Positions 1 through 64,000 of a DNA stretch of 64,000 bases are shown here, piece after piece. Position 1 is the first letter of the stretch. The number at the start of each line of letters is the position of its first letter. The notes beneath the pieces are model-generated. The model did no database searches. It had not been told where the DNA came from and was given only the letters and a program-made list of their open reading frames with translations. Both the position numbers and the translations under genes were made by a program. This stretch comes from a virus: IMG/VR virus record IMGVR_UViG_3300033182_001068, positions 64,001 through 128,000 of that record; one strand, written 5' to 3'.

Positions 1-221
1 CGACGGAAAAGGATAGCGCTGTAACCGGGAACATCGACGTACTGCAACGCAGCCATCAGGAGAGCGGAAGACTTGCCGCCGCCAGCCGCACCACCGAACA
101 GGGCTTCCAGCGAGTACGTGCGCAGGAACACTTTTTGGGTCAGAGACGGCTCCTCAGGGCAGTATTCCGACATTTTCGGCTCAAGGTATTTGAGTACTTC
201 GTTCCAGTTCTTGTCGGCCAT
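1..221 (-). CDS. terL: Terminase large subunit, N-terminal fragment (cut by window edge)
   Basis: ATPase/nuclease motor subunit that packages DNA into the prohead. Only the first 73 codons lie in the window; the rest continues beyond base 1. The reverse complement starts at ATG 219-221 behind a purine-rich AAAGGGA site and reaches a Walker A P-loop, GGAAGGGKS, at about residues 48-56, followed by a hydrophobic strand ending in ILFRR. This is the usual N-terminal layout of phage TerL proteins. It is transcribed away from the portal gene, with a divergent intergenic region at 222-279. Terminase and portal more often lie on one strand, so the opposite orientation is unusual. The nuclease domain cannot be seen. 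Confidence 0.9.
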   Translation of the reverse strand, partial: MADKNWNEVLKYLEPKMSEYCPEEPSLTQKVFLRTYSLEALFGGAAGGGKSSALLMAALQYVDVPGYSAILFR

Positions 222-279
222 TTCGTCCCTTTGCAGTTATTAACAGATTACAGCAGCGAACTGCGCTATGTTGTGACCT

Positions 280-480
280 ATGCCTTTCAAGTGGCCATCC
301 CCATTGAGCAGACTCAGCCAGCGATTGCTAACGAGAACCAGCGCTGCGAACCTTCTGATGCTATTATTTATAGTGCTTACCAGTGTCGGTGTCGCTCTGA
401 TCGCCCCCTCTGTGGGGTGGGGCTTGATCGCTGCTGGAGTTACGAGCGGCATATTCGGCTTCTTGCTGGGACTTGAGTAA
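280..480 (+). CDS. Small membrane protein upstream of portal
   Basis: A 66-residue protein with a basic N-terminus (about residues 1-22) and two hydrophobic stretches (about 23-42 and 46-62) separated by a short turn, so it is probably a two-pass inner membrane protein. No family is recognised; holin-like or superinfection-related roles are possible but unsupported. Its ATG has no clear ribosome site but lies 7 nt after a TATGTT hexamer at 267-272, which fits a leaderless transcript starting at the ATG. The stop codon precedes the portal start by 2 nt, so the two are likely co-transcribed. A longer reading in another frame across the same bases lacks protein-like features. Confidence 0.6.
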   Translation: MPFKWPSPLSRLSQRLLTRTSAANLLMLLFIVLTSVGVALIAPSVGWGLIAAGVTSGIFGFLLGLE

Positions 481-482
481 GT

Positions 483-2483
483 ATGGCATGGAACTCAACG
501 GAAAATAAGTCGCTTGGTGGCAACGGAGCGAACAAGGCAGCGAGAGTCGGCGTAGGAGCCCCTGTCGCCAATAATGCTAATTACGCAGGACGTGCGTACA
601 GGGACCCGTGGGACATCGAGCGTGCATACAAAGAAGGCGTGGCCAAGGTCACGTGGGTTGCCCGCTGCATTGATGCGATTGCCGGAAACCAAGCACGGCT
701 GCCAATCGTTCTCCGAAAGAACAATGATCCCGACGGCGAAATTGTCACCAAGTCCAAGGCTCGCAACAACCGCCTGTTCGACATCCTTAACACGAAGTCG
801 AACATGGGGGAGAACTCCTACGCATTCCGAAGCAGGCTTTCCGCGCAACTCTTGATGAGCACACGCGGCGCATTTATTGAAAAAGTACGAGGGCGTGACG
901 GCGGAATCATCGGCCTCAACCTGCTGCCACCGCAGTACACCTCCCCAATCCCGGACCCCAAAAAGTTCGTTTCTGGCTTTGAAGTCCAGATGCCGACCGG
1001 CGAAAAAATCATCTTGCCGCCGGATGACGTGTGCTGGCTGCGGCGACCGCACCCTCTCGACCCGTACTTGTCGATGACGCCAATGGAAGCCGCTGGCGTT
1101 GCGATTGAAATCGAAGTTCTCGCCAAGTTGTACAACCGCAACTACCTTCTCAACGACGGGCGACCCGGAGGTCTGCTTGTCCTGAAAGGCGACATTGACG
1201 AAGATGACAAGTCTGAACTGGCAAACCGGTTCCGTGGGAATCTCGGGCGGGTTGGCGGTACTTCTGTCATCGCTTCGGAAGACGGCGTTGACTATGTGGA
1301 TACCTCCTCCAACCCTCGTGATGCCGCTTATATCCAGATGCGCCAGATCACGAAAGAAGAGATTTTGGCTTCGTTCGGCGTGCCCGAGTCAGTGATCGGC
1401 AATGCTGCTGGTCGTACATTCTCGAATGCTGCGGAAGAGGTGCGGGTTTTCTGGATTGAAACCATGATGCCGCACTTGGAACTCTTGGCTCGTGCGTTCG
1501 ATGAACTTGATGACGAGCATTATGTCGATTTCGACACGAGCGAAGTACCGATTCTTGTTATCTATAAGCAGGAGCGGGAGCAGTATCTCTTGACGGAACT
1601 TCAGCAGGGCCTTATAAGCCCCAACGAGTACCGTGCAGGAACCGGCAAAGAAAAGGTCAAGTCTGATCTCGCCGATTCGCTGCTGATGAACCCCAACCTC
1701 ACCCCGATTGCGAACACCGAGAAAGAGATGCCCTCGCCAGAGATGCAGATGGGTGGAGCGCAGCCGGGAGCGATGCCACCCGGAGCGCCGGGCATGGAAG
1801 CAGCAGCACCCCCCGAAGCGGGCGGCATGGGGGAACCGGCGCAGGTTCAAGGTCAGGGCGTCCTTGACCCGAACACGATGCAGGGCGCGCTTGCAGCAGA
1901 GCAAAGTGCTCCACAAGCCGCCGTTGCACCTCAGCCAGCAGGAATGATGGGCGATCCGGTATCTGCTGACGTTGAAACCAAAGACGACGACAGTCAGGAC
2001 CTTGACCGTTGGACCCTTATCTTGGAGCGATCGATCGAGCGGCTTATTGAACGCCAGCAACGGGTTGTTTCAGAGAAGGCTTTTGGCCAGAAGTCGAAGA
2101 AAGCCTTGCTGCAGGGCGATCTTGATGTGGAAATGTTCATGTCCGAGGACGTTTGGCGCCGCCAGTACGATGAGGATCTCCGTCCTGTCTTGATGACGAT
2201 CATGCGGGATTCACCTTCGGTTAAATCTGCGGAGAATGGTGCCGAGTCTGAAGATCTCGTAGTTTCCGCAAATGCTGCCATCGCTCGCATTCAGGAAGTC
2301 ATCTCCGAGTCGTCTGAAAGCCTGTCGAATGAGATTCGATCGGCCTTGGGAGTGGCTAACCCGGAGATCCGATTTACAGTGTTTAAGGCTGCTGTTACTG
2401 GTCACTTCACGCAACTTCTGGGCAAGAAGCCAGCAGAGATTGCCGCCGCAGAAGCCCGACGCGCTTGGCGTTTACGTAAATAG
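483..2483 (+). CDS. Phage portal protein (HK97-like)
   Basis: Forms the dodecameric ring at the head vertex through which DNA is packaged and ejected. The 666-residue product has a typical portal core in residues about 30-420: an N-terminal segment with the pattern WVARCIDAIAGNQARLPI, the LLNDGRPGGLLVL segment near residue 225, and the EEILASFGVPESVIG segment near residue 300, all characteristic of phage portal proteins. Residues about 420-500 are a Met/Pro/Gly/Gln-rich linker, and the last 150 residues form a predicted helical extension, which makes it longer than most portals of 400-500 residues. The extension may contact internal head proteins (inference). The 3' end overlaps a palindrome array at 2471-2520. 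Confidence 0.9.
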   Translation: MAWNSTENKSLGGNGANKAARVGVGAPVANNANYAGRAYRDPWDIERAYKEGVAKVTWVARCIDAIAGNQARLPIVLRKNNDPDGEIVTKSKARNNRLFDILNTKSNMGENSYAFRSRLSAQLLMSTRGAFIEKVRGRDGGIIGLNLLPPQYTSPIPDPKKFVSGFEVQMPTGEKIILPPDDVCWLRRPHPLDPYLSMTPMEAAGVAIEIEVLAKLYNRNYLLNDGRPGGLLVLKGDIDEDDKSELANRFRGNLGRVGGTSVIASEDGVDYVDTSSNPRDAAYIQMRQITKEEILASFGVPESVIGNAAGRTFSNAAEEVRVFWIETMMPHLELLARAFDELDDEHYVDFDTSEVPILVIYKQEREQYLLTELQQGLISPNEYRAGTGKEKVKSDLADSLLMNPNLTPIANTEKEMPSPEMQMGGAQPGAMPPGAPGMEAAAPPEAGGMGEPAQVQGQGVLDPNTMQGALAAEQSAPQAAVAPQPAGMMGDPVSADVETKDDDSQDLDRWTLILERSIERLIERQQRVVSEKAFGQKSKKALLQGDLDVEMFMSEDVWRRQYDEDLRPVLMTIMRDSPSVKSAENGAESEDLVVSANAAIARIQEVISESSESLSNEIRSALGVANPEIRFTVFKAAVTGHFTQLLGKKPAEIAAAEARRAWRLRK

Positions 2484-2520
2484 CATTCGGTTTACGTAAA
2501 CCCCTGACTTGATTTACGAA
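2471..2520. repeat. Operator-like palindrome array TTTACGTAAA
   Basis: Two perfect copies of the 10-bp palindrome TTTACGTAAA (2471-2480 and 2491-2500) and a third partial copy (GATTTACGAA, 2511-2520) are spaced 20-21 bp apart, about two helical turns. They straddle the portal stop codon and lie 60-110 bp before the prohead protease start, a plausible place for a regulator of the head-gene transcript. No protein is assigned. Confidence 0.5.
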
Positions 2521-2581
2521 TAGTTGCCTGTAAGGGTGTTTCTTGTCGTTTATGATGTAGACAGAGCAAGGAGGGCCAACC

Positions 2582-5500
2582 ATGCCTGATCAAGATATCG
2601 ACATCGAGTTCAAGGCTGCCCCCGCAGGGCAAGTCGCCGTAAACAAAAAAGGCATCGTGGAATGCTTCGTTGCAGGCATTGGAAACAAAGACAGCGTCGG
2701 TGACATCTGCGCTTCCGGAGCCTTCAATGCCAGCCTGAAACGCCGCAAGCCGCGTGTTGTTTGGGGCCACAACTGGAACGACCCGATCGGCAAAGTCCTT
2801 GAGATTTACGAGGTCCCCTCAAGCGATCCTCGACTTCCCGAGAAGATGAAACGTGCCGGTATTGGCGGTCTTTACGCCAAGGTTCAGTTCAACCTGAACA
2901 GCGAAAAAGGCAGAGAAGCCTTCGCAAACGTGCAGTTCTTCGGCATGGAGCAGGAGTGGTCGATCGGTTACAAAACCCTCGACGCCATCTTTGACCCGGC
3001 CAAACAGGCAAACGTGCTCAAAGAAGTCGAACTTTACGAAGTCAGTCCTGTGCTTCATGGCGCCAACCAGTTGACTGGCACCATCTCGATCAAAGGCGCA
3101 AAGAAGCCGCACAAAGACCCGAAGGGTGGCCTCACTGCTGCTGGCCGAGCCCACTACCGTCGCACCGAAGGTTCGAAACTGAAGCCCGGAGTCCGTGGCG
3201 CAGCCGACACCCCTCAGAAAATGCGTCGCAAGGGATCATTCCTGACCCGCTTCTTCACAAACCCCAGCGGCCCGATGAAGAAGCCCAATGGCAAACCGAC
3301 CCGTTTGGCTCTGTCCGCCGCCGCATGGGGCGAGCCAATTCCGAAGAATCGCAGCGACGCAGCAAAACTCGCTGCCAAGGGACGCCGACTTCTTGAGCGC
3401 TACGAAAACAGCAAAAAGAAGAAGGACGCCGAGTGGGACGAATGGGCAGAAACCGACGGCTTCTACGAGTTTGAGACGTACTTCAACGAAGAGTTCAAGA
3501 CGCTAGAAGACGATTACGACGTCAAAGAGTTCGATTCTGACCTTCTTGATATCGATGTTGATATCGAGTTGGAAGACGAAATGGACGAAAAGGGCCATTA
3601 CATGATGCGGATGATTCCCGCTCGCCGACCCGTGCCGCAGCGAGACATTTTTGCTGAAGGTGAGGCGGAACCGCTCAGTCCAGAAAAGCGGAACGCTCTC
3701 GAAATGGAGATTGCGTCTCGTGTGCAGGCCCCCATCAAGGTGATGTCCGCTACCGAGAACTTGGCGATCTTCGCTAAGAAGAAACCTGACGGAACAAAGC
3801 GGTTCTACCGCCTCCCGTACCATTGGGACACGGAAGAGCGCGAGTACATGTTCGGCAAGCCCGAACGAGTCATGCCCCAGATGACGTTCCGTCGAATGAA
3901 GCCAACTGTTCGAGCCCCTCAGGTCAAACCAAGCCAGACCACAAGTCGCGCCTACGTTGGACCCAAGCCCGAGCCGACGATGGCAATGGTCTTTGATGCT
4001 TACGAAAAAGATGAAGACGACCAAGAAAAGTCACTTGAGTACATGACTGATCTAAGCGGTTTCGAAGACTTCGACGAGAAGTCGGAGCAGCCCGAGGTTG
4101 TCATTCAGTGCGCCCCCGAGGACGCTTTTGAAGTCAAGACCGCTCTTGACCCGCTGTTCGAGTATCACGATGTCGAAGTCGAGGTCACCGAGGACGGGAT
4201 CAAGGTTCTTTCCGATCCGAGCGAAGAGTTCCTCGACGCCGTAGCGGTTGCTTCAAAGTCACTGTTTGGCGGTGGTTCAAAAAAAGCGCTTAGGTCCCTA
4301 CGGCGTGTAAACGCCCGGTTTGATCCAAATGCGATCGATGGAGACGAGGATGGGCTCGTTCAAGAGGGCACGCCCTTCGAACGTCCTGCCACGCCTCAGG
4401 TAGGGGCAAAACTTAGAGAAGCAGTTGCCGGTCCTCAAGGCGGGATGCAAAGTTCTCGCCGGTTTGATCAGATCTCAAGCCCGGACGAGTTCAAGGAAAC
4501 TGTAAAAGAGCGGGCCAACGCTGTCCAAGAAAAACTCGACGAAATCAAAGAGGTCTACGGCGCCCAGTACGAAAACCTCGCTTTGATGTCGAGGCTTGAA
4601 AACAGCCCGATGCTTGGCTCTGATCTAGAGGAACTGGCGTGGGCGGTTCTTGGCAGGGACGGCAAGGGCTTTGATGAAAGCCGAAGCGACGACGTTTCAC
4701 GACTTCTTTCGCAGTACGAGTCTTTCGACGAGGATCAGCGCGAGTTGTTCGACCTTGAATCAGAGTTGGACTCGCTGCACTCAACCGTTGAACAGTTGCG
4801 AGACGAACAAGAGAACATCACGGATTCGATCAAGCGTAACGAAGAAATGCTTGACGATCAGTTGGAGGTCATCAACAACGGCGGCAAGCGCCTCAGGATG
4901 AACCGTAGCGAATGGGAAGAAATCACATCTGCGTCCAACCGGGAATCTGCTGCAGACAAATGGCTTTCCGACAACCACGACCCCATCGACATCCAAGACG
5001 AAGGTTATGTGTCCGATATGCGGGAAATGTTGGCGGCTGCGGAAGAAGTTGATGACCTTCGGATGCGTCTCAACATGGACCGAGAAGATCTTGAATTTGT
5101 CGAAAGCCGCATCGGTGACCAAGACACGGCCAACCGCATCGTCGACGACCCGCTGTTTGAGTTGAGGGACACAGATCCGTTTAAGAACGACACGCAGCAG
5201 AGGCTTGTTGAAGGGGTCAGGAAATCTCTGGCCGAATACCGCAAGGCATCTGGCGATGGTCGCCGTGGGATGCGGTCAACTCGGAACCGCAACCAAATCA
5301 CGATGAACATGCGCAATCGTGATGTTTTGAAACATTCAGAGCGGCTGCGTGACTTCGCAGATTCTTTCGAAACTGACGACGAGCGTCGTGTCATCAACGC
5401 AGTTGCCGATGGCCTTGACCCGGCGTTTGAGGGTGGCCTTGACCGCCGAGACATGCAGCGTGTCATCGACTTGCTCAACGCTGACGGCGACGCCGACGAG

Positions 5501-7837
5501 TCCGGTGGCTTGTTTGAAACCGCAGAGTTGCTTTCCAACGCAAAGAACGGAGCACGCAACGGCATTTGGACCGACGCAAATGTCGACCCCAAGGCTCAGG
5601 TGCGCAACGATTTCGGCAAGTCGAGCAACGTCCGCATCCCCCCGAAGGGTATTTCCGTTCGACTGAACGACACCGAAAAGGGCGATATCCGTAGGGCTAT
5701 GGCCGATGAGAAGAACTCGCTGCAAGGAATTGAAGGACTCGTTGAGTTCGACCAGTGGCTGCGGGGATCTTCGGACAAGATGGATGCCGACACCGCTCAG
5801 CGGATTGTCAACGGTTTCAACGAGTACGCCAGCCGTTCAGAACGTCAGCCCAACCCGACGCTTGTCGCCGCAAAGGACGTAATCGACTTTGCTGCGCTTG
5901 ATCCGAACGGCACCTACGAATCCCCGAACATTGGTAAAGACGTCGGCATGGGAAGCAAGCGTCCTGCCGTGCCGGGCATGACACGACGAAATATGAGCGA
6001 TTTGCTGTCTTGGGGCCAGAACGAGTCTGACTCCATGACCCGTGATCGTTATGTCGGTCGCGACGTAAATGAGGTTTCTCCCGCTGGCTGGGCATTCTTG
6101 TCCGGACGACGTGAAGAAGCAGGTATGCGTTCGAGTCGTGATGACGACAACGCTCCAGCCGCTGTCCGCACCATGGGTGTCGATACTGGCAAGGAACGTC
6201 AGCGTGGTCGCCCCATGGGAACGGTTCAGGAAGAGGCCCGCTTCAAAGGTAAGAAGTGGGACGAGATTAAACCAGATAACTGGGATGAGATGACGACTGA
6301 GGAGCAGATGGATGCTCTTTACGAGTTTTACTCTCCTTCTAAGTCCGGTTTGCGTGAAGTTGATTTCCAGCGGCTGTCTGGCCAGTTGGCTAAAAAGTAC
6401 TTCGATGAGGAAAAGAGGCGTGAGCGCAGGGCGAACCGTGACCGGCTTCGTCGGGAAATGCGTGACCGCCCAACCCCGGCACCGGCAACGCAGGAACCGC
6501 AGCAGCAGGCAACTCCTGAACCGGAAGCGCCACAAGCGGACGCTCCGTCACCATCAGCAGTTAGCCAGTCTCAAACCCGAGACCTAAAGAACCTTGACCG
6601 CCGCATTTCGGGCAACGGAACCCGGATTTCCGACGCTGTCAACGAGGGCGAAGCAAGCGACGACCATAAAGAATTTTGGGATTCGCTGTCCGATATTGCT
6701 CAGGAGCCAGAAGACATCACCGCAGCCAACATCGCTGAAATGCGTCAAGCCGTTGATGAATACCTCGACCGGTTCCGTAACGACGATCTGACCGCTGCGG
6801 AGTCCGCATCTGTTCAGGCAGCGATGAGCCTGTCGAGTTACATCGACGGAATGGAAGAGCGTTACGGTGACGCCGGTGTTGATGGTGGGCCACGCCAACT
6901 CGCTGACATGACTGGCGAAGAGGGTATGCGCTCATTCCGTAATTACAAGCCATCTTCGATTGCTCAGTCCTATCTGGATGCAAGGCAAAGTGGCGGTATG
7001 CGTTCGGCTCGTCAAGAACAAGAACTTTTTGATCGAGCCGGAATTTCCCGCACAGATCTAACGGAAACCGAGCAAAACAACATCACCCGCATCGTTGACC
7101 GCCTGAAGAACTACATGGAAGATCGGGCGCTCCTTGGTGACGAGGCAGCGGTAGAAAGTGAAGAATCTGCTGATCCAGATCGTCCTATCGGCGAACACCG
7201 CAAAGAGTGGAGTTTTGGTCGATTGCTCACTGATGCCGCAGACAGCATCCAAGACGGCAGCGTTGGAACCATCGAGATCGAAGAGTTGGCAAACTTCATC
7301 AACAGAACCCCTGCGTTCCCTGATGAAATCGGTGCTGACGTCCTTGAACTACAAAACATTCTCTTCGATTTAAGGAAACTACCTACAGATAAGCCTGATG
7401 GCTTCCGCTCTGAACGTGCAGGTCGGACCCAAATCCGTGACGAAGCAACGTATTTCAAAGATGTTGAGCGTTCGTTGCCGAAGGAAATTCGGGAAGCGCA
7501 ACAGAGTGGGGATCGTTCAACGGCTGATGCTTTGCGGACTTTGGAGCAGATCATGAGCCGTCAGAAGTCTGGCGCTACTGGGGATCGCAGGACGAACGTT
7601 GGCACGATCACTGTGACGCAGCAAGAAGTTGACGACATCATGGATGCCTTGATGGTTGTTGTAGATAGGCAGATGGAGACCGGGGGCTCCCGTGTCGTAA
7701 TGTTCTCAAAACTCATTGACATGTTCGCTGAAGCGGCAATGGGAACGTTCGTGACGGGCGAGACTGAAGAAATCCAAAGCCGAACCCAGACCAGAACCAA
7801 CTCTCAGGGCCGAACGGTACAGATTCCGGATAACTGA
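2582..7837 (+). CDS. Prohead protease fused to a giant head-associated extension
   Basis: The first 175 residues of this 1751-residue protein look like an HK97-family prohead (U35) serine protease, with the catalytic His in VVWGHNWNDPIG (His63) and Ser in EQEWSIGY (Ser127). These enzymes cleave scaffold and capsid proteins inside the prohead. Families of this type are usually about 200 residues, so the remaining 1570 residues are a large addition. They contain an acidic region (about 270-330), a DxDxDG-QEGT module at nt 4316-4393 (about residues 579-604), long charged coiled-coil-like segments (about 640-900), and five GMRSxR-type peptides at nt 4439, 5267, 6122, 6923 and 6995. A strong AAGGAGG site precedes the ATG. 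The extension has no recognised enzymatic domain. I infer it acts as scaffold or internal head protein and is self-cleaved. Confidence 0.85.
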   Translation: MPDQDIDIEFKAAPAGQVAVNKKGIVECFVAGIGNKDSVGDICASGAFNASLKRRKPRVVWGHNWNDPIGKVLEIYEVPSSDPRLPEKMKRAGIGGLYAKVQFNLNSEKGREAFANVQFFGMEQEWSIGYKTLDAIFDPAKQANVLKEVELYEVSPVLHGANQLTGTISIKGAKKPHKDPKGGLTAAGRAHYRRTEGSKLKPGVRGAADTPQKMRRKGSFLTRFFTNPSGPMKKPNGKPTRLALSAAAWGEPIPKNRSDAAKLAAKGRRLLERYENSKKKKDAEWDEWAETDGFYEFETYFNEEFKTLEDDYDVKEFDSDLLDIDVDIELEDEMDEKGHYMMRMIPARRPVPQRDIFAEGEAEPLSPEKRNALEMEIASRVQAPIKVMSATENLAIFAKKKPDGTKRFYRLPYHWDTEEREYMFGKPERVMPQMTFRRMKPTVRAPQVKPSQTTSRAYVGPKPEPTMAMVFDAYEKDEDDQEKSLEYMTDLSGFEDFDEKSEQPEVVIQCAPEDAFEVKTALDPLFEYHDVEVEVTEDGIKVLSDPSEEFLDAVAVASKSLFGGGSKKALRSLRRVNARFDPNAIDGDEDGLVQEGTPFERPATPQVGAKLREAVAGPQGGMQSSRRFDQISSPDEFKETVKERANAVQEKLDEIKEVYGAQYENLALMSRLENSPMLGSDLEELAWAVLGRDGKGFDESRSDDVSRLLSQYESFDEDQRELFDLESELDSLHSTVEQLRDEQENITDSIKRNEEMLDDQLEVINNGGKRLRMNRSEWEEITSASNRESAADKWLSDNHDPIDIQDEGYVSDMREMLAAAEEVDDLRMRLNMDREDLEFVESRIGDQDTANRIVDDPLFELRDTDPFKNDTQQRLVEGVRKSLAEYRKASGDGRRGMRSTRNRNQITMNMRNRDVLKHSERLRDFADSFETDDERRVINAVADGLDPAFEGGLDRRDMQRVIDLLNADGDADESGGLFETAELLSNAKNGARNGIWTDANVDPKAQVRNDFGKSSNVRIPPKGISVRLNDTEKGDIRRAMADEKNSLQGIEGLVEFDQWLRGSSDKMDADTAQRIVNGFNEYASRSERQPNPTLVAAKDVIDFAALDPNGTYESPNIGKDVGMGSKRPAVPGMTRRNMSDLLSWGQNESDSMTRDRYVGRDVNEVSPAGWAFLSGRREEAGMRSSRDDDNAPAAVRTMGVDTGKERQRGRPMGTVQEEARFKGKKWDEIKPDNWDEMTTEEQMDALYEFYSPSKSGLREVDFQRLSGQLAKKYFDEEKRRERRANRDRLRREMRDRPTPAPATQEPQQQATPEPEAPQADAPSPSAVSQSQTRDLKNLDRRISGNGTRISDAVNEGEASDDHKEFWDSLSDIAQEPEDITAANIAEMRQAVDEYLDRFRNDDLTAAESASVQAAMSLSSYIDGMEERYGDAGVDGGPRQLADMTGEEGMRSFRNYKPSSIAQSYLDARQSGGMRSARQEQELFDRAGISRTDLTETEQNNITRIVDRLKNYMEDRALLGDEAAVESEESADPDRPIGEHRKEWSFGRLLTDAADSIQDGSVGTIEIEELANFINRTPAFPDEIGADVLELQNILFDLRKLPTDKPDGFRSERAGRTQIRDEATYFKDVERSLPKEIREAQQSGDRSTADALRTLEQIMSRQKSGATGDRRTNVGTITVTQQEVDDIMDALMVVVDRQMETGGSRVVMFSKLIDMFAEAAMGTFVTGETEEIQSRTQTRTNSQGRTVQIPDN

Positions 7838-7842
7838 TTATT

Positions 7843-9465
7843 ATGGGCAGTCCCCAGAAACGACCGGTTGTAGGGTACAATTTGACAAACGGTCCTCGTA
7901 AAAATCAAGCCAAATACTTCTGCATGGTGCAGGGTCGAAAGACTATGATGCCATGTAGTGGTTGCAGCAACCCTAAAGGTTGTTTGCTAAAAAACATGCA
8001 GTATAAGGAGCCAGCCACCATGGATTACGATGAGAAGGCAGTAGTCAAGATTGACGCTGATGGCGCTGTAATGCGGTGCGCCAAAGGACATGATGGCGGC
8101 GATTGCGTCTACAAGGCTGGCGCAAAAGTGTGCGGCAAGTGCGGCGCTATGGCTGTTCAGATGAAGGACGACATCTCCGATGAGGAGATGGAAGACATTG
8201 ATGACGAGGACGAACTTGTCAAGAAGGCCCTTGCTGCCCTCGCAGCCGACAGGGACGACAGAATTTTCGTGGACGACGAAGAGGCCGCAGACGAGGACGA
8301 CGACGAGGACGACGACGAGGACGACGAAGACGACGAGGACCCGAAGGGTTACGGCAAGAAGAAGCCTCTCATGTACAAGGATGAGGAAGATGGCGAAAAG
8401 GCCATGGACGACTCTGAAGACATGGGCGACGAAGACGACGACGAAGACGACGACGAAGACGAAGACGACGACGAAGACGACGACGACGAAGACGAGGCTG
8501 AGGAGAAAGGCTGGATGGGCGACGCCCGCAAGCGCCGTCTCGACAGCATGGGCAAGAAGAGCGCCGATGTCGGAGCCAAAGGCTTCATGTGCGCCATCGA
8601 CCGCAAGGTCTACCCCGGTGCCGCAGGAATGTGCGACGACTGCCCGGGCGGCTGCATGTCAGAGAAGGGCATGCCCGGCCTGATCGAAATCGAAGGCAAG
8701 GCAGAAGCCGAGTTCGACGGCACTGTCATCGACTCCGGCTACTCGCAGAGCAGCGACATCTATGTCGTCGACCTTCAGGTCAAAGACGGACGCGCAATCG
8801 AAGTGTTCATGGAGGGAACCTCCGGTGAGGTTCTCGGGTTCCACCGTCTCGACGATTCCGTGTTCGAGGAGAAGTCGCTGCAAGGAACCAACGACGTCAT
8901 CGACTTCAACGAGGCTTGCGACATCGCCGTCAAGAGCCTTGAGGGCATCGACGCAACCGTCATGGCCGTTGAGCCCGACACCTTCGAAGGTTTCGACTGT
9001 TACGCAGTTGAGGTTGACGGCATCGACGGCAAGTCCTACGACGTGTTCGTTGCTCTCGACGGTGAAGTTCTCGGGTTCGACGCTTACGAGCCCGAGGAAG
9101 TCGAGGAGATCGAGGCCGAGGCTGCCGAGATCGCTCTGAAGCGCGCCTTCAGCGAGACTCAGCGTGAGGACATGGCGAAGGAGGGGCTTGCTCTTCCCGA
9201 CGGTTCGTTCCCAATTTCGACTGTTGACGATCTCCGCAATGCCATCATGGCTCACGGACGAGCCAGCGATAAAGAGCGAGCAAAGAAGCACATCATCAAG
9301 CGTGCTCGCGAGATGGGCAAAGAGGACATGCTTCCGGAGAACTGGACCTCTGGCAAGAAGGACGACGCTACCGGCATGACCGCCGAAGATGTGGACTTCC
9401 TGAAGTCTCTGGCAGAGTTTGAAGCCCTTACCAGCGAGGACAGCAACGACGACGGTCTCGTCTGA
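7843..9465 (+). CDS. Acidic scaffold-like protein with tandem PepSY-like repeats
   Basis: A 540-residue protein. Residues 1-55 are Cys-rich (CMVQGRKTMMPCSGC), and residues about 85-105 hold another CxxC pair. Residues about 145-215 are almost pure Asp/Glu. Two similar segments, near residues 295-335 and 375-415, both end in a GEVLGF sequence and resemble PepSY-type repeats. The last 120 residues contain the LPDGSFPISTVDDLRNAI ... KKHIIKRAREMG pattern seen in DUF6582-type modules of actinobacteriophage head proteins. The very acidic middle suggests a scaffold or DNA-mimic role inside the prohead (inference). The ATG at 7843 lacks a ribosome site. An in-frame ATG at 8020 follows AAGGAG with 9-nt spacing, so a shorter product or two products are possible. 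Confidence 0.7.
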   Translation: MGSPQKRPVVGYNLTNGPRKNQAKYFCMVQGRKTMMPCSGCSNPKGCLLKNMQYKEPATMDYDEKAVVKIDADGAVMRCAKGHDGGDCVYKAGAKVCGKCGAMAVQMKDDISDEEMEDIDDEDELVKKALAALAADRDDRIFVDDEEAADEDDDEDDDEDDEDDEDPKGYGKKKPLMYKDEEDGEKAMDDSEDMGDEDDDEDDDEDEDDDEDDDDEDEAEEKGWMGDARKRRLDSMGKKSADVGAKGFMCAIDRKVYPGAAGMCDDCPGGCMSEKGMPGLIEIEGKAEAEFDGTVIDSGYSQSSDIYVVDLQVKDGRAIEVFMEGTSGEVLGFHRLDDSVFEEKSLQGTNDVIDFNEACDIAVKSLEGIDATVMAVEPDTFEGFDCYAVEVDGIDGKSYDVFVALDGEVLGFDAYEPEEVEEIEAEAAEIALKRAFSETQREDMAKEGLALPDGSFPISTVDDLRNAIMAHGRASDKERAKKHIIKRAREMGKEDMLPENWTSGKKDDATGMTAEDVDFLKSLAEFEALTSEDSNDDGLV

Positions 9466-9488
9466 GGGCCGGGAAAGAGTGGGTCCCC

Positions 9489-12400
9489 ATGGCCCTAACC
9501 CGAGCCACCAGATACATCCTGTCCGATCGTGTAATCGGCTACGAACGTCGCGACTATGAAGCAATCGGCGCAGCGTTCAAGATCAATGCTGTTGTCGCTG
9601 CCACCAAATCAGAGTTAGACCCGGAATGGTCTGTTAAGGCACTCAACGGCGCTAAGAAAGAGTCCGAGAAAGCAACTTCTGGCGGCGTTAAAGATGACGT
9701 GCCAGAACTTCGTTTTGCCCCCACAAAGAAACGTGGTCCGGGTCAGGTTCTGAAACTTCACGTTTCGGCTCGTGACATGCTTGAGTCTGGGGACGAACCC
9801 AACTTTGGTTGGATTGACCCGCCACGTCCTTTGCCGAAGGCTGCTCAGCGTGAAGCGATGCAACGGGCGATCGACTGGAAACGCCGCCAGCCAAAGATCA
9901 TCGTCGACGAGTACGACGTCGACCCTCGCACTGGTCGCCGGATCGAATCGTCTCGACAGGGCATCGAAGTTAAAGCGCTTGGACGCAGTCTCGGTTCGCT
10001 GGTTCCGGGCGGAAGTTTGGGTCGCCGTGCTGCTCGTGCTCTAAACCTTATTGTCGATGCTGACGGCAAGTTCAGATGCCCTCCGGGGACACCTGCTGCT
10101 AACCAGTTCACTGACGAGTTTGGCACTAACTGTTTCAAGCCTACTGCTTCTGCACGTCGGGGGCTAGGCCGGTTGCGTCAATGGTATGACTGGCATGTCC
10201 GCAACGGTCTTGTGTTGCAGGGCTTTACTGAAGACAGCCCGGAGTTTGCGCAGAATCGTCGGGCGATGGCCGAAGCGTCGCAGATGCGTGCTTCGGATGC
10301 CGTTTTTCAAGAGCAGAAACGTTTGACTCAAGAAGCGATTTATTCGCTTATGGACATGGTTGGTGCGTCGCAGGTTACGACGGACAACGAACATCTTTGG
10401 GACACCCTGTTCAAAATGAAAGAGAACGGGCTGTGGGACCTTGAGTTTAAGGATCTGTTCCGTGACTTGTACGGCGGAGATGTTTGGGAAGACGACCAAT
10501 CAGTTCAGAAAAATCTTAGCGACCTGAACCAGCGTTTGTTCGATCAATATTTCGACACGATGGACCCGAACCTTCCGCTAGACGAACGCAACGCTCTAGC
10601 AAAAGAACTCGTTAACCGCCACCACGATGTTCTGGGTGGCTATCTGGACTCGCTGCTCAGGGAATACTACGAAAACCCTGAAGCAATGAAACAACTCAAA
10701 AGCCTAGAAACCGAAATTCCCACCGGCAACAACATCGAGGGTTTTTGGGAACACGAAGCACGAATGATTCCGCTGGCGGTTGGTCAAGACGGCTTCGGAC
10801 TTTCGATGGAAATCAACGTTGTCGCCCAAGTTCTCCGCCCATTCATCAAGGATGGCGACGGTCGCCTGTTCCCGAACACACTCGGTGATGACGGCAAAAT
10901 CCGCATCATGCGAACTGACGGAACCGGCACGGAAGCCCAACAGTGGGCGGCGTTGCAGGCTGCATTCCGCAACGAAATGGATCTTGAAAGGTGGCGAGAG
11001 GCTTATGCAAATGACCTCACTGCCGCACGGCATCAGTCAGTAAGGGCGCAAGCACAGCATATTGGTCATCACGAAATCGCTCACTTGATGCAGTATGACG
11101 CGGCCAACAAAGCGATCATTCAAGAGTGGAACCAAAAAGGCGTCGTCTTCATTGAGCAAAACGGTGTGCCGGTAGCCGTAACAGAAAGCCCCTTGGACTG
11201 GGACAACGAAACGTGGGGCGCTGCAGTTGACACACTCATGAAGCGAAGCCTGCCGGACGACTACCTGCCAGAAGGCTTTCCTCCTGTTGGCATTCATGCT
11301 TTCGAGGGTTCGATGCTGCATATCCTCTCCGGCAAGTACTACCAAGACATGGTTCAAACATACTGGGGTGCCAATGGCGGAACTCCGCTGGCGTACACCG
11401 AAGAAGGCCGAATCCAACTAAGCATCATGCTGATGGAAGGCATGGCTGAACTCCGTGCCTTGCAGAAGATGGGCATTGTGGACAGCGAAGTCATCGACAG
11501 ACATCTGGAATGGTTGAACGACAGGACTCCACCGCCTCAACCTCCGACAAGCCTCGCGAAACCTCGCTGGTCCCCGCAGGACCCTGACAATCAGGCAGTC
11601 CTTCCGGCGACCCCAAGAACCCCAGACCCCTCCGCTCCACCCGGAGGGAAACCGCCTTCGTCTACGCCCCTACCCGAAGGGCCGGGTGGTGCGTCGATGC
11701 CGACAGGCCCCAATGGCGACTGGCTGGAACCCGACATGGATAACTGGGAGTGGGTGCCCGGTTTCCCGACAGGACAATATGTACCCAAACGGCCAGCGTC
11801 TCCACAATCAGGCGACCCCCAAAGCCCATCAGGAATACTTCAAGAGGCGGTCAACAAGGGCAACGACACATCTAAAGGCGGTTTTGCCCGCAGTATTTGG
11901 TCTCGAATTTTCGGTTTCGACGACGTCAACATCAGCAAGCGTAAAGCCGAAGAACTCGACGAACAGTTCGAAACGATGCAAGCCCGTGCAGATGAACTGA
12001 TCTTGGCATCTAACGATCGCAAACTCACCCGAGACGAAGAAGCCGAACTTTATGCCGCAATTATTGGCATGAAACAAATCTCTGCCGAAAACTACAAACG
12101 AGAAACCCTTGGCGCCAAAGGGCAGAGCGCCCGACGTCAAAAAGGTGAAGAAGTTTGGCCGGGCCGTCACTTCGGAGCCACCAACAACAGATACGCAAGA
12201 GACCGAGTGAACGGCAGGGGCTACCCCTTTTACGACAGCGAAAGTTACGAAGAACTCATCGAAAACACCGGGTACGGGTTTATTAATCAGGACAGGCTCG
12301 ATCGTATGACTGCGCCACCCGGAACAGGATCAGGCAAACCAAGCCTCACCCGCCCGAATGAGCCCGATCTTGTTCCCGCTCCTTTGCGTTGGGACTACAC

Positions 12401-14396
12401 GCCAGAGCGGCTGCCACGCCTGATGTCTGGCCCTGACAGCAGTAGCGACAATCTGAAACGCGGAACCCTAACTGGCGATAGGAAGATGGTTTCCAAAGGG
12501 CCGGAAACGATGTCCATCGTCAGAGAAATGGATGCCAGCACAACAAACGCTGACGCCTACGCAGTTGTTGACTCTGATGCCACGCTTGCCCCTGACGGAT
12601 TCACTCCCGTCAGGATTCTTAGCGAGTTGGACCTTGCAGAGGCTGAAGTCGGCAGCGACCAAACCATCATCTTCTTGCCAAAAGGCAGCCACGCCGTGTC
12701 AACCGACAAGGAAGGCCCACGACGCAACTTGCTGCTCCCGCCGGGCGACTACGAAACGATGAACGTCGACGCAAACAACAACCGGACGCTCAACGTCACC
12801 GGCCAAGACACGTCATCGTCTTACGCCCAACGGCTTCGTGACGCACTCGACGCCATGCCGCAACCGAAGACCGTTAAAGAACACCGTGAACGGGAAAACC
12901 TGCGACGAGTTCTTGACGCCGAAATCAAGCCCGAAGCGCGACACTCAACGTCCCCATTTAGTTCCGACAACGCCGTTCGCACACGGATGGTGCATCGCCG
13001 AAACCATTTGGATCGCGCGTTCCGTGAACGCCGCATCGAGCCGTTCTCTCTTGACTCTCGTAGCCGAAACACTGAGCGTGACGTAAACGCGGCTTCCGAA
13101 CTGTTTGAGATGACAGAAAACTTCGAATCGATGTTCGGAGGAGGAGTCGGCTTTTCCCTTGCAGACGGCACACGAATCCCGATGGCGCCAGAGGTAGAAG
13201 AGTTCGTTCGAGGACGAGACGGCAGCGAAATTCGCCGCACCCTCGAACAGGCAACGAATTCTTGGCATCAAGGACTTGACCGCAGGCCACGCACCCGTGT
13301 CACCAGAGACGAAATCCTTAGCCTTTTGTCAGAAGGCTCCCTTGAACGGCCCTCATCGGCCCTTAGCCGTGAACTAGATGCCGACATGGGGTGGCCGTTG
13401 GACGCCCCAGACCGAAGCCGCCCCTTCTTCGGGCACCTCACACACGGCGTTCACGAAGACATCGTCAATGATGCAATCAACGCCCTTGACCGGAACGGAT
13501 ACCCGCTTCGGCGTCGTGGCGAATTCTTCGACCACAGCGGCGACTCTCCACACGGCAGCGACCTGTCAATCTTTGGTGACATCGACCTGATTATGCGCCC
13601 CGAAGTGTCGATGCGCACAGCGTACGGAGTTGATGACATCCGCACAGCAGCGCCTTCCCCCACGCTACTCAACGAACAGTCCAGCCGAGTTGTCGCCGGT
13701 CACCTCAGTGTTTCGCGACGTGGCCGAGGCGAAAGCGCTTCGCAAATCAACAACTTCCTTAACGCACAACTCACAGGCGATTTCACCGGTATCCAAACCC
13801 GGCAAGACGACGTCAATTGGAAGATTCAGGCAGCGATTGCTGGCGGATTCAACCTTGGCGACATCGAACGTGTCGACGTGCCGATCAACACGCTTGACTG
13901 GCGTTCGGCCCGCATCGACCCACGAGAACTAGACATTGTCGACCAGTCGAGCCGGACGTTCCAGTTGTTGTCTCGTGCTGGATGGCAGAAAGACGAAATC
14001 GAGTTTTTGCGTGACTCAATTGCGGCAAACAGAGTCGTTGATCTCAAGAGCGCCAACCTTCTCCGTCAGCATCGCACTGCCGCAAAGAACAAGCGCCGTT
14101 TCGATCAGGCAGGCGTATCGGTTCGGTATACGAACCCGGACTCTGTGGACTTGTTTGCCAAAGGTGATCTTTCAAGCCAGACAGCAAGCGGAATGCGGAT
14201 CGGAAGGGTCCGTGATGTCGAAGACGCTTTGCGGTTGCAGATGATTGATGAGATTGGTGCGCGTCAGAGCACTTTGCGTCCGATCGTGCAAGAGGGAATG
14301 CGGAGCACACGCGGCCCGCTCGAATCCAGCGGGCAGCAGTTTGATGGTTGGGGTGCCGTTTATAAGCGCGGGATCGCCGAGATGAGCAAATCATGA
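9489..14396 (+). CDS. Giant head-region protein with HExxH metallopeptidase-like domain
   Basis: A 1635-residue multidomain protein of the cargo-like set. Residues about 160-180 hold the basic ALGRSLG segment, followed by a CPPGT...FTDEFGTNC loop (nt 10075-10140) that recurs in the protein at 18441. An HHEIAHLMQYD motif puts HExxH at nt 11070-11084 (residues 528-532). A downstream MEGMAELRALQ helix (about nt 11432-11465) could supply the third zinc ligand, as in gluzincin peptidases. Residues about 680-780 are Pro-rich linkers. Near residue 1085, LPKGSHAV and LLLPPGDYE resemble the C-terminal strands of ADP-ribosyltransferases but lack the catalytic Glu pair. One GMRSTR peptide lies near the C-terminus (nt 14295). 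The stop overlaps the next start (ATGA). No experimentally known relative is recognised. Confidence 0.65.
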   Translation: MALTRATRYILSDRVIGYERRDYEAIGAAFKINAVVAATKSELDPEWSVKALNGAKKESEKATSGGVKDDVPELRFAPTKKRGPGQVLKLHVSARDMLESGDEPNFGWIDPPRPLPKAAQREAMQRAIDWKRRQPKIIVDEYDVDPRTGRRIESSRQGIEVKALGRSLGSLVPGGSLGRRAARALNLIVDADGKFRCPPGTPAANQFTDEFGTNCFKPTASARRGLGRLRQWYDWHVRNGLVLQGFTEDSPEFAQNRRAMAEASQMRASDAVFQEQKRLTQEAIYSLMDMVGASQVTTDNEHLWDTLFKMKENGLWDLEFKDLFRDLYGGDVWEDDQSVQKNLSDLNQRLFDQYFDTMDPNLPLDERNALAKELVNRHHDVLGGYLDSLLREYYENPEAMKQLKSLETEIPTGNNIEGFWEHEARMIPLAVGQDGFGLSMEINVVAQVLRPFIKDGDGRLFPNTLGDDGKIRIMRTDGTGTEAQQWAALQAAFRNEMDLERWREAYANDLTAARHQSVRAQAQHIGHHEIAHLMQYDAANKAIIQEWNQKGVVFIEQNGVPVAVTESPLDWDNETWGAAVDTLMKRSLPDDYLPEGFPPVGIHAFEGSMLHILSGKYYQDMVQTYWGANGGTPLAYTEEGRIQLSIMLMEGMAELRALQKMGIVDSEVIDRHLEWLNDRTPPPQPPTSLAKPRWSPQDPDNQAVLPATPRTPDPSAPPGGKPPSSTPLPEGPGGASMPTGPNGDWLEPDMDNWEWVPGFPTGQYVPKRPASPQSGDPQSPSGILQEAVNKGNDTSKGGFARSIWSRIFGFDDVNISKRKAEELDEQFETMQARADELILASNDRKLTRDEEAELYAAIIGMKQISAENYKRETLGAKGQSARRQKGEEVWPGRHFGATNNRYARDRVNGRGYPFYDSESYEELIENTGYGFINQDRLDRMTAPPGTGSGKPSLTRPNEPDLVPAPLRWDYTPERLPRLMSGPDSSSDNLKRGTLTGDRKMVSKGPETMSIVREMDASTTNADAYAVVDSDATLAPDGFTPVRILSELDLAEAEVGSDQTIIFLPKGSHAVSTDKEGPRRNLLLPPGDYETMNVDANNNRTLNVTGQDTSSSYAQRLRDALDAMPQPKTVKEHRERENLRRVLDAEIKPEARHSTSPFSSDNAVRTRMVHRRNHLDRAFRERRIEPFSLDSRSRNTERDVNAASELFEMTENFESMFGGGVGFSLADGTRIPMAPEVEEFVRGRDGSEIRRTLEQATNSWHQGLDRRPRTRVTRDEILSLLSEGSLERPSSALSRELDADMGWPLDAPDRSRPFFGHLTHGVHEDIVNDAINALDRNGYPLRRRGEFFDHSGDSPHGSDLSIFGDIDLIMRPEVSMRTAYGVDDIRTAAPSPTLLNEQSSRVVAGHLSVSRRGRGESASQINNFLNAQLTGDFTGIQTRQDDVNWKIQAAIAGGFNLGDIERVDVPINTLDWRSARIDPRELDIVDQSSRTFQLLSRAGWQKDEIEFLRDSIAANRVVDLKSANLLRQHRTAAKNKRRFDQAGVSVRYTNPDSVDLFAKGDLSSQTASGMRIGRVRDVEDALRLQMIDEIGARQSTLRPIVQEGMRSTRGPLESSGQQFDGWGAVYKRGIAEMSKS

Positions 14397-16993
14397 AGGC
14401 GATTCCCGTAGGACGCAACGAGGCAGGGCTTCTTTATTTTGTTGTGGACGGGCCCAGCACTGGTGCCGTCATGCAGAAAAACAAGAAGGTCGTGAATGTT
14501 GACTTTCTGTCGTACATCACCACCAAGCCTGTAGAACGTATTACTGATACGTCATTCCATCGTTTCCTGTGGGACGGGGTTGATTCTCCGGACAACAAAT
14601 GGCGAAACATTATCCAGTATCAGGTACAACCTATACCTGAACACATGCTTGTGTCCGTCGAAAGCCTCTCATCGTTCCCGAAGCCCACAGCACAACGCAA
14701 AGCAAGCATGAACGAAAAAGACGACCGGGCCACAGAGTTTAAGTCGCTACTTGCTTCAGGAAACCACGAAAAAGCACTCGGTCGTGCATTGCGGCGAGGC
14801 GCACGACGTGCCGCAACCGGCGGTATCCGTGGTTTTGTTCGTGGGGCACGATTCAACCCGAACGCAGAAGACGCCGACGGTGACGGTTTCGTTCAAGAAG
14901 GCACACAGTTCGCTCGTCGAGTTTCCTCAACAGTAACCCCCAAGCGTCGACGCCCGAAAAGAGTAAACCGGGCGTCTCAACGGGAAAACATTCTGGACAT
15001 TGAAGGTATGCGCTCTCGCAGAGATTGGATCGAGAGGCCGACACAGAGGCGGTGGATTCAACGATCAAAGGATCATTACCGGAAGATCCACGCAGAACAA
15101 AACAAGAAAGTATTTGACGCTTTTAGCAACGGTCGAGAAATTAAAACCTACGCCGATATGCAAAGGGCTCTGCGTGTTGCCTTTCCACGGTTCGCTACAG
15201 GAACGACGACGTTCGATTACATGCGTGGTTCAAACCCTGACGCAGAACTAGAGCCTGCTCATTTTGAACATGCAATGGGGATGATGGTTGCAGTGCTGGC
15301 CAACCCGTTGCTTGCTGAAGTCGATTTTCAAGTGGGCGAATCTAGGATGTGGGGTCAAAACGACGACAAGGCGGATGGCTTCACAACCAATATGGGCAGG
15401 CACCGGCTCAAGCAAACCCCCAACGGATGGGTTCTAAGCGCCGGTCAAGACAAGCGCATGAAACTCGGCTTGATGTACAAGGACGAAATTAGTTACGACG
15501 GGGTCCAGAACCTGCAACTATTTGGCAACTTTCAGTTGGAAACACACAAGATGTTTTTCACCATGTTGCATGATGTCCCTCCGCCAATGGTGGCCTCGCC
15601 AACTGGTGGCGGCGTTCCCAACCCGGACTTCGATGACGAAGCCAGAGCGTTGTGGGAAGAAGCAAGGCGGATGGCAGCACGGAGTGTGACACTTCATGAA
15701 ATGGGACACGTCGCCCACCTCGTGATGGCGGAACATGATTCGATGCTTGCAGCAGGACTAGATTTTACTGATGATCTCTCTCTGTACGATGTTCAGAAAC
15801 GTATCCAAGACGCCATCGATGACATGGCGGCAGAAGAAGCATTTGGTGCTTTCAGGGAAAGCGCTTTGACGGCTATTGCTCACGACTTTTTCGTTACATC
15901 GCAAAGAATTCATTTCTTGCCAGCACAAATTAGTCAGGGAAATAGACAAGACCTGATGCCTCTTGTCGACCTACTTTATGCGCCGATTCCATCTGCAGAT
16001 GGAAAATCAATTTTAACTATTGAACAAGAACTTGCTGACCTATTGAATGCTCTCGGAAAACGACTTGCTCCAAACAAAACTGGATCAAGATGGAAGCCCG
16101 GCGACGAACTTACTTTTCAAGCGATCTTTGCTCTTTTCCAAGACTTTACAGTTCGAAGCGTCGACGCACAAGGTAACCCGGTTGAGCGACAACTTTTTGC
16201 TGAGAGGGGGATTCCATACGTTGATTACGCTCCGTGGAATGGCCGCACAATCGCTAAAAGACTAGAAATTAAAGACGTGGATCAATACGGGAACCAGATG
16301 AAATTGGCGGTGCCAATGCTGCACATTATCGCCGAACACGGTCTTCCCAGAACCAAGTTGCCAGACGGAACGCCCCTGACTACTGAAGTTTCCGCAGAAG
16401 GAATGAGGCCTGTTATTGAAGCCATCGCTAGAATGAACCTTGTATTCAAAGGCACTGACAAATCAGAACGGGCGAGAGCAATGCTTGAGCCAGTCAAGGT
16501 CGGCAAGTCGGAAACGCCTCTTTCTGATGTTTTGTCTGGCAACCTTGATGCAGACATTTCTCGGAAAGAAATTTTGGCTGCAGTGTTGGGCGAAATCCAA
16601 GACAAACTCCAAAAATTAGGCTCTGGGCAGTACGTTTCTAGAAGTGACTTGTCGGCAATGCGCAGTGTTCTTGAGGCATTTTTTGCCGGTGGGAAAATGT
16701 TTGATGACCTGACTCCAAAAGAAAAGGCTTTGGTCAGGCAAATCGCACGACAAACCGCTGGCGGAAATTGGTACTCATATATGACCTTCCTTTCCGAGGG
16801 TCAACAATCAAGATACTTTGATTTCAAAGATATGGAACTCATGGCGGAACTCGTTACAGCAAACTTTTTGGGTAACGAGTTGCAAATTGCAGGCGATGAT
16901 GGAGTTAAACGCTCCCTCAACCCTGAGGAATCTGCGGCCCTCAAGAAACTGCTCGGCTGGCTTTATCCCAATGCTGACTTCACGATCGGATAA
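14393..16993 (+). CDS. Head-region protein with HEMGH metallopeptidase-like domain
   Basis: An 866-residue protein translationally coupled to the preceding gene by an ATGA overlap. It has a unique N-terminal domain (residues 1-110), then KALGRALRRGARR (about 124-136), the DADGDGFVQEGT acidic loop (nt 14848-14915) and a GMRSRR peptide (nt 15005). The C-terminal half carries TLHEMGHVAHL, with HExxH at nt 15695-15709 (residues 435-439). A later DMELMAELVTANFLGNE segment (about nt 16826-16876) is a candidate third-ligand helix. The two HExxH proteins are adjacent but differ outside these motifs. I infer a zinc peptidase delivered or activated with the head; the substrate is unknown. Two small paralogous genes follow at once and could be partners or inhibitors. 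Confidence 0.65.
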   Translation: MKAIPVGRNEAGLLYFVVDGPSTGAVMQKNKKVVNVDFLSYITTKPVERITDTSFHRFLWDGVDSPDNKWRNIIQYQVQPIPEHMLVSVESLSSFPKPTAQRKASMNEKDDRATEFKSLLASGNHEKALGRALRRGARRAATGGIRGFVRGARFNPNAEDADGDGFVQEGTQFARRVSSTVTPKRRRPKRVNRASQRENILDIEGMRSRRDWIERPTQRRWIQRSKDHYRKIHAEQNKKVFDAFSNGREIKTYADMQRALRVAFPRFATGTTTFDYMRGSNPDAELEPAHFEHAMGMMVAVLANPLLAEVDFQVGESRMWGQNDDKADGFTTNMGRHRLKQTPNGWVLSAGQDKRMKLGLMYKDEISYDGVQNLQLFGNFQLETHKMFFTMLHDVPPPMVASPTGGGVPNPDFDDEARALWEEARRMAARSVTLHEMGHVAHLVMAEHDSMLAAGLDFTDDLSLYDVQKRIQDAIDDMAAEEAFGAFRESALTAIAHDFFVTSQRIHFLPAQISQGNRQDLMPLVDLLYAPIPSADGKSILTIEQELADLLNALGKRLAPNKTGSRWKPGDELTFQAIFALFQDFTVRSVDAQGNPVERQLFAERGIPYVDYAPWNGRTIAKRLEIKDVDQYGNQMKLAVPMLHIIAEHGLPRTKLPDGTPLTTEVSAEGMRPVIEAIARMNLVFKGTDKSERARAMLEPVKVGKSETPLSDVLSGNLDADISRKEILAAVLGEIQDKLQKLGSGQYVSRSDLSAMRSVLEAFFAGGKMFDDLTPKEKALVRQIARQTAGGNWYSYMTFLSEGQQSRYFDFKDMELMAELVTANFLGNELQIAGDDGVKRSLNPEESAALKKLLGWLYPNADFTIG

Positions 16994-16996
16994 ATA

Positions 16997-17410
16997 ATGG
17001 ACGAACTGCAAATTGACTTTTCTGGCTTGGACAAAATGTTGAATCCTGCTGGGAAAAAGCAGTGGCTAGACAAAGTGGAGAAAGCACTTGGCACGTCGTA
17101 CTGGGACGCCCGTGACACTTTGTCGCGAGATCAAATCATCGGGATTTTCCGCGAGTTGGAATACGGTAAAGATCCTCACAAATCTAAGCGAAAAAGCAGG
17201 CTCGGTGAACTTGCTGAAAGCGTCACAGTTTTCCACACGTCGCCCCCAGACATTTACAGGGACACGATCGACGAAAGTCTGTGGAATGCATACATGTCGG
17301 GCATTTTGCAAAACCCAAAAAACAAACGACAACTGCGGAAACTGACTCCAGAGATGTACGCCGAATATCTAGAACTGTACCTGAAAAGGAAGAACGAGAA
17401 GAAGGGCTGA
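16997..17410 (+). CDS. Small protein, first of a tandem paralogous pair
   Basis: A 137-residue soluble, charged protein that starts 3 nt after the HEMGH-protein stop. Its central IIGIFRELEYGKDPHKS segment and a later DTIDESLWNAY segment match the next gene, so the two are tandem duplicates. The C-terminus is Lys/Glu-rich and helical. No known family is recognised. Position directly behind a putative peptidase suggests an inhibitor, immunity or chaperone role, but nothing in the sequence proves this. Confidence 0.7.
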   Translation: MDELQIDFSGLDKMLNPAGKKQWLDKVEKALGTSYWDARDTLSRDQIIGIFRELEYGKDPHKSKRKSRLGELAESVTVFHTSPPDIYRDTIDESLWNAYMSGILQNPKNKRQLRKLTPEMYAEYLELYLKRKNEKKG

Positions 17411-17412
17411 AT

Positions 17413-17736
17413 ATGGACAGAGCAAAAGAACTGGCGGACTGGGACAGGAAACTCACGATCCTTCTCGGCACAACGGTCGGCAAAGCACTGACGGTCCATT
17501 CGTTTGATGAGATCATCGGCATTTTCCGCGAGTTGGACACCGGCGAAGACCCGTTTAAATCTGAACGAATGAGCCGTGAAGAGATGCTGGCCGACCCAGA
17601 AAGCGAAGCAGTTCAGACACTACGCACATCTCGCCGTGACGAAATCGACGAACAAGTATGGAAAACGTGGCGCGGAGGTGGCTACGGATTTCCACCGCAC
17701 CTCAGGCCACCCGCCTCCGAATACCGAGATATCTAG
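17413..17736 (+). CDS. Small protein, second of a tandem paralogous pair
   Basis: A 107-residue protein read from the ATG at 17413, which lies 2 nt after the stop of its paralogue. A longer in-frame reading upstream would overlap that gene and is less likely. The EIIGIFRELDTGEDPFKSE and DEIDEQVWKTW segments align with the preceding protein, while the N-terminus and the Pro-rich C-terminus differ. Function is unknown. The retained core suggests both copies bind a related target, possibly the two HExxH proteins encoded just upstream. Confidence 0.65.
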   Translation: MDRAKELADWDRKLTILLGTTVGKALTVHSFDEIIGIFRELDTGEDPFKSERMSREEMLADPESEAVQTLRTSRRDEIDEQVWKTWRGGGYGFPPHLRPPASEYRDI

Positions 17737-17793
17737 CCACAAGGCCGAAACCACTCCACGCAAGCCCCTTACATAAACTAAACTGTAGGTATC

Positions 17794-18441
17794 ATGGGTA
17801 ACGACGAGATCAAAGCAATTCAAGACGTCCTCCTCGACCTTCCACAGGAACGCATCACCTCCATCACCCGAGGTCGTGGACCCCGACGAGGAAACCTTGA
17901 ACGACTCCTGCGCTACTGGCGTCCCATCATGAAGAAGCCGGGCGGCTTCCGACGTTGCCGTGTCATCCTCAAAAACCACCCCGAGTTGTACCCGCTCAGC
18001 CGGATCTGCGCTTGGCTTCACCACGAAACCACCGGTCTTTGGCCAAACGAGGGATGCCACCACCCCGGCATGAAAAACTGCAAAGGGAAACTGAAGAAAC
18101 TCAAGAACTGGACTGACGTAGACTTCAATCGGCGCATGAAGAAGCGGTTCAAAAAAGGCAAGAAATCGCTCAACGGATACTGGGAAGACGAAGACGACAT
18201 GTTCTTCGGCGACTTCCAAGAACTCAAAAGCCTCGGCTACGAAGAAGACCCCAACCCCGTCGTCACCGAACTTGACTACAAACACGCCTTCGGTGTGCTC
18301 GCCGACTTCATGGCGATGGAACAAGACTTCGTCAACTACCTGCGCAACTACGAAAACTGGGAACTTGAAGCCGAAATGTCCGACGGCACCGTTCTCGTCA
18401 ACGAATTCACCAAAGACGATGACTGCAGCGAGTGTGCATAA
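17794..18441 (+). CDS. Conserved head-region protein with FRRC...LHHETTG motif
   Basis: A 215-residue basic-then-acidic protein. The N-terminal half has KKPGGFRRCRVILKNHP and ICAWLHHETTGLWPNEGCHH, a Cys/His-rich pattern that I recall from hypothetical proteins in actinobacteriophage capsid regions. The middle is rich in Lys (residues about 85-130), and the C-terminus is acidic, ending in CSECA. The Cys and His residues could bind a metal. The TAA overlaps the ATG of the next gene by one base (TAATG), so the two are translationally coupled. A 57-nt gap with a short AT-rich stretch precedes it. Function is not established. Confidence 0.7.
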   Translation: MGNDEIKAIQDVLLDLPQERITSITRGRGPRRGNLERLLRYWRPIMKKPGGFRRCRVILKNHPELYPLSRICAWLHHETTGLWPNEGCHHPGMKNCKGKLKKLKNWTDVDFNRRMKKRFKKGKKSLNGYWEDEDDMFFGDFQELKSLGYEEDPNPVVTELDYKHAFGVLADFMAMEQDFVNYLRNYENWELEAEMSDGTVLVNEFTKDDDCSECA

Positions 18442-20399
18442 TGGTCGAAAGTTACTTTTACGAACGAGAAACAGGTTGCGAAACCTGCCCATCCATTCTA
18501 ATTAAACGAACGATTCTCGTTGATTTGCAGGAAAAAACGAACATTGCGTACCTGAAATCGACACGAGCAAACAAAGAACAACTCGTAGAGTTCAAAGCCC
18601 TCTCCCACCGGTCCGGCCACACCCGCCAATACAACGTCAAACGAGTCGGAACCATCGGCTCCAGCAGCCGCATCGGACAGGCAGCACAAGCCGCAGGGTC
18701 AATCCTTCTTCCCGGCAACATCTCCCCCTACCGCAGCCCCATCAGGTCCGCCATCAGCCGTGCCCTCACCCCCGGCAAACCCGGCCGACGCAGAGCAAGC
18801 CGAGGCGGACGAACCTCACGCTGCCCAGAGGGATACCAGTACGGCGGTCGATTCACCGACAACAGGCTCTCCACCTGCGGCCAAAAACTATTCGACATCC
18901 CCGGACCGCTCGGTGCCGCAATCGGCGCCATCCGCAGAGCGCTCCGCCGTGAAAGCAACATCACCGTCAACCCAGTTGAAGGCGACACCATCCGTGGAAC
19001 AGGACGAACCACCAGCCCTGTCGTAATCCGAAGGCCACAAATCCCCCGAGTTACGAAAACAACAAACGTCGCTGCACGGAAAAAGTCGGTAGACGAAATG
19101 ATCAAAGGGATCTCCGACACGGACGGCGAAGTCGCACGACTCGTACGACGTGACGGATATGTACTCGAACCAGTCGTTTCCGCTGCTGTGCTCCGCACCA
19201 TTCCAGACAACCGAGATATGGAAGACGCCACCTACCTAATGCGTCTCAACTCGGTCGGCAACATGGGCAAAGACGAACTTGGCCTGCTGTCCAACACCGG
19301 AGTCACCAACGTCACCTATGTTCTCGACGATGGTGCTTTCGTTGAAGTAAAGAAGGTGCGCCCTCTTACGGTCGGCGAACGACGCAAACTGGGCAGGACC
19401 GTAAACAAAGCGATCGAGACTGACAACAAGAAAGACCCTGCGGCGCGTCTGAAGTATCTGGTCAACGAGACTGGCGACGGCATGGAGTACTCGGAGAAAC
19501 TGCCGAAAGGCAAGACTCTGGCCGATCTGCTGTCTGGAGCAAAGAAGAAGCGTTCTGTTGAGAAAACCCCGAAGGACGCTCCTAAAGAATTTGAGATGTC
19601 GTTGGATTCCGCTATTGCAGCGATCAAGAAGGGTGAGCCGCTTTCCAGCATCCCGCCTTCGCTGCTTCAGCAAGCCCTGACCGAAGCGAGTGCGTTTAAG
19701 CGTCGAGGCAAGACGTATCAGTCTGCCGCTGGGCGCCTTTACGAAGTCAGGAAGGGTTCGCCCGAATCGAACCTCAACGCTTCATTGTCTGCCGCCGTGC
19801 AGAAGTTCTTGGGTCTTGACGCTCCCGATGTGGGGATTCTTGGAGCGGGCGACTCAAAGCGTTTGATGGTTGAACTTCCAGATTCCGTAATCGACAAGGG
19901 CCGTTTGGACGGCGACAGCCTGTTTAAAGACCTCAGCCCTGCTGATGTTGCCAAATTGATGGTGGCGGACATGATTTCTGATGTGTCCAAGAGGCCGGAA
20001 TCGCGAGTTGCGCTTGTCAAGGCCGGTGATTCTCTCAAGCCCGTGCCTCTTACTGTTGATAGCGAACTCACGGATCTTTCCAATATCAAGATTCGTGAGC
20101 GCACGAAGGCCCAGATCCGAAAGTTCCAGTCGGTCTCCCCTAGTGGCCTATACAGCAAGTATTATAGAGAACTAAAGGATGAGCAAAAACGCCAGATGCA
20201 AGAGCAGGTTGCTTTGCTTCTGAAAAAAGCACGAAAGTTCAACTACACGAAATATCGTGACGCTCTCTACAGGGACGGACAACTTACTCAAGCAGAGAAA
20301 ACCCACCTCAACATTGTGGGCAAAATCATCGAGAATCGCATTGCAGTTCTCAAGTCACAGCGGGAACAGATCATGCAAGCGCTCGGAGGTAAGAAGTGA
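18441..20399 (+). CDS. Head-region protein with CPxG-FTD-C module and possible kinase-like domain
   Basis: A 652-residue protein. I chose ATG 18441 (TAATG overlap) over a GTG nine bases earlier. The N-terminus has a CETCPS segment. Residues about 95-150 are basic and contain CPEGYQYGGRFTDNRLSTC, the same loop as in the 9489 protein, followed by an IRRALRRE helix. The C-terminal third has the order YEVRKGSPESNLNASL ... LSPADVAKLMVADMISDV ... VPLTVDSELTDLS, loosely reminiscent of HipA/phosphatidylinositol-kinase-like folds found in phage head-gene toxins. Catalytic residues cannot be matched with confidence. The last 90 residues are a Lys-rich helical tail. Function is uncertain. Confidence 0.6.
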   Translation: MVESYFYERETGCETCPSILIKRTILVDLQEKTNIAYLKSTRANKEQLVEFKALSHRSGHTRQYNVKRVGTIGSSSRIGQAAQAAGSILLPGNISPYRSPIRSAISRALTPGKPGRRRASRGGRTSRCPEGYQYGGRFTDNRLSTCGQKLFDIPGPLGAAIGAIRRALRRESNITVNPVEGDTIRGTGRTTSPVVIRRPQIPRVTKTTNVAARKKSVDEMIKGISDTDGEVARLVRRDGYVLEPVVSAAVLRTIPDNRDMEDATYLMRLNSVGNMGKDELGLLSNTGVTNVTYVLDDGAFVEVKKVRPLTVGERRKLGRTVNKAIETDNKKDPAARLKYLVNETGDGMEYSEKLPKGKTLADLLSGAKKKRSVEKTPKDAPKEFEMSLDSAIAAIKKGEPLSSIPPSLLQQALTEASAFKRRGKTYQSAAGRLYEVRKGSPESNLNASLSAAVQKFLGLDAPDVGILGAGDSKRLMVELPDSVIDKGRLDGDSLFKDLSPADVAKLMVADMISDVSKRPESRVALVKAGDSLKPVPLTVDSELTDLSNIKIRERTKAQIRKFQSVSPSGLYSKYYRELKDEQKRQMQEQVALLLKKARKFNYTKYRDALYRDGQLTQAEKTHLNIVGKIIENRIAVLKSQREQIMQALGGKK

Positions 20400-23300
20400 A
20401 GCAGTACGCAGTTGTAAAAGACCACATCTCGGACTCCACATTCGGAATCATCGTCCGTGACGGGGTAAGCGAAACCTGCTACGGCGTTTCTTCCAAAGGC
20501 GCAGTATGGGCTGAGGGTTATAACGAACTAGAGACAAAGAGCCTCGAAGATCAACTTCCGTACGGCGTCGAAATCGGCGAGTTCCGTGGAATGGCCAGTT
20601 TCGAAGAAGTCCTGATTGAAGAGATCGCTGACGGCGGACAGGCACGCCTTCTTGACCGCAGCAACATGACCCACATCGGCTCAAAGAAGTCATATCGCGA
20701 TTCGTCGATTATCAGCCTTACCAGCACGCCACTTCGTTCTTTCACCAACGAAAAGAACGCCTCTAGCGCCGTCGAATACAAAGTTCGTTCTTTCCTCAAC
20801 GACAGCGCCCGTTCTTCTGTCATGGTGAAAGCCCGCATCGAGCGCCTCGGCATCGACGCTAAGAACATGGCGTTCAAATCGCGAGAAGACGACCAACTCA
20901 ACGAAGATCTCGACCAGATCTCAATGGGTAGCGGCATGTTGCGCCGTACCGTGCGTGAGGTTTACTCCGCAAAGGCTGATGTCATGTTCAACCATGACGG
21001 CTACGACTTGAACCCGTTTGACGTTGAAGAAAAGAAACTCGGTGCCCGTATTGGTGGCGGTCTTCGGGCTGCCCCTCGCGGTATGTCGTTCGTAGACATC
21101 ACTGGACGTGTTGATGGCGATAACGACGGCATCGTGTTCGAGGGCATTCCGGGTATGGAGCGTCCGATCATTCCTCGGTTCGTGGTTCCCAAGAACATGG
21201 CCCGTCGGGTTTCTGCTCTTGTTGATGGCGACTCGATGGAGATTGAGAAGCAGCGTCGCTCTGGCAACTCGACTGCTTCTATCGATCAGAATCGTTTGAA
21301 CGAGTTGCTTGGTGATGCCGCTCAGTTTGTGAAGCCGATTGGTGGGGCCCAGCAGGGGCGGCGGTCTGCCCGTCGTGCCGAGCGGCCGATTGGTTCTGAT
21401 CTTCCGTTCAATCTAAGCGACGGTTCGCCACGCCAGAGGTTTGACGAGTCAGATGCTGATTTTGAACGTCGCCGCAATCCCATCGACTTCTATATCGCTG
21501 AGCGCAGGCGAGAGTTTGAAGAACTTCAGCGTCGGCGAGGCCTTCGCACTGACGGCAGTGGCCGAGCGGCCCCTTCAGAGGAAACCGTCGACCCGATCGA
21601 CCCGCGAAGCCGGAGGGGTGAAGGTGCAGGAAGCAGGCCGCGAGCACAGTTTGACGACCGAGACCCCGACAGGTTCCTCGGAAGTGACGAGGTTGGACGG
21701 TTCGGCGGAATGCGTTCCCGCCGTCAGGAAAAGCCAGATTATGTGCAGAGCGACGACATCGCTATGGACATGACGCTGGAAGAGCAGATTGCTATTGACG
21801 AGGTTCTGAAAGACGTCCAAGACGCAATTGCCGGAGCGAACGAACCGGAAATCGAGGCAATGCTTCAAGATTTCCGTGATGCCATCACCAACTCTGTTTC
21901 TGCAAACGACATGCTGGTTGTCGACCGGGAAACTGCCCAGCGGGCAAAAGACAGCATGCAACAGATTCTGGACGACGAGACCACAGGGCCCGGCGACCGC
22001 ATGATGGGTCAAGTCGCAGACTTCCTCCAGCAAGGACTCGACGCCGACGAAAACGGCGAAATGGTCGTATCCGTCGCCCTCGACGACAACGATGGCATCC
22101 GCCTTTCGCTTGGCGACGACCCTGCGCCTGAGCGGCCCGCATCAATCGGTGACCGTCTCCGTTCCGCATTCCGAAACAAACCACGTCACCGTGGCTTCCG
22201 TTCATCCCGCGAAGTCGAGGACATGGACGTTGTGGAACTAGGCCGAGAGCAAGAACAACTCCGGCAGACACTCAACGGCCTTCGAGACGCCATTAGTGGA
22301 ACCGCATCAGTTAGTGGCATTTCCGTAGATGACGTAATGCGTGACCCGTCCCTACGGGATCGGTGGGCTTCATTCTTCGACGACCCCGATTTCGCTTTGG
22401 AAACGCTCGACGAGTACGTCCGGATCAACGGCCAATGGAAAGACATCCAAGTACGTCGAGGCGCAAAACTCCGCCAACAGGCAGAACAGCGACGCTCACG
22501 AGCCATGAGCCAAAACCGCAACCGTTGGCGTGGTCTTAGCCAAGTCACCAGCCTTGACGAAAAAGACTCAGAAGCGGTCGCCGACTTCCTCTACAACTTC
22601 GATTACGAAAACATCGAAAACAACGCAGGCTTTCTCGGCGGCGGGTGGGGGTATTCGGATTCCGACGATGCTTGGCGTCGCACCGGTTGGGGTGCCCGCA
22701 AGGCCCCCATCGAAGAGGGCTACTATGGCGGAATCGACGAAGGTCCTCTTTACGGCTGGGATTGGGAATACGCACGTGAAGAAATGATTGCCCTAGCAAC
22801 CTTCAACGATCCTTCGGAGTCGCTCGGTGGATTTCATTCGGTCTTGCTGACATCACCTGACGGCAAAACCCAGATCTACCTTGAGAGCGGCTTGGAAGAC
22901 GAGCCTGAACTCAAATACATCACAAGCGACTTCGGTGATGGCCCGTCACGTCGACGGGTTGCAGAACTTCAGCGGCTTATCGACCTTGACGATGAGGGCG
23001 ATCCCAGTGTTAAGCGAGGGTTTGATTCCGCTCGACGGATGATCAACCTTGCCGAGAACGGCGGCGCCTACAACGGCATGCTGACGAGCGTTACCGAACA
23101 TCGTCGCATTATGGCGGACCTCGAAGACCGCATCGAAGATGGCAGTGTTGATCTGAACCTTGATGACCGTGACGAGATGCTGAACTTGTTGCGGTTTGCT
23201 CAGGGTAAAGCCGTTGGCATGATGTCGAAGCGCAGTAAGGGAAAGAGCGTCAAAAAGCAAAAGGGTTCAGGCAAAGACAGGGACGACAGCCAGCCTGAAA

Positions 23301-25636
23301 AGGGAATGGACCTTGTCCCGTTGCCTCGTCAAATAACCGACAACTCTTCACTCATCGGCAGAAACGAGTACGGCGGCACGTCCGCAATTCCCAAAGGCGC
23401 CTCGGGCCCTGCCAAAAAGATGTACGAGGTCCTTGCGGCCAACGGTTTCACCTTTGGAATGAGGACAGGCCACAACGAGATCATCCTTCCTGACCGTCTG
23501 ATTGCTTGGGCACGAGAAACCTCCAAAGACCCCGGCAAAATGAACGCCTACGGGTGGAGCAATGTGTTGGCAGGTGGCACTAACCCGCCTGTAGGGGCCG
23601 GTATCAACAGGCGCACCACCGATGTCAGCGCCAACGGGATGAAAGAAGTTGGACCAGTCAAACGGTGGATCAACACCATTTTCGGTCCTGACGCATACAA
23701 GGATCTCGAACGAAACGCAAAGAACAACGGCAGAGGCAAAGTCGGTCGGGTTCCTTCAACCGACCGCACCGGCGAAGGCATGCGGTCCGTTCGCAACTTC
23801 GGCAGCGCACGCACCCCGGGTCGCCCGGCTGGTGAAAGCCAACGTGATCGTTTCCGTGCCGCACAAACCGATATCGCTGCTAACCGCAGTCTTGGTGGCG
23901 GTTTGCGTTCACGCAAGCGTGGCACTGCTGGCATTTCGAAGCGTGACGAGTCGGATGGCAAGGCATGGGAGAGTTTGACTCCCGAGGCGCGTGGCCTTGT
24001 GAAGTTGGCAGCCCTTGAGCGAGAAGGACAACTCTTCTGGGCGATCACGAAAGATGGTCCGCTTACTGGCGCACGTGAAAACATGTTTGAGGATGACCTC
24101 TGGGACCGCAATGGGAAAGAGGCAGACTGGAGGACGATTCCGCCGCCTCGGAGCCTCCTTACAGTAATGCAGGCACGTCTGGACAAAGCGTTGCGTGACG
24201 GAGATATCGACGAAAAGAAGCACGCTACGAAGCAGAAACAGTTGGATGACTTGAAAACTCTTGGCGCTATGCGTGAACGAGACAACTTCGAGTTGCTTGA
24301 GCACCTGCATGACAGAAGCCAGCAAGAAATCTTCAAGAAGGCACGCAAAGGCAACACCGACAAGGTCCCCACACGCGCTTCACTTGGGTTGAACGGCTCC
24401 ACGTTCTACGATCCCGACGTTGGTGGCGCTACCGCCCGGAAACGGGCACGTGCCGCTAACCGTCGAGGCAAGCGTCGTGACCCGCTGGTCGACCGTTTCC
24501 TTCGTCCTGACCCAGAACGTGAGCAGCGTCGTGCTGCTCGTCGGGCACGCAGGCGAAGCGGTCAGAACACCGGCGGTTTCCGTACAGGCGAAAGCGAAAT
24601 CAGCCGCACCGAAAGGGCGAGGCGTGCCGCCGCACGAGTGGCTCGCCGTACACGGGCACGACTTCGTGGCGGCGCTACTGAGCGCAACTTGATGCAGTCA
24701 GTCGATAAGCATGATGCTTCGAAGCCAGTGAGGGTTGTTGACGGCAAGGTTGAGTTGAGCGACAAGGCCGTTGCTGAAATCGGCAAGATCAAGCGCATCA
24801 TTGATGGTGACGACACGCTCAAAGTGGACGTCAAGGGTGGCCGAGGTGGAGCCGAAGAAGGCAACATTTCCCAGTCCCCGACGATGGCAGCCATCTGGCA
24901 GGCGCAGGGATATAACGGTCTTCCCGAGGTTGTTACTGCCGCCGAGTTGGAGAACTTGGCTGAACTTGGCCACCGAATCATCTTGCGCGGTCATGGCAGT
25001 AAGGGCAACGCAGAAGACTGGATCAGCGACCCGCTTCGTTACCTTCCGGGTAAAGATGGCTCCGCTGCCGGTCTCGGTGAGTACTGGTCGGATGGAGCAA
25101 CCGGTGGTGGTTGGTTCAGTTGGATCGGTCGCAACGGCAAAGATACGACTGTCGCTGTTCTTCCGAAAAACGCCAAAGTGATCATGCAGAGTGACGCCAG
25201 AGTAGAAGGCGAGCGTCTTGGCAGCATCGACCGCGCAATGTCTCTCGCTGAAACAAACTTCCCCGGCGGTTTCGACAAGAGCCCGCTAGATGAAGTCGCT
25301 TCAGCCATGAAAAACGAGTTCGACAAACTTGACGACGAAGTCAAACAAGGTCTTGCCGGACAGATGATGGCCCAGTTGATCGCTCGTGCCGAAGCCGGTG
25401 ATCAGGGCGCCATCGCCGCCATCGAATCAATGCGAGCAGTCGCTAGCCAGTACGGCGACAACCGTGCCAACCTTCTCGCTGCTCTCGCCGGATACGATGC
25501 CGTACAGGTCGGTAGAAGCGACGGACGAATCCTTGTCATGTCGCGACCTTCAGTGGTCGTATCTGATGAAACGGTTGACACCGAAGGTTCACGGCCGTGG
25601 ATTGAAATGGCCAGACAAGCGGGATCGCAAGGCTGA
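20396..25636 (+). CDS. Giant head-region protein with C-terminal ADP-ribosyltransferase-like domain
   Basis: A 1746-residue protein starting at GTG 20396 behind a perfect GGAGGT site, overlapping the previous stop (GTGA). It has a unique N-terminus, an LGARIGGGLRAAPRG segment, the VDGDNDGIVFEGIPGMERP acidic loop (nt 21091-21171), four GMRSxR-type peptides (nt 21707, 22193, 23777, 23900), acidic helical stretches and an Arg-rich segment (about residues 1350-1430). The last 250 residues resemble an R-S-E type ADP-ribosyltransferase: IILRGHGSK (candidate catalytic Arg, about nt 24985), LGEYWSDGATGG (Ser strand), AVLPKNAKVIM, and a GYDAVQVG...ILVMSRPSVVV terminus. By analogy with packaged T4 Alt, I infer an effector injected with DNA. 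The catalytic Glu is not pinned down. Confidence 0.7.
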   Translation: MKQYAVVKDHISDSTFGIIVRDGVSETCYGVSSKGAVWAEGYNELETKSLEDQLPYGVEIGEFRGMASFEEVLIEEIADGGQARLLDRSNMTHIGSKKSYRDSSIISLTSTPLRSFTNEKNASSAVEYKVRSFLNDSARSSVMVKARIERLGIDAKNMAFKSREDDQLNEDLDQISMGSGMLRRTVREVYSAKADVMFNHDGYDLNPFDVEEKKLGARIGGGLRAAPRGMSFVDITGRVDGDNDGIVFEGIPGMERPIIPRFVVPKNMARRVSALVDGDSMEIEKQRRSGNSTASIDQNRLNELLGDAAQFVKPIGGAQQGRRSARRAERPIGSDLPFNLSDGSPRQRFDESDADFERRRNPIDFYIAERRREFEELQRRRGLRTDGSGRAAPSEETVDPIDPRSRRGEGAGSRPRAQFDDRDPDRFLGSDEVGRFGGMRSRRQEKPDYVQSDDIAMDMTLEEQIAIDEVLKDVQDAIAGANEPEIEAMLQDFRDAITNSVSANDMLVVDRETAQRAKDSMQQILDDETTGPGDRMMGQVADFLQQGLDADENGEMVVSVALDDNDGIRLSLGDDPAPERPASIGDRLRSAFRNKPRHRGFRSSREVEDMDVVELGREQEQLRQTLNGLRDAISGTASVSGISVDDVMRDPSLRDRWASFFDDPDFALETLDEYVRINGQWKDIQVRRGAKLRQQAEQRRSRAMSQNRNRWRGLSQVTSLDEKDSEAVADFLYNFDYENIENNAGFLGGGWGYSDSDDAWRRTGWGARKAPIEEGYYGGIDEGPLYGWDWEYAREEMIALATFNDPSESLGGFHSVLLTSPDGKTQIYLESGLEDEPELKYITSDFGDGPSRRRVAELQRLIDLDDEGDPSVKRGFDSARRMINLAENGGAYNGMLTSVTEHRRIMADLEDRIEDGSVDLNLDDRDEMLNLLRFAQGKAVGMMSKRSKGKSVKKQKGSGKDRDDSQPEKGMDLVPLPRQITDNSSLIGRNEYGGTSAIPKGASGPAKKMYEVLAANGFTFGMRTGHNEIILPDRLIAWARETSKDPGKMNAYGWSNVLAGGTNPPVGAGINRRTTDVSANGMKEVGPVKRWINTIFGPDAYKDLERNAKNNGRGKVGRVPSTDRTGEGMRSVRNFGSARTPGRPAGESQRDRFRAAQTDIAANRSLGGGLRSRKRGTAGISKRDESDGKAWESLTPEARGLVKLAALEREGQLFWAITKDGPLTGARENMFEDDLWDRNGKEADWRTIPPPRSLLTVMQARLDKALRDGDIDEKKHATKQKQLDDLKTLGAMRERDNFELLEHLHDRSQQEIFKKARKGNTDKVPTRASLGLNGSTFYDPDVGGATARKRARAANRRGKRRDPLVDRFLRPDPEREQRRAARRARRRSGQNTGGFRTGESEISRTERARRAAARVARRTRARLRGGATERNLMQSVDKHDASKPVRVVDGKVELSDKAVAEIGKIKRIIDGDDTLKVDVKGGRGGAEEGNISQSPTMAAIWQAQGYNGLPEVVTAAELENLAELGHRIILRGHGSKGNAEDWISDPLRYLPGKDGSAAGLGEYWSDGATGGGWFSWIGRNGKDTTVAVLPKNAKVIMQSDARVEGERLGSIDRAMSLAETNFPGGFDKSPLDEVASAMKNEFDKLDDEVKQGLAGQMMAQLIARAEAGDQGAIAAIESMRAVASQYGDNRANLLAALAGYDAVQVGRSDGRILVMSRPSVVVSDETVDTEGSRPWIEMARQAGSQG

Positions 25637-25650
25637 GGTAGAGTGAAAAC

Positions 25651-25971
25651 ATGAACGAAGCATTTGAAAAGTATGCAAAGTCCTTCATGGAAAAGCATAT
25701 GGAACTATCCCGCCTTTTGGACATGCCTCCGATCAACCAGAACGAGAAGGCTCGTGAAGAGTTCAAGGCTTACGAGACGTCTTGGGCAGAGTTCGCCAAC
25801 ACAATGTACGACGCTGACTCAGATGCAGACACCTCTTTCATGGACAAAGAACCGTTCGCTGACTGGAGCGAGAAGTACGCCAGCGACATTGAAGAGGCCG
25901 AGTTGTACCTCAAGCGTTACGGGAACACCGAGTCCGGCATCGCTAAAGCAAACGAAGAATACGGCAAGTAG
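25651..25971 (+). CDS. Small acidic helical protein, candidate antitoxin/immunity partner
   Basis: A 106-residue acidic protein, almost entirely helical by composition, with a DADSDADTSF acidic patch in the middle. GAGGTAGAG precedes its ATG. It lies 14 nt after the ADP-ribosyltransferase-like gene and 5 nt before the zeta-toxin-like gene. Canonical epsilon antitoxins are small, acidic, helical and encoded just upstream of zeta, so the position fits an epsilon-like partner, although I see no clear sequence match. It could equally be an immunity protein for the preceding gene or a head protein. Confidence 0.65.
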   Translation: MNEAFEKYAKSFMEKHMELSRLLDMPPINQNEKAREEFKAYETSWAEFANTMYDADSDADTSFMDKEPFADWSEKYASDIEEAELYLKRYGNTESGIAKANEEYGK

Positions 25972-25976
25972 TCTCC

Positions 25977-27587
25977 ATGTCTGGTGGTGCTGCGAGCAAA
26001 GCCGCCGCCCTACGGCGAGCGAAAGAACTTGGCTGTTCTGGCGCGCACCAGCACCCTGACGGTTCTTGGATGGCGTGCGAAACGCACGAAGAATACGAAC
26101 GGCTCGAAAAAGAGAAGGGCGAAAAGTCCGTTCTCTCCAGAATGCATGATTTTCAAAGCGTTCGTGACCTCAAGGGCCGCAAGAAAAAGCGCAAAAACAA
26201 AAAGAACTGGGAAAAACTCGGCGAACGAGGCGTCACCTCAATCGACACGATTTCGGCAGGTCTTGTATCCGGCGAAGTAGGCATGAAAGCCTCTTCGTTT
26301 GCTTTCGACGGCGACGAAGACGTATTCACCGACCCTTCCTCTGCACGCAGACGAGCACGCCAACTCGGATGCATCGGCGTTGCCCGCCGAACCTCAATGG
26401 GCGGCAACACCGTATGGACCCCCTGCTCCAACATCACCGACTACGCCCGACGTTCCGGATCTACCGCTCTGGGTCGCCGATATCGAGAACGACTTGAACG
26501 GCAACGAGTTCGGAAACTGATGCAGGAAGAACGTCGCCGTAGCAGGAGACTACGCCGCAAAGTGTCGCTGCATGACGAACTCAACGGCAAAGCGCTTGGG
26601 CGCACCATGCGTCGTGCTGCCCCTTACGATCCGAACGCTGTCGATGGCGACAATGACGGAATGATTCAAGACGGAACCGCTTTCCAGCGTCCTGCCGCAA
26701 CACGAGCCGTTGCCAAAGCATCAAAGAAAATTTCAAAACCAAAGAAGGTTGCCCAGAAACAGTGGGACAAGTTCTTGTCCAGCGAACCCGGATACCTTGA
26801 CGAAGCACCTACCGTTGTGCGTCGCCAAGCACCACAGGAAACACTTGATGCGTTCAAAGAGATCCGTCAAGGATTCCGTTCTGGCCGGGTTGGTTCAGGC
26901 GGGCGAGAAGCCGTAAAGAAGATCCTGAGCGACGTTGACGTTGACTCAAAAGGGAAACCCCCGGGGTCTCGGAAACTGCACTTTGTTGGCGGAACCACTG
27001 GTGCAGGCAAAACGACGCTTATTGACGACGGCGTGATGGACGTTCCCGGCAAAAACGAGGCTGCTTTTATTGATCCTGATTGGATTAAAACGCAACTTGC
27101 TGGCTGGGACGGTGGCCGTGGTGCAGGTCAAGTTCATGCCCCATCTCGAAGTATTACTGACAGGGCTATGGATGCTGCTGCTGAAGCAGGCACCGATGTT
27201 GTAGTTACTGGCACCGGTAAGCGTACGGAACATCTGCGTTGGGCTCGACAGAATGGTTACTCGACGTCTGGGCATTTTGTGTATGTCCCTGATGCTGTCG
27301 CAGACGAACGTTTGAAGGCTCGAAACGCAGCGAATCAGCAGTCGGGTGGACCAGTGCTTCCTGACTGGTTTGGTAGCCAAATTGCGGGCGAAATGAGACA
27401 AATTGTTTCTCGTCAAATTACGTCCGGATTGTTTGACGAATTCTTTCTTTGGAACAACTCTGTTCAACCCCCGTCGCTGATCGCACGCAAAACACCCGAT
27501 CAGGACCTAGAAATTATGGATGACGCCGCCTTTGACGACTTTTTCGGGCCGACAGGCGCCCAATACGTCCGAAGGCACTGGCAGTAA
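25977..27587 (+). CDS. Zeta-toxin-type kinase fused to head-protein modules
   Basis: A 536-residue protein. The N-terminus has two related Cys motifs, RAKELGCSGAHQHPDGSW (about residues 14-31) and RARQLGCIGVARR (about 124-136), a pattern that I recall in phage head-region proteins. A very basic stretch is followed by KALGRTMRRA, the DGDNDGMIQDGT loop (nt 26593-26696) and GFRSGR (nt 26871). The C-terminal 210 residues resemble a zeta toxin: Walker A GGTTGAGKTT near residue 338, DPDWIK, then VVVTGTGKR and the VPDAVADERLKAR segment. Zeta enzymes phosphorylate UDP-N-acetylglucosamine or related nucleotide sugars. Fusion to modules shared with the neighbouring giant proteins suggests it is a packaged effector (inference). 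Confidence 0.75.
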   Translation: MSGGAASKAAALRRAKELGCSGAHQHPDGSWMACETHEEYERLEKEKGEKSVLSRMHDFQSVRDLKGRKKKRKNKKNWEKLGERGVTSIDTISAGLVSGEVGMKASSFAFDGDEDVFTDPSSARRRARQLGCIGVARRTSMGGNTVWTPCSNITDYARRSGSTALGRRYRERLERQRVRKLMQEERRRSRRLRRKVSLHDELNGKALGRTMRRAAPYDPNAVDGDNDGMIQDGTAFQRPAATRAVAKASKKISKPKKVAQKQWDKFLSSEPGYLDEAPTVVRRQAPQETLDAFKEIRQGFRSGRVGSGGREAVKKILSDVDVDSKGKPPGSRKLHFVGGTTGAGKTTLIDDGVMDVPGKNEAAFIDPDWIKTQLAGWDGGRGAGQVHAPSRSITDRAMDAAAEAGTDVVVTGTGKRTEHLRWARQNGYSTSGHFVYVPDAVADERLKARNAANQQSGGPVLPDWFGSQIAGEMRQIVSRQITSGLFDEFFLWNNSVQPPSLIARKTPDQDLEIMDDAAFDDFFGPTGAQYVRRHWQ

Positions 27588-27733
27588 CCCGAAAGGGAAA
27601 TCCGAAAAAAACGGCGTAGTTGCTATTTCAAGCCGTTTACAGGGTGTATTTTATTAGTAAGAGGGCGGGTGCTTACCTAGACCTTGTTGCAAATACATCC
27701 AACCCCATCAATTCTCCAGAGGAGGAGATCAAT
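27588..27733 (+). promoter_or_regulatory. Leader region of the major capsid gene
   Basis: This 146-nt gap is the longest between the head genes. It holds a 7-bp inverted repeat (AAACGGC / GCCGTTT, about 27608-27637), a TTGCTA and a TATTTT hexamer with poor spacing, and an AT-rich stretch. It ends in a very strong GAGGAGGAG ribosome site 6 nt before ATG 27734. It probably contains a dedicated promoter for capsid expression, but I cannot place it exactly. Confidence 0.4.
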
Positions 27734-29059
27734 ATGGCAGATGCATCCCGCATCAAGGAGTTGCAGACCGCGCTCCAAGAGAAGACCGCACAGAACAAGG
27801 AGATCGCTGACTCCTTCCAGATCGAGGACGGCGTCGTCGTTGTCGATCAGGACCAGAAGTCGGCGTTCGACCAGAACATGAAGGACATCAAGGAGATCAA
27901 GAGCCTCATCAGTGGCCTTGAGAGCCTTGAGTCCGTCGAGCAGTGGGGCTCCGAGCCCGCCGGTGACAGCGTCGCTGCTGCCGCCGCCGCTGGCGAGGGC
28001 TTCCGCGAGGCTAGCGCCCAGTTCAAGTCGGTCGGCGAGGCTTTCCTCGCTTCTGACGAGTTCAAGAGCCTTCAGGGTGGTCAGAACGGCGCCAACATGC
28101 CGTCGCCGTTCCAGTACAAGGGCGCTCTCACGACCGCCAACGGCTACAACGTCAAGGACATCTACTCGGGCATGCCTTCCGGCACTCCCGGGCAGTTCGG
28201 CTCGATCCAGCGTGATCCGATCGTGATCCCGCCGCAGCGCACCCGTCGTGTCCGGGAACTCTTCCCGGTTCGCACCACGTCCGCTGCGATCATCGAGTAC
28301 TTCCGGATGACCGGCTTCACCAACAACGCTGCGACCGTCGCTGAGCGTGGCACCGAGGATGGCAGTGCGGTCTTCGGCGCGAAGCCGCAGTCGACGATGA
28401 CCTTCGAGGGCGTGCAGGCCCCCGTCCGGACCATCGCCCACTGGGAGGCTGCTCACCGCAACGTGCTCGCCGACGAGCCGCAGTTGCGTTCGATCATCGA
28501 CAACGAGTTGATGTACGGCCTCCGCCTTCAGGAGGATGCCCAGATTCTTTCCGGTGACGGCACCGGCGAGAACCTGACCGGCGTTCTCAACACCACCGGC
28601 ATCCAGACCTACCTTTGGTCTGACGGCGCTACCAGCCCTGTTGCCGACACGAAGGCTGACGCGATTCGTCGCGCCGCCACCCTTTCGTTCCTCGCATACT
28701 ACGAGCCGACCGGCGTCGTGATGCACCCGAACGACTGGGAGGACATCGAGTTGACGAAGGACAGCAACGGTCAGTACCTCGTCGCCGTGAGTGTCGCCCT
28801 TGGTGGCGAGCCTCGCGTGTGGCGTCTTCCGGTCGTCGAGACCCCCGCTATCGCCGAGGGCACCGCTCTCGTCGGTGCGTTCGGTACCGGCGCCCAGTTG
28901 TACGACCGCGAGCAGGCCAACATCCGCATCTCGGAACAGCACTCGGACTTCTTCGTCCGCAACGCCATCGTGGTGCTCGCTGAGCAGCGCCTCGCCATGG
29001 CGGTCAAGCGCCCGGAGGCCTTCGTCAAGGTCACCTTCGACGGCGCTCCGACCCCGTGA
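27734..29059 (+). CDS. Major capsid protein, HK97 fold, with N-terminal scaffold helix
   Basis: The main shell protein, 441 residues from ATG 27734. An in-frame extension to 27620 has no protein-like character. Residues 1-70 form a charged coiled coil (KELQTALQEKTAQNKEI), the delta/scaffold domain that prohead proteases remove in HK97-type phages. An Ala/Gly-rich linker follows, then the capsid fold with the hallmark segments RRVRELFPVRTTSAA, APVRTIAHWEAAHRNVL, LQEDAQILSGDGTGENLTG and a C-terminal LAEQRLAMAVKRPEAFVKVTF. Codons are strongly biased to C/G-ending optimal forms compared with neighbours, as expected for the most abundant virion protein. A terminator follows 41 nt after the stop. 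Confidence 0.95.
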   Translation: MADASRIKELQTALQEKTAQNKEIADSFQIEDGVVVVDQDQKSAFDQNMKDIKEIKSLISGLESLESVEQWGSEPAGDSVAAAAAAGEGFREASAQFKSVGEAFLASDEFKSLQGGQNGANMPSPFQYKGALTTANGYNVKDIYSGMPSGTPGQFGSIQRDPIVIPPQRTRRVRELFPVRTTSAAIIEYFRMTGFTNNAATVAERGTEDGSAVFGAKPQSTMTFEGVQAPVRTIAHWEAAHRNVLADEPQLRSIIDNELMYGLRLQEDAQILSGDGTGENLTGVLNTTGIQTYLWSDGATSPVADTKADAIRRAATLSFLAYYEPTGVVMHPNDWEDIELTKDSNGQYLVAVSVALGGEPRVWRLPVVETPAIAEGTALVGAFGTGAQLYDREQANIRISEQHSDFFVRNAIVVLAEQRLAMAVKRPEAFVKVTFDGAPTP

Positions 29060-29100
29060 TCCGGTAGCAACCCATAGCGGACTCTGATCCGTAAAGAAGA

Positions 29101-29133
29101 CCCCCGGGGTAACACCCGGGGGTTTTCTTATTT
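29101..29133 (+). terminator. Rho-independent terminator after the capsid gene
   Basis: Perfect 8-bp stem CCCCCGGG / CCCGGGGG with a 6-nt loop (GTAACA), followed by TTTTCTTATTT. It closes the head-gene transcript. Confidence 0.92.
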
Positions 29134-29150
29134 ATGTACAATGGTTAGCA

Positions 29151-29315
29151 ATGGCGAAGAACAGTAATGCCGACAACGACTACTGGGAACTGTACAAACA
29201 ACAAGGTACAGGCTTCAGGGGAGATCCCGAAGACCTAGAAGACCTTGTCACTGAAGCAAACAATTCACGGATCTTGCGCCGCAGGGCAAGAGACGACAGA
29301 CGGTTCGAAGAATGA
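29151..29315 (+). CDS. Small hypothetical protein, 54 residues
   Basis: Begins MAKNSNADNDYWELYK and ends in an Arg-rich helix (RILRRRARDDRRFEE). It overlaps the nuclease start below (ATGA). The ATG lies 8 nt after a TACAAT -10 hexamer at 29137-29142, so it is probably the first gene of a short leaderless transcript just past the capsid terminator. Its polar, charged composition gives no functional clue. Confidence 0.6.
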   Translation: MAKNSNADNDYWELYKQQGTGFRGDPEDLEDLVTEANNSRILRRRARDDRRFEE

Positions 29316-29674
29316 CCCCCTACTTCTACAAAGCCAAACTTGAACGAGTTGTTGATGGTGACACGGTGGACCTCATCATTGACTTGGGTTTTGATATCCA
29401 TCACAAGGTGCGTTGTCGCTTACACGGTATTAACGCCCCTGAGAGTCGCACAAAAGACCTTCAGGAAAAGGAACGAGGTCTCGCTGCAAAAGCCTACGTT
29501 GCAGACTGGTTTAACTGGAATAACACAGTTTGGGTCGAAACCTTCAAAGACGGAAAAGGCAAATACGGCCGACTTCTCGCAAAAATCTACCCAACGGAAG
29601 AATGCGACTTTTCACTCAACGAACAACTCGTTGACTCAGGCCACGCCACCGAATACTTTGGAGGCAAGCGTTGA
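29312..29674 (+). CDS. Staphylococcal-nuclease-like (thermonuclease) protein
   Basis: A 120-residue protein with the SNase order of motifs: VVDGDTVDLIIDLGF (metal-binding Asp), VRCRLHGINAPESR (catalytic Arg), KERGLAAKAYVADW and GKYGRLLAKIY (second Arg region), then LNEQLVDSGHA. These Ca-dependent nucleases cleave DNA or RNA. The length is close to the minimal SNase domain, with no signal peptide, so it should act inside the cell. Possible roles are host DNA breakdown or DNA processing. It is coupled to the genes on both sides by start/stop overlaps. Confidence 0.88.
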   Translation: MTPYFYKAKLERVVDGDTVDLIIDLGFDIHHKVRCRLHGINAPESRTKDLQEKERGLAAKAYVADWFNWNNTVWVETFKDGKGKYGRLLAKIYPTEECDFSLNEQLVDSGHATEYFGGKR

Positions 29675-29952
29675 CAATAGAACCCGTAAAGAGCAGCCTT
29701 ACTAGCCATCTGCGTCAATACGAGTTCGAAGTCCTAGCGCTAATGCCATACACATCGACAGTGTTCGGCTGTGCCGTCTGCTACGTCTACTGGGTAGACA
29801 AACCCAACTGTTGGGTCTGCGAGCGGGAAGGTGTCCTACTCGCAGACCCAGTAGACAAGGTTGAGATGTTCAAAGACATCCACAATCACTTGATTGGGCA
29901 AGCCCCCGTAGCGCAGTCGTCCATGACGACGTCGTCAACAAACGACGACTGA
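29671..29952 (+). CDS. Small zinc-ribbon-like protein
   Basis: A 93-residue protein starting at TTG 29671, which overlaps the previous stop (TTGA) and follows a GGAGG site by 6-7 nt. Four cysteines in a C-x2-C-x10-C-x2-C arrangement (CAVC ... CWVC) form a probable zinc ribbon. The Ser/Thr-rich C-terminus runs 67 nt into the 3' end of the opposing reductase gene. No family is assigned. Confidence 0.6.
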   Translation: MTIEPVKSSLTSHLRQYEFEVLALMPYTSTVFGCAVCYVYWVDKPNCWVCEREGVLLADPVDKVEMFKDIHNHLIGQAPVAQSSMTTSSTNDD

Positions 29953-31811
29953 ACAAGCGGCACCGAGAAATCGATCTTGGTCAGCATCTCTTCGTACTCT
30001 TCCTTTGTGCATTCCTCATAAGGAGGCAACGGGAAGTTGTGGTCAGAGTGAAGCAAGAACGACACTGACTTGACTGCGTCGGTGTAGTTGTCTTTCAGCC
30101 ACGCCTTGATGTCGGCAAGTTCTTCCAGACGGTAGTAGACGGTCACAGAAACAGCGTTATCCGCCCAGTCCGTCTGCATCTTCTTCACCCATTCCAACTG
30201 GTCGACCGCAGTCATGTCAGCAGCCAGAACAGCGCCTTCTGGGGACTCGCAAGGGAACTCCACTACGTAACGAGTGCGGTCCTCACGGCCATCGATCCCA
30301 ACGTCCCATTTGACAGGGTAGCCACGTTGACGGCACGCATCGACCAGCGGGTCAGACGAACCGAAACGCACACGACGGACGTAATAGCGGGCGTAGGCAG
30401 GGTGAATACCCGGAGTGACGCCCGGCAGAAGAGCAAGCGTTCCGGAAGGCTGAACCGTCGTCAAACGGACGGACTTCGGGAAACCGTTCTTTGCGGAATA
30501 CTCGGCATCCAAACCTTCCAGATACTCGTAAACCGGATCAAGCCACGAGATCTGCTTCTCGGAAGACTGCAGGATGCCCGTCACAGACTGTCCAAGGCGA
30601 GCGTTCTTCGTAACGATCTTGGTGGTCTTTTCGTACGGATAGTCCAACCGGGTGATCTGCTTCTGTGTCATGTACAGAAGTTCAGAGATTTCACGGAACT
30701 GGGCCAACGACTCGATGTTCGGAAGGAAGATCGTGGAGAGGTTGCAGGACTCGCCGTCACCCAACGCGATCTCAGCACACGGGTTATAACCCTCAATGGT
30801 GGGGTCTGACTTCTTATGTCCGAGGCGCCCGAACTTGCGAGCGAGTTTGCGGTTGACGAGACCATACGGCTCGCCGGTTCCGTCGTAACCCTTCCAGAGT
30901 TCTGGCATGATCTCGTCGTAGGAGTCGGCGTAAATCGAGTTGTTCGAGTTTGCACGCCAAGCAGGAATGTTGCCCGACGCCCAGTTCTTCGCACGCAAGA
31001 ACAAAACATCGTCAGGGTCGCCAAGAGCGATCTGCGCAGAACGACGGCTAGAACCCGACACAACGATGCGCCCGATGATGTTGCAAATGTCGAGAACATC
31101 GATAGACCGCAACTTCTTGCCGACACGACCGTCCATGACCTTGCAAATGTCTTCGATGCCGTCGATGAGGGCACCCGGACCAGATGCCGTTCCACCGAAC
31201 GTCTTGAGCGGCGCGCCGTACTCGCGGATCAGAAGGGTTGAATACGAGAACGACTTGCCCGTATAGAAGTACGACTTCAACACAGAATGAACAAGGCGGC
31301 TCCACCCATGGCGGCTGTCAGGCACGATGATGTCCGCATCATTGGTCTTTTCGTGAGTGATCGACACTCCAGCCTTAACCTTCGGCAACTCGTGAATCTT
31401 GGCACGTTCCACGGAGAAACCAACACCACCGCCCAGCATGAGGTGATCAAACAGAAACTCGAAGTCTTCGATGCTTTCGATGTTCACGAAGTAGCAGTTG
31501 TTGAGCGATGCCGCATTGAACTGCTGAACCAGCGGTGTCCCCAACTGCCACAGCGCACGACCCGAGAAAGAGCAACGAAGGTTGAACATGTGGTCAAACA
31601 ACTGCTCTGCCTGCTTCTGGGTGTACGGCACGCCGATCTCGACAGCGCCGTCAATCACGCGCTTAATCGTTTCTGGCCATGTCTCAATATTCCCATCCTC
31701 TTTCGGACGAGAATAGGTACGCAAGTAGACGATTTCGCCCATCCCGTTGAACCCCCACGGAGGCGATTTTGGGGCGTACGAGGCTAAGAATTGGTCAGTA
31801 AGCAGGCTCAT
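29886..31811 (-). CDS. nrdJ: Adenosylcobalamin-dependent (class II) ribonucleotide reductase
   Basis: Reduces ribonucleoside triphosphates to deoxy forms for phage DNA synthesis, using a cobalamin cofactor instead of a separate radical subunit. The 641-residue single-chain enzyme shows the conserved ASLNNCYFVNIES near residue 90, GGGVGFSVER, GRIVVSGSSRRSAQIALGD, the catalytic NPCAEIALGDGESCNLS loop (active Cys and Glu), VQPSGTLALLPG, and a C-terminal DDCATGACPIK with the paired cysteines that accept electrons. Length and the lack of an ATP-cone domain fit the monomeric Lactobacillus-type class II enzymes common in actinobacteriophages. It is transcribed against its left neighbours and meets the zinc-ribbon gene tail to tail. 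Confidence 0.95.
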   Translation of the reverse strand: MSLLTDQFLASYAPKSPPWGFNGMGEIVYLRTYSRPKEDGNIETWPETIKRVIDGAVEIGVPYTQKQAEQLFDHMFNLRCSFSGRALWQLGTPLVQQFNAASLNNCYFVNIESIEDFEFLFDHLMLGGGVGFSVERAKIHELPKVKAGVSITHEKTNDADIIVPDSRHGWSRLVHSVLKSYFYTGKSFSYSTLLIREYGAPLKTFGGTASGPGALIDGIEDICKVMDGRVGKKLRSIDVLDICNIIGRIVVSGSSRRSAQIALGDPDDVLFLRAKNWASGNIPAWRANSNNSIYADSYDEIMPELWKGYDGTGEPYGLVNRKLARKFGRLGHKKSDPTIEGYNPCAEIALGDGESCNLSTIFLPNIESLAQFREISELLYMTQKQITRLDYPYEKTTKIVTKNARLGQSVTGILQSSEKQISWLDPVYEYLEGLDAEYSAKNGFPKSVRLTTVQPSGTLALLPGVTPGIHPAYARYYVRRVRFGSSDPLVDACRQRGYPVKWDVGIDGREDRTRYVVEFPCESPEGAVLAADMTAVDQLEWVKKMQTDWADNAVSVTVYYRLEELADIKAWLKDNYTDAVKSVSFLLHSDHNFPLPPYEECTKEEYEEMLTKIDFSVPLVQSSFVDDVVMDDCATGACPIK

Positions 31812-31902
31812 GGCGAGGCTCTTTCGTTAGTTGGTTGCTGATATTTGACGGGTTAGTAAAGCCCGTCTGTTGATTGTACTAGGCCGGAAAATACTGAAAG
31901 CG

Positions 31903-32226
31903 TTAAGCCAAGCCTAGATTTCGTGCTTCTTCAAGCGGGATATGTTTTCCCTTTGGATACTTGAGAACACGGGCTTTAGTGAACGGTGTGATTTGCCGTT
32001 CTTCGAAAATATCCTCCTCCACAAGGTACGTTTGCTCGCTCACCAACTGCTCAATCGTGTTGTATGCAGCAATGTTCTTGGGAGGCCCAGATTCCCCGGC
32101 GCAGTCGCCAGTCGGATGCCCGCACACCGGGCAAGGACTGCGATCAGCACGCATGAAACCAACTTCGATGTCACCGACAAACATTCTGTCTGTGCGCCGA
32201 AACGGATTGTCATGCATACCCCCCAT
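31903..32226 (-). CDS. Small Cys-rich hypothetical protein
   Basis: A 107-residue protein from the ATG at 32226; a second ATG at 32217 is also possible, and an upstream extension would overlap the preceding gene. A CPVCGHPTGDC cluster near residues 33-43 is a probable zinc site. The C-terminal half, with LEEARNLGLA at its end, is amphipathic. It follows the 32234-32902 gene after 7 nt and precedes the reductase, so it may belong to the same nucleotide-metabolism transcript. Confidence 0.55.
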   Translation of the reverse strand: MGGMHDNPFRRTDRMFVGDIEVGFMRADRSPCPVCGHPTGDCAGESGPPKNIAAYNTIEQLVSEQTYLVEEDIFEERQITPFTKARVLKYPKGKHIPLEEARNLGLA

Positions 32227-32233
32227 CTTACAA

Positions 32234-32902
32234 CTAATAATCTTTAAACGAATCGAACACCTGAACATTGAAACCACGTTCGTTCAGGAGTTCAAGGATT
32301 CGCTGTTGCTCGTCGAAATCGGTGTCTTCAATGCCGGATCTCAACGCAAGCGCCATCATAGCGGGGAACGGAGCATCGCGCAAAACCTTCCCGACACCCC
32401 TCGTGTAGCCCTTGACCTCGTCCCAGATCACCCACCCCGCAGATTTATCCGCCGTTACATACTGATACGTAACACTTACAAGGGTTGTTTCCGGGCTCAT
32501 GTCCGGCCTCAACTCGACATGAGACATGCTGATACATTCACGGACAGCGGGATCGTGCTGCCCGTACAGTTCCCCCAAGTTCTGATCCTTCGTCAACTCC
32601 GGCTTGCTGCTGTGAAAGCCCTCAGCAACGAATGTGAGGGCGTCACAGCCGAAGTGTGAACGCATCGCCTGAACAACGCCAACACACATCTCAAACCGGT
32701 CTTGAATGGGCTGCCTCATCCCGGCGCGCTCCATACCCACTACCATGTGCAGTTGACCCTCGGCCCAACCAAAAAAATTGAACGGGAGATCTTCCCCGAT
32801 GCCATACTCGGCAACAAGTGTTTCTTTTGCCACTTGGGCGCTCGAAAGAGCCAAAGCCATTTTCGAGTATGAGTCGGGGTAGTCGTCCACGACATTGCAC
32901 AT
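32234..32902 (-). CDS. Hypothetical protein near ribonucleotide reductase
   Basis: A 222-residue alpha/beta protein from ATG 32902; an in-frame extension to 32947 would cross the divergent gene start, so the shorter form is preferred. It has no transmembrane segment and no motif that I recognise. The coding sequence contains GTAACACTTACAAGG at 32469-32483, identical to a site in the intergenic operator cluster near 61.8 kb. It is divergent from the 32937 gene with only a 34-nt gap. Confidence 0.5.
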   Translation of the reverse strand: MCNVVDDYPDSYSKMALALSSAQVAKETLVAEYGIGEDLPFNFFGWAEGQLHMVVGMERAGMRQPIQDRFEMCVGVVQAMRSHFGCDALTFVAEGFHSSKPELTKDQNLGELYGQHDPAVRECISMSHVELRPDMSPETTLVSVTYQYVTADKSAGWVIWDEVKGYTRGVGKVLRDAPFPAMMALALRSGIEDTDFDEQQRILELLNERGFNVQVFDSFKDY

Positions 32903-32936
32903 TAGTACGGACAAACGTGAATCAGGGTGACCTCTT

Positions 32937-33656
32937 ATGGGCAACAAAAATGCGATCTACGACGAAGATTACGAAACTTGGAACGCTTACAAGCACGATG
33001 AATCGAAGCGTTGGGCCTTTAACAAGTTGGAGGTCGCCCTGAGGCAAGGACTCAGCGCTGGTCCTGCTGGCACTGCACCTGACTCACCCGGCGATTATGT
33101 CGTGAGGCCGGTATACAACATCTACGGAATGGGCATATCTGCGTCAAAAGTCACGTACAACGACGATCAGTTTGAGCAGTTCATAAACCATAATGGAGTA
33201 AAGCCCGGCCACTTCTGGTGCGAGTGGCTGGAAGGCCCACACCGCTCTGTGGACTACGTCTTGAAAGATGGCAGATGGGTCATCTCATCTGTCCTAATCG
33301 GAAACCACTACGATGAAAACAATCTCACGAAATTCCATTACTGGACCAAAGTACCGACACAGTTGGGTACGCCAATTGGACGTTTACCTCTCGTACTACC
33401 GCTGGATGATCTGACAGCGCTCAACATCGAGTTCCGTTCGCAAAACATCATCGAAGTCCACTTCCGGCTAGGGAACGATCCGTTCGATGACCTTCCCGTG
33501 GGATCAGTCATCACACCCATCTGGAATGACGACGAGCCGATCTCTGGCCAAGAGTTCAGAGCAAACCTACATGAAGACATGGAACTTTACTCTGCCAGCG
33601 GGAATCTGAGCGACGTGAGGCGCGGGTACTCGATTTTGCGACCCCCAAGTCAGTAA
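32937..33656 (+). CDS. Conserved hypothetical protein
   Basis: A 239-residue soluble protein from ATG 32937, preceded by AGGGTGA. Recognisable stretches include VVRPVYNIYGMGISA and GHFWCEWLEGPHRSVDYV, a pattern that I recall from hypothetical proteins of cyanophages and other large phages, where it is sometimes described as ATP-grasp-like. I do not see a clear nucleotide-binding motif. It opens the plus-strand accessory operon. Confidence 0.6.
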   Translation: MGNKNAIYDEDYETWNAYKHDESKRWAFNKLEVALRQGLSAGPAGTAPDSPGDYVVRPVYNIYGMGISASKVTYNDDQFEQFINHNGVKPGHFWCEWLEGPHRSVDYVLKDGRWVISSVLIGNHYDENNLTKFHYWTKVPTQLGTPIGRLPLVLPLDDLTALNIEFRSQNIIEVHFRLGNDPFDDLPVGSVITPIWNDDEPISGQEFRANLHEDMELYSASGNLSDVRRGYSILRPPSQ

Positions 33657-33658
33657 GG

Positions 33659-33678
33659 TTGTACAATTGTATGTACAA
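33659..33678. promoter_or_regulatory. Dyad TTGTACA-N6-TGTACAA
   Basis: A perfect 7-bp inverted repeat around a 6-bp spacer, 22 bp before the histone-like gene start and just after the preceding stop. It overlaps TACAAT and TACAAG hexamers that could be -10 elements, so it is a candidate operator. Confidence 0.4.
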
Positions 33679-33700
33679 GTAAGGATTGGAGCAACCCCTT

Positions 33701-34030
33701 ATGGCTAATAAACCAGCAAAGAAAGCGGCGAAGAAAACGCCAGCCAAGAAGACGCCAGCAAAGAAAACCCCCGCCAAGAAGACTTCAACCGCAGGCAAAA
33801 AAACACCCGCAGCAAAAAAGGCTGCCGCCAAGAAAAGGGCTGCGCCAGCGAAACCACGCCAGAAAGCCACCGGGCCGTACGCAAACAACAATCCGGAGCC
33901 ACGGCAGCACATTGCGGAAACCGCGCCAGAGCCTGCTCCAGCACCCGTGAAAAACGTCGAAACAGTCACCGACATCATTCTGGAGAAACCATCTTGGAGA
34001 GCGCGCCTCACAGGGTTCTTCAAGAACTAG
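33701..34030 (+). CDS. Histone H1-like Lys/Ala/Pro-rich protein
   Basis: A 109-residue protein from ATG 33701; an upstream TTG at 33686 is weaker. Residues 3-60 are repeats of AAKKTPAKKTPA type, closely resembling the basic tails of eukaryotic H1 and of actinobacterial HupB-like proteins. The rest is a Pro/Ala/Glu-rich linker ending in an amphipathic RARLTGFFKN helix. It probably binds DNA without sequence preference, either to compact phage DNA or to act on the host nucleoid. The KTPAK repeats are nearly identical at the DNA level, suggesting recent repeat expansion. Confidence 0.75.
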   Translation: MANKPAKKAAKKTPAKKTPAKKTPAKKTSTAGKKTPAAKKAAAKKRAAPAKPRQKATGPYANNNPEPRQHIAETAPEPAPAPVKNVETVTDIILEKPSWRARLTGFFKN

Positions 34031-34713
34031 GACCCCTTCGTGTTGCCGACAACTTTATCGGCAACACCGACATAGCAGACGAAGTCAAAGCAAGCGCCGA
34101 CTTCTTTCCTGAAGTGATGCTCGATGACGACAACATCGGCAGGTATCTGAACGGATACCACACCGAGCAGGCGTCATGCTACGCCCCGTACATGTTTTGG
34201 GACGGATGGTGGAACAGCCCTGCAGACACGCTACGAAAACAAGTAATCCAACGCATCTGGGAACCGGTTATCCCCGAACCAGACAAAAACGTCCTCGGCT
34301 TCGAATACTGGGTGCGAACGTTCATGCCCGGCCAATTCCTCGGTCGGCACGTCGACGAAGACACCTTCATGTATGAAGAGTTCAAATGGTTCCAAGGCCC
34401 ATCTATCGGATGCGTCTGGTACGGGTTCTCTGAAGCAGAAGGCTCATTTCTGGAGATTCATCAGGCAGGCATAGAAGAAGGGCCGTTCTCTATCGACGCA
34501 GAAAAAACCGATCTCATCTCCTCGCCTCCAGCCCACCGTGAACGAATCGCATACCGACCCGACCGTCTCATCATTTTCGACGCAGGCCACAGACTCCACG
34601 AAACAACCGAAGTTCTCTCCGGGATCAAACAAGTATTGGTCGTCAACGTCTGGGCAGCAGGAACGATGCCACACGCTCTCTCAACAGGGCAGTTTCATCA
34701 CGAAAACCTTTGA
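33994..34713 (+). CDS. 2-oxoglutarate/Fe(II)-dependent oxygenase-like protein
   Basis: A 239-residue protein read from TTG 33994, overlapping the histone-like gene by 37 nt behind a GGAG site. The double-stranded beta-helix iron-binding facial triad is visible as HVDED (HxD, in GQFLGRHVDEDTF) and a distal His in FDAGHRLHETTEV, followed by KQVLVVNVW. Substrate is unknown. It is one of three such oxygenases in the window, and it shares an operon with a second one and a carbamoyltransferase, which suggests a modification pathway for DNA, glycan or protein. Confidence 0.75.
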   Translation: MESAPHRVLQELGPLRVADNFIGNTDIADEVKASADFFPEVMLDDDNIGRYLNGYHTEQASCYAPYMFWDGWWNSPADTLRKQVIQRIWEPVIPEPDKNVLGFEYWVRTFMPGQFLGRHVDEDTFMYEEFKWFQGPSIGCVWYGFSEAEGSFLEIHQAGIEEGPFSIDAEKTDLISSPPAHRERIAYRPDRLIIFDAGHRLHETTEVLSGIKQVLVVNVWAAGTMPHALSTGQFHHENL

Positions 34714-34736
34714 CAGGCCCGTGTGAGGTGGATAAA

Positions 34737-35330
34737 GTGCCCCACATGCCACCCGGTCCAAACACGACGTTTCTGAAACTCCACATCAGCCCTGACCTAC
34801 GTCAAGCCGCCAGCGAACGTGCGAAAAACCTGCCCATCATGCGAGGATCACACAGGGGCCTTGACGCAAATATGATCGGATGCCTCGGCGAAGTCGTATT
34901 CGAAAAAGTCCTAGAAGACAGCAAAATCGGCTTTGAACCCCTATACACAACAAGGCATGATGTTCGAATAGAAACCGCGTCAAGGGGACTCAGGACTCTC
35001 GAAATAAAAACCAAAGACAGAACGGTCCCCCCAAAACCAAACTACGAAGCGACACTTCCCGCCTACAACCACGAGCACCAAGTTGCCGACTACTACGGGT
35101 TCGTTTCCCTGCAGCGATCACGCACCGACACCAGCGGAATCGAACGCTTCAAAACCGCGTGGATAGTTGGTGTCGCCAACCAATCAATCTTCAACAAACA
35201 CAAAAAGTTGTGGAAAGCCGGGCAGAAAGACCCGACAAACGGCACAGTATTCTGGACAGACGTCTGGAACCTCTACATCCACCAACTTGCGCCAATTTCG
35301 TACGCTATCAGCCAGTGGACCGAACCTTAA
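34737..35330 (+). CDS. PD-(D/E)XK nuclease-like protein
   Basis: A 197-residue protein from GTG 34737, which follows GAGGTGG by 5 nt; an upstream TTG at 34710 overlapping the previous stop is possible. The core has an early acidic residue in GCLGEVVFEKVL, an Asp in RHDVRIE and the LEIKTKDR strand (E-x-K), the usual order for a PD-(D/E)XK nuclease fold. Such proteins are often restriction-like or repair nucleases. Residues about 75-100 could bind DNA (Lys/Pro-rich). Activity is inferred from motif order alone. Confidence 0.6.
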   Translation: MPHMPPGPNTTFLKLHISPDLRQAASERAKNLPIMRGSHRGLDANMIGCLGEVVFEKVLEDSKIGFEPLYTTRHDVRIETASRGLRTLEIKTKDRTVPPKPNYEATLPAYNHEHQVADYYGFVSLQRSRTDTSGIERFKTAWIVGVANQSIFNKHKKLWKAGQKDPTNGTVFWTDVWNLYIHQLAPISYAISQWTEP

Positions 35331-35348
35331 TCGTCTACTATGTACCAC

Positions 35349-35675
35349 ATGACCAACGAAACAGACATCCCCACAGTCGACTCAGAGCAAGTCTCTGAAC
35401 TCGCTGCATCCAGCGCCTCCCACGCACAGATGTGCAACCTCATTTACGGCGACGGCGACAAACTCACGAACTACACCGTTATCTGGGACGGCGAAATGCT
35501 GCGACTCATGCAGCCCCACGCAGTCAACGTTGAGGAATCGTTGTTCGCCTACAAGGTTCTCGGGCACCTCGAAGTCAGCCTCCCCAACATCCTTGACCCC
35601 GTAACCATGGAACGCCAGTCGCAGGTTCTCATCGCCTCCTACTTGGATGGACTAAATTCACCAGTAGAGGAATAA
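35349..35675 (+). CDS. Hypothetical protein
   Basis: A 108-residue acidic protein. ATG 35349 lies 7 nt after a TACTAT -10 hexamer (35336-35341), favouring it over the ATG at 35340 inside that hexamer. It has a single beta-rich core (DKLTNYTVIWDGEMLRLMQPH) and no recognised domain. It ends 1 nt before the next oxygenase gene. Confidence 0.6.
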   Translation: MTNETDIPTVDSEQVSELAASSASHAQMCNLIYGDGDKLTNYTVIWDGEMLRLMQPHAVNVEESLFAYKVLGHLEVSLPNILDPVTMERQSQVLIASYLDGLNSPVEE

Positions 35676-35676
35676 C

Positions 35677-36441
35677 ATGAGTAGCGCCCCTCAACTTTTT
35701 GTGGCGCCGGACTTCTTGACAGAAGATGAATGCGGAAGTTTCGTATCTTTCTTCAAATCAGACTGCCCGTGGGTCCAGCCTGACGGAGCCGACCACCAAG
35801 AACGGTCACACTGGTCTCAAGACACCACAGTCCTGAACGAGAAGCCAGAATGGAAATATCTGGCCGACATGTTCAACGAAATATCTGACCGTGCCCGCGC
35901 ACAAATCGAGGCGTACTTCGGAGAGACCCTCGCACAACCGAATCAGTTTGCGATGCGCAAATGGATCGTCGGCGACGAGCAGGCACCACACTCGGATGTT
36001 GGGCATTCCAGCGGCATGCTTATTTTTAGTCCGGTGCAGGGCGAACACGGACCTCTAAGCATTCACCAGTACGACATTGCCTCTGTCTTGTATTTCAACA
36101 ACGACTTCACCGGTGGGCAGACATACTTTGAGTATCAGGGTATTGAGATTCGCCCTCGACCCGGGATGCTGATTGCGTTTCCAACCTCCCACCAATATTT
36201 GCATGGGGTCACGCCAGTGACATCCGGAGACCGCTACGTGATGACAGCGTTCTACCCCTACGCAAGAACCATTGTTCACAACCTTCTGCCAAACCTTCCC
36301 GAAGGTTGGCACAAAAAGTTTTCCAACCATCAACAGATCTTGGAAATGATCCCACCAGAACAACTTGACAATGTTCCAGAACACCTGCGCATTCCGGACT
36401 GGGACAACTTCGTAGAGCAACAACAGTTTTTCATCACATGA
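35677..36441 (+). CDS. Prolyl-4-hydroxylase-type 2OG/Fe(II) oxygenase
   Basis: A 254-residue protein behind GAGGAATAAC. The iron site is clear: HSDVG gives HxD, and a distal His lies in SHQYLHGVTPV, followed by Arg in SGDRYVMTAFY for 2-oxoglutarate binding. The YFNNDFTGGQTYFEYQG and PRPGMLIAFP segments are typical of the P4H/2OG-FeII oxygenase family. These enzymes hydroxylate amino acids, sugars or nucleobases; the substrate here is unknown. The stop overlaps the carbamoyltransferase start (ATGA), so the two probably act in one pathway. Confidence 0.88.
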   Translation: MSSAPQLFVAPDFLTEDECGSFVSFFKSDCPWVQPDGADHQERSHWSQDTTVLNEKPEWKYLADMFNEISDRARAQIEAYFGETLAQPNQFAMRKWIVGDEQAPHSDVGHSSGMLIFSPVQGEHGPLSIHQYDIASVLYFNNDFTGGQTYFEYQGIEIRPRPGMLIAFPTSHQYLHGVTPVTSGDRYVMTAFYPYARTIVHNLLPNLPEGWHKKFSNHQQILEMIPPEQLDNVPEHLRIPDWDNFVEQQQFFIT

Positions 36442-37880
36442 GAATCCTTGGTATTAACGACTCCAGCCATGATGCCGCAGTAGCCGTAATAGAAAACGGC
36501 GAAATTCTGTTCGCCGCACATAGTGAACGATATAACCGAGAAAAGAACACATTCGCTGTTGATAGACAACTTCTCGACGACGCCCTCAAATACGGCAAGC
36601 CCGACGCTGTCGCTTACTACGAAAACAGAACAAAAAAACGGCTCAGGCTGCTACGACACGGCGGACTCAACGGCCAATACAAACACCTGTACAAAAAACT
36701 TGGCTACAAACTCGGCCCAGCCGAACAAATCAACCACCACTACAGTCACGCATGCGCCGGGTACTACACGTCCACATTCGAAGATGCCTGCATCGTTGTC
36801 CTCGACGCAATCGGAGAATGGGAAACCGCAACAGTCTGGGATGCGGCAGGCAACAACATCACCAAACGGGCCTCATGGAAATACCCGTTCAGTTTCGGGC
36901 TGTTCTACAGCGCATGGACCGACTTCCTTGGCCTAAAACCCGGACAAGATGAGTACATCCTGATGGGAATGGCCGCATACGGCGACCCATACCGGTTTGA
37001 AGGGCTCGTCAATTCGTACTTCCCTAAATACAACCGGCAGACGTACAACTTTCATCGAGGCATCAACGACATCAAAAAAGACGTAATCAAAAACGAACAC
37101 GACAAGTTCGATCTTGCCGCCGCCGTTCAACTCGTCTACACAAAACGACTTGTCGAATTTATGCAAAGGGCACGAGCAAGAACATTCAGCCAAAATCTCG
37201 TGTTCATGGGCGGCTGCGCACTCAATTGCGCCGCCAACACAAAACTGCTTGACATTTGGAGAGAAGTCTGGATCATGCCCAACCCCGGCGACGCCGGGTC
37301 AAGCCTTGGGGCTGCCCTCGCCCTGCACGGACGGCACGTCGAATGGAGAGGTCCATACCTTGGTCATGATATTTCTGGCGAATGGCCCGTAGAAGCGGCA
37401 TTTGACTCACTGATCACAACGGGAATCGCTCCAGTCGCATCTGGACGAGCAGAGTTCGGACCCAGAGCGCTCGGTAACCGCAGTTTGCTCGCCGACCCAA
37501 GATCTTTCGAGATGAGAGACAAAGTCAACGAGATAAAGCACCGAGAAAAGTTTCGCCCGTTTGCTCCAGTCGTAATGGAGGAACATGCTCATGAATGGTT
37601 CGACCTTGATCGACCAGCACCGTTCATGCAGTTCGCTGTGAAGTGCAAACGCAGGTCAGAAATACCGGCAGTTGTCCACTGGGACGGAACTTCACGTGTT
37701 CAAACCGTCAACGAGCACCAGCATCCAGCCCTCTACACACTTTTGCAAAAATGGCACAGAGAAACAGGCGTCCCAGTTTTGTTAAATACCAGCCTCAACG
37801 TAAAAAACCAACCGCTACTCAATTCTTACGCAGATGCACTTGAGTGGTCACAGACTTACGGACATAAAGTCTTGTCGTGA
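36438..37880 (+). CDS. Carbamoyltransferase (TobZ/NodU/CmcH family)
   Basis: A 480-residue enzyme that would transfer a carbamoyl group from carbamoyl phosphate via carbamoyl-adenylate to a hydroxyl of a sugar, antibiotic or modified base. N-terminal motifs MRILGINDSSHDAAVAV and INHHYSHACAGYYTS hold the metal-binding His residues. The ASKHA-like middle has LVFMGGCALNCAANTKL and PNPGDAGSSLGAAL, and the C-terminal domain has GRAEFGPRALGNRSLLADPR, KFRPFAPVV and PVLLNTSLN. This is shorter than the roughly 550-600-residue bacterial enzymes but keeps all these motifs. Phage homologues are known, some linked to DNA base hypermodification. The adjacent oxygenases could make the acceptor hydroxyl (inference). 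Confidence 0.92.
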   Translation: MRILGINDSSHDAAVAVIENGEILFAAHSERYNREKNTFAVDRQLLDDALKYGKPDAVAYYENRTKKRLRLLRHGGLNGQYKHLYKKLGYKLGPAEQINHHYSHACAGYYTSTFEDACIVVLDAIGEWETATVWDAAGNNITKRASWKYPFSFGLFYSAWTDFLGLKPGQDEYILMGMAAYGDPYRFEGLVNSYFPKYNRQTYNFHRGINDIKKDVIKNEHDKFDLAAAVQLVYTKRLVEFMQRARARTFSQNLVFMGGCALNCAANTKLLDIWREVWIMPNPGDAGSSLGAALALHGRHVEWRGPYLGHDISGEWPVEAAFDSLITTGIAPVASGRAEFGPRALGNRSLLADPRSFEMRDKVNEIKHREKFRPFAPVVMEEHAHEWFDLDRPAPFMQFAVKCKRRSEIPAVVHWDGTSRVQTVNEHQHPALYTLLQKWHRETGVPVLLNTSLNVKNQPLLNSYADALEWSQTYGHKVLS

Positions 37881-39085
37881 ACATGATGACACCCAACGAA
37901 CGCGACTCCCAAAAGAAACTTCTTGCAAGAAACGCGCACATCCTCAAACAAGAGGACTACATCATGGAAGTCATCGGTGATGACTGGTGGTCAAACACGC
38001 CATTACATCTTCTCCGAGAAGACGACCACCACAAACACCTCTACCCGGAAGTGAGTAAAGGCCACTTCGAGGACAACATTCACGAAACAGACGGCGCCCG
38101 CTGGACATACGGCGACCAGTGGTATCACTTCTTCGCAAAACCCCCATCAAAAGAACATCGGCTACCCGGACTGATTCATCGAGTCAACAGCGACAACATG
38201 AACGGCCCAGAATTTGTAAAGAATCCTGCGGTGCTCGCACTCGGCTGCTCAATTACCAGCGGCATCGGTCTCGTCGACGACTTTGCGTGGCCAGCCCTTC
38301 TACGTCACCAAACACAAAACACAGTGAACAACATGGGGATACCGGGAGCGTCACCAGCACAATGCGTATACACTGCATTCGCCCACATGAGGAAATGGGG
38401 CAACCCCGGTTGCATCTACTTCCTCGTTCCACCCCTTGACCGCTATTGGGGTCCGAAAAAAACACGAACGAACGACGGGTCATTGCGGCCAGATGTGTGG
38501 TCAATGAGTGGTTTGCATTATTTTCCTGAAATGCAGCAATACGTCATCCACTCGTCTGGGGGAGACCGAACGACAAAGTACAAACATGAAGCGATCGACG
38601 GAAACAAGACACTCCTTCCTGTGGATCTCGTTGCCCATCACAATCTCATGATGATTGAAACGTTGATGATGTATTGCGAGGCAAACAACATCGACATGAA
38701 GATTTCCTCTTGGTGTCGCCGGACCCACATGCACCTCACCCTGATCGGATATCCACAACTTGTTGGAATCCCAGACTTTCTCCGCAAAGAGGACATTGAA
38801 GCCCACCTACACGAAGACGACGAGTACAACGAGTGGGGTGCTCCGCACGAAATGTCTCCTATGGGTTCAAGAAAGAACTGTTGCGACCGGACACCGCAAA
38901 ACAAGTGGCAAGACCGCATGTGGGATCATGCGCTCGACATCAAACACGACCGCTACTACCCGCATCCGGGCCTTCACTACCATCTGCATTTTGCGGAACT
39001 GTTTTTAGGTCGGCCGATCAGCAACGAAGAACTTGCGGAAATTCGTCCGTGGCACGAAGGAACATCCCTCGAACCAACCGACTAG
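37877..39085 (+). CDS. SGNH/GDSL-type hydrolase-like protein (copy 1)
   Basis: A 402-residue protein from GTG 37877, overlapping the carbamoyltransferase stop (GTGA). The central VLALGCSITSGIGLVDD segment corresponds to SGNH block I (with Cys in place of the usual Asp of GDS), NNMGIPGASPAQ to block II, and HDRYYPHPGLHYHLH near the end to the catalytic Asp/His block. SGNH enzymes remove acyl groups from sugars or lipids. It shares block order and a C-terminal GS..NCC...N.W...HPG pattern with the next gene, so the two are tandem paralogues. Confidence 0.7.
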   Translation: MNMMTPNERDSQKKLLARNAHILKQEDYIMEVIGDDWWSNTPLHLLREDDHHKHLYPEVSKGHFEDNIHETDGARWTYGDQWYHFFAKPPSKEHRLPGLIHRVNSDNMNGPEFVKNPAVLALGCSITSGIGLVDDFAWPALLRHQTQNTVNNMGIPGASPAQCVYTAFAHMRKWGNPGCIYFLVPPLDRYWGPKKTRTNDGSLRPDVWSMSGLHYFPEMQQYVIHSSGGDRTTKYKHEAIDGNKTLLPVDLVAHHNLMMIETLMMYCEANNIDMKISSWCRRTHMHLTLIGYPQLVGIPDFLRKEDIEAHLHEDDEYNEWGAPHEMSPMGSRKNCCDRTPQNKWQDRMWDHALDIKHDRYYPHPGLHYHLHFAELFLGRPISNEELAEIRPWHEGTSLEPTD

Positions 39086-39135
39086 ACCAGATAAATCTAA
39101 ACGCAACCACAACGCCGCAAAATAAACCCCACCCC

Positions 39136-40017
39136 ATGATCAGCGAATACCTCACCCAACGCAACCCCCACATCATCGACTACGACTACTCCACCGCATG
39201 GCAACACCACAAAAACATCGAATACGCCCACTTCACCGAAGAACACATCCAGATAAATCCAAACGGAACACGAACAACACAAGGCCAAAACTGGCACACC
39301 CCAATCCCCGGCCACACCTACACCGTCAACAACCAAAACTGGCACGGCACCAACTTCACCACCAACCCCGACATCATCACCGCAGGCGACTCAATCACCG
39401 CCGGATACGCCCTCAACCACACCCAAACATGGTCACACATCTACGCCACACACACCAACCAAACCCACAACAACATCGGCTGGCCCGGCGCATCAATCGC
39501 ACAAACCATCCACATCCTCTACAACCACATACACCACTGGGGAACCCCAAAACACATCCACATCTGCCTCCCCGACATCACCCGCGCATGGGCAACCCAC
39601 AACGGCCAAAACCAACCACTCTGGTACAACCCCAACACCAACACCTACCACACACACCAAAAAAACGCCCACAAATTTAAACAAACCTCACCCGACGGAA
39701 CAAAAAAACCACCACCCCTACAAACCACCCTCAACGAAAACACCCGCGCAATCCAACACCTCACCAACACACTCACAACACTCAAAACCCAACTCACACT
39801 CACCACACACAACCAAAACACCCACCAAGCACTCCACACACACCCCAACTACAAACACAACCACCACCAACCCCCACCACACACCCCAATAGGATCAAAA
39901 AACTGCTGCAACCACCCAGCAAACACATGGGCAAACGACAACAACCACCCCGGACCCCACACACACCACCACATCGCAGAAACCCACAACCAAGCACCAA
40001 TCCCATGGCAAAACTAA
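39136..40017 (+). CDS. SGNH/GDSL-type hydrolase-like protein (copy 2, extreme composition)
   Basis: A 293-residue protein from ATG 39136. IITAGDSITAGYALNHTQ is SGNH block I with the catalytic Ser, NNIGWPGASIAQ is block II, and the NNHPGPHTHHH tail matches the paralogue upstream. Nearly every codon ends in A or C and the protein is loaded with His, Asn, Thr, Gln and Pro, because the plus strand here is extremely A/C-rich and G/T-poor. The paralogue just upstream does not show this, so the bias is local to about 39.1-40.6 kb. There is no obvious ribosome site. An upstream in-frame extension falls inside the previous gene and is rejected. Confidence 0.7.
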   Translation: MISEYLTQRNPHIIDYDYSTAWQHHKNIEYAHFTEEHIQINPNGTRTTQGQNWHTPIPGHTYTVNNQNWHGTNFTTNPDIITAGDSITAGYALNHTQTWSHIYATHTNQTHNNIGWPGASIAQTIHILYNHIHHWGTPKHIHICLPDITRAWATHNGQNQPLWYNPNTNTYHTHQKNAHKFKQTSPDGTKKPPPLQTTLNENTRAIQHLTNTLTTLKTQLTLTTHNQNTHQALHTHPNYKHNHHQPPPHTPIGSKNCCNHPANTWANDNNHPGPHTHHHIAETHNQAPIPWQN

Positions 40018-40082
40018 CCCGAAAACTCAAAAAACTCTGGCACCGCCTCCGACGCACACACAAACCCCCCTACATCTACTAA
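40005..40082 (+). CDS. Possible 25-residue basic peptide
   Basis: A short reading frame begins at an ATG inside the 3' end of the SGNH gene. It encodes a very basic peptide (MAKLTRKLKKLWHRLRRTHK start) ending PPYIY, with a TAA 16 nt before the HNH gene. It fills the only gap between those genes. Low confidence, because the base composition alone favours open frames here. Confidence 0.25.
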   Translation: MAKLTRKLKKLWHRLRRTHKPPYIY

Positions 40083-40098
40083 CCAGACAAACCCAACC

Positions 40099-40587
40099 AT
40101 GACACCACAACAACGATTCTGGAAAAAAGTCAACCGCACCACCAACCACAACGACTGCTGGGAATGGACAGGCGCCCTCAACAGCAAAAACTACGGAGCC
40201 CTCCAAGCCAACAAACAAAAATGGCTCGCCCACCGCTACTCCTACACCATCAACAAAGGCCCAATCCCACCCGGCCACCAAATCATGCACACCTGCGACA
40301 ACACCAAATGCGTCAACCCCAACCACCTCATCGCAGGCACACAAAAAACCAACATGCGCGACATGGTCAACAAAGGCCGACACCCAGAACACAAAGTCAC
40401 ACACTGCCCACAAGGCCACGAATACACCGAACAAAACACCTACCGCCAACCATCAAAACCAAACCAACGCCTCTGCCGCACCTGCCGCCAAATCGCCAAC
40501 GCCAAACGCCCACCACGCACCGAATACAACCGCCAATACTGGAAAACCAGCAAATGGAACCCCAACCGCACAGATAAATCCAACTAG
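40099..40587 (+). CDS. HNH homing-type endonuclease
   Basis: A 162-residue protein with a typical phage HNH layout: an N-terminal FWKKVNRTTNHNDCWEWTG segment, GYG-like NYGALQAN strand, HRYSYTINKGPIPPG, then the catalytic HTCDNTKCVNPNHL (HNH) and NMRDM, with a second Cys pair (CPQGH...CRTC) in the C-terminal zinc region. Such genes are usually selfish homing endonucleases that insert between phage genes. It shares the A/C-rich composition of the SGNH gene before it and sits exactly at the composition switch, so it may mark an insertion boundary. Confidence 0.88.
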   Translation: MTPQQRFWKKVNRTTNHNDCWEWTGALNSKNYGALQANKQKWLAHRYSYTINKGPIPPGHQIMHTCDNTKCVNPNHLIAGTQKTNMRDMVNKGRHPEHKVTHCPQGHEYTEQNTYRQPSKPNQRLCRTCRQIANAKRPPRTEYNRQYWKTSKWNPNRTDKSN

Positions 40588-40751
40588 AAACACCACACAA
40601 CAAAAAAATGGCACGCCTCCCCCCACGCACGCTGGGCGGCGCGGAAAAGTTTGCGGGGCTTTGCCGCTGCGGTTTCTGTGGTGTGTGGTTGGTGTAGGTG
40701 TTGTGTGTTGAGGTGGTTGTTGGTGGTGTTGTGGTGTGGGACAATGTGGTT
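40588..40751. other. Intergenic switch from A/C-rich to G/T-rich plus strand
   Basis: This 164-nt gap holds no gene. To its left the plus strand is almost only A and C for about 1.5 kb; to its right it is G/T-rich for about 0.8 kb, although genes on both sides point the same way. The centre (about 40620-40675) is GC-rich with small hairpins such as GCGG/CCGC, and contains the leftmost CGGGGCT heptamer that I found (about 40653). A mirror-symmetric skew of this kind can mark a replication origin or terminus. I see no iteron array or AT-rich unwinding element that would settle it. Confidence 0.5.
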
Positions 40752-41399
40752 ATGAGTGATCGGGTTTCTGTTGATGATTGGGTGCGGCCAGCCGGGGCTG
40801 ATGTTGAGGGGTTTCGGCGTGAGGCGAATGGTTGGTCGCCTGTGTGGTGTGAGCAGGCGGTTGAGACTTTTGAGGCTGGTGGTGTTCATCTGAAGGGGAT
40901 GAACTATACGAAGCCTGAGTTGCGTGAGCGTTTGAAGCGTCGGATTATGGCTGGGTCTAAGGGTGGGAGGCCGGGTCAGTGGTCGGCTCGTAAGGCGCAG
41001 TTGTTGGCGCAGGCGTATCGTAAGGCTGGTGGTGGTTATCGGGGTAAGAAGTCGAAGCGTCAGCGGTCGTTGTCGAAGTGGACGCGGGAGAAGTGGCGGA
41101 CGTCGGATGGTAAGCCTGCGAAGCGTCGTGATCGTAAGGGGCGTGAGGTGACGACTCGGTATTTGCCTGAGAAGGCGTGGCGCAAACTGTCCACGGGTGA
41201 ACGTGCGGCGACGAATCGTAAGAAGAAGCGTGGTTCTCGTGATGGTCGGCAGTTTGTGTCGAATACTCGGCGTGCTCGTGATGCTGGTCGTGATGCTCGT
41301 AAGTCTGGTGACGATCTTGTTGATGGTGTTGGTGGTGGTCGTCGTGAGCCGATTACCGGTGATGCGAAGCCGAAGCGTCCCAAGGGGAACCATCTCTAA
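40752..41399 (+). CDS. DUF5872-type basic protein
   Basis: A 215-residue, very basic protein. Residues about 70-180 match the pattern that I know as DUF5872: KGGRPGQWSARKAQLLAQAY, then GGGYRGKKSKRQRSLSKWT, RYLPEKAWRKLSTGE and a Lys/Arg-rich tail with FVSNTRRAR. Function of the family is unknown, though the charge suggests nucleic-acid binding. Codons end mostly in T or G, the reverse of the genes upstream. I chose ATG 40752; an upstream in-frame start at 40698 gives only low-complexity Val/Gly sequence. Confidence 0.75.
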   Translation: MSDRVSVDDWVRPAGADVEGFRREANGWSPVWCEQAVETFEAGGVHLKGMNYTKPELRERLKRRIMAGSKGGRPGQWSARKAQLLAQAYRKAGGGYRGKKSKRQRSLSKWTREKWRTSDGKPAKRRDRKGREVTTRYLPEKAWRKLSTGERAATNRKKKRGSRDGRQFVSNTRRARDAGRDARKSGDDLVDGVGGGRREPITGDAKPKRPKGNHL

Positions 41400-41407
41400 G
41401 ATAATGC

Positions 41408-41436
41408 TTGACAGTCGATGTGTGGATGTGTAACAT
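41408..41436 (+). promoter_or_regulatory. Sigma70-type promoter for a leaderless gene
   Basis: Consensus -35 TTGACA (41408-41413), 17-bp spacer and -10 TAACAT (41431-41436). The ATG at 41444 starts 7 nt after the -10, so transcription should begin at or next to the start codon. Confidence 0.8.
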
Positions 41437-41443
41437 GTACACC

Positions 41444-41722
41444 ATGACACACCGCATCCAAACAGCATTCATGATTCTCTCCGTGGCCTTCACCGCAGTG
41501 ATCGCCACCCTCATCATCTCTCACCAGTTGGACGCATCCAACTCGTACACCTGCCACACCACACGTGCCCAAGTCGAAGGATACGGCGACACAGTGTGGG
41601 GCGTTGTCTCACGCAACTGTGACGGCAACCTGAACGCCGCTGTCTACGACACGTTGAACCTAGAGGGCAACTCGGCGATCGTTCATCCTTGGCAGTGGAT
41701 CATTCTTCCTGCTGAGCCCTGA
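41444..41722 (+). CDS. Membrane-anchored or secreted LysM-like protein
   Basis: A 92-residue protein. Residues about 7-26 form a hydrophobic signal/anchor (FMILSVAFTAVIATLII), followed by a LysM-like domain: EGYGDTVWGVVSRNCDGN, then VYDTLNLEGNSAIVHPWQWIILP, matching the usual GDTxW ... N ... I.PGQ.L layout. LysM domains bind peptidoglycan, so the protein probably sits at the cell envelope, for example in lysis control or surface exclusion. Transcription should be leaderless from the promoter at 41408. An ATG at 41435 overlaps the -10 and is not used in this model. Confidence 0.7.
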   Translation: MTHRIQTAFMILSVAFTAVIATLIISHQLDASNSYTCHTTRAQVEGYGDTVWGVVSRNCDGNLNAAVYDTLNLEGNSAIVHPWQWIILPAEP

Positions 41723-41735
41723 TACAGTCAGGGGA

Positions 41736-42059
41736 ATGAATCACCCTCGTGAATGCCACACAGGTTGGGACAGCCTGATCGACGAACTCGAACGTCATCT
41801 GACGTACCTGTCACCCAACTACGAGACTCGTCAGGTCAAAGAGAAGTGGGGCGCACTGCGCTACTACGCCACCTACGTCCCTGCAGAGGGAGAGCCCAAC
41901 GCGGAAGTGGCGGAGCAGATCTTCTATCGTCTGATCGACGAGACGGAACGTCGCTCGATCTGGCACTGTGAGAAGTGTGGTGAGCCCGGACAGACGAGAT
42001 GCGACCTAGCGTGGCGTAAGACGCTATGTGACAAGCACTATGAGGACCAACGTGACTGA
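41736..42059 (+). CDS. Conserved phage protein with zinc-binding C-terminus
   Basis: A 107-residue protein matching a pattern common in phage hypothetical proteins: GWDSLIDELERHLTYLSP, QVKEKWGALRYYATY, and a C-terminal CEKCGEPGQTRCDLAWRKTLC with four cysteines, probably a zinc ribbon. Role unknown. Its ATG follows TACAGT by 7 nt with no good -35. The stop overlaps the next start region. Confidence 0.75.
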   Translation: MNHPRECHTGWDSLIDELERHLTYLSPNYETRQVKEKWGALRYYATYVPAEGEPNAEVAEQIFYRLIDETERRSIWHCEKCGEPGQTRCDLAWRKTLCDKHYEDQRD

Positions 42060-42780
42060 GCAGTGGATTCCGGAGTTCGATGATGTGTTCGTTCCTGAGG
42101 AGAAGCATTCGATCGACACAGGCGTAGCAGGCTCTCACGTATTCGGAGGTGTTCTGCATGCGGTCGGCATACTCGCCACGGGTGAATCCCCAGTGTATGC
42201 ACAGACGATGTTTCAGAAGCCTGCGGACTGGCGTGAACCGATCACGATCGACAGGCAGTCGCAAGGCAGGGGACTGCATGTTGTGCATCTCCTGCAGAAC
42301 GACAAGGTGATCTCACAGAGCCTTGTTACTTGTTCAGCGCAACCCGAACCTTCGGTGGAAGTAGAGCCCATCGAAATGAAAGACATGCGAGAAGAAGAGT
42401 GGGATTGGGGTTGGGGCACGGGCTCTGACCTGATGGCCTACATGACCGGCTACTTCCGCAAGAGAGTGGCACGCATGTGGTTCAAGGAACACGACATGGA
42501 TCTAAGTGCAGTCGCCACACTCGCCGATTTCGGAAGCGTCAATCTGGTGCCGATGGTCGGGGCTTTTGGCCGCACGAAGATGCTGACCAGTCACTTCACC
42601 AAGAAGATGCCATTTGAAAAGTCATATGTGACGCACAACCTTGAAGGTCGTGGCGCTGGCGGTGTCGTGTTTACTCGGCTTGACCAGTACAACGAGAAGG
42701 GACAGCCCGTGTGCCTTACTAGGGGTGTGTTCCGGATCGCTGACGACGACGACAACGACTACCCCTACTATGGGTCATAA
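42052..42780 (+). CDS. Hotdog-fold thioesterase-like protein
   Basis: A 242-residue protein from GTG 42052, which follows GAGG by 6 nt and overlaps the previous stop; ATG 42040 is an alternative. Residues about 25-95 (VFGGVLHAVGILATGE, YAQTMFQKPADWREPITI, RGLHVVHLLQNDKVIS) resemble the first hotdog domain of TesB/4HBT-type acyl-CoA thioesterases, and the C-terminal half could be a second. The catalytic residues are not certain. It ends the plus-strand accessory operon and meets minus-strand genes 1 nt later. Confidence 0.5.
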   Translation: MTEQWIPEFDDVFVPEEKHSIDTGVAGSHVFGGVLHAVGILATGESPVYAQTMFQKPADWREPITIDRQSQGRGLHVVHLLQNDKVISQSLVTCSAQPEPSVEVEPIEMKDMREEEWDWGWGTGSDLMAYMTGYFRKRVARMWFKEHDMDLSAVATLADFGSVNLVPMVGAFGRTKMLTSHFTKKMPFEKSYVTHNLEGRGAGGVVFTRLDQYNEKGQPVCLTRGVFRIADDDDNDYPYYGS

Positions 42781-42924
42781 TCACCACTTGCCGATAGGGC
42801 ACGACACGCTTTTGATGCGCACCTTCACAGGCATGAAACAGCCGCACTCCTTGCACTGACGCAACCCCTTACGAAAACGGTCGCACTCCAGACAGGTGGC
42901 GTAACGTTCAGCGGGCGTCTGCAT
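42781..42924 (-). CDS. 47-residue phage zinc-ribbon protein
   Basis: Reverse-strand gene from ATG 42924. The pattern CLECDRF...CKECGCFMPVK...CPIGKW is one of the most recurrent tiny phage proteins: two CxxC pairs and a CP..KW ending, presumably binding one zinc. Many phages encode it next to late or replication genes; its function is unknown. It overlaps the end of the 42908 gene by 17 nt, so the genes are co-transcribed. Confidence 0.8.
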   Translation of the reverse strand: MQTPAERYATCLECDRFRKGLRQCKECGCFMPVKVRIKSVSCPIGKW

Positions 42925-43108
42925 TAGCCAGCAACACCGTAGCGTTACGCACCCACACGAAGTACGCCAAGAAGTCGCTCAACACCGGGGCCAAACCCTT
43001 GGCCTCCATGATCTCCTCATCAGACAGCAACGACTCCAACTGGTCAACCATCTTCACGGCTTCGTCCGACATGCTGCCCAAAAGGACCTTCATCTCTTCT
43101 TCAGTCAT
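42908..43108 (-). CDS. Small hypothetical protein
   Basis: A 66-residue acidic, helical protein (MTEEEMKVLLGSMSDEAVK start). It is coupled to the macrodomain gene by an ATGA overlap and overlaps the 47-residue zinc-ribbon gene at its 3' end. No family is recognised. Confidence 0.6.
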   Translation of the reverse strand: MTEEEMKVLLGSMSDEAVKMVDQLESLLSDEEIMEAKGLAPVLSDFLAYFVWVRNATVLLANADAR

Positions 43109-43557
43109 GACTTAACCGTATCACGGGTGCAGATAAAGAGTTTCACCCCACGTGATTGTGACCACACCCGTTGAATAACACGATCCACATATGACCATTG
43201 AAGACCACCAATACCTGCACCGACTTGAGGGCAACCGATGGTGTCTACGTCGTTCTCGATGGCGTGCGTACGCATAGCGGTGAAAGCCATCTCGATCAGG
43301 TTGATACGGGCGCCCGGGCCGGGTTCGATCTGGGTGGCGAGGTTGTACACCCACTGCCCCAGTTCCTTATGTGCGACCATGGTGCCGCCAGAAAGCACAC
43401 CGTCGGAGCAGAGACGCTGATAAGACTCCTTGTTCTCCGGGAATCGACGAAACACTTCATAAGCAAGACCGCCAGCAACACCACGAGTGTTCACCCCATG
43501 ACAGATGCCGTCGACGTCCAACTCGAACAGATCGCCGTTTTCTACATATTCGATCAT
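43105..43557 (-). CDS. Macrodomain protein (ADP-ribose-binding)
   Basis: A 150-residue single macrodomain. Residues about 14-40 give DVDGICHGVNTRGVAGGLAYE, with the Asn and Gly-rich loop that contact ADP-ribose, and near residue 110 IGCPQVGAGIGGLQW forms the phosphate loop. Such phage proteins may hydrolyse ADP-ribose-1''-phosphate, remove ADP-ribose from proteins or DNA, or deplete signalling nucleotides in defence evasion. In this genome a link to the ADP-ribosyltransferase-like protein at 20396-25636 is attractive but unproven. Start/stop overlaps tie it to the genes on both sides. Confidence 0.88.
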   Translation of the reverse strand: MIEYVENGDLFELDVDGICHGVNTRGVAGGLAYEVFRRFPENKESYQRLCSDGVLSGGTMVAHKELGQWVYNLATQIEPGPGARINLIEMAFTAMRTHAIENDVDTIGCPQVGAGIGGLQWSYVDRVIQRVWSQSRGVKLFICTRDTVKS

Positions 43558-44339
43558 TCGACGAGCATACCGCTCTCAGAGTAAATGTTGACAACCTCGT
43601 CGTAGTCGATCTCGTAGGCCGGAGCACGCCCTTCCATCGTTTTGTACCAGCCCCTGCCGTGCCTCACCATCGACGGGTCGAACTCCATCATTTCCTCGAC
43701 CTCCTCAATCGACGGGACTCCGCCGCCAGCAGACCACTGATTCGAAAAATGTCCAAGAAGTGCAGGTCGTGGACGGTTCACTGTCGGACGAGAACCTCTA
43801 TGGATGACTCGCCCGTTCCACACCAGAACGTCTCCCTTTTTCGGCAGAAACGTGTCGATCCGATACTCGTGTTCACGCATGATCTCCATGCAGAGGTGAT
43901 TCATGTCAATCCCGTGATAGTCGCCAGAATACGGGAAATCCCACATGTGTGAGCCCGGAACCCATTGGAATGGGCCGGTTTCTGGGTCAATGTCAGCCAA
44001 CGCAATCCACACCCCCATGTATTGGGTCACGGTTTGCGTGTTGCCGTGCAGAATGTCCACATGCCAGCCTGTGTTGGCTGAACGCCAATACGTCAGGTCG
44101 GAATGAACAGCAACACGGACACCAAGTTCAGTAAACAGGTCGACAAGAACATCATGGAGAAGAAGGTCAAGGATCTGCGGGTGCTGCAGGTACGTTTGGT
44201 CGGTGTCAGACCTGCGTCGATGCTCGTCGTTGAACTCGTAGTGCTTATGCCAGTAGTCGTTTACGTAGCGGTCAATGTCCGAGTGTGGCATCAGGCCCGG
44301 GGCTTCGACCGCGCCATTTTCCTCGAACTCTTTACGCAT
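43554..44339 (-). CDS. Phytanoyl-CoA-dioxygenase-type 2OG/Fe(II) oxygenase
   Basis: A 261-residue protein of the PhyH family. The iron ligands are in TGWHVDILH (HxD) and WNGRVIHRGSRP (distal His, followed by Arg for 2-oxoglutarate). The conserved GPFQWVPGSHMWDFPYSG segment lies between. It is the third oxygenase of the 2-oxoglutarate class in this window and sits in the minus-strand operon with the macrodomain rather than with the carbamoyltransferase. Phages use such enzymes on nucleotides, tail or capsid residues, or host metabolites; the substrate is unknown here. Confidence 0.88.
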   Translation of the reverse strand: MRKEFEENGAVEAPGLMPHSDIDRYVNDYWHKHYEFNDEHRRRSDTDQTYLQHPQILDLLLHDVLVDLFTELGVRVAVHSDLTYWRSANTGWHVDILHGNTQTVTQYMGVWIALADIDPETGPFQWVPGSHMWDFPYSGDYHGIDMNHLCMEIMREHEYRIDTFLPKKGDVLVWNGRVIHRGSRPTVNRPRPALLGHFSNQWSAGGGVPSIEEVEEMMEFDPSMVRHGRGWYKTMEGRAPAYEIDYDEVVNIYSESGMLVE

Positions 44340-44671
44340 CAGCCACGCAGACGAGTGTCACACTTACGGCAGAACTCGGCCCACGGGTACACTTGACGAG
44401 ACTCCGGCGGGTGAGAGCAATCCAACGTGTCGGTGGCGACCTTGTTGACAATGTCTCGCACCATGGCAGACATCGAAATGCCCTTCACTTCAGCAGTGCG
44501 CTTCCAACGCTCGTGCTCCTCTTTCGATGCGCGAATCAGAATCTGGCTTGACGCCGGTTCAGTATTCGACTCTTCTTTGGCTGTGGGGGCTACAGCCATG
44601 TCCATGTTCTCAGCGACCTTGTCCATCGCTGCCTCAATGTTGTCGACCGGTTCGTCACTCATGTCAGACAC
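44339..44671 (-). CDS. Ribbon-helix-helix protein with C-terminal zinc site
   Basis: A 110-residue protein. Residues about 40-80 give SQILIRASKEEHERWKRTA and SMSAMVRDIVNKVA, a short strand plus two helices typical of ribbon-helix-helix DNA-binding proteins. The tail has C-S-H and CRKC for a small metal site. It may be a repressor of neighbouring genes. The GTG at 44671 overlaps the preceding stop (TAGTG), while ATG 44662 is an alternative start. The end overlaps the oxygenase start (TGATG). Confidence 0.7.
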   Translation of the reverse strand: MSDMSDEPVDNIEAAMDKVAENMDMAVAPTAKEESNTEPASSQILIRASKEEHERWKRTAEVKGISMSAMVRDIVNKVATDTLDCSHPPESRQVYPWAEFCRKCDTRLRG

Positions 44672-45342
44672 TATACATCATCAGTATCAGTAGTAGGCAT
44701 TTCGATGACGTTATCGGGAAGATCCTCCATGGGCTCCTCCGGCTCGTCGATCACCTCAGCCTCAATAATGTCGCCCTGACCCAACATCTTCTTGACTTCG
44801 TCCTCCGGCAACACGCCAGAGCGACCCATCAGTTCGAGCAACTGTCGTGCTTCTTCCTCAGGGTTGAACGCATCCGCCGCAGCGGGGCCACCATCTACCT
44901 CACCAGCCATCTGTACACGAATCGGAGTAGACGTATCCGTTGACACATCCATCTGGATCGAAAGGTTGTTCTGCTCCATACCCAGCAACTTGGAACGCCT
45001 GTCCATGATCGACAACACCTGCTGAATCGCTTTCATGTCGGGTTCGACAGCGATCTCCTGCCCGTCGTCCAACGTGACACGCCTGTGCTGAGTCATCGGC
45101 CAAATCGCAGCCTGCAACGAATCCAGCCGTTCCAGTTCGAGACGCAACACCTCCGGGTACGCCATCAACGCTTCCCGGTTCATCTTCTCCAACTGGCGCT
45201 GGATCGCCTTGCCAACCACCGAAGTCGACACGCCGAAACGCTTTGCGATCTCCTGCGACGGGACTCCGGCCTGCCGCATCTTGAAGATCCTCAAGTCTCG
45301 TTCTGCCAGAAACTCTCTGGATAGCGCGTTGTCGTCACTCAT
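44671..45342 (-). CDS. Terminase small subunit-like protein
   Basis: A 223-residue protein with an N-terminal helix-turn-helix (MRQAGVPSQEIAKRFGVSTS, about residues 22-41), a long helical middle with the LERLDSLQAAIWPM and IMDRRSKLLGMEQ segments seen in actinobacteriophage TerS-like proteins, and a long acidic C-terminal tail. TerS recognises the packaging site on DNA and loads TerL. It lies about 45 kb from the TerL start in this window and next to the primase, so another role as a general DNA-binding regulator is possible. Confidence 0.6.
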   Translation of the reverse strand: MSDDNALSREFLAERDLRIFKMRQAGVPSQEIAKRFGVSTSVVGKAIQRQLEKMNREALMAYPEVLRLELERLDSLQAAIWPMTQHRRVTLDDGQEIAVEPDMKAIQQVLSIMDRRSKLLGMEQNNLSIQMDVSTDTSTPIRVQMAGEVDGGPAAADAFNPEEEARQLLELMGRSGVLPEDEVKKMLGQGDIIEAEVIDEPEEPMEDLPDNVIEMPTTDTDDV

Positions 45343-45351
45343 GGCACCAGA

Positions 45352-47136
45352 TTAGGTCACGTCTAGGAAATCAATGACCTCAAATGGGAACTTTTTGCCA
45401 CGTTTCATCGAAGTTGGCCACGGGCGCAAATCACGAGCCCCACGGAAATGATTCACCTCATACACGTAGTCGGCGGTCGCCATCGGGTCAGGTTGCAACG
45501 CCAAACCGAACTCGGGCCAACGTGACCACACAGCCGAACCGAACGGACGCAACTCACGGGTAGTCATAGACGCACCCAGCGGAGCGTGGTGTTCCAGCCA
45601 CAGAGCAACCCCATACACCGCACGGATCTTGTCCAAATACTTTGCGACCTCAATCGCCACCGCTTCAGACGTCCGAGCCCCGGGATCGAGAAATGCTTTG
45701 TACAGCGGCCCTATCACCAGCAGATCAGGTTGGACCGTTTCGATGTGTTCTTCCAGCATCGCACGGTCAGCGACCGACAGCAGGTTCAGCCCATCCGGTT
45801 TGATGACCAGATGCGAATCGCTTTTACGTTCATACCCCATCGACTTAGCCGCACCCATGATTGACGTTGAAGTTCGTTTGATGATGCGCTCAGGGTTCTC
45901 CAAGTCCACAGTCAACGTGCGGATACGAGGCATTCGTTGGAACGTAAACGGGTTGACGCCAAGCCCACAGCAGATCGCGACCTGTCGAGCCAGCATCGTC
46001 TTGCCCACACCCTCAGCAGCAACAATCATTACGCGTTCCTGCCGTTCGAGGAGCCCCGGGATCAACCAGTCGTACGACTCGTCGGTTTCTTCCTCAATGA
46101 ACTCGGCCCAGTCAACGAGCCGACCCATGTCACGCACAGCGAACTCGTCACCGGATGACAGGGCAACATCTGCGACCTTGAGCAGGATGTGTTGCGGGTT
46201 CTTGCCCGACGAAATCAGTTCAGCGATCTTGAGGATCGCCTCTTCCTCGGGTGAGCGTTCTTCCTCTACCAGTTCCGGCTCTTCGCCGTCCTCCGGTTGT
46301 TCCTCCGCTTCGATGCTTTGGCCTTTGAACTCATCTGCAAGGTCCGCCGCCGGGACTGCGACAAGTTCGTCCGTCGCGCCTCCTTGTTCGAGATGATCGT
46401 AGATGTCTTTAGTTCCGTCTGGGCATCGCCAGAGTTCTGCATCGCAGCCAGCCTCTCGGAGCAGTCGGTGTACGAGCAGTCCGTGTCGTCTACCGGGTTC
46501 GTCGTTGTCGATGATGATGTCCACCGTCGCTCCAGCGAGAGCGTCAGTGTGTATGTCGAGCCATTTGCCTGCCCCACCGGGCATAGTTGTGGCACAAGCA
46601 CCCATTCGGATGAGAGCATCAGCGTCTTTCTCTCCTTCCACGAGGAAGATCGAGTCCCCGTTCTCTTTCGCTTTCAGTACTGCAGGGAGGTTGTACAGCA
46701 CCTTCGGTGTGTCACCGAGGCTGTAGGTCCAGCCGCCTTTGCCGTCCGGTTTGCGTTGCCGGAACGTTTTCTTGCCGTCGGGTTCCGTGTACCGCACCTT
46801 CTCGAACAGCAGAGTGCCGTCAGCGTCACGGTATTCGTACTTGGCGACGAACTTGAGTTTGGGTCGTTCCTGCTTCGGATACGGGACTTCAACCATCGTC
46901 GACGAGTCTTGCGGCCAGAGGTCTTTCATTTGTAGACCGCACGCTGCGACAATGTCGGGTGTTCCGCAGCCTCCGTTGCGATGACAGAACATGACGACTT
47001 GGCCGTCCTCTTTCTCCTTGATGGAGAGCGACGGGTTTCGGTCGTCTTGACGGCATGGGCATCGTGCTTCCCATCCGTTCGCTGATTTTACGACGCCGTC
47101 CAGTCGGGATAGCAGAGTGGAGGTGTGCGCGAACAT
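45352..47136 (-). CDS. DNA primase-helicase (TOPRIM plus RepA-like ATPase)
   Basis: A 594-residue replication protein. Residues about 25-65 form a CHC2-like zinc region (CPCRQDDRNPSLSIKE, CHRNGGC). A TOPRIM core follows with SIFLVEGEKDADAL near residue 165 and DIIIDNDEPGRRH near 210. An acidic linker (about 275-305) leads to a RecA/RepA-type ATPase with Walker A VAAEGVGKTM near residue 375 and Walker B LLVIGPLYKAF. This is the usual architecture of actinobacteriophage primase-helicases that unwind DNA and lay primers. It is flanked by the WhiB and TerS-like genes in one minus-strand transcript. Confidence 0.9.
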   Translation of the reverse strand: MFAHTSTLLSRLDGVVKSANGWEARCPCRQDDRNPSLSIKEKEDGQVVMFCHRNGGCGTPDIVAACGLQMKDLWPQDSSTMVEVPYPKQERPKLKFVAKYEYRDADGTLLFEKVRYTEPDGKKTFRQRKPDGKGGWTYSLGDTPKVLYNLPAVLKAKENGDSIFLVEGEKDADALIRMGACATTMPGGAGKWLDIHTDALAGATVDIIIDNDEPGRRHGLLVHRLLREAGCDAELWRCPDGTKDIYDHLEQGGATDELVAVPAADLADEFKGQSIEAEEQPEDGEEPELVEEERSPEEEAILKIAELISSGKNPQHILLKVADVALSSGDEFAVRDMGRLVDWAEFIEEETDESYDWLIPGLLERQERVMIVAAEGVGKTMLARQVAICCGLGVNPFTFQRMPRIRTLTVDLENPERIIKRTSTSIMGAAKSMGYERKSDSHLVIKPDGLNLLSVADRAMLEEHIETVQPDLLVIGPLYKAFLDPGARTSEAVAIEVAKYLDKIRAVYGVALWLEHHAPLGASMTTRELRPFGSAVWSRWPEFGLALQPDPMATADYVYEVNHFRGARDLRPWPTSMKRGKKFPFEVIDFLDVT

Positions 47137-47472
47137 CTAGTACTCGATGTCCAGTTTGAGGTTCTTTGGGAGGCGACGCCTGCCGGTAACTGGCCGGGAG
47201 ATTGTGAGTCCTCGGGATTGACGTATGTGGTCTCGGCTTCGTGGGTCGTGGCCACCCCAGATGCCATCAGGCTCATGATGTAAGGCGTATTCCAAACAAG
47301 GTACACGAACTTCGCAGGTTTTGCAAATCTCTAAAGCGGCTTTCTTGTTCGCCTTTTCCTCGTAGTAGTCGAACTCCGATGCTTCGAATCCACGTCTCAT
47401 GTGCGGGAACCACCACTCCGTCGGCTGACCCGCGCAAGCCCCGTTTTTCGGCGGCGCTTCAGGTGCTGTCAC
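47137..47472 (-). CDS. whiB: WhiB-family transcriptional regulator
   Basis: A 111-residue protein with the four WhiB cysteines that hold a [4Fe-4S] cluster (one in the N-terminal NGACAG, then ICKTCEVRVPC), the YAL-x-GIWGG turn and a basic C-terminal tail. WhiB proteins occur only in Actinobacteria and their phages and act with the primary sigma factor. Phage versions can repress the host WhiB2 or redirect transcription. This is the best single marker for an actinobacterial host. It lies directly between the primase and the 47472 gene without gaps. Confidence 0.93.
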   Translation of the reverse strand: MTAPEAPPKNGACAGQPTEWWFPHMRRGFEASEFDYYEEKANKKAALEICKTCEVRVPCLEYALHHEPDGIWGGHDPRSRDHIRQSRGLTISRPVTGRRRLPKNLKLDIEY

Positions 47473-47888
47473 TATTCCCCCAATCTCTCAACATCTTCAG
47501 CCGATAAGAACACCATCCCCGACGACACAGAGAGCCTGTCCCCGTCAACCATCACTTGGATACTTACGGCTTCTTTTGGCACACCGAACTTCTTGGCGAT
47601 CACCGCCGTCTGCAGATCGATGCGTATCTCATCATTACCGCCAGTTTCGGCTGTGTCAACGATTTCCGGAAGGATTTCTGGTTTCCGAGGCAGATTTCTC
47701 ATCTCCTCGTCCACTTCTGCGACCTTCAAGCACATCACACACGCAAGTTTCGGGGCTGAAGACGCGCGGGCCCGGCTCTCCACATGGCCGCATTCGAGAT
47801 GATGCAAATACCGGACATTTCCCCACGAACCGACACGTTCGATCCGCTCCACCGCCCGTCGTGGTGATTTGCGTCGCTCGGTGGTCAT
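47472..47888 (-). CDS. Hypothetical protein with Cys/His cluster
   Basis: A 138-residue protein. The N-terminal half has HHLECGHVESRARASS followed by CVMC, a possible C-x-H...C-x2-C metal site; the C-terminal half is mixed alpha/beta (AVIAKKFGVPKEAVSI). ATG 47888 lies 6 nt after a TAATGT hexamer, just below the ssb terminator, suggesting its own leaderless start. No known family. Confidence 0.6.
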   Translation of the reverse strand: MTTERRKSPRRAVERIERVGSWGNVRYLHHLECGHVESRARASSAPKLACVMCLKVAEVDEEMRNLPRKPEILPEIVDTAETGGNDEIRIDLQTAVIAKKFGVPKEAVSIQVMVDGDRLSVSSGMVFLSAEDVERLGE

Positions 47889-47913
47889 CCCCAGACATTA
47901 GCCCATGAATGAC

Positions 47914-47944
47914 AAAACCCCCCGGAGTGATCCGAGGGGTTCCG
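47914..47944 (-). terminator. Terminator downstream of ssb
   Basis: On the minus strand an AACCCCTCGGA / TCCGGGGGGTT hairpin with a short loop is followed by TTTTGTC. It separates the ssb transcript from the WhiB-primase operon. Confidence 0.8.
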
Positions 47945-47980
47945 CCATGCCCAGCGACAAGGTCGCCAGTAAGGACGTTA

Positions 47981-48412
47981 TCAGAACGGTTCGTCTGCGG
48001 GTGCAGCCTTACGAGGTGATGCCGCCCTACGAGGTGAAGAAGCCCCGTCCCCGTCCCCCCGACGCTTGCGCTCGAAGGACTCGACGGAGCGGACCTGCAG
48101 GCCGATGTTGTTGGCAAGCACATCGATGGTCGAGCGCTTGTTGCCTTCATCGTCTTCCCAAGTGCGCTGCTCAAGCCGACCCTGAACGATGACACCGACG
48201 CCCTTTTCGAGCACGTTTGCCGCATCCTCAGCGAGGTAGCGCCATGCCGTGACGTTGAAGAAGGAAGTGCGTTCCTGCTTCTCGCCGTCAGAGTCAGTCC
48301 AGTAGTGGTTCACTGCGATGGAGAAACCCAGACGGGCGGCTCCCTGTGCGGTGTACTTGAGTTCGGGGTCATTCGTGATGTTCCCGATCAACGTGGTTTC
48401 TGCAAATGCCAT
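47981..48412 (-). CDS. ssb: Single-stranded DNA-binding protein
   Basis: A 143-residue SSB from ATG 48412, which follows AGAAGG by 6 nt; a longer in-frame reading is rejected. The OB-fold region spans residues 1-110 (TLIGNITNDPELKYT, GFSIAVNHYW, TSFFNVTAWRYLAEDAANVL, GVIVQGRLEQRTWEDDEGNKR). A disordered basic/Ala/Pro tail ends in the acidic DEPF tip that recruits replication proteins, similar to the bacterial DDIPF tip. It binds ssDNA at phage forks. Its leader contains two hairpins. Confidence 0.93.
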   Translation of the reverse strand: MAFAETTLIGNITNDPELKYTAQGAARLGFSIAVNHYWTDSDGEKQERTSFFNVTAWRYLAEDAANVLEKGVGVIVQGRLEQRTWEDDEGNKRSTIDVLANNIGLQVRSVESFERKRRGDGDGASSPRRAASPRKAAPADEPF

Positions 48413-48426
48413 GATTGCCTTCTTTC

Positions 48427-48455
48427 CGGGGGCATGCCCCCGATACGGGCACCCG
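48427..48455 (-). promoter_or_regulatory. Two hairpins in the ssb leader
   Basis: A perfect 16-bp palindrome CGGGGGCATGCCCCCG (48427-48442) lies just before the ssb ribosome site, beside a second hairpin ACGGGCACCCGT (48444-48455). Such structures could control translation of ssb, for example by feedback. Confidence 0.5.
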
Positions 48456-48469
48456 TGAGTGGGTGCTGG

Positions 48470-48498
48470 TTGCGAGTGTATCACTTAAGGGCTACGAT
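48470..48498 (+). promoter_or_regulatory. Promoter for the 48507 gene, overlapping the ssb promoter
   Basis: TTGCGA, 17-bp spacer, TACGAT, with the ATG 8 nt downstream (leaderless). It overlaps an opposing promoter. Confidence 0.65.
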
Positions 48499-48502
48499 GC
48501 AA
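48475..48502 (-). promoter_or_regulatory. Probable ssb promoter
   Basis: On the minus strand TTGCAT, 16-bp spacer and TACACT face the plus-strand promoter almost base for base, so the two probably compete for polymerase. It gives an ssb leader of about 60 nt. Confidence 0.5.
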
Positions 48503-48506
48503 CGTC

Positions 48507-48803
48507 ATGACATCATTTGACCAAGCAGAAATGCGCCTGAAGTTGATCGAGCACCTTACGAACCTCGATCTGTGGACGGCCGCTCTTCCCGACGATGCGT
48601 CGCAGGCGCAGATCGACACGGCTCGCACAACAGCAGAGGACTTTGCCGAGATGATCGTCGAGTCGCTCTCGTTGCAAATCCACGATGAGGTCGAGCCCGG
48701 GACTTACGCAGCGTCGCTCAAGATCCTCGGTGATGACGCTTTGGAGGAGTGGATCATTTCTTACGCCTCCCAACCCGAAGTTGCCGCATCGCTTGACGAG
48801 TGA
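48507..48803 (+). CDS. Small acidic hypothetical protein
   Basis: A 98-residue helical acidic protein (MTSFDQAEMRLKLIEHLTN start) with no Cys and no membrane segment. It is expressed from the leaderless promoter at 48470. No family is recognised. Confidence 0.65.
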   Translation: MTSFDQAEMRLKLIEHLTNLDLWTAALPDDASQAQIDTARTTAEDFAEMIVESLSLQIHDEVEPGTYAASLKILGDDALEEWIISYASQPEVAASLDE

Positions 48804-48895
48804 GTACCACTTTCGTAATCATACGGTAATATAGAGGTATCCCCCGAAGCCCGTAAGGGCGAAGCCATGCCCGGCAACAAGAAGGAGGCCCTGCC

Positions 48896-49756
48896 ATGTA
48901 CCCACGCATCTTCGCAATGCTCTTTTCGGTCGCTGGCCTTTCATTCGTCAGCGCAAACACGATGGGAGCAGACGAAATCGGCATCGAACCACTTGAGGTG
49001 GTCACGGACAACGGTTCCGCTGAATGGGACGGGTCCGACCCGCTCATCATCTCGGACACCCGTTTCGACGACCAACACGACAGCGAAGTCGAGTTGCCCG
49101 CAGTCCCGGCTCTCCCGGAGGGCCTCGAATACGAACCTCTGGAAATCGAGCAAGCCGTTCGAATCACCGTTGACGAAATCGACGTGTGGGTTCTGCCCAG
49201 CGAGATGGAACTCCAAGCGATCGGTGAGCAGATTGAGCACGGCATCCTGACGGCCGAGTACGACTACCGTGAGCAGTCTCAACGGGTTGTGACGCTACAG
49301 GAACTCGTCGGAGTAGAACCGGACGGCAACTATGGCCCCCGCACCCGAGAGGCGCACCTGACGGCTCTCAACGAGCGTGAGATGGCTGTGGACAATGTGC
49401 CTGAACTGCCGACCGCTGGTGTCTACATGATCCCCAACAAGACATGGAGTGACGGCGTAGAGCGGTGGCGTCCCATGATGACCGAAGCCGTGATGGCGTG
49501 GGGCGGGACTGAAAACGACGTCAACCGCTTCATGCGGATCATGCATTGCGAGAGTCGTGGTGATCCGAACGCCCACAACTCGTCGAGCGGTGCGAGCGGG
49601 TTGCTTCAGCATCTCCCGAAGTACTGGCCGGATCGTGCTGCTACCGTCGGTATGGCTGACGCCAGCCCGTTTGATCCTTGGGCGAATATGTACGTCAGCG
49701 CTTGGTTGGCCCTCGCAGCCCCGGGCGGCGGATGGCAGCACTGGGAGTGCAAGTAA
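48896..49756 (+). CDS. Secreted lytic transglycosylase-like protein
   Basis: A 286-residue protein behind AAGGAGG. Residues 1-24 resemble a signal peptide (FAMLFSVAGLSFVSANTMG). Residues about 125-165 could be a small peptidoglycan-binding unit (LQELVGVEPDGNYGPRTREA). The C-terminal 85 residues are a lysozyme-like SLT domain with the catalytic Glu in RIMHCESRGDPNAH, then SSGASGLLQHLPKYW and DPWANMYVSAWL. Cutting glycan strands in the cell wall fits an exported endolysin or a virion-associated wall enzyme. The upstream leader holds a GCCCGTAAGGGC hairpin and a TAATAT hexamer. Confidence 0.88.
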   Translation: MYPRIFAMLFSVAGLSFVSANTMGADEIGIEPLEVVTDNGSAEWDGSDPLIISDTRFDDQHDSEVELPAVPALPEGLEYEPLEIEQAVRITVDEIDVWVLPSEMELQAIGEQIEHGILTAEYDYREQSQRVVTLQELVGVEPDGNYGPRTREAHLTALNEREMAVDNVPELPTAGVYMIPNKTWSDGVERWRPMMTEAVMAWGGTENDVNRFMRIMHCESRGDPNAHNSSSGASGLLQHLPKYWPDRAATVGMADASPFDPWANMYVSAWLALAAPGGGWQHWECK

Positions 49757-49774
49757 AGAAATCGTCCCAATAAG

Positions 49775-49803
49775 TTGCGGGTGTCACACACAACCAGTAG
49801 AGT
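49775..49803 (+). promoter_or_regulatory. Leaderless promoter for the 49810 gene
   Basis: TTGCGG (49775-49780), 17-bp spacer, TAGAGT (49798-49803), with the ATG only 6 nt downstream. Confidence 0.65.
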
Positions 49804-49809
49804 GGCTTT

Positions 49810-51015
49810 ATGGAAGCGCTCACAGTTCGTGTCGACAAAGCAGTCTCAGCCCACGAGGAACGCATCTCGGCGCTGAGCCGCACACTCGGTTGGCTCCCAC
49901 CGAAGATCACAGACGATGTCCTGAACCGCATCGCCAAACGTCGCCTCTCGGCGCCACAGCAGTTCTGGTCATACAACATCACCGGAGAGCACTACCACCT
50001 CATCACTAGGGCGTCGTTTCCGTACTTCAAGGAAACCGACCCGATCTACCAGCAGACCTTCTGGACAGTTCAGGCCATCAACAGGGAACGGGAGGGGCTC
50101 AAAATCCCAACAACGTTCGTTGGAGAAGAAATCGTTGACATGCTCACCAGCATCTGCGACGAGTTTGAAAGCGAACCCCTGTTCGAGACCGACCTGCTGG
50201 AACCCAAAGGCTTCGTCTTTCTTGAAAAGCCATTGATGGTGTGGATACCGCCAGCGCACTTCATGTCGGACGACCCTGACGCAGGCGAGATGATGGCAAT
50301 CCGGGGGTTTTCCTATCAGGTTTCCAACGAAGTTGCCGCGCCAACCACCGACCACAACGTCAAACCAGAAGACGAGGGATACGGGACTCCAGAGTACAAC
50401 ACCAAGTACTTCGCTAAGACTCGTGGCATTCAGTTCTCCATTTACACCGATTACGGGCTGTTGCGCTACGTCACGACAGCCGGTAGGGACGACGTCGCAG
50501 ACTCGTTCGTGTTCGACCCATCTATCCCTGATTCGTGCCTGTTTCTCGTTGATACGAGCGCATGGGCGTTCGGAGGTCGATGGCGCACCGCTCCCCCCGA
50601 GGAGAAGTACGGGTACAACGGCTCCGAGACGCTGTGTTCATCGGACACCGCTCTCACTCGCAAGTTCTTTGTTTCGTTGATGCGGTTCATGTGGCAGGAA
50701 CTCATCGTTTCCGAGGACTGCGGTAGCATCCCTCGCCCGATTCGTCGCAAGATGGCAAAGACACTCGGCAACGACGACCCGATTCAGATTCTGAAACTGC
50801 GTCGTGCTTCGTCCGGCGGATCGTCGACCGGGACTGGCAGCCGCCTCGATCACCAAGTTCTGGTTCGTGGGCATATGCGCAACCAGTACTATCCGTCGCT
50901 GGGTGAGGTTGGTGACCCCGCTTCGTATCGTCGCATTTGGATTGCTCCCCATGTGAAGGGGCCTGAAGGTACCGGTTTCAAGCGTTTGTCCAAAGCAACT
51001 GCTGTGGTGCGTTGA
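49810..51015 (+). CDS. Conserved hypothetical protein with RGHMRNQYYPSLG motif
   Basis: A 401-residue protein. The C-terminus has VLVRGHMRNQYYPSLG and RRIWIAPHVKGPEG, a pattern that I recall in uncharacterised proteins of actinobacterial phages and plasmids. The N-terminal 350 residues contain no domain that I can name. It shows no signal peptide, and a Ser/Gly linker separates the two parts near residue 338. Transcription is probably leaderless from 49775. Confidence 0.7.
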   Translation: MEALTVRVDKAVSAHEERISALSRTLGWLPPKITDDVLNRIAKRRLSAPQQFWSYNITGEHYHLITRASFPYFKETDPIYQQTFWTVQAINREREGLKIPTTFVGEEIVDMLTSICDEFESEPLFETDLLEPKGFVFLEKPLMVWIPPAHFMSDDPDAGEMMAIRGFSYQVSNEVAAPTTDHNVKPEDEGYGTPEYNTKYFAKTRGIQFSIYTDYGLLRYVTTAGRDDVADSFVFDPSIPDSCLFLVDTSAWAFGGRWRTAPPEEKYGYNGSETLCSSDTALTRKFFVSLMRFMWQELIVSEDCGSIPRPIRRKMAKTLGNDDPIQILKLRRASSGGSSTGTGSRLDHQVLVRGHMRNQYYPSLGEVGDPASYRRIWIAPHVKGPEGTGFKRLSKATAVVR

Positions 51016-51040
51016 CGTTTCGTTTAGATGCAGGTATTTT
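51012..51040 (+). promoter_or_regulatory. Promoter for the HTH gene
   Basis: TTGACG (51012-51017), 17-bp spacer, TATTTT (51035-51040), 9 nt before ATG 51050. It overlaps the stop of the preceding gene. Confidence 0.65.
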
Positions 51041-51049
51041 GTTGACGCG

Positions 51050-51286
51050 ATGAAAATTAACGTACCAATCACCCACCTGAGCCAAAGCCTTGACGCCATC
51101 TGCCAGACGATCTCCGCAGAGCGGTACAACGGCAAGCCGCTGATCTTCCTGTCGCTTGAGCAAAAGCGAGAAGCAGTGCGGCTGATGGAAGAACTCGGGG
51201 CTCTCGAACTCCGGGACGCCGTCAATAGGATGGCCCGGAAACTTGGAATGTCTCGGGTTTGGGTGTACAACTGTCTCAAGACGTGA
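51050..51286 (+). CDS. Small helix-turn-helix DNA-binding protein
   Basis: A 78-residue protein whose C-terminal half, ELRDAVNRMARKLGMSRVWV, is a canonical helix-turn-helix with the recognition helix near the end. The N-terminus may dimerise. It has its own promoter at 51012 and lies directly before the DUF932 gene, so it may regulate that gene or early genes. Confidence 0.7.
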   Translation: MKINVPITHLSQSLDAICQTISAERYNGKPLIFLSLEQKREAVRLMEELGALELRDAVNRMARKLGMSRVWVYNCLKT

Positions 51287-51320
51287 TAGATTTATCTACT
51301 AAAGAGGGGAAGGAACCCAT

Positions 51321-52343
51321 ATGAGCCACGAAATCGAGATCAACGCCGACGGGAAAGCACGCATGGCTTACGCCGGAGACATCCCTTGGCACAAACTTGG
51401 CACCCCAATGGGCGGGCTACAAACAGCCGAAGCAATGCTCGAAGCAGCAATGGCTGACTTCGACGTTGTGACAACCAAAGTTGCCGCAGTTGACGACGAA
51501 GGCAACTTCATCCTCAACCCAGACGGCACCCCAGTTCTCGTCGACGATTCACGGGCAACGATCCGTGTCAACCCAGACGGCTCATTCGACGGGTTGTCCA
51601 CAGTCGGAACCCGCTACGTTCCCACCCAAAACAAGGAATCGCTCCAGCGGGCCCTTAACGTAGTCGGGGCTTCAGCAGGCGAAGCAGTCGTAGAAACCTG
51701 TGGAGTACTCCGGGAAGGCAAAGAGTTCTTCGCCTCCATCAACCTCGGCTCCCTCATCCTTGACCCCACGGGTGTAAACGACAAGATTGAGCGTTACCTT
51801 CTGGTTCGCAACGGACACGACGGCAAGGTCCCGATCACTTACGCCAACACGCCGATCCGTTCCGTTTGCCGCAACACCGTGCTGATGGCTCTCAACAACG
51901 CCCGTTCGGTATTCACCGCACGTCACACCCGCAACCAAGACGCCGCTTTGGAACAAGCCGCAGAGGTGCTCCGCATCTCGGCCGAATGGTCACGCAACTT
52001 CAAAGAAACCGCCGAGAAGATGTTGAGCATCCCAGTCCCGGCGGGCAGCCGCCAGTTCGACAAGGTGTTCGAGGCCGTGTTCCCCAACAAGCCCGACTTC
52101 ACCAAGCGTCAGCGTGAAAACTACGACGACCTCGGCATGCGTGTTCGTGGCATCTACCTCTCCTCCAAAAACGCTGGTGGCTACGGCCAGAACGGCTGGG
52201 CGACGTACAACGCCATCGGCGAATACCTTGATCATCACCGCGATGCCGGGGCTGAAGACCGGGCCGCAGCGTCGATGGATCAGAACTCGTGGGTTACTAA
52301 GAACAAGTTGAAGGCTCAGGCAGCAATCCTTTCGTTGGTTTGA
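51321..52343 (+). CDS. DUF932 / TIGR03299 phage-plasmid protein
   Basis: A 340-residue protein behind GGGGAAGGAA. It matches the DUF932 family: an N-terminal IPWHKLGTPMGGLQTAE, VVDDSRATIRVN-like strand, VGTRYVPTQNKESLQRAL, then ILREGKEFFASINLG-type segment, PIRSVCRNTVLMALNNAR, and the C-terminal NGWATYNAIGEYLDHHRD. Members occur in many phages and plasmids near replication or recombination genes, without established function. A GATTTATCT motif lies in the gap before it (51289-51297). Confidence 0.9.
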   Translation: MSHEIEINADGKARMAYAGDIPWHKLGTPMGGLQTAEAMLEAAMADFDVVTTKVAAVDDEGNFILNPDGTPVLVDDSRATIRVNPDGSFDGLSTVGTRYVPTQNKESLQRALNVVGASAGEAVVETCGVLREGKEFFASINLGSLILDPTGVNDKIERYLLVRNGHDGKVPITYANTPIRSVCRNTVLMALNNARSVFTARHTRNQDAALEQAAEVLRISAEWSRNFKETAEKMLSIPVPAGSRQFDKVFEAVFPNKPDFTKRQRENYDDLGMRVRGIYLSSKNAGGYGQNGWATYNAIGEYLDHHRDAGAEDRAAASMDQNSWVTKNKLKAQAAILSLV

Positions 52344-52386
52344 CGCCCACTCGTGGGACAATGGACTAACAGAGAAAGGGTCTGGC

Positions 52387-52794
52387 ATGAGTGATAGTGA
52401 CGACGCCGAGTTCACCCGAGAAGATCTGATCGAAATGATCGGAGACTTCATGACTGGCTCCATGCGAGTCGAAGATCTGTACCGATCCCACCTATGCGAC
52501 ACGATTGTCCACCGGGTGTTCGACGAATTCGGGGCCGAAGGGCTCGCCGAGTTGATGATCAAAGTTGAATACCGTGGCGAGTGGATCGTTGACATGCTGT
52601 TCGATGCCAATGACTTGCACAACGCCATGTTTAAGCATCACGGCGCTTACGACGACGACATCACCTCCAAAGCCCGAGGCACGATGGCAATGGCTGAGAT
52701 GAACAAGAAGATCGCCAACCTTCGCAAGCGTTACACCAAGAAGATCGTTGACGAAATCTGGGAATGCGAGAATCCTGAAGAACAGGTTGTCTGA
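52387..52794 (+). CDS. Hypothetical acidic protein
   Basis: A 135-residue, mainly helical protein rich in Asp and Glu at the start (MSDSDDAEFTREDLIEMIGD), ending in a Lys-rich helix. The TGATG overlap couples it to the next gene. No motif is recognised. Confidence 0.65.
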   Translation: MSDSDDAEFTREDLIEMIGDFMTGSMRVEDLYRSHLCDTIVHRVFDEFGAEGLAELMIKVEYRGEWIVDMLFDANDLHNAMFKHHGAYDDDITSKARGTMAMAEMNKKIANLRKRYTKKIVDEIWECENPEEQVV

Positions 52795-53060
52795 TGTCCC
52801 GCTTCTGGGAAAAGATCATCAAGATCCAGCCAGAGTTTGTAGGAACCCCAGAGGAAGAGAAGGCCAACGCCGAATCACACGACTGGGGTAGGTGGGTCGT
52901 GTCCGAGGAGTATCCCGAACTCTCTCACCTCACCTACCTTGATCCGCTGATCCGGTGTGAAAATTGCGGATGTCTTGCTGACTCGAATGCGGCGCTCTGG
53001 CCCTGCGGTGAAGCCCCGGCCTCGATCCCGTTCGACGTCTACAAAGCCGGTAAAAAGTGA
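52794..53060 (+). CDS. Small hypothetical protein with Cys pairs
   Basis: An 88-residue protein with IRCENCGCLADSNA and a later WPCGEAP, a likely partial zinc ribbon. It ends immediately before the convergent terminator at 53060-53082. No family is assigned. Confidence 0.65.
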   Translation: MSRFWEKIIKIQPEFVGTPEEEKANAESHDWGRWVVSEEYPELSHLTYLDPLIRCENCGCLADSNAALWPCGEAPASIPFDVYKAGKK

Positions 53061-53082
53061 AAAACCCACCCCGGAGGGTGGG
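53060..53082 (-). terminator. Terminator of the minus-strand helicase operon
   Basis: On the minus strand CCCACCC-TCCG-GGGTGGG is followed by TTTTT. It lies between convergent genes and may work in both directions. Confidence 0.85.
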
Positions 53083-53086
53083 CTAA

Positions 53087-53305
53087 TCACAGCCTACGCT
53101 TTCCCTTTGAGGCTTTCACAGGTGCTGGTCCCTCTCGGGTTTCGCACACCTGCCGGACATTGCTGCCGGATACTGCTCTCTTGGGCTTCATGCCGGATCG
53201 CTGCCACGTTCCGACTTGGCTAGAGCCTTGTTTCATGAAGTGCGGGCACCTACTCCCAGCATGAAAAGCATGTCGCACTTGTCGTGGGATCTCCCCACGC
53301 ACCAT
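53087..53305 (-). CDS. Small basic protein
   Basis: A 72-residue basic protein from ATG 53305 behind GGAG (MVRGEIPRQVRHAFHAGSRC start), ending in a Lys/Arg-rich tail (KASKGKRRL). It lies between a small gene and a terminator, which favours a real gene. A longer reading from 53395 overlaps its neighbour and is rejected. Confidence 0.5.
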   Translation of the reverse strand: MVRGEIPRQVRHAFHAGSRCPHFMKQGSSQVGTWQRSGMKPKRAVSGSNVRQVCETREGPAPVKASKGKRRL

Positions 53306-53319
53306 GAGGCTCCGTTCTG

Positions 53320-53589
53320 TTACCAGATGGGCTTGATGCCTTCCGGTGGGTGCTTGAAGTCTGCCATGCGGTAGTGGCGAGTCGCAATGTTCCACATTTC
53401 GTTGTGGCGGTTAGCGATGTCTACCGCCTGACCATGTGAGTTACATTGTAAGTCTGCGGTCTGGACGTCCGAGGAGTCTCCTGTGGGGGAGTCGAACCAC
53501 ATGCGAACTGTGGTGCCGAAGACCTCGGTGGCGACTAGATCGCCCTTGTGGGTGTTCTGAGTTACTGACATAGCATCACTATAGGCCAT
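53320..53589 (-). CDS. Small hypothetical protein
   Basis: An 89-residue protein from ATG 53589, which follows AAGGT by 8 nt, 20 nt after the helicase stop; ATG 53571 is an alternative. Its mixed alpha/beta sequence (VATEVFGTTVRMWFDSP) has no known motif. Confidence 0.55.
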   Translation of the reverse strand: MAYSDAMSVTQNTHKGDLVATEVFGTTVRMWFDSPTGDSSDVQTADLQCNSHGQAVDIANRHNEMWNIATRHYRMADFKHPPEGIKPIW

Positions 53590-53609
53590 AAACATGACCT
53601 TCGCAACTT

Positions 53610-55505
53610 TTACTTGACAAACTTCATGACAAGTTGAGAGAGGGAAACGTCGTCGGCCTCCACCTCGCCCCCATCTGTCGCCTGATTTACAACGGAACGC
53701 TTGCGTTCGATGAGGTCGTAGATTTCCTCGTCGATAGTCCCCGAAGCCAACATGTAAGTAGCCGTCACTGAACCAGTCTGCCCGATCCGATGGCACCGAC
53801 TGTACGTCTGGTCAACATCAGCAGGGGTCCACGGAAGTTCCACAAACAGGACATCCTGAGATGCCGTCAACGTGTGCCCGGTCTTCGCAGCCTGAATCGA
53901 CAAAACCATAACTTTTGCGTCCGGGTCGTTTTGGAACGCTTCTTTCGCACGCTCTACGTCCCCAACTTCCATCTCGCCCTGAATCTTGTAACCCCCATAC
54001 TTGTCAGCAAGCGCATCAACGATGTCACGATGGTGCGCCGCAACAACAACTTTACGGGACTGTTCGAGACGTCCCTCGATCCACTCCTCGATCGCCGACA
54101 TCTTCGCACGGGCTGCTAATCTGCGAAGAATGCTAATTCGCACGAGATGCTGATTAGCCTCCGCTTTGAGCCGGGCTTGGACAGCCGCTGATTTTGGACT
54201 CAGTCCAAGTTCAGACGCAATCTCAACTGCTCGGTCAACCAAATACTGGACAATGTCCGCTTCAGCCTTCCGATACTCCTTCATTGCTGCAGCCCCGGGC
54301 TCGACGACAATCGGATCGTGGATCACGGGCGGCAACTCCGTCAACACCTGATCTTTTGTCCGACGGATGTAACACGTTGCCCGAAGCCGATCGTTGAGTT
54401 CATCAAGATTCGATGCGCCCTCAAGATGCCATTGCCCCCACTTGTCACGGAAAGCGTCGCAATACCGTCGGTAGAAGCCCCACTCCCCACCGAACTTGTC
54501 GATCTGCCCAACGATCTGCAACTGGGGTGCGTACTCGGCTGGACGATTCGTGATGGGTGTGCCCGTGAGCAGCAACACCGGGACTTCCGGGCCCGCAGTC
54601 TTCGCGATCTTCTTGGCGGCTTTGGTTCGCTGGGATGTGGATGACTTGCAGTAATGCGATTCGTCAAAGACGTAGCCGTTCTTGCCCTTGAGTTGGTCAG
54701 CCCAGAAATGCAGATTTGAGTAGCCGACGACCAGAATCTCGTAACTTTCTGGGATTTCTTTGCGGTTGGTTACGACTTTGCAGTCCCGGTGCGGCAGCCA
54801 GCGGGCGTACTCCTTTTGCCAGTTCAGCACGAGGGTCGGTGGGCACACTACCACGCATGGGTAGGCGTGCAGGTTTTCCACAGTCGCAATGGCTTGGAGC
54901 GTTTTACCGAGACCCATCTCGTCAGCGATGAAGCCTTTCTTCACCTTGCTCATGTAGTTGACTCCGGCTTTCTGGTACGGCAGCAGCCGGGCCTGAAGCC
55001 CCGAGATCTCAAGATCCGCATCAACAGAGCGGCTGGCCTCAAGCATCTCGTCACGTTTTAGCGCTAAATGCTTCTGTTTCTCAACGAGTTCCGAGGGGGC
55101 GGCAAGGCCGAAGCGATCTGCGAAAACCAGCACATCCTCAAGGGACGTCTCCGGGGCTGACCAGCAGCGCAACTTCTGGTTCCATGTGATTCCGGGGATC
55201 TGTTTGACCCCTTTGATTCGGACTCGCTCGTACGGGAACTTGATGAGAATAAACCCGTCCCCTTCGACGATCTCCTCAAGGCTTGGTGATTTCGCTGGCA
55301 GAGTGAGTCGGGCGACTTCTTCCGACATGGAGTAACCGAACTGCTCAATGAAGCCCCGGGCCGCTGCTAACTCCCGCACGGGTATTTCCCAGAGTTTTGC
55401 CCGCTTGTTCCATTTTGCGCCTTTGATGCGCTTGATGGCGGCGACCTGCTGTGGGTCGTACGGGGTGTCGATGACGAGTACGTCGGTATCTAGGTACAGG
55501 TTCAC
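53610..55505 (-). CDS. SNF2-family helicase with HARP-like N-terminus
   Basis: A 631-residue DNA translocase. Two N-terminal repeats, IKRIKGAKWNKRAKLWEIP and IPGITWNQKLRCWSAP, resemble the HARP-type substrate modules of SMARCAL1-like annealing helicases. The motor domain has GFIADEMGLGKTLQAI (Walker A), VFDESHYCKS (DESH, motif II), LLTGTPITNRP (motif III), and in the second RecA lobe VVVAAHHRDIV, LSIQAAKTGHTLT and QTYSRCHRIGQTGSV (motif VI). It probably remodels forks or recombination intermediates. The start is uncertain: GTG 55505 and TTG 55532 are both possible, with no good ribosome site. A promoter and an attenuator-like hairpin lie upstream. Confidence 0.9.
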   Translation of the reverse strand: MNLYLDTDVLVIDTPYDPQQVAAIKRIKGAKWNKRAKLWEIPVRELAAARGFIEQFGYSMSEEVARLTLPAKSPSLEEIVEGDGFILIKFPYERVRIKGVKQIPGITWNQKLRCWSAPETSLEDVLVFADRFGLAAPSELVEKQKHLALKRDEMLEASRSVDADLEISGLQARLLPYQKAGVNYMSKVKKGFIADEMGLGKTLQAIATVENLHAYPCVVVCPPTLVLNWQKEYARWLPHRDCKVVTNRKEIPESYEILVVGYSNLHFWADQLKGKNGYVFDESHYCKSSTSQRTKAAKKIAKTAGPEVPVLLLTGTPITNRPAEYAPQLQIVGQIDKFGGEWGFYRRYCDAFRDKWGQWHLEGASNLDELNDRLRATCYIRRTKDQVLTELPPVIHDPIVVEPGAAAMKEYRKAEADIVQYLVDRAVEIASELGLSPKSAAVQARLKAEANQHLVRISILRRLAARAKMSAIEEWIEGRLEQSRKVVVAAHHRDIVDALADKYGGYKIQGEMEVGDVERAKEAFQNDPDAKVMVLSIQAAKTGHTLTASQDVLFVELPWTPADVDQTYSRCHRIGQTGSVTATYMLASGTIDEEIYDLIERKRSVVNQATDGGEVEADDVSLSQLVMKFVK

Positions 55506-55532
55506 TGCTGTCAATCTTAGCCGAGAAACCAA

Positions 55533-55576
55533 AAGACCCCACGCTCAACTCTGGGGGAGGAGGAACGTGGGGTCTT
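55533..55576 (-). terminator. Terminator or attenuator before the helicase gene
   Basis: An 11-bp perfect stem (AAGACCCCACG / CGTGGGGTCTT) with a 22-nt loop is followed on the minus strand by TTTTGGTTT. It lies between the promoter at 55620-55648 and the helicase start, an attenuation-like arrangement. Confidence 0.7.
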
Positions 55577-55619
55577 GTTGGTGGGTTGATTATCAGGCGG
55601 GGGGCACCTGACACTTGTG

Positions 55620-55648
55620 ACGTTAGCACACCTAGTGCGCTTGTGCAA
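55620..55648 (-). promoter_or_regulatory. Promoter of the helicase gene with near-palindromic spacer
   Basis: On the minus strand TTGCAC, 17-bp spacer, TAACGT. Most of the spacer is the imperfect palindrome GCGCAC-TAG-GTGTGC, a possible operator. Confidence 0.6.
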
Positions 55649-55657
55649 CCACTTTCT

Positions 55658-55888
55658 TCACGAGTCTTTACCCCAGTCCCAGTTTTCGGCACAGAACGTG
55701 ACGCACTCCGGCGAAACCTTCTGATGGTAAAACGGGTCTAGGCCGGTGAACCGCAACTTGTTTGCGAGCCCCGGGTTCACGGCGTGCAAGTGGTTGAAGA
55801 ACACCTGTCCATATCGGATCGTTGAGTCCTTCGAGGACATCTGGCCGTAGATGAGGCCAACGTCGGTCATGAATTGGTCGAACCTCAC
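55658..55888 (-). CDS. Small conserved phage protein
   Basis: A 76-residue protein with IRYGQVFFNHLHAVNPGLANK and TGLDPFYH, a pattern that I recall in small early proteins of mycobacteriophages and relatives. Function is unknown. It precedes the helicase promoter on the same strand. Confidence 0.7.
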   Translation of the reverse strand: MRFDQFMTDVGLIYGQMSSKDSTIRYGQVFFNHLHAVNPGLANKLRFTGLDPFYHQKVSPECVTFCAENWDWGKDS

Positions 55889-55942
55889 GGGTACATCCAG
55901 TTTCCTTCCCTTTTCTCGCTTCTGGCTGCTGCCATCCGGGGC

Positions 55943-56089
55943 TTACGCCCGACCCTTGTCCATCTTCTTGGCGTGGGCGAGGGCTTCTTTGTAGGTGCGG
56001 AACTCGTAGCCGGTTTCCATGTCACGGTTCTTCGTGTCGATGACCGCCCACTTGTCGGAGTGCCACTTGTGCTTGATGTCGTAGCGCAT
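55943..56089 (-). CDS. 48-residue leaderless small protein
   Basis: Basic protein (MRYDIKHKWHSDKWAVIDTK start) with a KEALAHAKKMDKG helix. ATG 56089 lies 6 nt after the -10 of the AATAAG-type promoter at 56096-56124, with no ribosome site, which supports a leaderless message and this frame. Confidence 0.7.
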   Translation of the reverse strand: MRYDIKHKWHSDKWAVIDTKNRDMETGYEFRTYKEALAHAKKMDKGRA

Positions 56090-56095
56090 AGTGGT

Positions 56096-56124
56096 ACTTT
56101 AGTCCTTATTCGGGATAAGCGCAA
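56096..56124 (-). promoter_or_regulatory. AATAAG-type promoter, copy 1
   Basis: Minus strand: TTGCGC, 8 nt, AATAAG, 3 nt, TAAAGT (17-bp spacer). It drives the leaderless gene starting at 56089. A related A/T-rich element lies about 13 nt upstream. Confidence 0.75.
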
Positions 56125-56126
56125 CC

Positions 56127-56303
56127 CTATTGGGCAGGATTTTCTGAATTTCCTTGACGGGCTTCGAGGTCGAACATCGCTCGCTCCGCCAACTCCCGCC
56201 GCACGAACGACAGCCCCGTACTCGCGCCACCCGCGTCCCAGTCCACAACATGCCAGTTCCCCGGATTCTCGTAGTCCGGTTCTACTTCATAGCGACGATC
56301 CAT
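56127..56303 (-). CDS. Small acidic hypothetical protein
   Basis: A 58-residue protein (MDRRYEVEPDYENPGNWHVV start) from ATG 56303 behind AAGGAAAAGG. It resembles small DUF-type phage proteins with a single beta hairpin; none is named. The gap from 56304 to 56507 holds only one copy of the CACGGTGGNGGAAA repeat and a CGGGGCT heptamer. Confidence 0.6.
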   Translation of the reverse strand: MDRRYEVEPDYENPGNWHVVDWDAGGASTGLSFVRRELAERAMFDLEARQGNSENPAQ

Positions 56304-56316
56304 TGCCTTTTCCTTA

Positions 56317-56330
56317 CACGGTGGGGGAAA
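56317..56330 (+). repeat. CACGGTGGNGGAAA repeat, copy 1
   Basis: 14-mer CACGGTGGGGGAAA, 14 bp upstream of the 56303 start codon (on the opposite strand). Confidence 0.6.
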
Positions 56331-56507
56331 CACGATTCGTAAGTGCCGAGTTCACCCCCAACACGCAGGGCAATTATGCGAACCCGTTCACCCGGGCCGG
56401 ACTGAAGCCGGGGCTAGCGTGCGGGGGAGGTTCTCTCTCACCAGTAGGAGGGCTGTTGGCCATGTTCGAACCAACCGCCGTGACTGGAGGATACTCGGCT
56501 GAGAACC

Positions 56508-56735
56508 TTACGACACCAAAGGCGAACGCCACTTGTAGGGGGTGAAGTGTGCGTTCACTGCATCAGCGACGTCTTCGGACTCATAGAGCCTAACGATGTG
56601 GTGACAGGGGTCAGCGCCTTCTTCCCATTCGGCTTCCTCTGCCTCAGAGATCGGAGTTCCGTCGTGGGTAGAGCACACCGGGGCTCCGCACCACTTGTTG
56701 TCGATGCCAATCTGAATCCAATCGTCAAACGTCAC
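56508..56735 (-). CDS. Conserved phage protein (WCGxPVCxTHDG type)
   Basis: A 75-residue protein started at GTG 56735, because AAGGAG lies 5-6 nt before it and it overlaps the preceding stop (GTGA); a GTG at 56756 lacks this. FDDWIQIGIDNKWCGAPVCS, THDGTP and EGADPCHHIVRLYE match a recurrent hypothetical family of actinobacteriophages. Three Cys and two His could bind metal. Confidence 0.8.
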   Translation of the reverse strand: MTFDDWIQIGIDNKWCGAPVCSTHDGTPISEAEEAEWEEGADPCHHIVRLYESEDVADAVNAHFTPYKWRSPLVS

Positions 56736-56887
56736 CAGTTCTCCTTTTTGCGACACGCCTCTTTGGAGGCCTTCTTTTTGCGGTCTGCGTACGTATAGGC
56801 GCGAAGGCGCGACGTTGAGAACTCAAACTTGGTTTCGTCCGTCCACTTGGCGCGAATGCGTGGCTGCTTCTTGGGAGTCTTGCTCAT
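56732..56887 (-). CDS. 51-residue basic protein, leaderless
   Basis: Lys/Arg-rich protein (MSKTPKKQPRIRAKWTDETK start). ATG 56887 lies 7 nt after the -10 of the promoter at 56895. It overlaps the 3' end of the DUF6378 gene in another frame, so it is transcribed from inside that gene. Confidence 0.65.
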   Translation of the reverse strand: MSKTPKKQPRIRAKWTDETKFEFSTSRLRAYTYADRKKKASKEACRKKENW

Positions 56888-57260
56888 AACCCCAATAGTA
56901 CCCCTTATTGACACCATCATCAACGTTGTGAGGAGAAATCCTTGACGAGATGTCTTCAGCCCCGCCGCTCTCCCCCGCCACGCAGTCCCAACCGCACGCC
57001 GCATACCCGGCCAAATCTACCCAGTTATCGTTCTTTTCCGGCACCCACGAGATGCGGCTGATCTTCAGGCACATCATCATCGCAGCAACATCGTGCGGTT
57101 CGAGCGAAACGGGGCTACCGAGTCGTCGAGAGAGGTACGCCGACCACATATCGGCTGTCGTCCTGAAATCCGAGATCGGGTCGCCGTAGTCCACGTTCCT
57201 GTCGCCGTTTACGAGGCGATCGGCTTCATCAAGGACTTCGGTGCGGTTCTTCTTGGACAT
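56823..57260 (-). CDS. DUF6378-type phage protein with extended C-terminus
   Basis: A 145-residue protein. Residues 1-95 fit DUF6378: VLDEADRLVNGDRNVDYGDP, TADMWSAYLSRRLG, HDVAAMMMCLKISR and WVDLAGYAACG. Family members usually end soon after this; here about 45 extra residues run over an internal promoter and the next gene, as if an earlier stop codon had been lost. Function is unknown; members often sit among phage early genes. Confidence 0.8.
   Translation of the reverse strand: MSKKNRTEVLDEADRLVNGDRNVDYGDPISDFRTTADMWSAYLSRRLGSPVSLEPHDVAAMMMCLKISRISWVPEKNDNWVDLAGYAACGWDCVAGESGGAEDISSRISPHNVDDGVNKGYYWGYEQDSQEAATHSRQVDGRNQV
56895..56923 (-). promoter_or_regulatory. AATAAG-type promoter, copy 2 (inside a gene)
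   Basis: Minus strand: TTGATG, 8 nt, AATAAG, 3 nt, TACTAT. The ATG at 56887 starts 7 nt downstream. ATTTCT lies 10 nt before the -35. Confidence 0.75.
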
Positions 57261-57303
57261 CTCTCAAGTCTTGCAGCCCCGGGCCCGCGTGTCAAGGCAA
57301 CAG

Positions 57304-57336
57304 AAAACCCCACCGCTTATGGGCGATGGGGCTTCT
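57304..57336 (-). terminator. Terminator after the 57408 gene
   Basis: Minus strand: 9-bp stem CCCCATCGC / GCGGTGGGG followed by TTTTCTG. Confidence 0.8.
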
Positions 57337-57407
57337 GCGACCGAACAGACGTTCGGAGATGGGGGGGTTTGGCGGTGGGTCGCCACCCTGTCTGTTGCGG
57401 TCGTCGC

Positions 57408-57608
57408 TCAGACCTCGCAGAGGTCTTTGTGGTCGGCGCAGTACTCCAAGCCGCCGTCGGTTTCCCAACCTTGCTTTTCGAAGTGCTCCCACGCTACGTC
57501 CTCGAAGGAGTAGCCGTGCCACCACGAGCCTCCGTGGCCTTCGGCCTCGAAGATCAGCGTGTCTTCGCACTCTGCGCAGACCCACTCTGAACGAGTGATC
57601 TTCTTCAT
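57408..57608 (-). CDS. Small zinc-binding-type protein
   Basis: A 66-residue protein (MKKITRSEWVCAECEDTLIF start) with CAEC near the start and CADH...C near the end, a likely single zinc site. GGGAGGAGG precedes the ATG by 6-7 nt. It is transcribed from the AATAAG-type promoter at 57638. Confidence 0.7.
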   Translation of the reverse strand: MKKITRSEWVCAECEDTLIFEAEGHGGSWWHGYSFEDVAWEHFEKQGWETDGGLEYCADHKDLCEV

Positions 57609-57637
57609 TTCTCACCTCCTCCCATCTCCATAAGTAC

Positions 57638-57666
57638 ATTGTGGGCCTTATTCGGCATAAGGACAA
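57638..57666 (-). promoter_or_regulatory. AATAAG-type promoter, copy 3
   Basis: Minus strand: TTGTCC, 8 nt, AATAAG, 3 nt, CACAAT, with ATTTCT 11 nt before the -35. The leader is about 25 nt with a strong ribosome site. The 160 bp upstream (to 57829) hold no gene. Confidence 0.75.
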
Positions 57667-57829
57667 CCTCTGTCAAAAGAAATCTTGAAGTTTCCCGGGA
57701 AACGCGAACATACGTTCGATACGAAGACGCCGCTGCGGTCTTCAGCCCCGGGTTCCCCGCAACCCAAAAACTGGGGGAGACGAAATGCGGGGCCGCTCGA
57801 ATGCTTCGGTCCGCCCGAACGGGAACACG

Positions 57830-57861
57830 AAAAAGCCCACCGCCGGGGGGTGACGGTGGGC
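57830..57861 (-). terminator. Terminator of the tiny membrane-peptide unit
   Basis: Minus strand: 8-bp stem GCCCACCG / CGGTGGGC followed by TTTTTCG. Between it and the membrane peptides (57862-57991) I see no gene. Confidence 0.85.
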
Positions 57862-57991
57862 TTCTCGGTAGGAGGTGGCGAGCAGTTTCACCTCATGCTC
57901 AGGAGAGGTTGGTTCTATCTACGGATCGGTTATCTATTACAACCATCAAGGCCGCACCGGAGCAGTTTTACGACGTCCTCGGGTCGGGGCT

Positions 57992-58066
57992 TCAGCCCTC
58001 TCTCTTCGTGAGTTCGTCCATGATGACGGCAATGACGCCTGCCACCACAAGGATGGCGAGGGTCAT
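57992..58066 (-). CDS. 24-residue membrane peptide
   Basis: Encodes MTLAILVVAGVIAVIMDELT plus four residues: one transmembrane helix with a short charged tail. Its ATG overlaps the stop of the peptide gene before it (ATGA), so it is translationally coupled. A longer in-frame reading from 58195 would overlap the promoter. Confidence 0.55.
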   Translation of the reverse strand: MTLAILVVAGVIAVIMDELTKREG

Positions 58067-58134
58067 CGACGATGCATGTCCCACGACATAAGTAGAGCGC
58101 CGGTGGCGAAGATGAAGAATGGGATGAGGTACAC
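58063..58134 (-). CDS. 23-residue membrane peptide
   Basis: From GTG 58134 with AAGG about 9 nt upstream: hydrophobic LIPFFIFATGALLMSW core with a basic end (MHRR). With the next gene it makes a coupled pair of single-pass peptides between promoter copy 4 and a terminator, which argues that they are expressed. Confidence 0.5.
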   Translation of the reverse strand: MYLIPFFIFATGALLMSWDMHRR

Positions 58135-58166
58135 GGAGATGCCTTTCGTTGCTTACCGTTACCCCC

Positions 58167-58195
58167 ATTATGGGGCTTATTGGGCACAAGGGCAA
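58167..58195 (-). promoter_or_regulatory. AATAAG-type promoter, copy 4
   Basis: Minus strand: TTGCCC, 8 nt, AATAAG, 3 nt, CATAAT, with ATTTCT 12 nt before the -35. It drives the two membrane peptides. The region 58196-58375 upstream has no gene. Confidence 0.75.
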
Positions 58196-58357
58196 CCCCT
58201 GCCGACAAGAAATTATGACGATTCTTTACCCGACCGGGTGTTCGCTAACCAAATCACCCCACCGCCGGGCCCACAGCCCCGCAGCCAAACCCGGAGCGCC
58301 GCAGCCAAAAAACCAGAAACCAAACAAACGGGACTCAAAAGCGCTTGCCCTAGAGAA

Positions 58358-58371
58358 CACGGTGGAGGAAA
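58358..58371 (+). repeat. CACGGTGGNGGAAA repeat, copy 2
   Basis: Lies 4 bp past the stop codon of the minus-strand gene at 58376. Confidence 0.6.
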
Positions 58372-58375
58372 GCGA

Positions 58376-58483
58376 CTACTTACGGCACCCAGCGCACGGA
58401 GGACGATGCCCAATGCCCCTGTTCACAAACGTGGGTCGTGGAGGCTTCGGCTTCTCCGGTTTCGGTGGCTCCTTGTCGCTCAC
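58376..58483 (-). CDS. 35-residue Pro-rich protein
   Basis: Starts at GTG 58483 overlapping the previous stop (GTGA). Sequence begins MSDKEPPKPEKPKPPRP and ends with CAGCRK. It is likely disordered with a single Cys pair. No family. Confidence 0.5.
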   Translation of the reverse strand: MSDKEPPKPEKPKPPRPTFVNRGIGHRPPCAGCRK

Positions 58484-58626
58484 GGGCGTCCTTGGCCCCG
58501 GTATTTCTTCCGGTAGTTCTTGGAAGAGGGAGATGACGACGATCCGCGCTTGGCGTGAACGCCCTTACGCTTCTTCTTCTTAGTCTCAACGACAACTGCG
58601 CCTAGACCACGATTGCCTTTAGCCAT
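58480..58626 (-). CDS. 48-residue KGVHAK-type basic phage protein
   Basis: Very basic protein with KKKKRKGVHAKRGSSSSPSS followed by KNYRKKYRGQGR. This GVHAK...SKNY.K.YRGQG pattern recurs in tiny proteins of many phages; function is unknown but nucleic-acid or ribosome binding is plausible. It lies 28 nt downstream of the tRNA gene, on the same strand. Confidence 0.8.
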   Translation of the reverse strand: MAKGNRGLGAVVVETKKKKRKGVHAKRGSSSSPSSKNYRKKYRGQGRP

Positions 58627-58654
58627 AACACATTGTACCTCATCAGAGGCTGTG

Positions 58655-58727
58655 TCCCTCCGGCGGGGCTCGAACCCGCGATCTTCGGATTAAAAGTCCG
58701 CTGCCTTACCAACTTGGCTACAGAGGG
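58655..58727 (-). tRNA. tRNA-Lys (anticodon UUU)
   Basis: Reverse complement folds as a 73-nt cloverleaf: acceptor CCCTCTG / CGGAGGG, D arm with TTGGTAAGGC, anticodon loop CTTTTAA (anticodon TTT), T loop GGTTCGAGCCC. CCA is not encoded. The anticodon stem has one mismatch. It probably serves AAA codons in phage genes. Confidence 0.92.
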
Positions 58728-58732
58728 GTGAT

Positions 58733-58743
58733 GGTGGGGGAAA
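58733..58743 (+). repeat. Core of the GGTGGNGGAAA repeat, copy 3 (partial)
   Basis: GGTGGGGGAAA, 5 bp past the stop of the minus-strand gene at 58749, between it and the tRNA. Confidence 0.45.
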
Positions 58744-58748
58744 GGGGG

Positions 58749-58958
58749 CTAGAACAGGCTTTCTTCTTGCCAGCCGCCCGCCTGTTTCTTCTTGTGGATC
58801 TCAAAACAGGGCTTGTGGTAGTACTTGTACTTCTCGTTCTCAACGGAGATGTACGTCTTGGCAGCCCCGGCGATCCAGACCTCAGCAAGTCGTACGCAGG
58901 AAGCCGCCTTGATGTCGAAGATCGTGTTGCCGCAACCGTCGCAGTAGTGGGCGCTCAT
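58749..58958 (-). CDS. Small zinc-finger-like protein
   Basis: A 69-residue protein: YCDGCGNTIFD at the start, a Cys in AASCVRLAE, and HKPCFEIHKKK, giving Cys and His residues enough for one zinc. Its ATG overlaps the previous stop. Lys-rich C-terminus. Confidence 0.7.
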   Translation of the reverse strand: MSAHYCDGCGNTIFDIKAASCVRLAEVWIAGAAKTYISVENEKYKYYHKPCFEIHKKKQAGGWQEESLF

Positions 58959-59116
58959 ACCTCAACTGTATCAGCGTCTTGTTCCACGTTGGAAATCACC
59001 TGCCAGTTGCGGACGTGCTCCGGACGATCACGCAACGCCATGTCGACGAGGAGCGCGGCGAAGTCCCGATGCACCTCGTCGTCCAGTTCGATTTCGATGG
59101 TCAAGCGTGTTTTCAT
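58955..59116 (-). CDS. 53-residue hypothetical protein
   Basis: Begins MKTRLTIEIELDDEVHRDFA: a beta strand followed by a helix, then a second short domain. AGGAG lies 9 nt before the ATG. Start and stop overlap the neighbours. The strand-helix order is slightly reminiscent of RHH proteins, but too little is present to say. Confidence 0.65.
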   Translation of the reverse strand: MKTRLTIEIELDDEVHRDFAALLVDMALRDRPEHVRNWQVISNVEQDADTVEV

Positions 59117-59256
59117 TGGTTCTGCTCCTGATAGTAGGCTTCACGCTCCAAGTGGTCTTGGGCGCGGTCGTACTGGTACTGGTCGTAGCAACCCTTGTGG
59201 GCGTGCTTGTAGTCGCAGGTGGGGTCGGTCTGACCGCCACAGAAGTCGCACTTCAT
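59113..59256 (-). CDS. 47-residue zinc-finger-like protein
   Basis: Starts MKCDFCGGQTDPTCDYKHAH, with CxxC, Cys, His and a later Cys, followed by a polar helix. It is coupled on both sides by ATGA-type overlaps. Confidence 0.65.
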   Translation of the reverse strand: MKCDFCGGQTDPTCDYKHAHKGCYDQYQYDRAQDHLEREAYYQEQNQ

Positions 59257-59414
59257 ACCATTTCCTCCCAGAGTGCTTCGGTGTCGTCGAACTTGGCGTC
59301 CTGTTCGATGTAGAACTTGACCATCTGATCGTGGTGATACGGACACAAGTCCTCGAATGAGGCTCCGTCCTGACACTCTGGGGTGCAGCCGGTGATAAAA
59401 CGTGGTGCTTTCAT
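59253..59414 (-). CDS. 53-residue small protein, leaderless
   Basis: Starts MKAPRFITGCTPECQDGASF with three Cys and a CPYHH; acidic C-terminus. ATG 59414 lies 7 nt after the -10 of the promoter at 59422, so it heads a leaderless four-gene operon to 58749. Confidence 0.7.
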   Translation of the reverse strand: MKAPRFITGCTPECQDGASFEDLCPYHHDQMVKFYIEQDAKFDDTEALWEEMV

Positions 59415-59421
59415 GTAGACC

Positions 59422-59450
59422 ACAATATGGCTTATTAGACGCAACACCAA
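59422..59450 (-). promoter_or_regulatory. AATAAG-type promoter, copy 5
   Basis: Minus strand: TTGGTG, 8 nt, AATAAG, 3 nt, TATTGT, with ATTTCT 11 nt before the -35. Leaderless start at 59414. Confidence 0.75.
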
Positions 59451-59452
59451 CC

Positions 59453-59851
59453 TCAGTCACGAGAAATCGTGTAAAAAACTTTACAGGGTTGCCAATCGCC
59501 CGGCTCCTCCCCCGACAACAACGACAACTGACTGAAATGCCACTCGTCGCCGGACGGGACTCCGTAGTCGATCGAAAACGAGTACGACGCCAACACCAAG
59601 AAATCAACTAGATCCTCAACGGAATCGCAGCGCACATAACCCGAATCCCGAGTTTTCGAACCGTCCTCCTGCACCACCGACAAGTTCGAAATCCCAAACC
59701 ACCGGCTCGGATTCGCCGCTACCCAGTCCCGCAACGTTTCTTCGAGATCCAGACGCTGCCACGGGTAACAGGAATCGTCACATTCTTTGGCTTGATCGCC
59801 ATTCTCGTCAACGCAGGTGCAGGCAAAGGTGGAAAACAACTTGTTGGTCAC
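59453..59851 (-). CDS. Hypothetical protein with Cys-rich N-terminus
   Basis: A 132-residue protein from GTG 59851 (AGGT 5 nt upstream); longer in-frame readings overlap the next gene. The N-terminus has CTCVDENGDQAKECDDSC. The rest is alpha/beta with VVQEDGSKTRDSGYVRCDSV. Promoter copy 5 overlaps its last codons. Confidence 0.6.
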   Translation of the reverse strand: MTNKLFSTFACTCVDENGDQAKECDDSCYPWQRLDLEETLRDWVAANPSRWFGISNLSVVQEDGSKTRDSGYVRCDSVEDLVDFLVLASYSFSIDYGVPSGDEWHFSQLSLLSGEEPGDWQPCKVFYTISRD

Positions 59852-59891
59852 GATACCTGCGACGATACCTTGACTTTGGTTCCGTCCGGGG

Positions 59892-60311
59892 CTACTGGGC
59901 AACTTTCTCCGCCAGCATCGACTTGGCCTCCTCAACGGCTTCATCCAAGTCTTCCGAAATCCGGTCGAACCACACCATCTCGTCCTGTCCGTACATTTGT
60001 CCGTACAGATCGAACCACGGGTTGTTCATGAATAGACCCTGCTGGTGCGCCTTGTCGATGTGGACGTCCGCCGTGAGCCCCGCCGCCATCAAATCTTCAG
60101 GCGTGACATCACGGATTTCGCCGTCGGCCATTTCGTAGCGCATCTCCCCGTCACAGAAGACGTAGATGGTTGACTCGCCATCCGAAACCTCGGCGACCTT
60201 CTCATGTGACGAGTAGGCGTAAAACTCGGGGCTCGAACGTCCGAACACGCGGTAATCGTGAACGAATGACACCAGCACCTCCGGCGGGTCTTTTTTCTTT
60301 CGACGGAACAT
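59892..60311 (-). CDS. Hypothetical acidic protein
   Basis: A 139-residue protein. Basic start (MFRRKKKDPPEV), then a beta-rich acidic domain (STIYVFCDGEMRYEMADGEI) and a helical acidic tail (DLDEAVEEAKSMLAEKV). No family is recognised. It abuts the upstream gene without a gap. Confidence 0.65.
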   Translation of the reverse strand: MFRRKKKDPPEVLVSFVHDYRVFGRSSPEFYAYSSHEKVAEVSDGESTIYVFCDGEMRYEMADGEIRDVTPEDLMAAGLTADVHIDKAHQQGLFMNNPWFDLYGQMYGQDEMVWFDRISEDLDEAVEEAKSMLAEKVAQ

Positions 60312-60503
60312 TTACTCTCCTATCTCACAGGCCATGCCGTCACACGACCCGTAGTTCTTGCAGAACGACCAGTAATGGATGCAGTCCTGTGGTCCGAGGG
60401 GCTCCGGTTGAGCCCCGTGCTGTTGGGCAAGCCGCCGGGTCGCTTGCTTGCGACCACGACGTTTGCCGAACGAATAGACGATGAAGCCTCCGAAAAGCCC
60501 CAT
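60312..60503 (-). CDS. Small membrane-anchored Cys protein
   Basis: A 63-residue protein from ATG 60503 (TGATG overlap with the previous stop). A short hydrophobic stretch (GLFGGFIVYSFG) is followed by Arg/Lys/Gln-rich sequence and a C-terminal Cys cluster (CIHYW..C..YGSC.GMAC). It is probably anchored in the inner membrane. Confidence 0.6.
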   Translation of the reverse strand: MGLFGGFIVYSFGKRRGRKQATRRLAQQHGAQPEPLGPQDCIHYWSFCKNYGSCDGMACEIGE

Positions 60504-61024
60504 CAGCAAATCTCGAAACCGCCAGAAGCCAGCAGAAACTCGCCAAACTCCTTGACGTTCTCAACGTCGAACGGGTACGAGTGAGCAAAGTGCTCTTGCG
60601 TGCCGATGCCGTCACAGCCGTTGCACCAGCCGAACTCACGACCGGTAAGAGATGCGATTTCTGGCTTGAGAGCCTTGTCGGGCATCCCCATCTCACGACC
60701 GATATCGTCGGAGCGGATACCAGTCGCCTCACAATGTGGGCAGTCGGTACGAGGCAGTTCTGCCAGTTCCTTCAGGTAATCCAGCCGAAACTGCTCGGTC
60801 TTGCCCGACTCTACAGCGTCCAGCAGAGCGTGACCCAGACGAGTTGCTTCGTCAGCGTCCAACCCGTAGCCGTCGTTGTAGTGACCCATCTCGGGGTCAT
60901 CGCCAGCCAGTTCGGGGAACTCGGTGCAGATGTAGCCCCAGAGGGGACGCCAGTACCAGACGTTGTTGCGGAAGTATTGGCCGTGCTCGGCAGAAGCCGC
61001 CTTGCCATAAACGTCCATGCCCAT
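60503..61024 (-). CDS. Conserved MGMDVYGK-type phage protein
   Basis: A 173-residue protein from ATG 61024 behind AGGAGG. The opening MGMDVYGKAASAEHGQYFRN and WYWRPLW segments define a family seen in many phages and bacteria of unknown role. A CPHC...CNGCDG pair forms a zinc ribbon near residue 105-145. It is transcribed from promoter copy 6. Confidence 0.85.
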   Translation of the reverse strand: MGMDVYGKAASAEHGQYFRNNVWYWRPLWGYICTEFPELAGDDPEMGHYNDGYGLDADEATRLGHALLDAVESGKTEQFRLDYLKELAELPRTDCPHCEATGIRSDDIGREMGMPDKALKPEIASLTGREFGWCNGCDGIGTQEHFAHSYPFDVENVKEFGEFLLASGGFEIC

Positions 61025-61064
61025 GATGTGCCTCCTAGTAGGTGGGCGGATAGTTACACTCCAA

Positions 61065-61093
61065 AGACTAGGGCTTATGGGTGACAGCCGCAA
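61065..61093 (-). promoter_or_regulatory. AATAAG-type promoter, copy 6 (CATAAG variant)
   Basis: Minus strand: TTGCGG, 8 nt, CATAAG, 3 nt, TAGTCT, with AATCT 10 nt before the -35. The gap to 61240 holds no gene but two CGGGGCT heptamers and a CACGGTGGNGGAAA copy. Confidence 0.7.
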
Positions 61094-61223
61094 CCCGTTC
61101 TTCAGATTTTTTTGACACCCACGAGGGCTCTGGGCTCGCAGCCCCGGCCTGCGCGAAACCAACACACACACCCCAACCCCATCACGGGGCTCTGGGCCCG
61201 GACAAAACACACGCGCTAAGCAA

Positions 61224-61237
61224 CACGGTGGCGGAAA
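61224..61237 (+). repeat. CACGGTGGNGGAAA repeat, copy 4
   Basis: Lies 3 bp past the stop codon of the minus-strand gene at 61241. Flanking bases also resemble those at copy 2. Confidence 0.6.
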
Positions 61238-61240
61238 GGG

Positions 61241-61720
61241 TCAGTCAGGCCACACGATTTCTTCCGCAGGGTCTTCCTCGGAGAACTCATGGTACTCAAT
61301 GTCCATCAGGACATCTAAGTCCCGGCAAAACTCGCAATCAGCGGGCAAAACCCCAACACCACAGTAATGCTCGGCCCACACAACGTTCCGCTCACCGGTA
61401 ATGATGCAAACCAAATCGCGCATCAATTGAGTGGGTGACACGGAGCCGTGCTGACCCGACCGGATGATGTTGCGTGCCTTATGGAACGGCAGGGTGGTCT
61501 TGGTGACGATCCGTTCGTGCTCGTCGAAGGGATTCGGGGCTTTGAGGAGCATCACGCCTTGCTGGTTGTCGTCCACATCACGCCGGATGTTCGCCTCAAT
61601 GCCGTTCCCCAAGCGGATGCCAAGCAGCCACATGCGGATATCGGAGCGATCTTCTCCGAAGATGACGCATTCGTGGCCGTACTTGAGCCCCGCTGCGTTC
61701 GTGAAGGTTTCGTTTATCAA
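61241..61720 (-). CDS. Hypothetical protein under operator-like control
   Basis: A 159-residue protein from TTG 61720 with an AGAAG site upstream. N-terminal GLKYGHECVIFGEDRSDIRM and a later CEFCRD; acidic C-terminus. No family is known. The 132-bp gap in front carries a cluster of GTAACACTTAC sites. Confidence 0.65.
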   Translation of the reverse strand: MINETFTNAAGLKYGHECVIFGEDRSDIRMWLLGIRLGNGIEANIRRDVDDNQQGVMLLKAPNPFDEHERIVTKTTLPFHKARNIIRSGQHGSVSPTQLMRDLVCIITGERNVVWAEHYCGVGVLPADCEFCRDLDVLMDIEYHEFSEEDPAEEIVWPD

Positions 61721-61764
61721 ATGCTGTCTTCTTTCTCGTCGATGAGTTCAACGGGTTGTCTGGT

Positions 61765-61819
61765 GTAAGTGTTACTTGGCAGTCTGATAAGTAACACTTA
61801 CAAGGTAAGTAGCACTTAC
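61765..61819. promoter_or_regulatory. Operator cluster GTAAGTGTTAC / GTAACACTTAC
   Basis: Three 11-bp sites: GTAAGTGTTAC (61765-61775), its exact inverse GTAACACTTAC (61791-61801) and GTAGCACTTAC (61809-61819), the last two followed by AAGG. They lie between two minus-strand genes and probably bind a repressor. Confidence 0.6.
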
Positions 61820-61852
61820 AAGGGTGTGGGTTTGATGCTTTTCGTTGTCATG

Positions 61853-62041
61853 TCAGTTCTCCTCGAAACACCAAGAGTCCTCGCCCTCAATCATTCCGAG
61901 GGAGGAGCCGTCGTCCCATTTGACATGAACGGTGCCCATGTCATCTATGAAACGGACGGTTCCCAGAGTCCCGCTGCGAATCCGAGTGTATGGATCACTA
62001 CAATGGATAAGGCGTACACGGTCGCCAACCTTGGCGATCAC
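61853..62041 (-). CDS. DUF4314-type SH3-like protein
   Basis: A 62-residue protein from GTG 62041 (GTGA overlap). VGDRVRLIHCSDPYTRIRSG, GTVRFIDDMGTVHVKWDDG and LGMIEGEDSW match the DUF4314 family of small SH3-like proteins in phages and Firmicutes/Actinobacteria. Function is unknown. Confidence 0.85.
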   Translation of the reverse strand: MIAKVGDRVRLIHCSDPYTRIRSGTLGTVRFIDDMGTVHVKWDDGSSLGMIEGEDSWCFEEN

Positions 62042-62439
62042 GTTGACGCCCACCCACAGAAGCCGTACTCGCCGTTGGGAAGTTTGAACCCGACAGCCGA
62101 CCCCCACTTATCATCATGTAGAGAGGCCATCTCTGCGAACTTTGACTCACCCATGACTTCGGAGAACAGCGAGGCAAGCCCCTTTTCTGTCTCTGTTGCC
62201 CAGTTGTGATACCCGTTACAAGCAGCCTGAACCATGTCGATAGCAAACTGTGGGTGTGAGGATTCGTCCACACCGAGTTTTTCCCAAGGAATCGTGTATT
62301 CGACAGCCCCGTCCTTCTCTGCGATCGTGCCGGTGTAGCCACCGTGACCATACCAGTAGAGAGCGTCGGCGGTGGCCTTGTCGACCGCCTCACGGAACGA
62401 GTCGGCCTTCGCTGAGGTCTGGAATGCTTCTGCGCCCAT
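62038..62439 (-). CDS. Conserved phage protein (YGHGGYTGTI type)
   Basis: A 133-residue protein from ATG 62439 (TGATG overlap). ADALYWYGHGGYTGTIAEKD is a pattern seen in small phage proteins next to DUF4314 genes. The rest is alpha/beta, ending in GFCGWAST. Function is unknown. Confidence 0.7.
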   Translation of the reverse strand: MGAEAFQTSAKADSFREAVDKATADALYWYGHGGYTGTIAEKDGAVEYTIPWEKLGVDESSHPQFAIDMVQAACNGYHNWATETEKGLASLFSEVMGESKFAEMASLHDDKWGSAVGFKLPNGEYGFCGWAST

Positions 62440-62813
62440 CAGACGACCACCGTGACGCCTTCGGCCTTCGTGGGGGCGAACATGTCTGCCCACTTGCGAG
62501 CCTCAATGGTGAGCGAGCCGTAGTGGACAACGGGTTCGCCCTTCCCGAAGACGAGAACCGGCGAGTCGTAGTTGATATCGTCGTGGTCGCCCACGATGAT
62601 CCCGAAGCCCGTAGAACCGCCCTCCAAGCCTGTGAGCGTGTCGAAGATGATACGGGTGCAATATGGCGAGTCGTCAAGCCGACCGGCCTGTATGGCCTTC
62701 TGGAGGCCCTCTGCGAGCGTCTGGCAGATGTTGCCACCCTCCCAATGGGTGTAGAGGTTGAGTGGCGTGTCCTGCCCCTCTTGATAGATGGTGATGGTAG
62801 CACGTGCTCCCAT
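62439..62813 (-). CDS. Conserved phage protein (LYTHWEG type)
   Basis: A 124-residue protein with PLNLYTHWEGGNICQTLAEG, DDSPYCTRIIFDTL and TGFGIIVGDHDDINYD, a family that recurs in phages of Actinobacteria. GGAAAGGGG precedes the ATG. It heads the operon driven by promoter copy 7. Confidence 0.75.
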   Translation of the reverse strand: MGARATITIYQEGQDTPLNLYTHWEGGNICQTLAEGLQKAIQAGRLDDSPYCTRIIFDTLTGLEGGSTGFGIIVGDHDDINYDSPVLVFGKGEPVVHYGSLTIEARKWADMFAPTKAEGVTVVV

Positions 62814-62853
62814 GTGGTTCCCCTTTCCTAGGTGTCAAGTGGTTACCTGATGA

Positions 62854-62882
62854 ATGGTAGGGCTTATTACGATCATCACCAA
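62854..62882 (-). promoter_or_regulatory. AATAAG-type promoter, copy 7
   Basis: Minus strand: TTGGTG, 8 nt, AATAAG, 3 nt, TACCAT, with AAATCT 11 nt before the -35. Divergent from copy 8. Confidence 0.75.
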
Positions 62883-62961
62883 CGTCGACAAAAAGATTTC
62901 CGCAAAACCGCAGGCCAGAGGGCATTTTTCCCGATTCTGTCAAGAAATCTTGCCGATGACG

Positions 62962-62990
62962 TTGTGGGGGTATGGAATAAGCCATATCGT
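62962..62990 (+). promoter_or_regulatory. AATAAG-type promoter, copy 8 (plus strand)
   Basis: TTGTGG, 8 nt, AATAAG, 3 nt, TATCGT, with AAATCT 11 nt before the -35. The ATG at 62998 starts 7 nt downstream. Confidence 0.75.
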
Positions 62991-62997
62991 ACAAACC

Positions 62998-63348
62998 ATG
63001 AAAGCAACACACGCCGGAAAGACCGGCATCACCACAACCATCCTCTTCGACGTTGCCGACTCGTCGGCTCTGGAGCGGCTGTCCATTGGCGACAACGACT
63101 ACTCGTCGGGTCGCAAGGCCTCCGTTCACATCATCTACAAGTCGAACCCAGAGGCCACCTACCTCTACCAGTTCGACGGGCTGGAAGCCATTGCCGACCT
63201 CTACCTCGCCATCATGGGGCAGGACTCGGCAGGCAAGTTCGCCACCTACGTCCGCAACAACGCCGACTCGGTGTCGAAGCACGTTGACGGCAACGTGGAG
63301 TTCCTACCGGCTCGCAAGACCCTCAACAAGGAAGGAGTGACGGCATGA
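62998..63348 (+). CDS. Small hypothetical protein, leaderless
   Basis: A 116-residue alpha/beta protein (MKATHAGKTGITTTILFDVA start), with YLYQFDGLEAIADLYLAIMG in the middle. I chose ATG 62998 because the promoter leaves no room for the longer in-frame reading from 62854. Its end overlaps the next gene (ATGA). Confidence 0.7.
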   Translation: MKATHAGKTGITTTILFDVADSSALERLSIGDNDYSSGRKASVHIIYKSNPEATYLYQFDGLEAIADLYLAIMGQDSAGKFATYVRNNADSVSKHVDGNVEFLPARKTLNKEGVTA

Positions 63349-63536
63349 CCACACCCACCTGCCCCCGTTGTGGGGGCTTCATCCCCAACGACGCCATGCC
63401 GGGCGCATACCCCGGGGCTCTGTCACGCACCGACAACAAGACCGAAATCTGCTCGGACTGCGGTACCGACGAAGCCCTCGAACAGTTCTTCGGCGACGGC
63501 CTCATGCCCCAATCCAAATGGTTGGCGAAGTTATGA
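63345..63536 (+). CDS. 63-residue phage zinc-ribbon protein
   Basis: CPRCGGFIPNDAMPGAYPGA, LSRTDNKTEICSDCGTDEAL: two CxxC(G) knuckles and the PGAYPGALSR turn make this one of the most widespread small proteins of actinobacteriophages. Function is unknown. It overlaps both neighbours (ATGA). Confidence 0.88.
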   Translation: MTTPTCPRCGGFIPNDAMPGAYPGALSRTDNKTEICSDCGTDEALEQFFGDGLMPQSKWLAKL

Positions 63537-63784
63537 CCGACCTCGCCACCACCATCGACATCAATGGAGCCCCGCCGGTCGACGCCGAAGCGGAAATGGT
63601 TGACCTCATCAGCCGTCACCCGCTGGCGTTCTCGCAAGGGTTTGCCGAAGGGCTCGGGGCTGCCAGCACGCTGTACGCCGACGAGCCTGAGTCCGATCGA
63701 TCAATGGCGTACGACCTCGGCCGTGTGTGTCGGGAGGCTCTCCATGAGTCGCTCTCAACGCTTCACGGTGGTGGAAACGAATAA
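63533..63784 (+). CDS. 83-residue hypothetical protein
   Basis: Acidic helical protein from ATG 63533 (MTDLATTIDINGAPPVDAEA start). The last codons include a CACGGTGGNGGAAA repeat copy. No family is recognised. Confidence 0.6.
   Translation: MTDLATTIDINGAPPVDAEAEMVDLISRHPLAFSQGFAEGLGAASTLYADEPESDRSMAYDLGRVCREALHESLSTLHGGGNE
63764..63777 (+). repeat. CACGGTGGNGGAAA repeat, copy 5
   Basis: CACGGTGGTGGAAA inside the last codons of the 63533 gene and 22 bp before promoter copy 9. Confidence 0.55.
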
Positions 63785-63799
63785 ATTCTGACGTCCATG

Positions 63800-63828
63800 T
63801 TGGGACGTCGACCAATAAGGGATACATT
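63800..63828 (+). promoter_or_regulatory. AATAAG-type promoter, copy 9 (plus strand)
   Basis: TTGGGA, 8 nt, AATAAG, 3 nt, TACATT, with AATTCT 10 nt before the -35. It drives the 63877 gene with a leader of about 40 nt. Confidence 0.75.
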
Positions 63829-63876
63829 GTCATCCCTACTACTAAACACCGCACACCTGCGGAGAAAGAGGTGCTT

Positions 63877-64000
63877 ATGCACATCGTAGACACAGCGTCC
63901 CCACAGGCGACGCTCGTGGCACGGACGGAAGACGGTAAAGTCGACCTTGACGCCTACATTGGCCTCAATGCGGCTTACAAAGCCACAGACAACCTGACCG
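63877..64000 (+). CDS. Start of a hypothetical gene (cut by window edge)
   Basis: The first 41 codons of a gene from ATG 63877 behind AGAGG. It begins MHIVDTASPQATLVARTEDG and continues past the window. It is too short to assign. Confidence 0.6.
   Translation, partial: MHIVDTASPQATLVARTEDGKVDLDAYIGLNAAYKATDNLT

Follow-up and report, generated by a model that had tools for sequence, protein, structure and literature searches.

Mirror-image switches of strand composition in an uncultured phage genome: candidate replication origins

Introduction

Strand-specific C→T and A→G substitutions, arising from exposure of one strand or from the polymerase working near the origin, are a feature of vertebrate mitochondria and of the footprint of Pol I at the ColE1 origin. 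In bacteria the leading strand commonly shows an excess of G over C and of T over A, as a passage of PMC3174206 states (see also PMC2099444). Among phages, the origin of lambda sits within gene O, according to a passage of PMC6022878, and ICP1 has two origins, one used early and one late, as deduced from read depth (PMC7145576). How does the locus described here compare with these systems?

The window is a stretch of 64,000 nt, positions 64,001–128,000 of IMG/VR record IMGVR_UViG_3300033182_001068 (G000; 137,029 bp), whose composition profile was assembled piecewise and covers the whole record. Encoded proteins include a tail sheath, a baseplate wedge, a large terminase, a portal and a ribonucleotide reductase. 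The closest named relatives of the primase/helicase (window 45,352–47,136, minus strand) are mostly actinophages and, given also the presence of WhiB, the host is probably an actinobacterium. The sole tRNA of the window is a tRNA-Lys (TTT) at 58,654–58,727, on the minus strand.

The switch in the window

Plus-strand A+C averages 0.51 over the record (SD 0.06, 300-bp windows). Per 100 bp it lies at 0.71–0.93 over 39.1–40.6 kb of the window, peaking at 0.93 in 39,801–39,900, and at 0.19–0.41 over 40,601–41,400. The preliminary description had reported this mirror, and it proves stronger than was claimed. Maximum likelihood sets the changepoint after 40,630 (2-lnL support interval 40,626–40,633), dividing a plus-strand A/C block (39,088–40,630) from a G/T block (40,631–41,399). 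It falls, as had been described, in the gene-free gap after the HNH gene, which spans 161 nt and not 164, from the HNH stop at 40,587 to an ATG at 40,749. How unusual is this step? Scored as A+C of the 400 bp to the left minus A+C of the 400 bp to the right, steps across the record have an SD of 0.061 and exceed 0.3 at 53 of 12,903 sampled positions. The most extreme A/C and G/T values in the record fall in the switch region of the window and in record 1.0–2.9 kb, where a second switch lies. Over 209 loci scanned, scores above 0.4 occur only at these two switch types, the next best being 0.29. Genome-wide skew trends, once gene direction is controlled for, are weak (rho −0.27 and 0.53). Away from the switches, two more stretches of the plus strand are G/T-rich (locus L002): record 8.9–9.4 kb, in a Thr-rich low-complexity structural-type gene (8.5–10.9 kb), and 11.3–11.8 kb, in the gene of a repetitive structural-type protein (11.2–12.7 kb).

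All genes between 39,136 and 41,399 lie on the plus strand, so the earlier statement on gene direction is true locally. The first is an A/C-coded SGNH-hydrolase-like gene (39,136–40,017, 293 aa), a weak label given for its GDS motif, with no matches in Pfam or PHROG; it is 29–32% identical to its non-skewed upstream neighbour, an SGNH-like paralogue (37,877–39,085, plus strand) that serves as a control for substitution types. Its end is overlapped by a 25-codon ORF (40,005–40,082) with HKPPY near the C-terminus, a feature also found in the related locus L088. The A/C-coded HNH endonuclease gene (40,099–40,587) follows, and beyond the gap lies a G/T-coded DUF5872-like gene (40,749–41,399, 216 aa). 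Third positions are mostly 90–100% A/C in the SGNH-like and HNH genes and 0–16% in the DUF5872-like gene; codon and amino-acid choice thus track the skew, as had been noted. Over roughly 10 kb to the left of the switch, third-position A/C on the plus strand climbs from about 0.54 to around 0.7. To the right, the G/T block breaks off sharply at 41.4 kb, where a promoter-like sequence lies, and the next gene begins with a third-position A/C of 0.78; no long-range keto excess was found on this side. In a relative of 45% GC (L244 1,340–4,500, corresponding to G003 41.36–44.5 kb), the window-type switch has a G/T side more than 3 kb long, which holds other genes; several of these are preceded, on the minus strand, by CAGATAAAC-like motifs.

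At its left edge the A/C block opens with a CAGATAAATC(TAAACG) motif (39,088–39,097, plus strand; also 39,250–39,259 and 40,571–40,580), and the same motif opens the A/C blocks of L089 and L133. The form CAGATAAATC[CT]AAA occurs at block starts and in block interiors (window 39,088, 39,250 and 40,571; L089 5,774; L133 4,939) and is perhaps a phage-specific promoter. Around the changepoint itself, a by-eye alignment shows an ordered element at 40,600–40,660 on the plus strand: an A-tract, a C-run (CCCCCCA), then AAAAGTTTG and CGGGGCT. The order is identical in L088 and L226 and looser in G003. Could this stretch act through RNA structure or as a conventional initiator site? Its RNA folds are no more stable than those of shuffled sequences and Rfam has no match in 38–43 kb, and RNA structure was accordingly rejected as the basis of the switch. 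By eye, no iterons or DnaA boxes at the switch are common to the window, L088 and L226; the gap of L088 carries TTGTCCACA and an inverted copy of it, which the window and L226 lack. DnaA boxes are not obligatory in phage origins. As a universal marker of switches, CAGATAAATCYAAACG was discarded, since most viral contigs that carry it show ordinary composition.

Two causes residing in the genes themselves were also rejected. In 43 other viral loci the homologues of the DUF5872-like gene show an A+C of 0.50–0.59 and are not G/T-rich, so the composition of this family is not intrinsically skewed. Homing of the HNH gene fails as a cause because L226, which has no HNH gene, retains the switch.

A second switch and the two arms of the genome

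A second switch of the same polarity lies at record 1,441, beyond the window and 103 kb away. Here the plus strand is A/C-rich from about 1.0 kb and G/T-rich up to 2.9 kb, the skew having faded by about 3.4 kb; fading with distance is also seen left of the L088 switch. The genes run loader-like (+), small ORF (+), unknown (+), WhiB (−) and HslV-like (−), and over record 1.5–2.9 kb a G/T-rich plus strand spans both a plus-strand gene and the minus-strand WhiB and HslV-like genes. Strand composition at this switch is therefore independent of gene direction. The skew belongs to the DNA strand, not to codons or genes. HslV and WhiB were themselves considered as the cause and dropped, since phage record DSL-LC01 has both and shows no strong switch (best scores 0.22–0.23).

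The switch falls within a small ORF beside a helicase-loader-like gene. A scan with HslV-like proteins gave 17 loci. In all 14 loci examined across the ORF (L002, L133 and twelve more, several of them near-identical copies, so that about seven lineages are independent) the changepoint is at codon 28–29; in a fifteenth, G001, it lies in the same ORF, some 20–30 codons later, and is less sharp. Across the switch, third-position A/C goes from 27/29 to 0/32 in L213, from 25/29 to 1/32 in L219 and from 24/28 to 2/28 in L002, with L218 and L220 less extreme. One copy (L210 6,376–6,558, minus strand) spans the switch with an in-frame TAG at codon 46. What does the ORF encode? Its structure model is ribbon-helix-helix (RHH)-like, with two confident helices, and the best PDB matches are RHH antitoxins, MatP, Arc, AmrZ, NikA and CopG, with probabilities of 0.9–0.98 for the top matches yet every E-value above 0.1; the predicted product is thus RHH-like. 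The neighbouring gene matches a helicase-loader family in five of eight homologues (best E 4.5e-5). The window switch differs in having no RHH gene: only the second switch lies inside an ORF for a predicted DNA-binding protein.

Together the switches divide the record into two arms that differ in GC: 0.534 in arm A (103 kb) and 0.563 in arm B (34 kb). Arm B includes the primase/helicase-like gene, at a distance of 4.7 kb from the window switch. The coincidence with a CGGGGCT-rich region, remarked on earlier, is exact: this word is absent from the 103 kb between record 1.44 kb and the window switch and has 56 copies in the 34 kb to the right of the latter, the first at 40,654–40,660 on the plus strand, 24 bp from the switch. 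For CGGGRCY, mostly CGGGGCT and CGGGACT and found on coding and non-coding strands alike, the counts are 1 in arm A versus 92 in arm B (record 104,654–137,029 and 1–1,441; in the window, 40,654–64,000). All 50 copies in G003 lie between its two switches (11.0–41.4 kb) and none outside; in G001, 38 of 57 lie within 139–156 kb and few in the GC-rich 0–45 kb. The outermost copy is 24–43 bp from the window-type switch in G000, G003 and G001. Copies in G003 and G005 are frequently arranged as inverted pairs with 17–18 bp spacing, and CGGGRCY looks like a putative protein-binding dyad confined to one genome domain. The 0–45 kb segment of G001 (155,887 bp) has a GC of 0.61, against 0.52 in arm A, and ends at the window-type switch.

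Direction and maintenance of the substitutions

Comparison of the junction among related phages, which the preliminary description had proposed, finds the switch in both L088 and L226, its composition neither absent nor being lost. Window and L088 share 75% nucleotide identity over the switch region. Among their differences at fourfold sites, 24 of 28 in the A/C-block genes are A↔C and 27 of 35 in the G/T-block gene are G↔T; in the upstream control gene A↔C accounts for 19 of 69 and every type is present. A↔C differences are as frequent in the A/C block (24/144) as in the flank (19/111), and of the 144 fourfold sites of the block none differs by a change involving T and only 4 by one involving G. 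On the A/C strand, C→T and A→G hence appear suppressed, not merely outrun or reverted. L088 has an extra SGNH-like gene (5,282–5,998) in which third-position A/C rises from 0.33–0.45 to 0.79 as the block is approached, showing that the gradient crosses gene borders; the window does not have this gene, which can explain the sharper left edge of its block.

What happens when coding constraint is removed? L225 and L226, identical here and recovered from two metagenomes, have lost the HNH and DUF5872-like genes, and their copy of the A/C-coded SGNH-like gene is a pseudogene, disrupted by a stop at codon 22 (TGG→TGA), a frameshift and a deletion. In this lineage 32 of 132 G/T sites became A/C versus 2 of 498 A/C sites that became G/T (p=3e-21), the evidence coming from one lineage with direction assigned from three sequences. 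The 32 changes are 11 G>A, 13 T>C, 5 G>C and 3 T>A. The stop codon and the alteration of GDS to RNS support the assignment of changes to this lineage. In the intact orthologues G/T sites changed at 8 of 109 and 4 of 104, and were gained at 13 of 524 and 17 of 502. Freed from coding constraint, the gene thus seems to drift towards pure A/C. These comparisons indicate a skew that was in place before the relatives diverged and whose maintenance continues.

Proposed origins of replication and competing explanations

From each switch the keto-rich strand runs outward on both sides, which is the polarity of an origin, and every strong switch has this polarity, with two each in G000, G001 and G003. 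We consider it probable, at roughly two chances in three, that both switches are replication origins with outward leading-strand synthesis and extreme strand-specific mutation. The substitution bias at the switches is observed directly, and origin activity is what we infer from it. Of the explanations offered in the preliminary description, an origin agrees with the polarity, the gradients, the independence of gene direction and the exact conservation in relatives, and remains a reading of sequence; a terminus is disfavoured, as the opposite polarity would be expected.

How could an origin produce such a pattern? Each switch would be a fixed start for leading-strand synthesis outward in both directions, that is, a bidirectional origin, and the genome would have two, 103 kb apart on the record. 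Over 1–2 kb per side the outward strand (the minus strand on the left, the plus strand on the right) would gain C→T and A→G and be spared the reverse changes, becoming G/T-rich while its partner becomes A/C-rich. Candidate chemistries are G–T wobble errors by the polymerase making the first leading-strand stretch or deamination of a long-exposed lagging-strand template; with the suppression of C→T and A→G on the A/C strand, one-sided polymerase errors are somewhat more compatible than deamination by itself. The RHH-like protein and the adjoining helicase-loader-like protein may take part in initiation. More tentatively, and at somewhat under even odds, the first 1–2 kb of leading strand would be made, or the lagging template exposed, under strongly mutagenic conditions acting on one side, which would let origins be read to near single-base precision, with the two origins delimiting domains of which one is marked by CGGGRCY. 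The abrupt 41.4-kb edge and the missing long-range skew to the right are not explained by origins.

The same suppression would also fit selection on the strand itself, which we keep as the main rival while regarding it as unlikely. An unstructured A/C strand paired with a G/T strand would have to be preserved for about 1.5 kb, serving, for example, in the loading of a helicase or primase, in R-loop formation or in packaging. Intruding G or T would be purged, and the sharp right edge at 41.4 kb would also suit this reading. Hundreds of synonymous sites would, however, have to be under selection, and a mutational process accounts more simply for the distance gradient, the persistence past gene loss and the symmetric mirror.

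In another explanation the points are not theta-type origins, and strand displacement starts there from a physical end or a programmed nick, such as a protein-primed end, a cos/pac cut or a nick of relaxase type. Outward synthesis from ends or nicks yields identical polarity, the switches are sharp at the level of bases, and RHH proteins act in relaxosomes, NikA being among the fold matches. Yet contigs from many samples run continuously through both points, there are two such points per genome, and double-strand-break resection would produce the opposite polarity. Nor is the terminase adjacent to a switch, as a cos/pac site would have it: the large terminase gene lies at record 62.9–64.0 kb, about 40 kb from the window switch. 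Altogether we find this improbable.

That a segment of such composition was recently inserted, or two genomes joined, is scarcely credible. The arms bounded by the switches do differ in GC and in word use, CGGGRCY density above all, and to that extent the two-segment junction proposed earlier stands; but the skew itself cannot come from a recent insertion, being older than the relatives' split and still maintained. The block is common to L088 and L226, its synonymous sites have stayed two-letter since the split, and the DUF5872-like gene is of ordinary composition elsewhere. Codon usage, protein composition or transcription direction, suggested by the codons and residues that track the skew and by the single orientation of the window genes, can be dismissed with similar assurance, as genes of both directions obey one strand at record 1.5–2.9 kb, one ORF swaps its codon set at codon 28–29 and the drift goes on in a pseudogene.

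Comparison with known systems

We found no description of such a local mirror in the open-access literature. If the switches are origins, sequence by itself would locate the start points of uncultured phages to a precision of a few bases, and the one-strand spectrum of G>A and T>C, with hardly any of the reverse changes, would offer a small genome in which to test what causes replication strand asymmetry. Within 1–2 kb of such points, gene calls, host prediction from codons and protein annotation would be distorted.

Set beside the keto and GC skew of bacterial origins, as far as the passages cited above describe it, the phage switches have the same polarity; they differ in packing the skew into about 1–2 kb per side, in reaching 95–100% at third positions and in flipping within a few bases. 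Unlike the asymmetry of mitochondria and ColE1, they form a bidirectional mirror, in a dsDNA phage, and are stronger. We know of no comparable local composition flip in lambda. The second switch resembles ori-lambda, in the placement given in the passage cited, by starting inside a coding gene for a (predicted) DNA-binding protein, and differs in that an RHH-type ORF replaces O and iterons were not found. With ICP1 the likeness is that of two start points in one phage, suggested here by the substitution pattern only.
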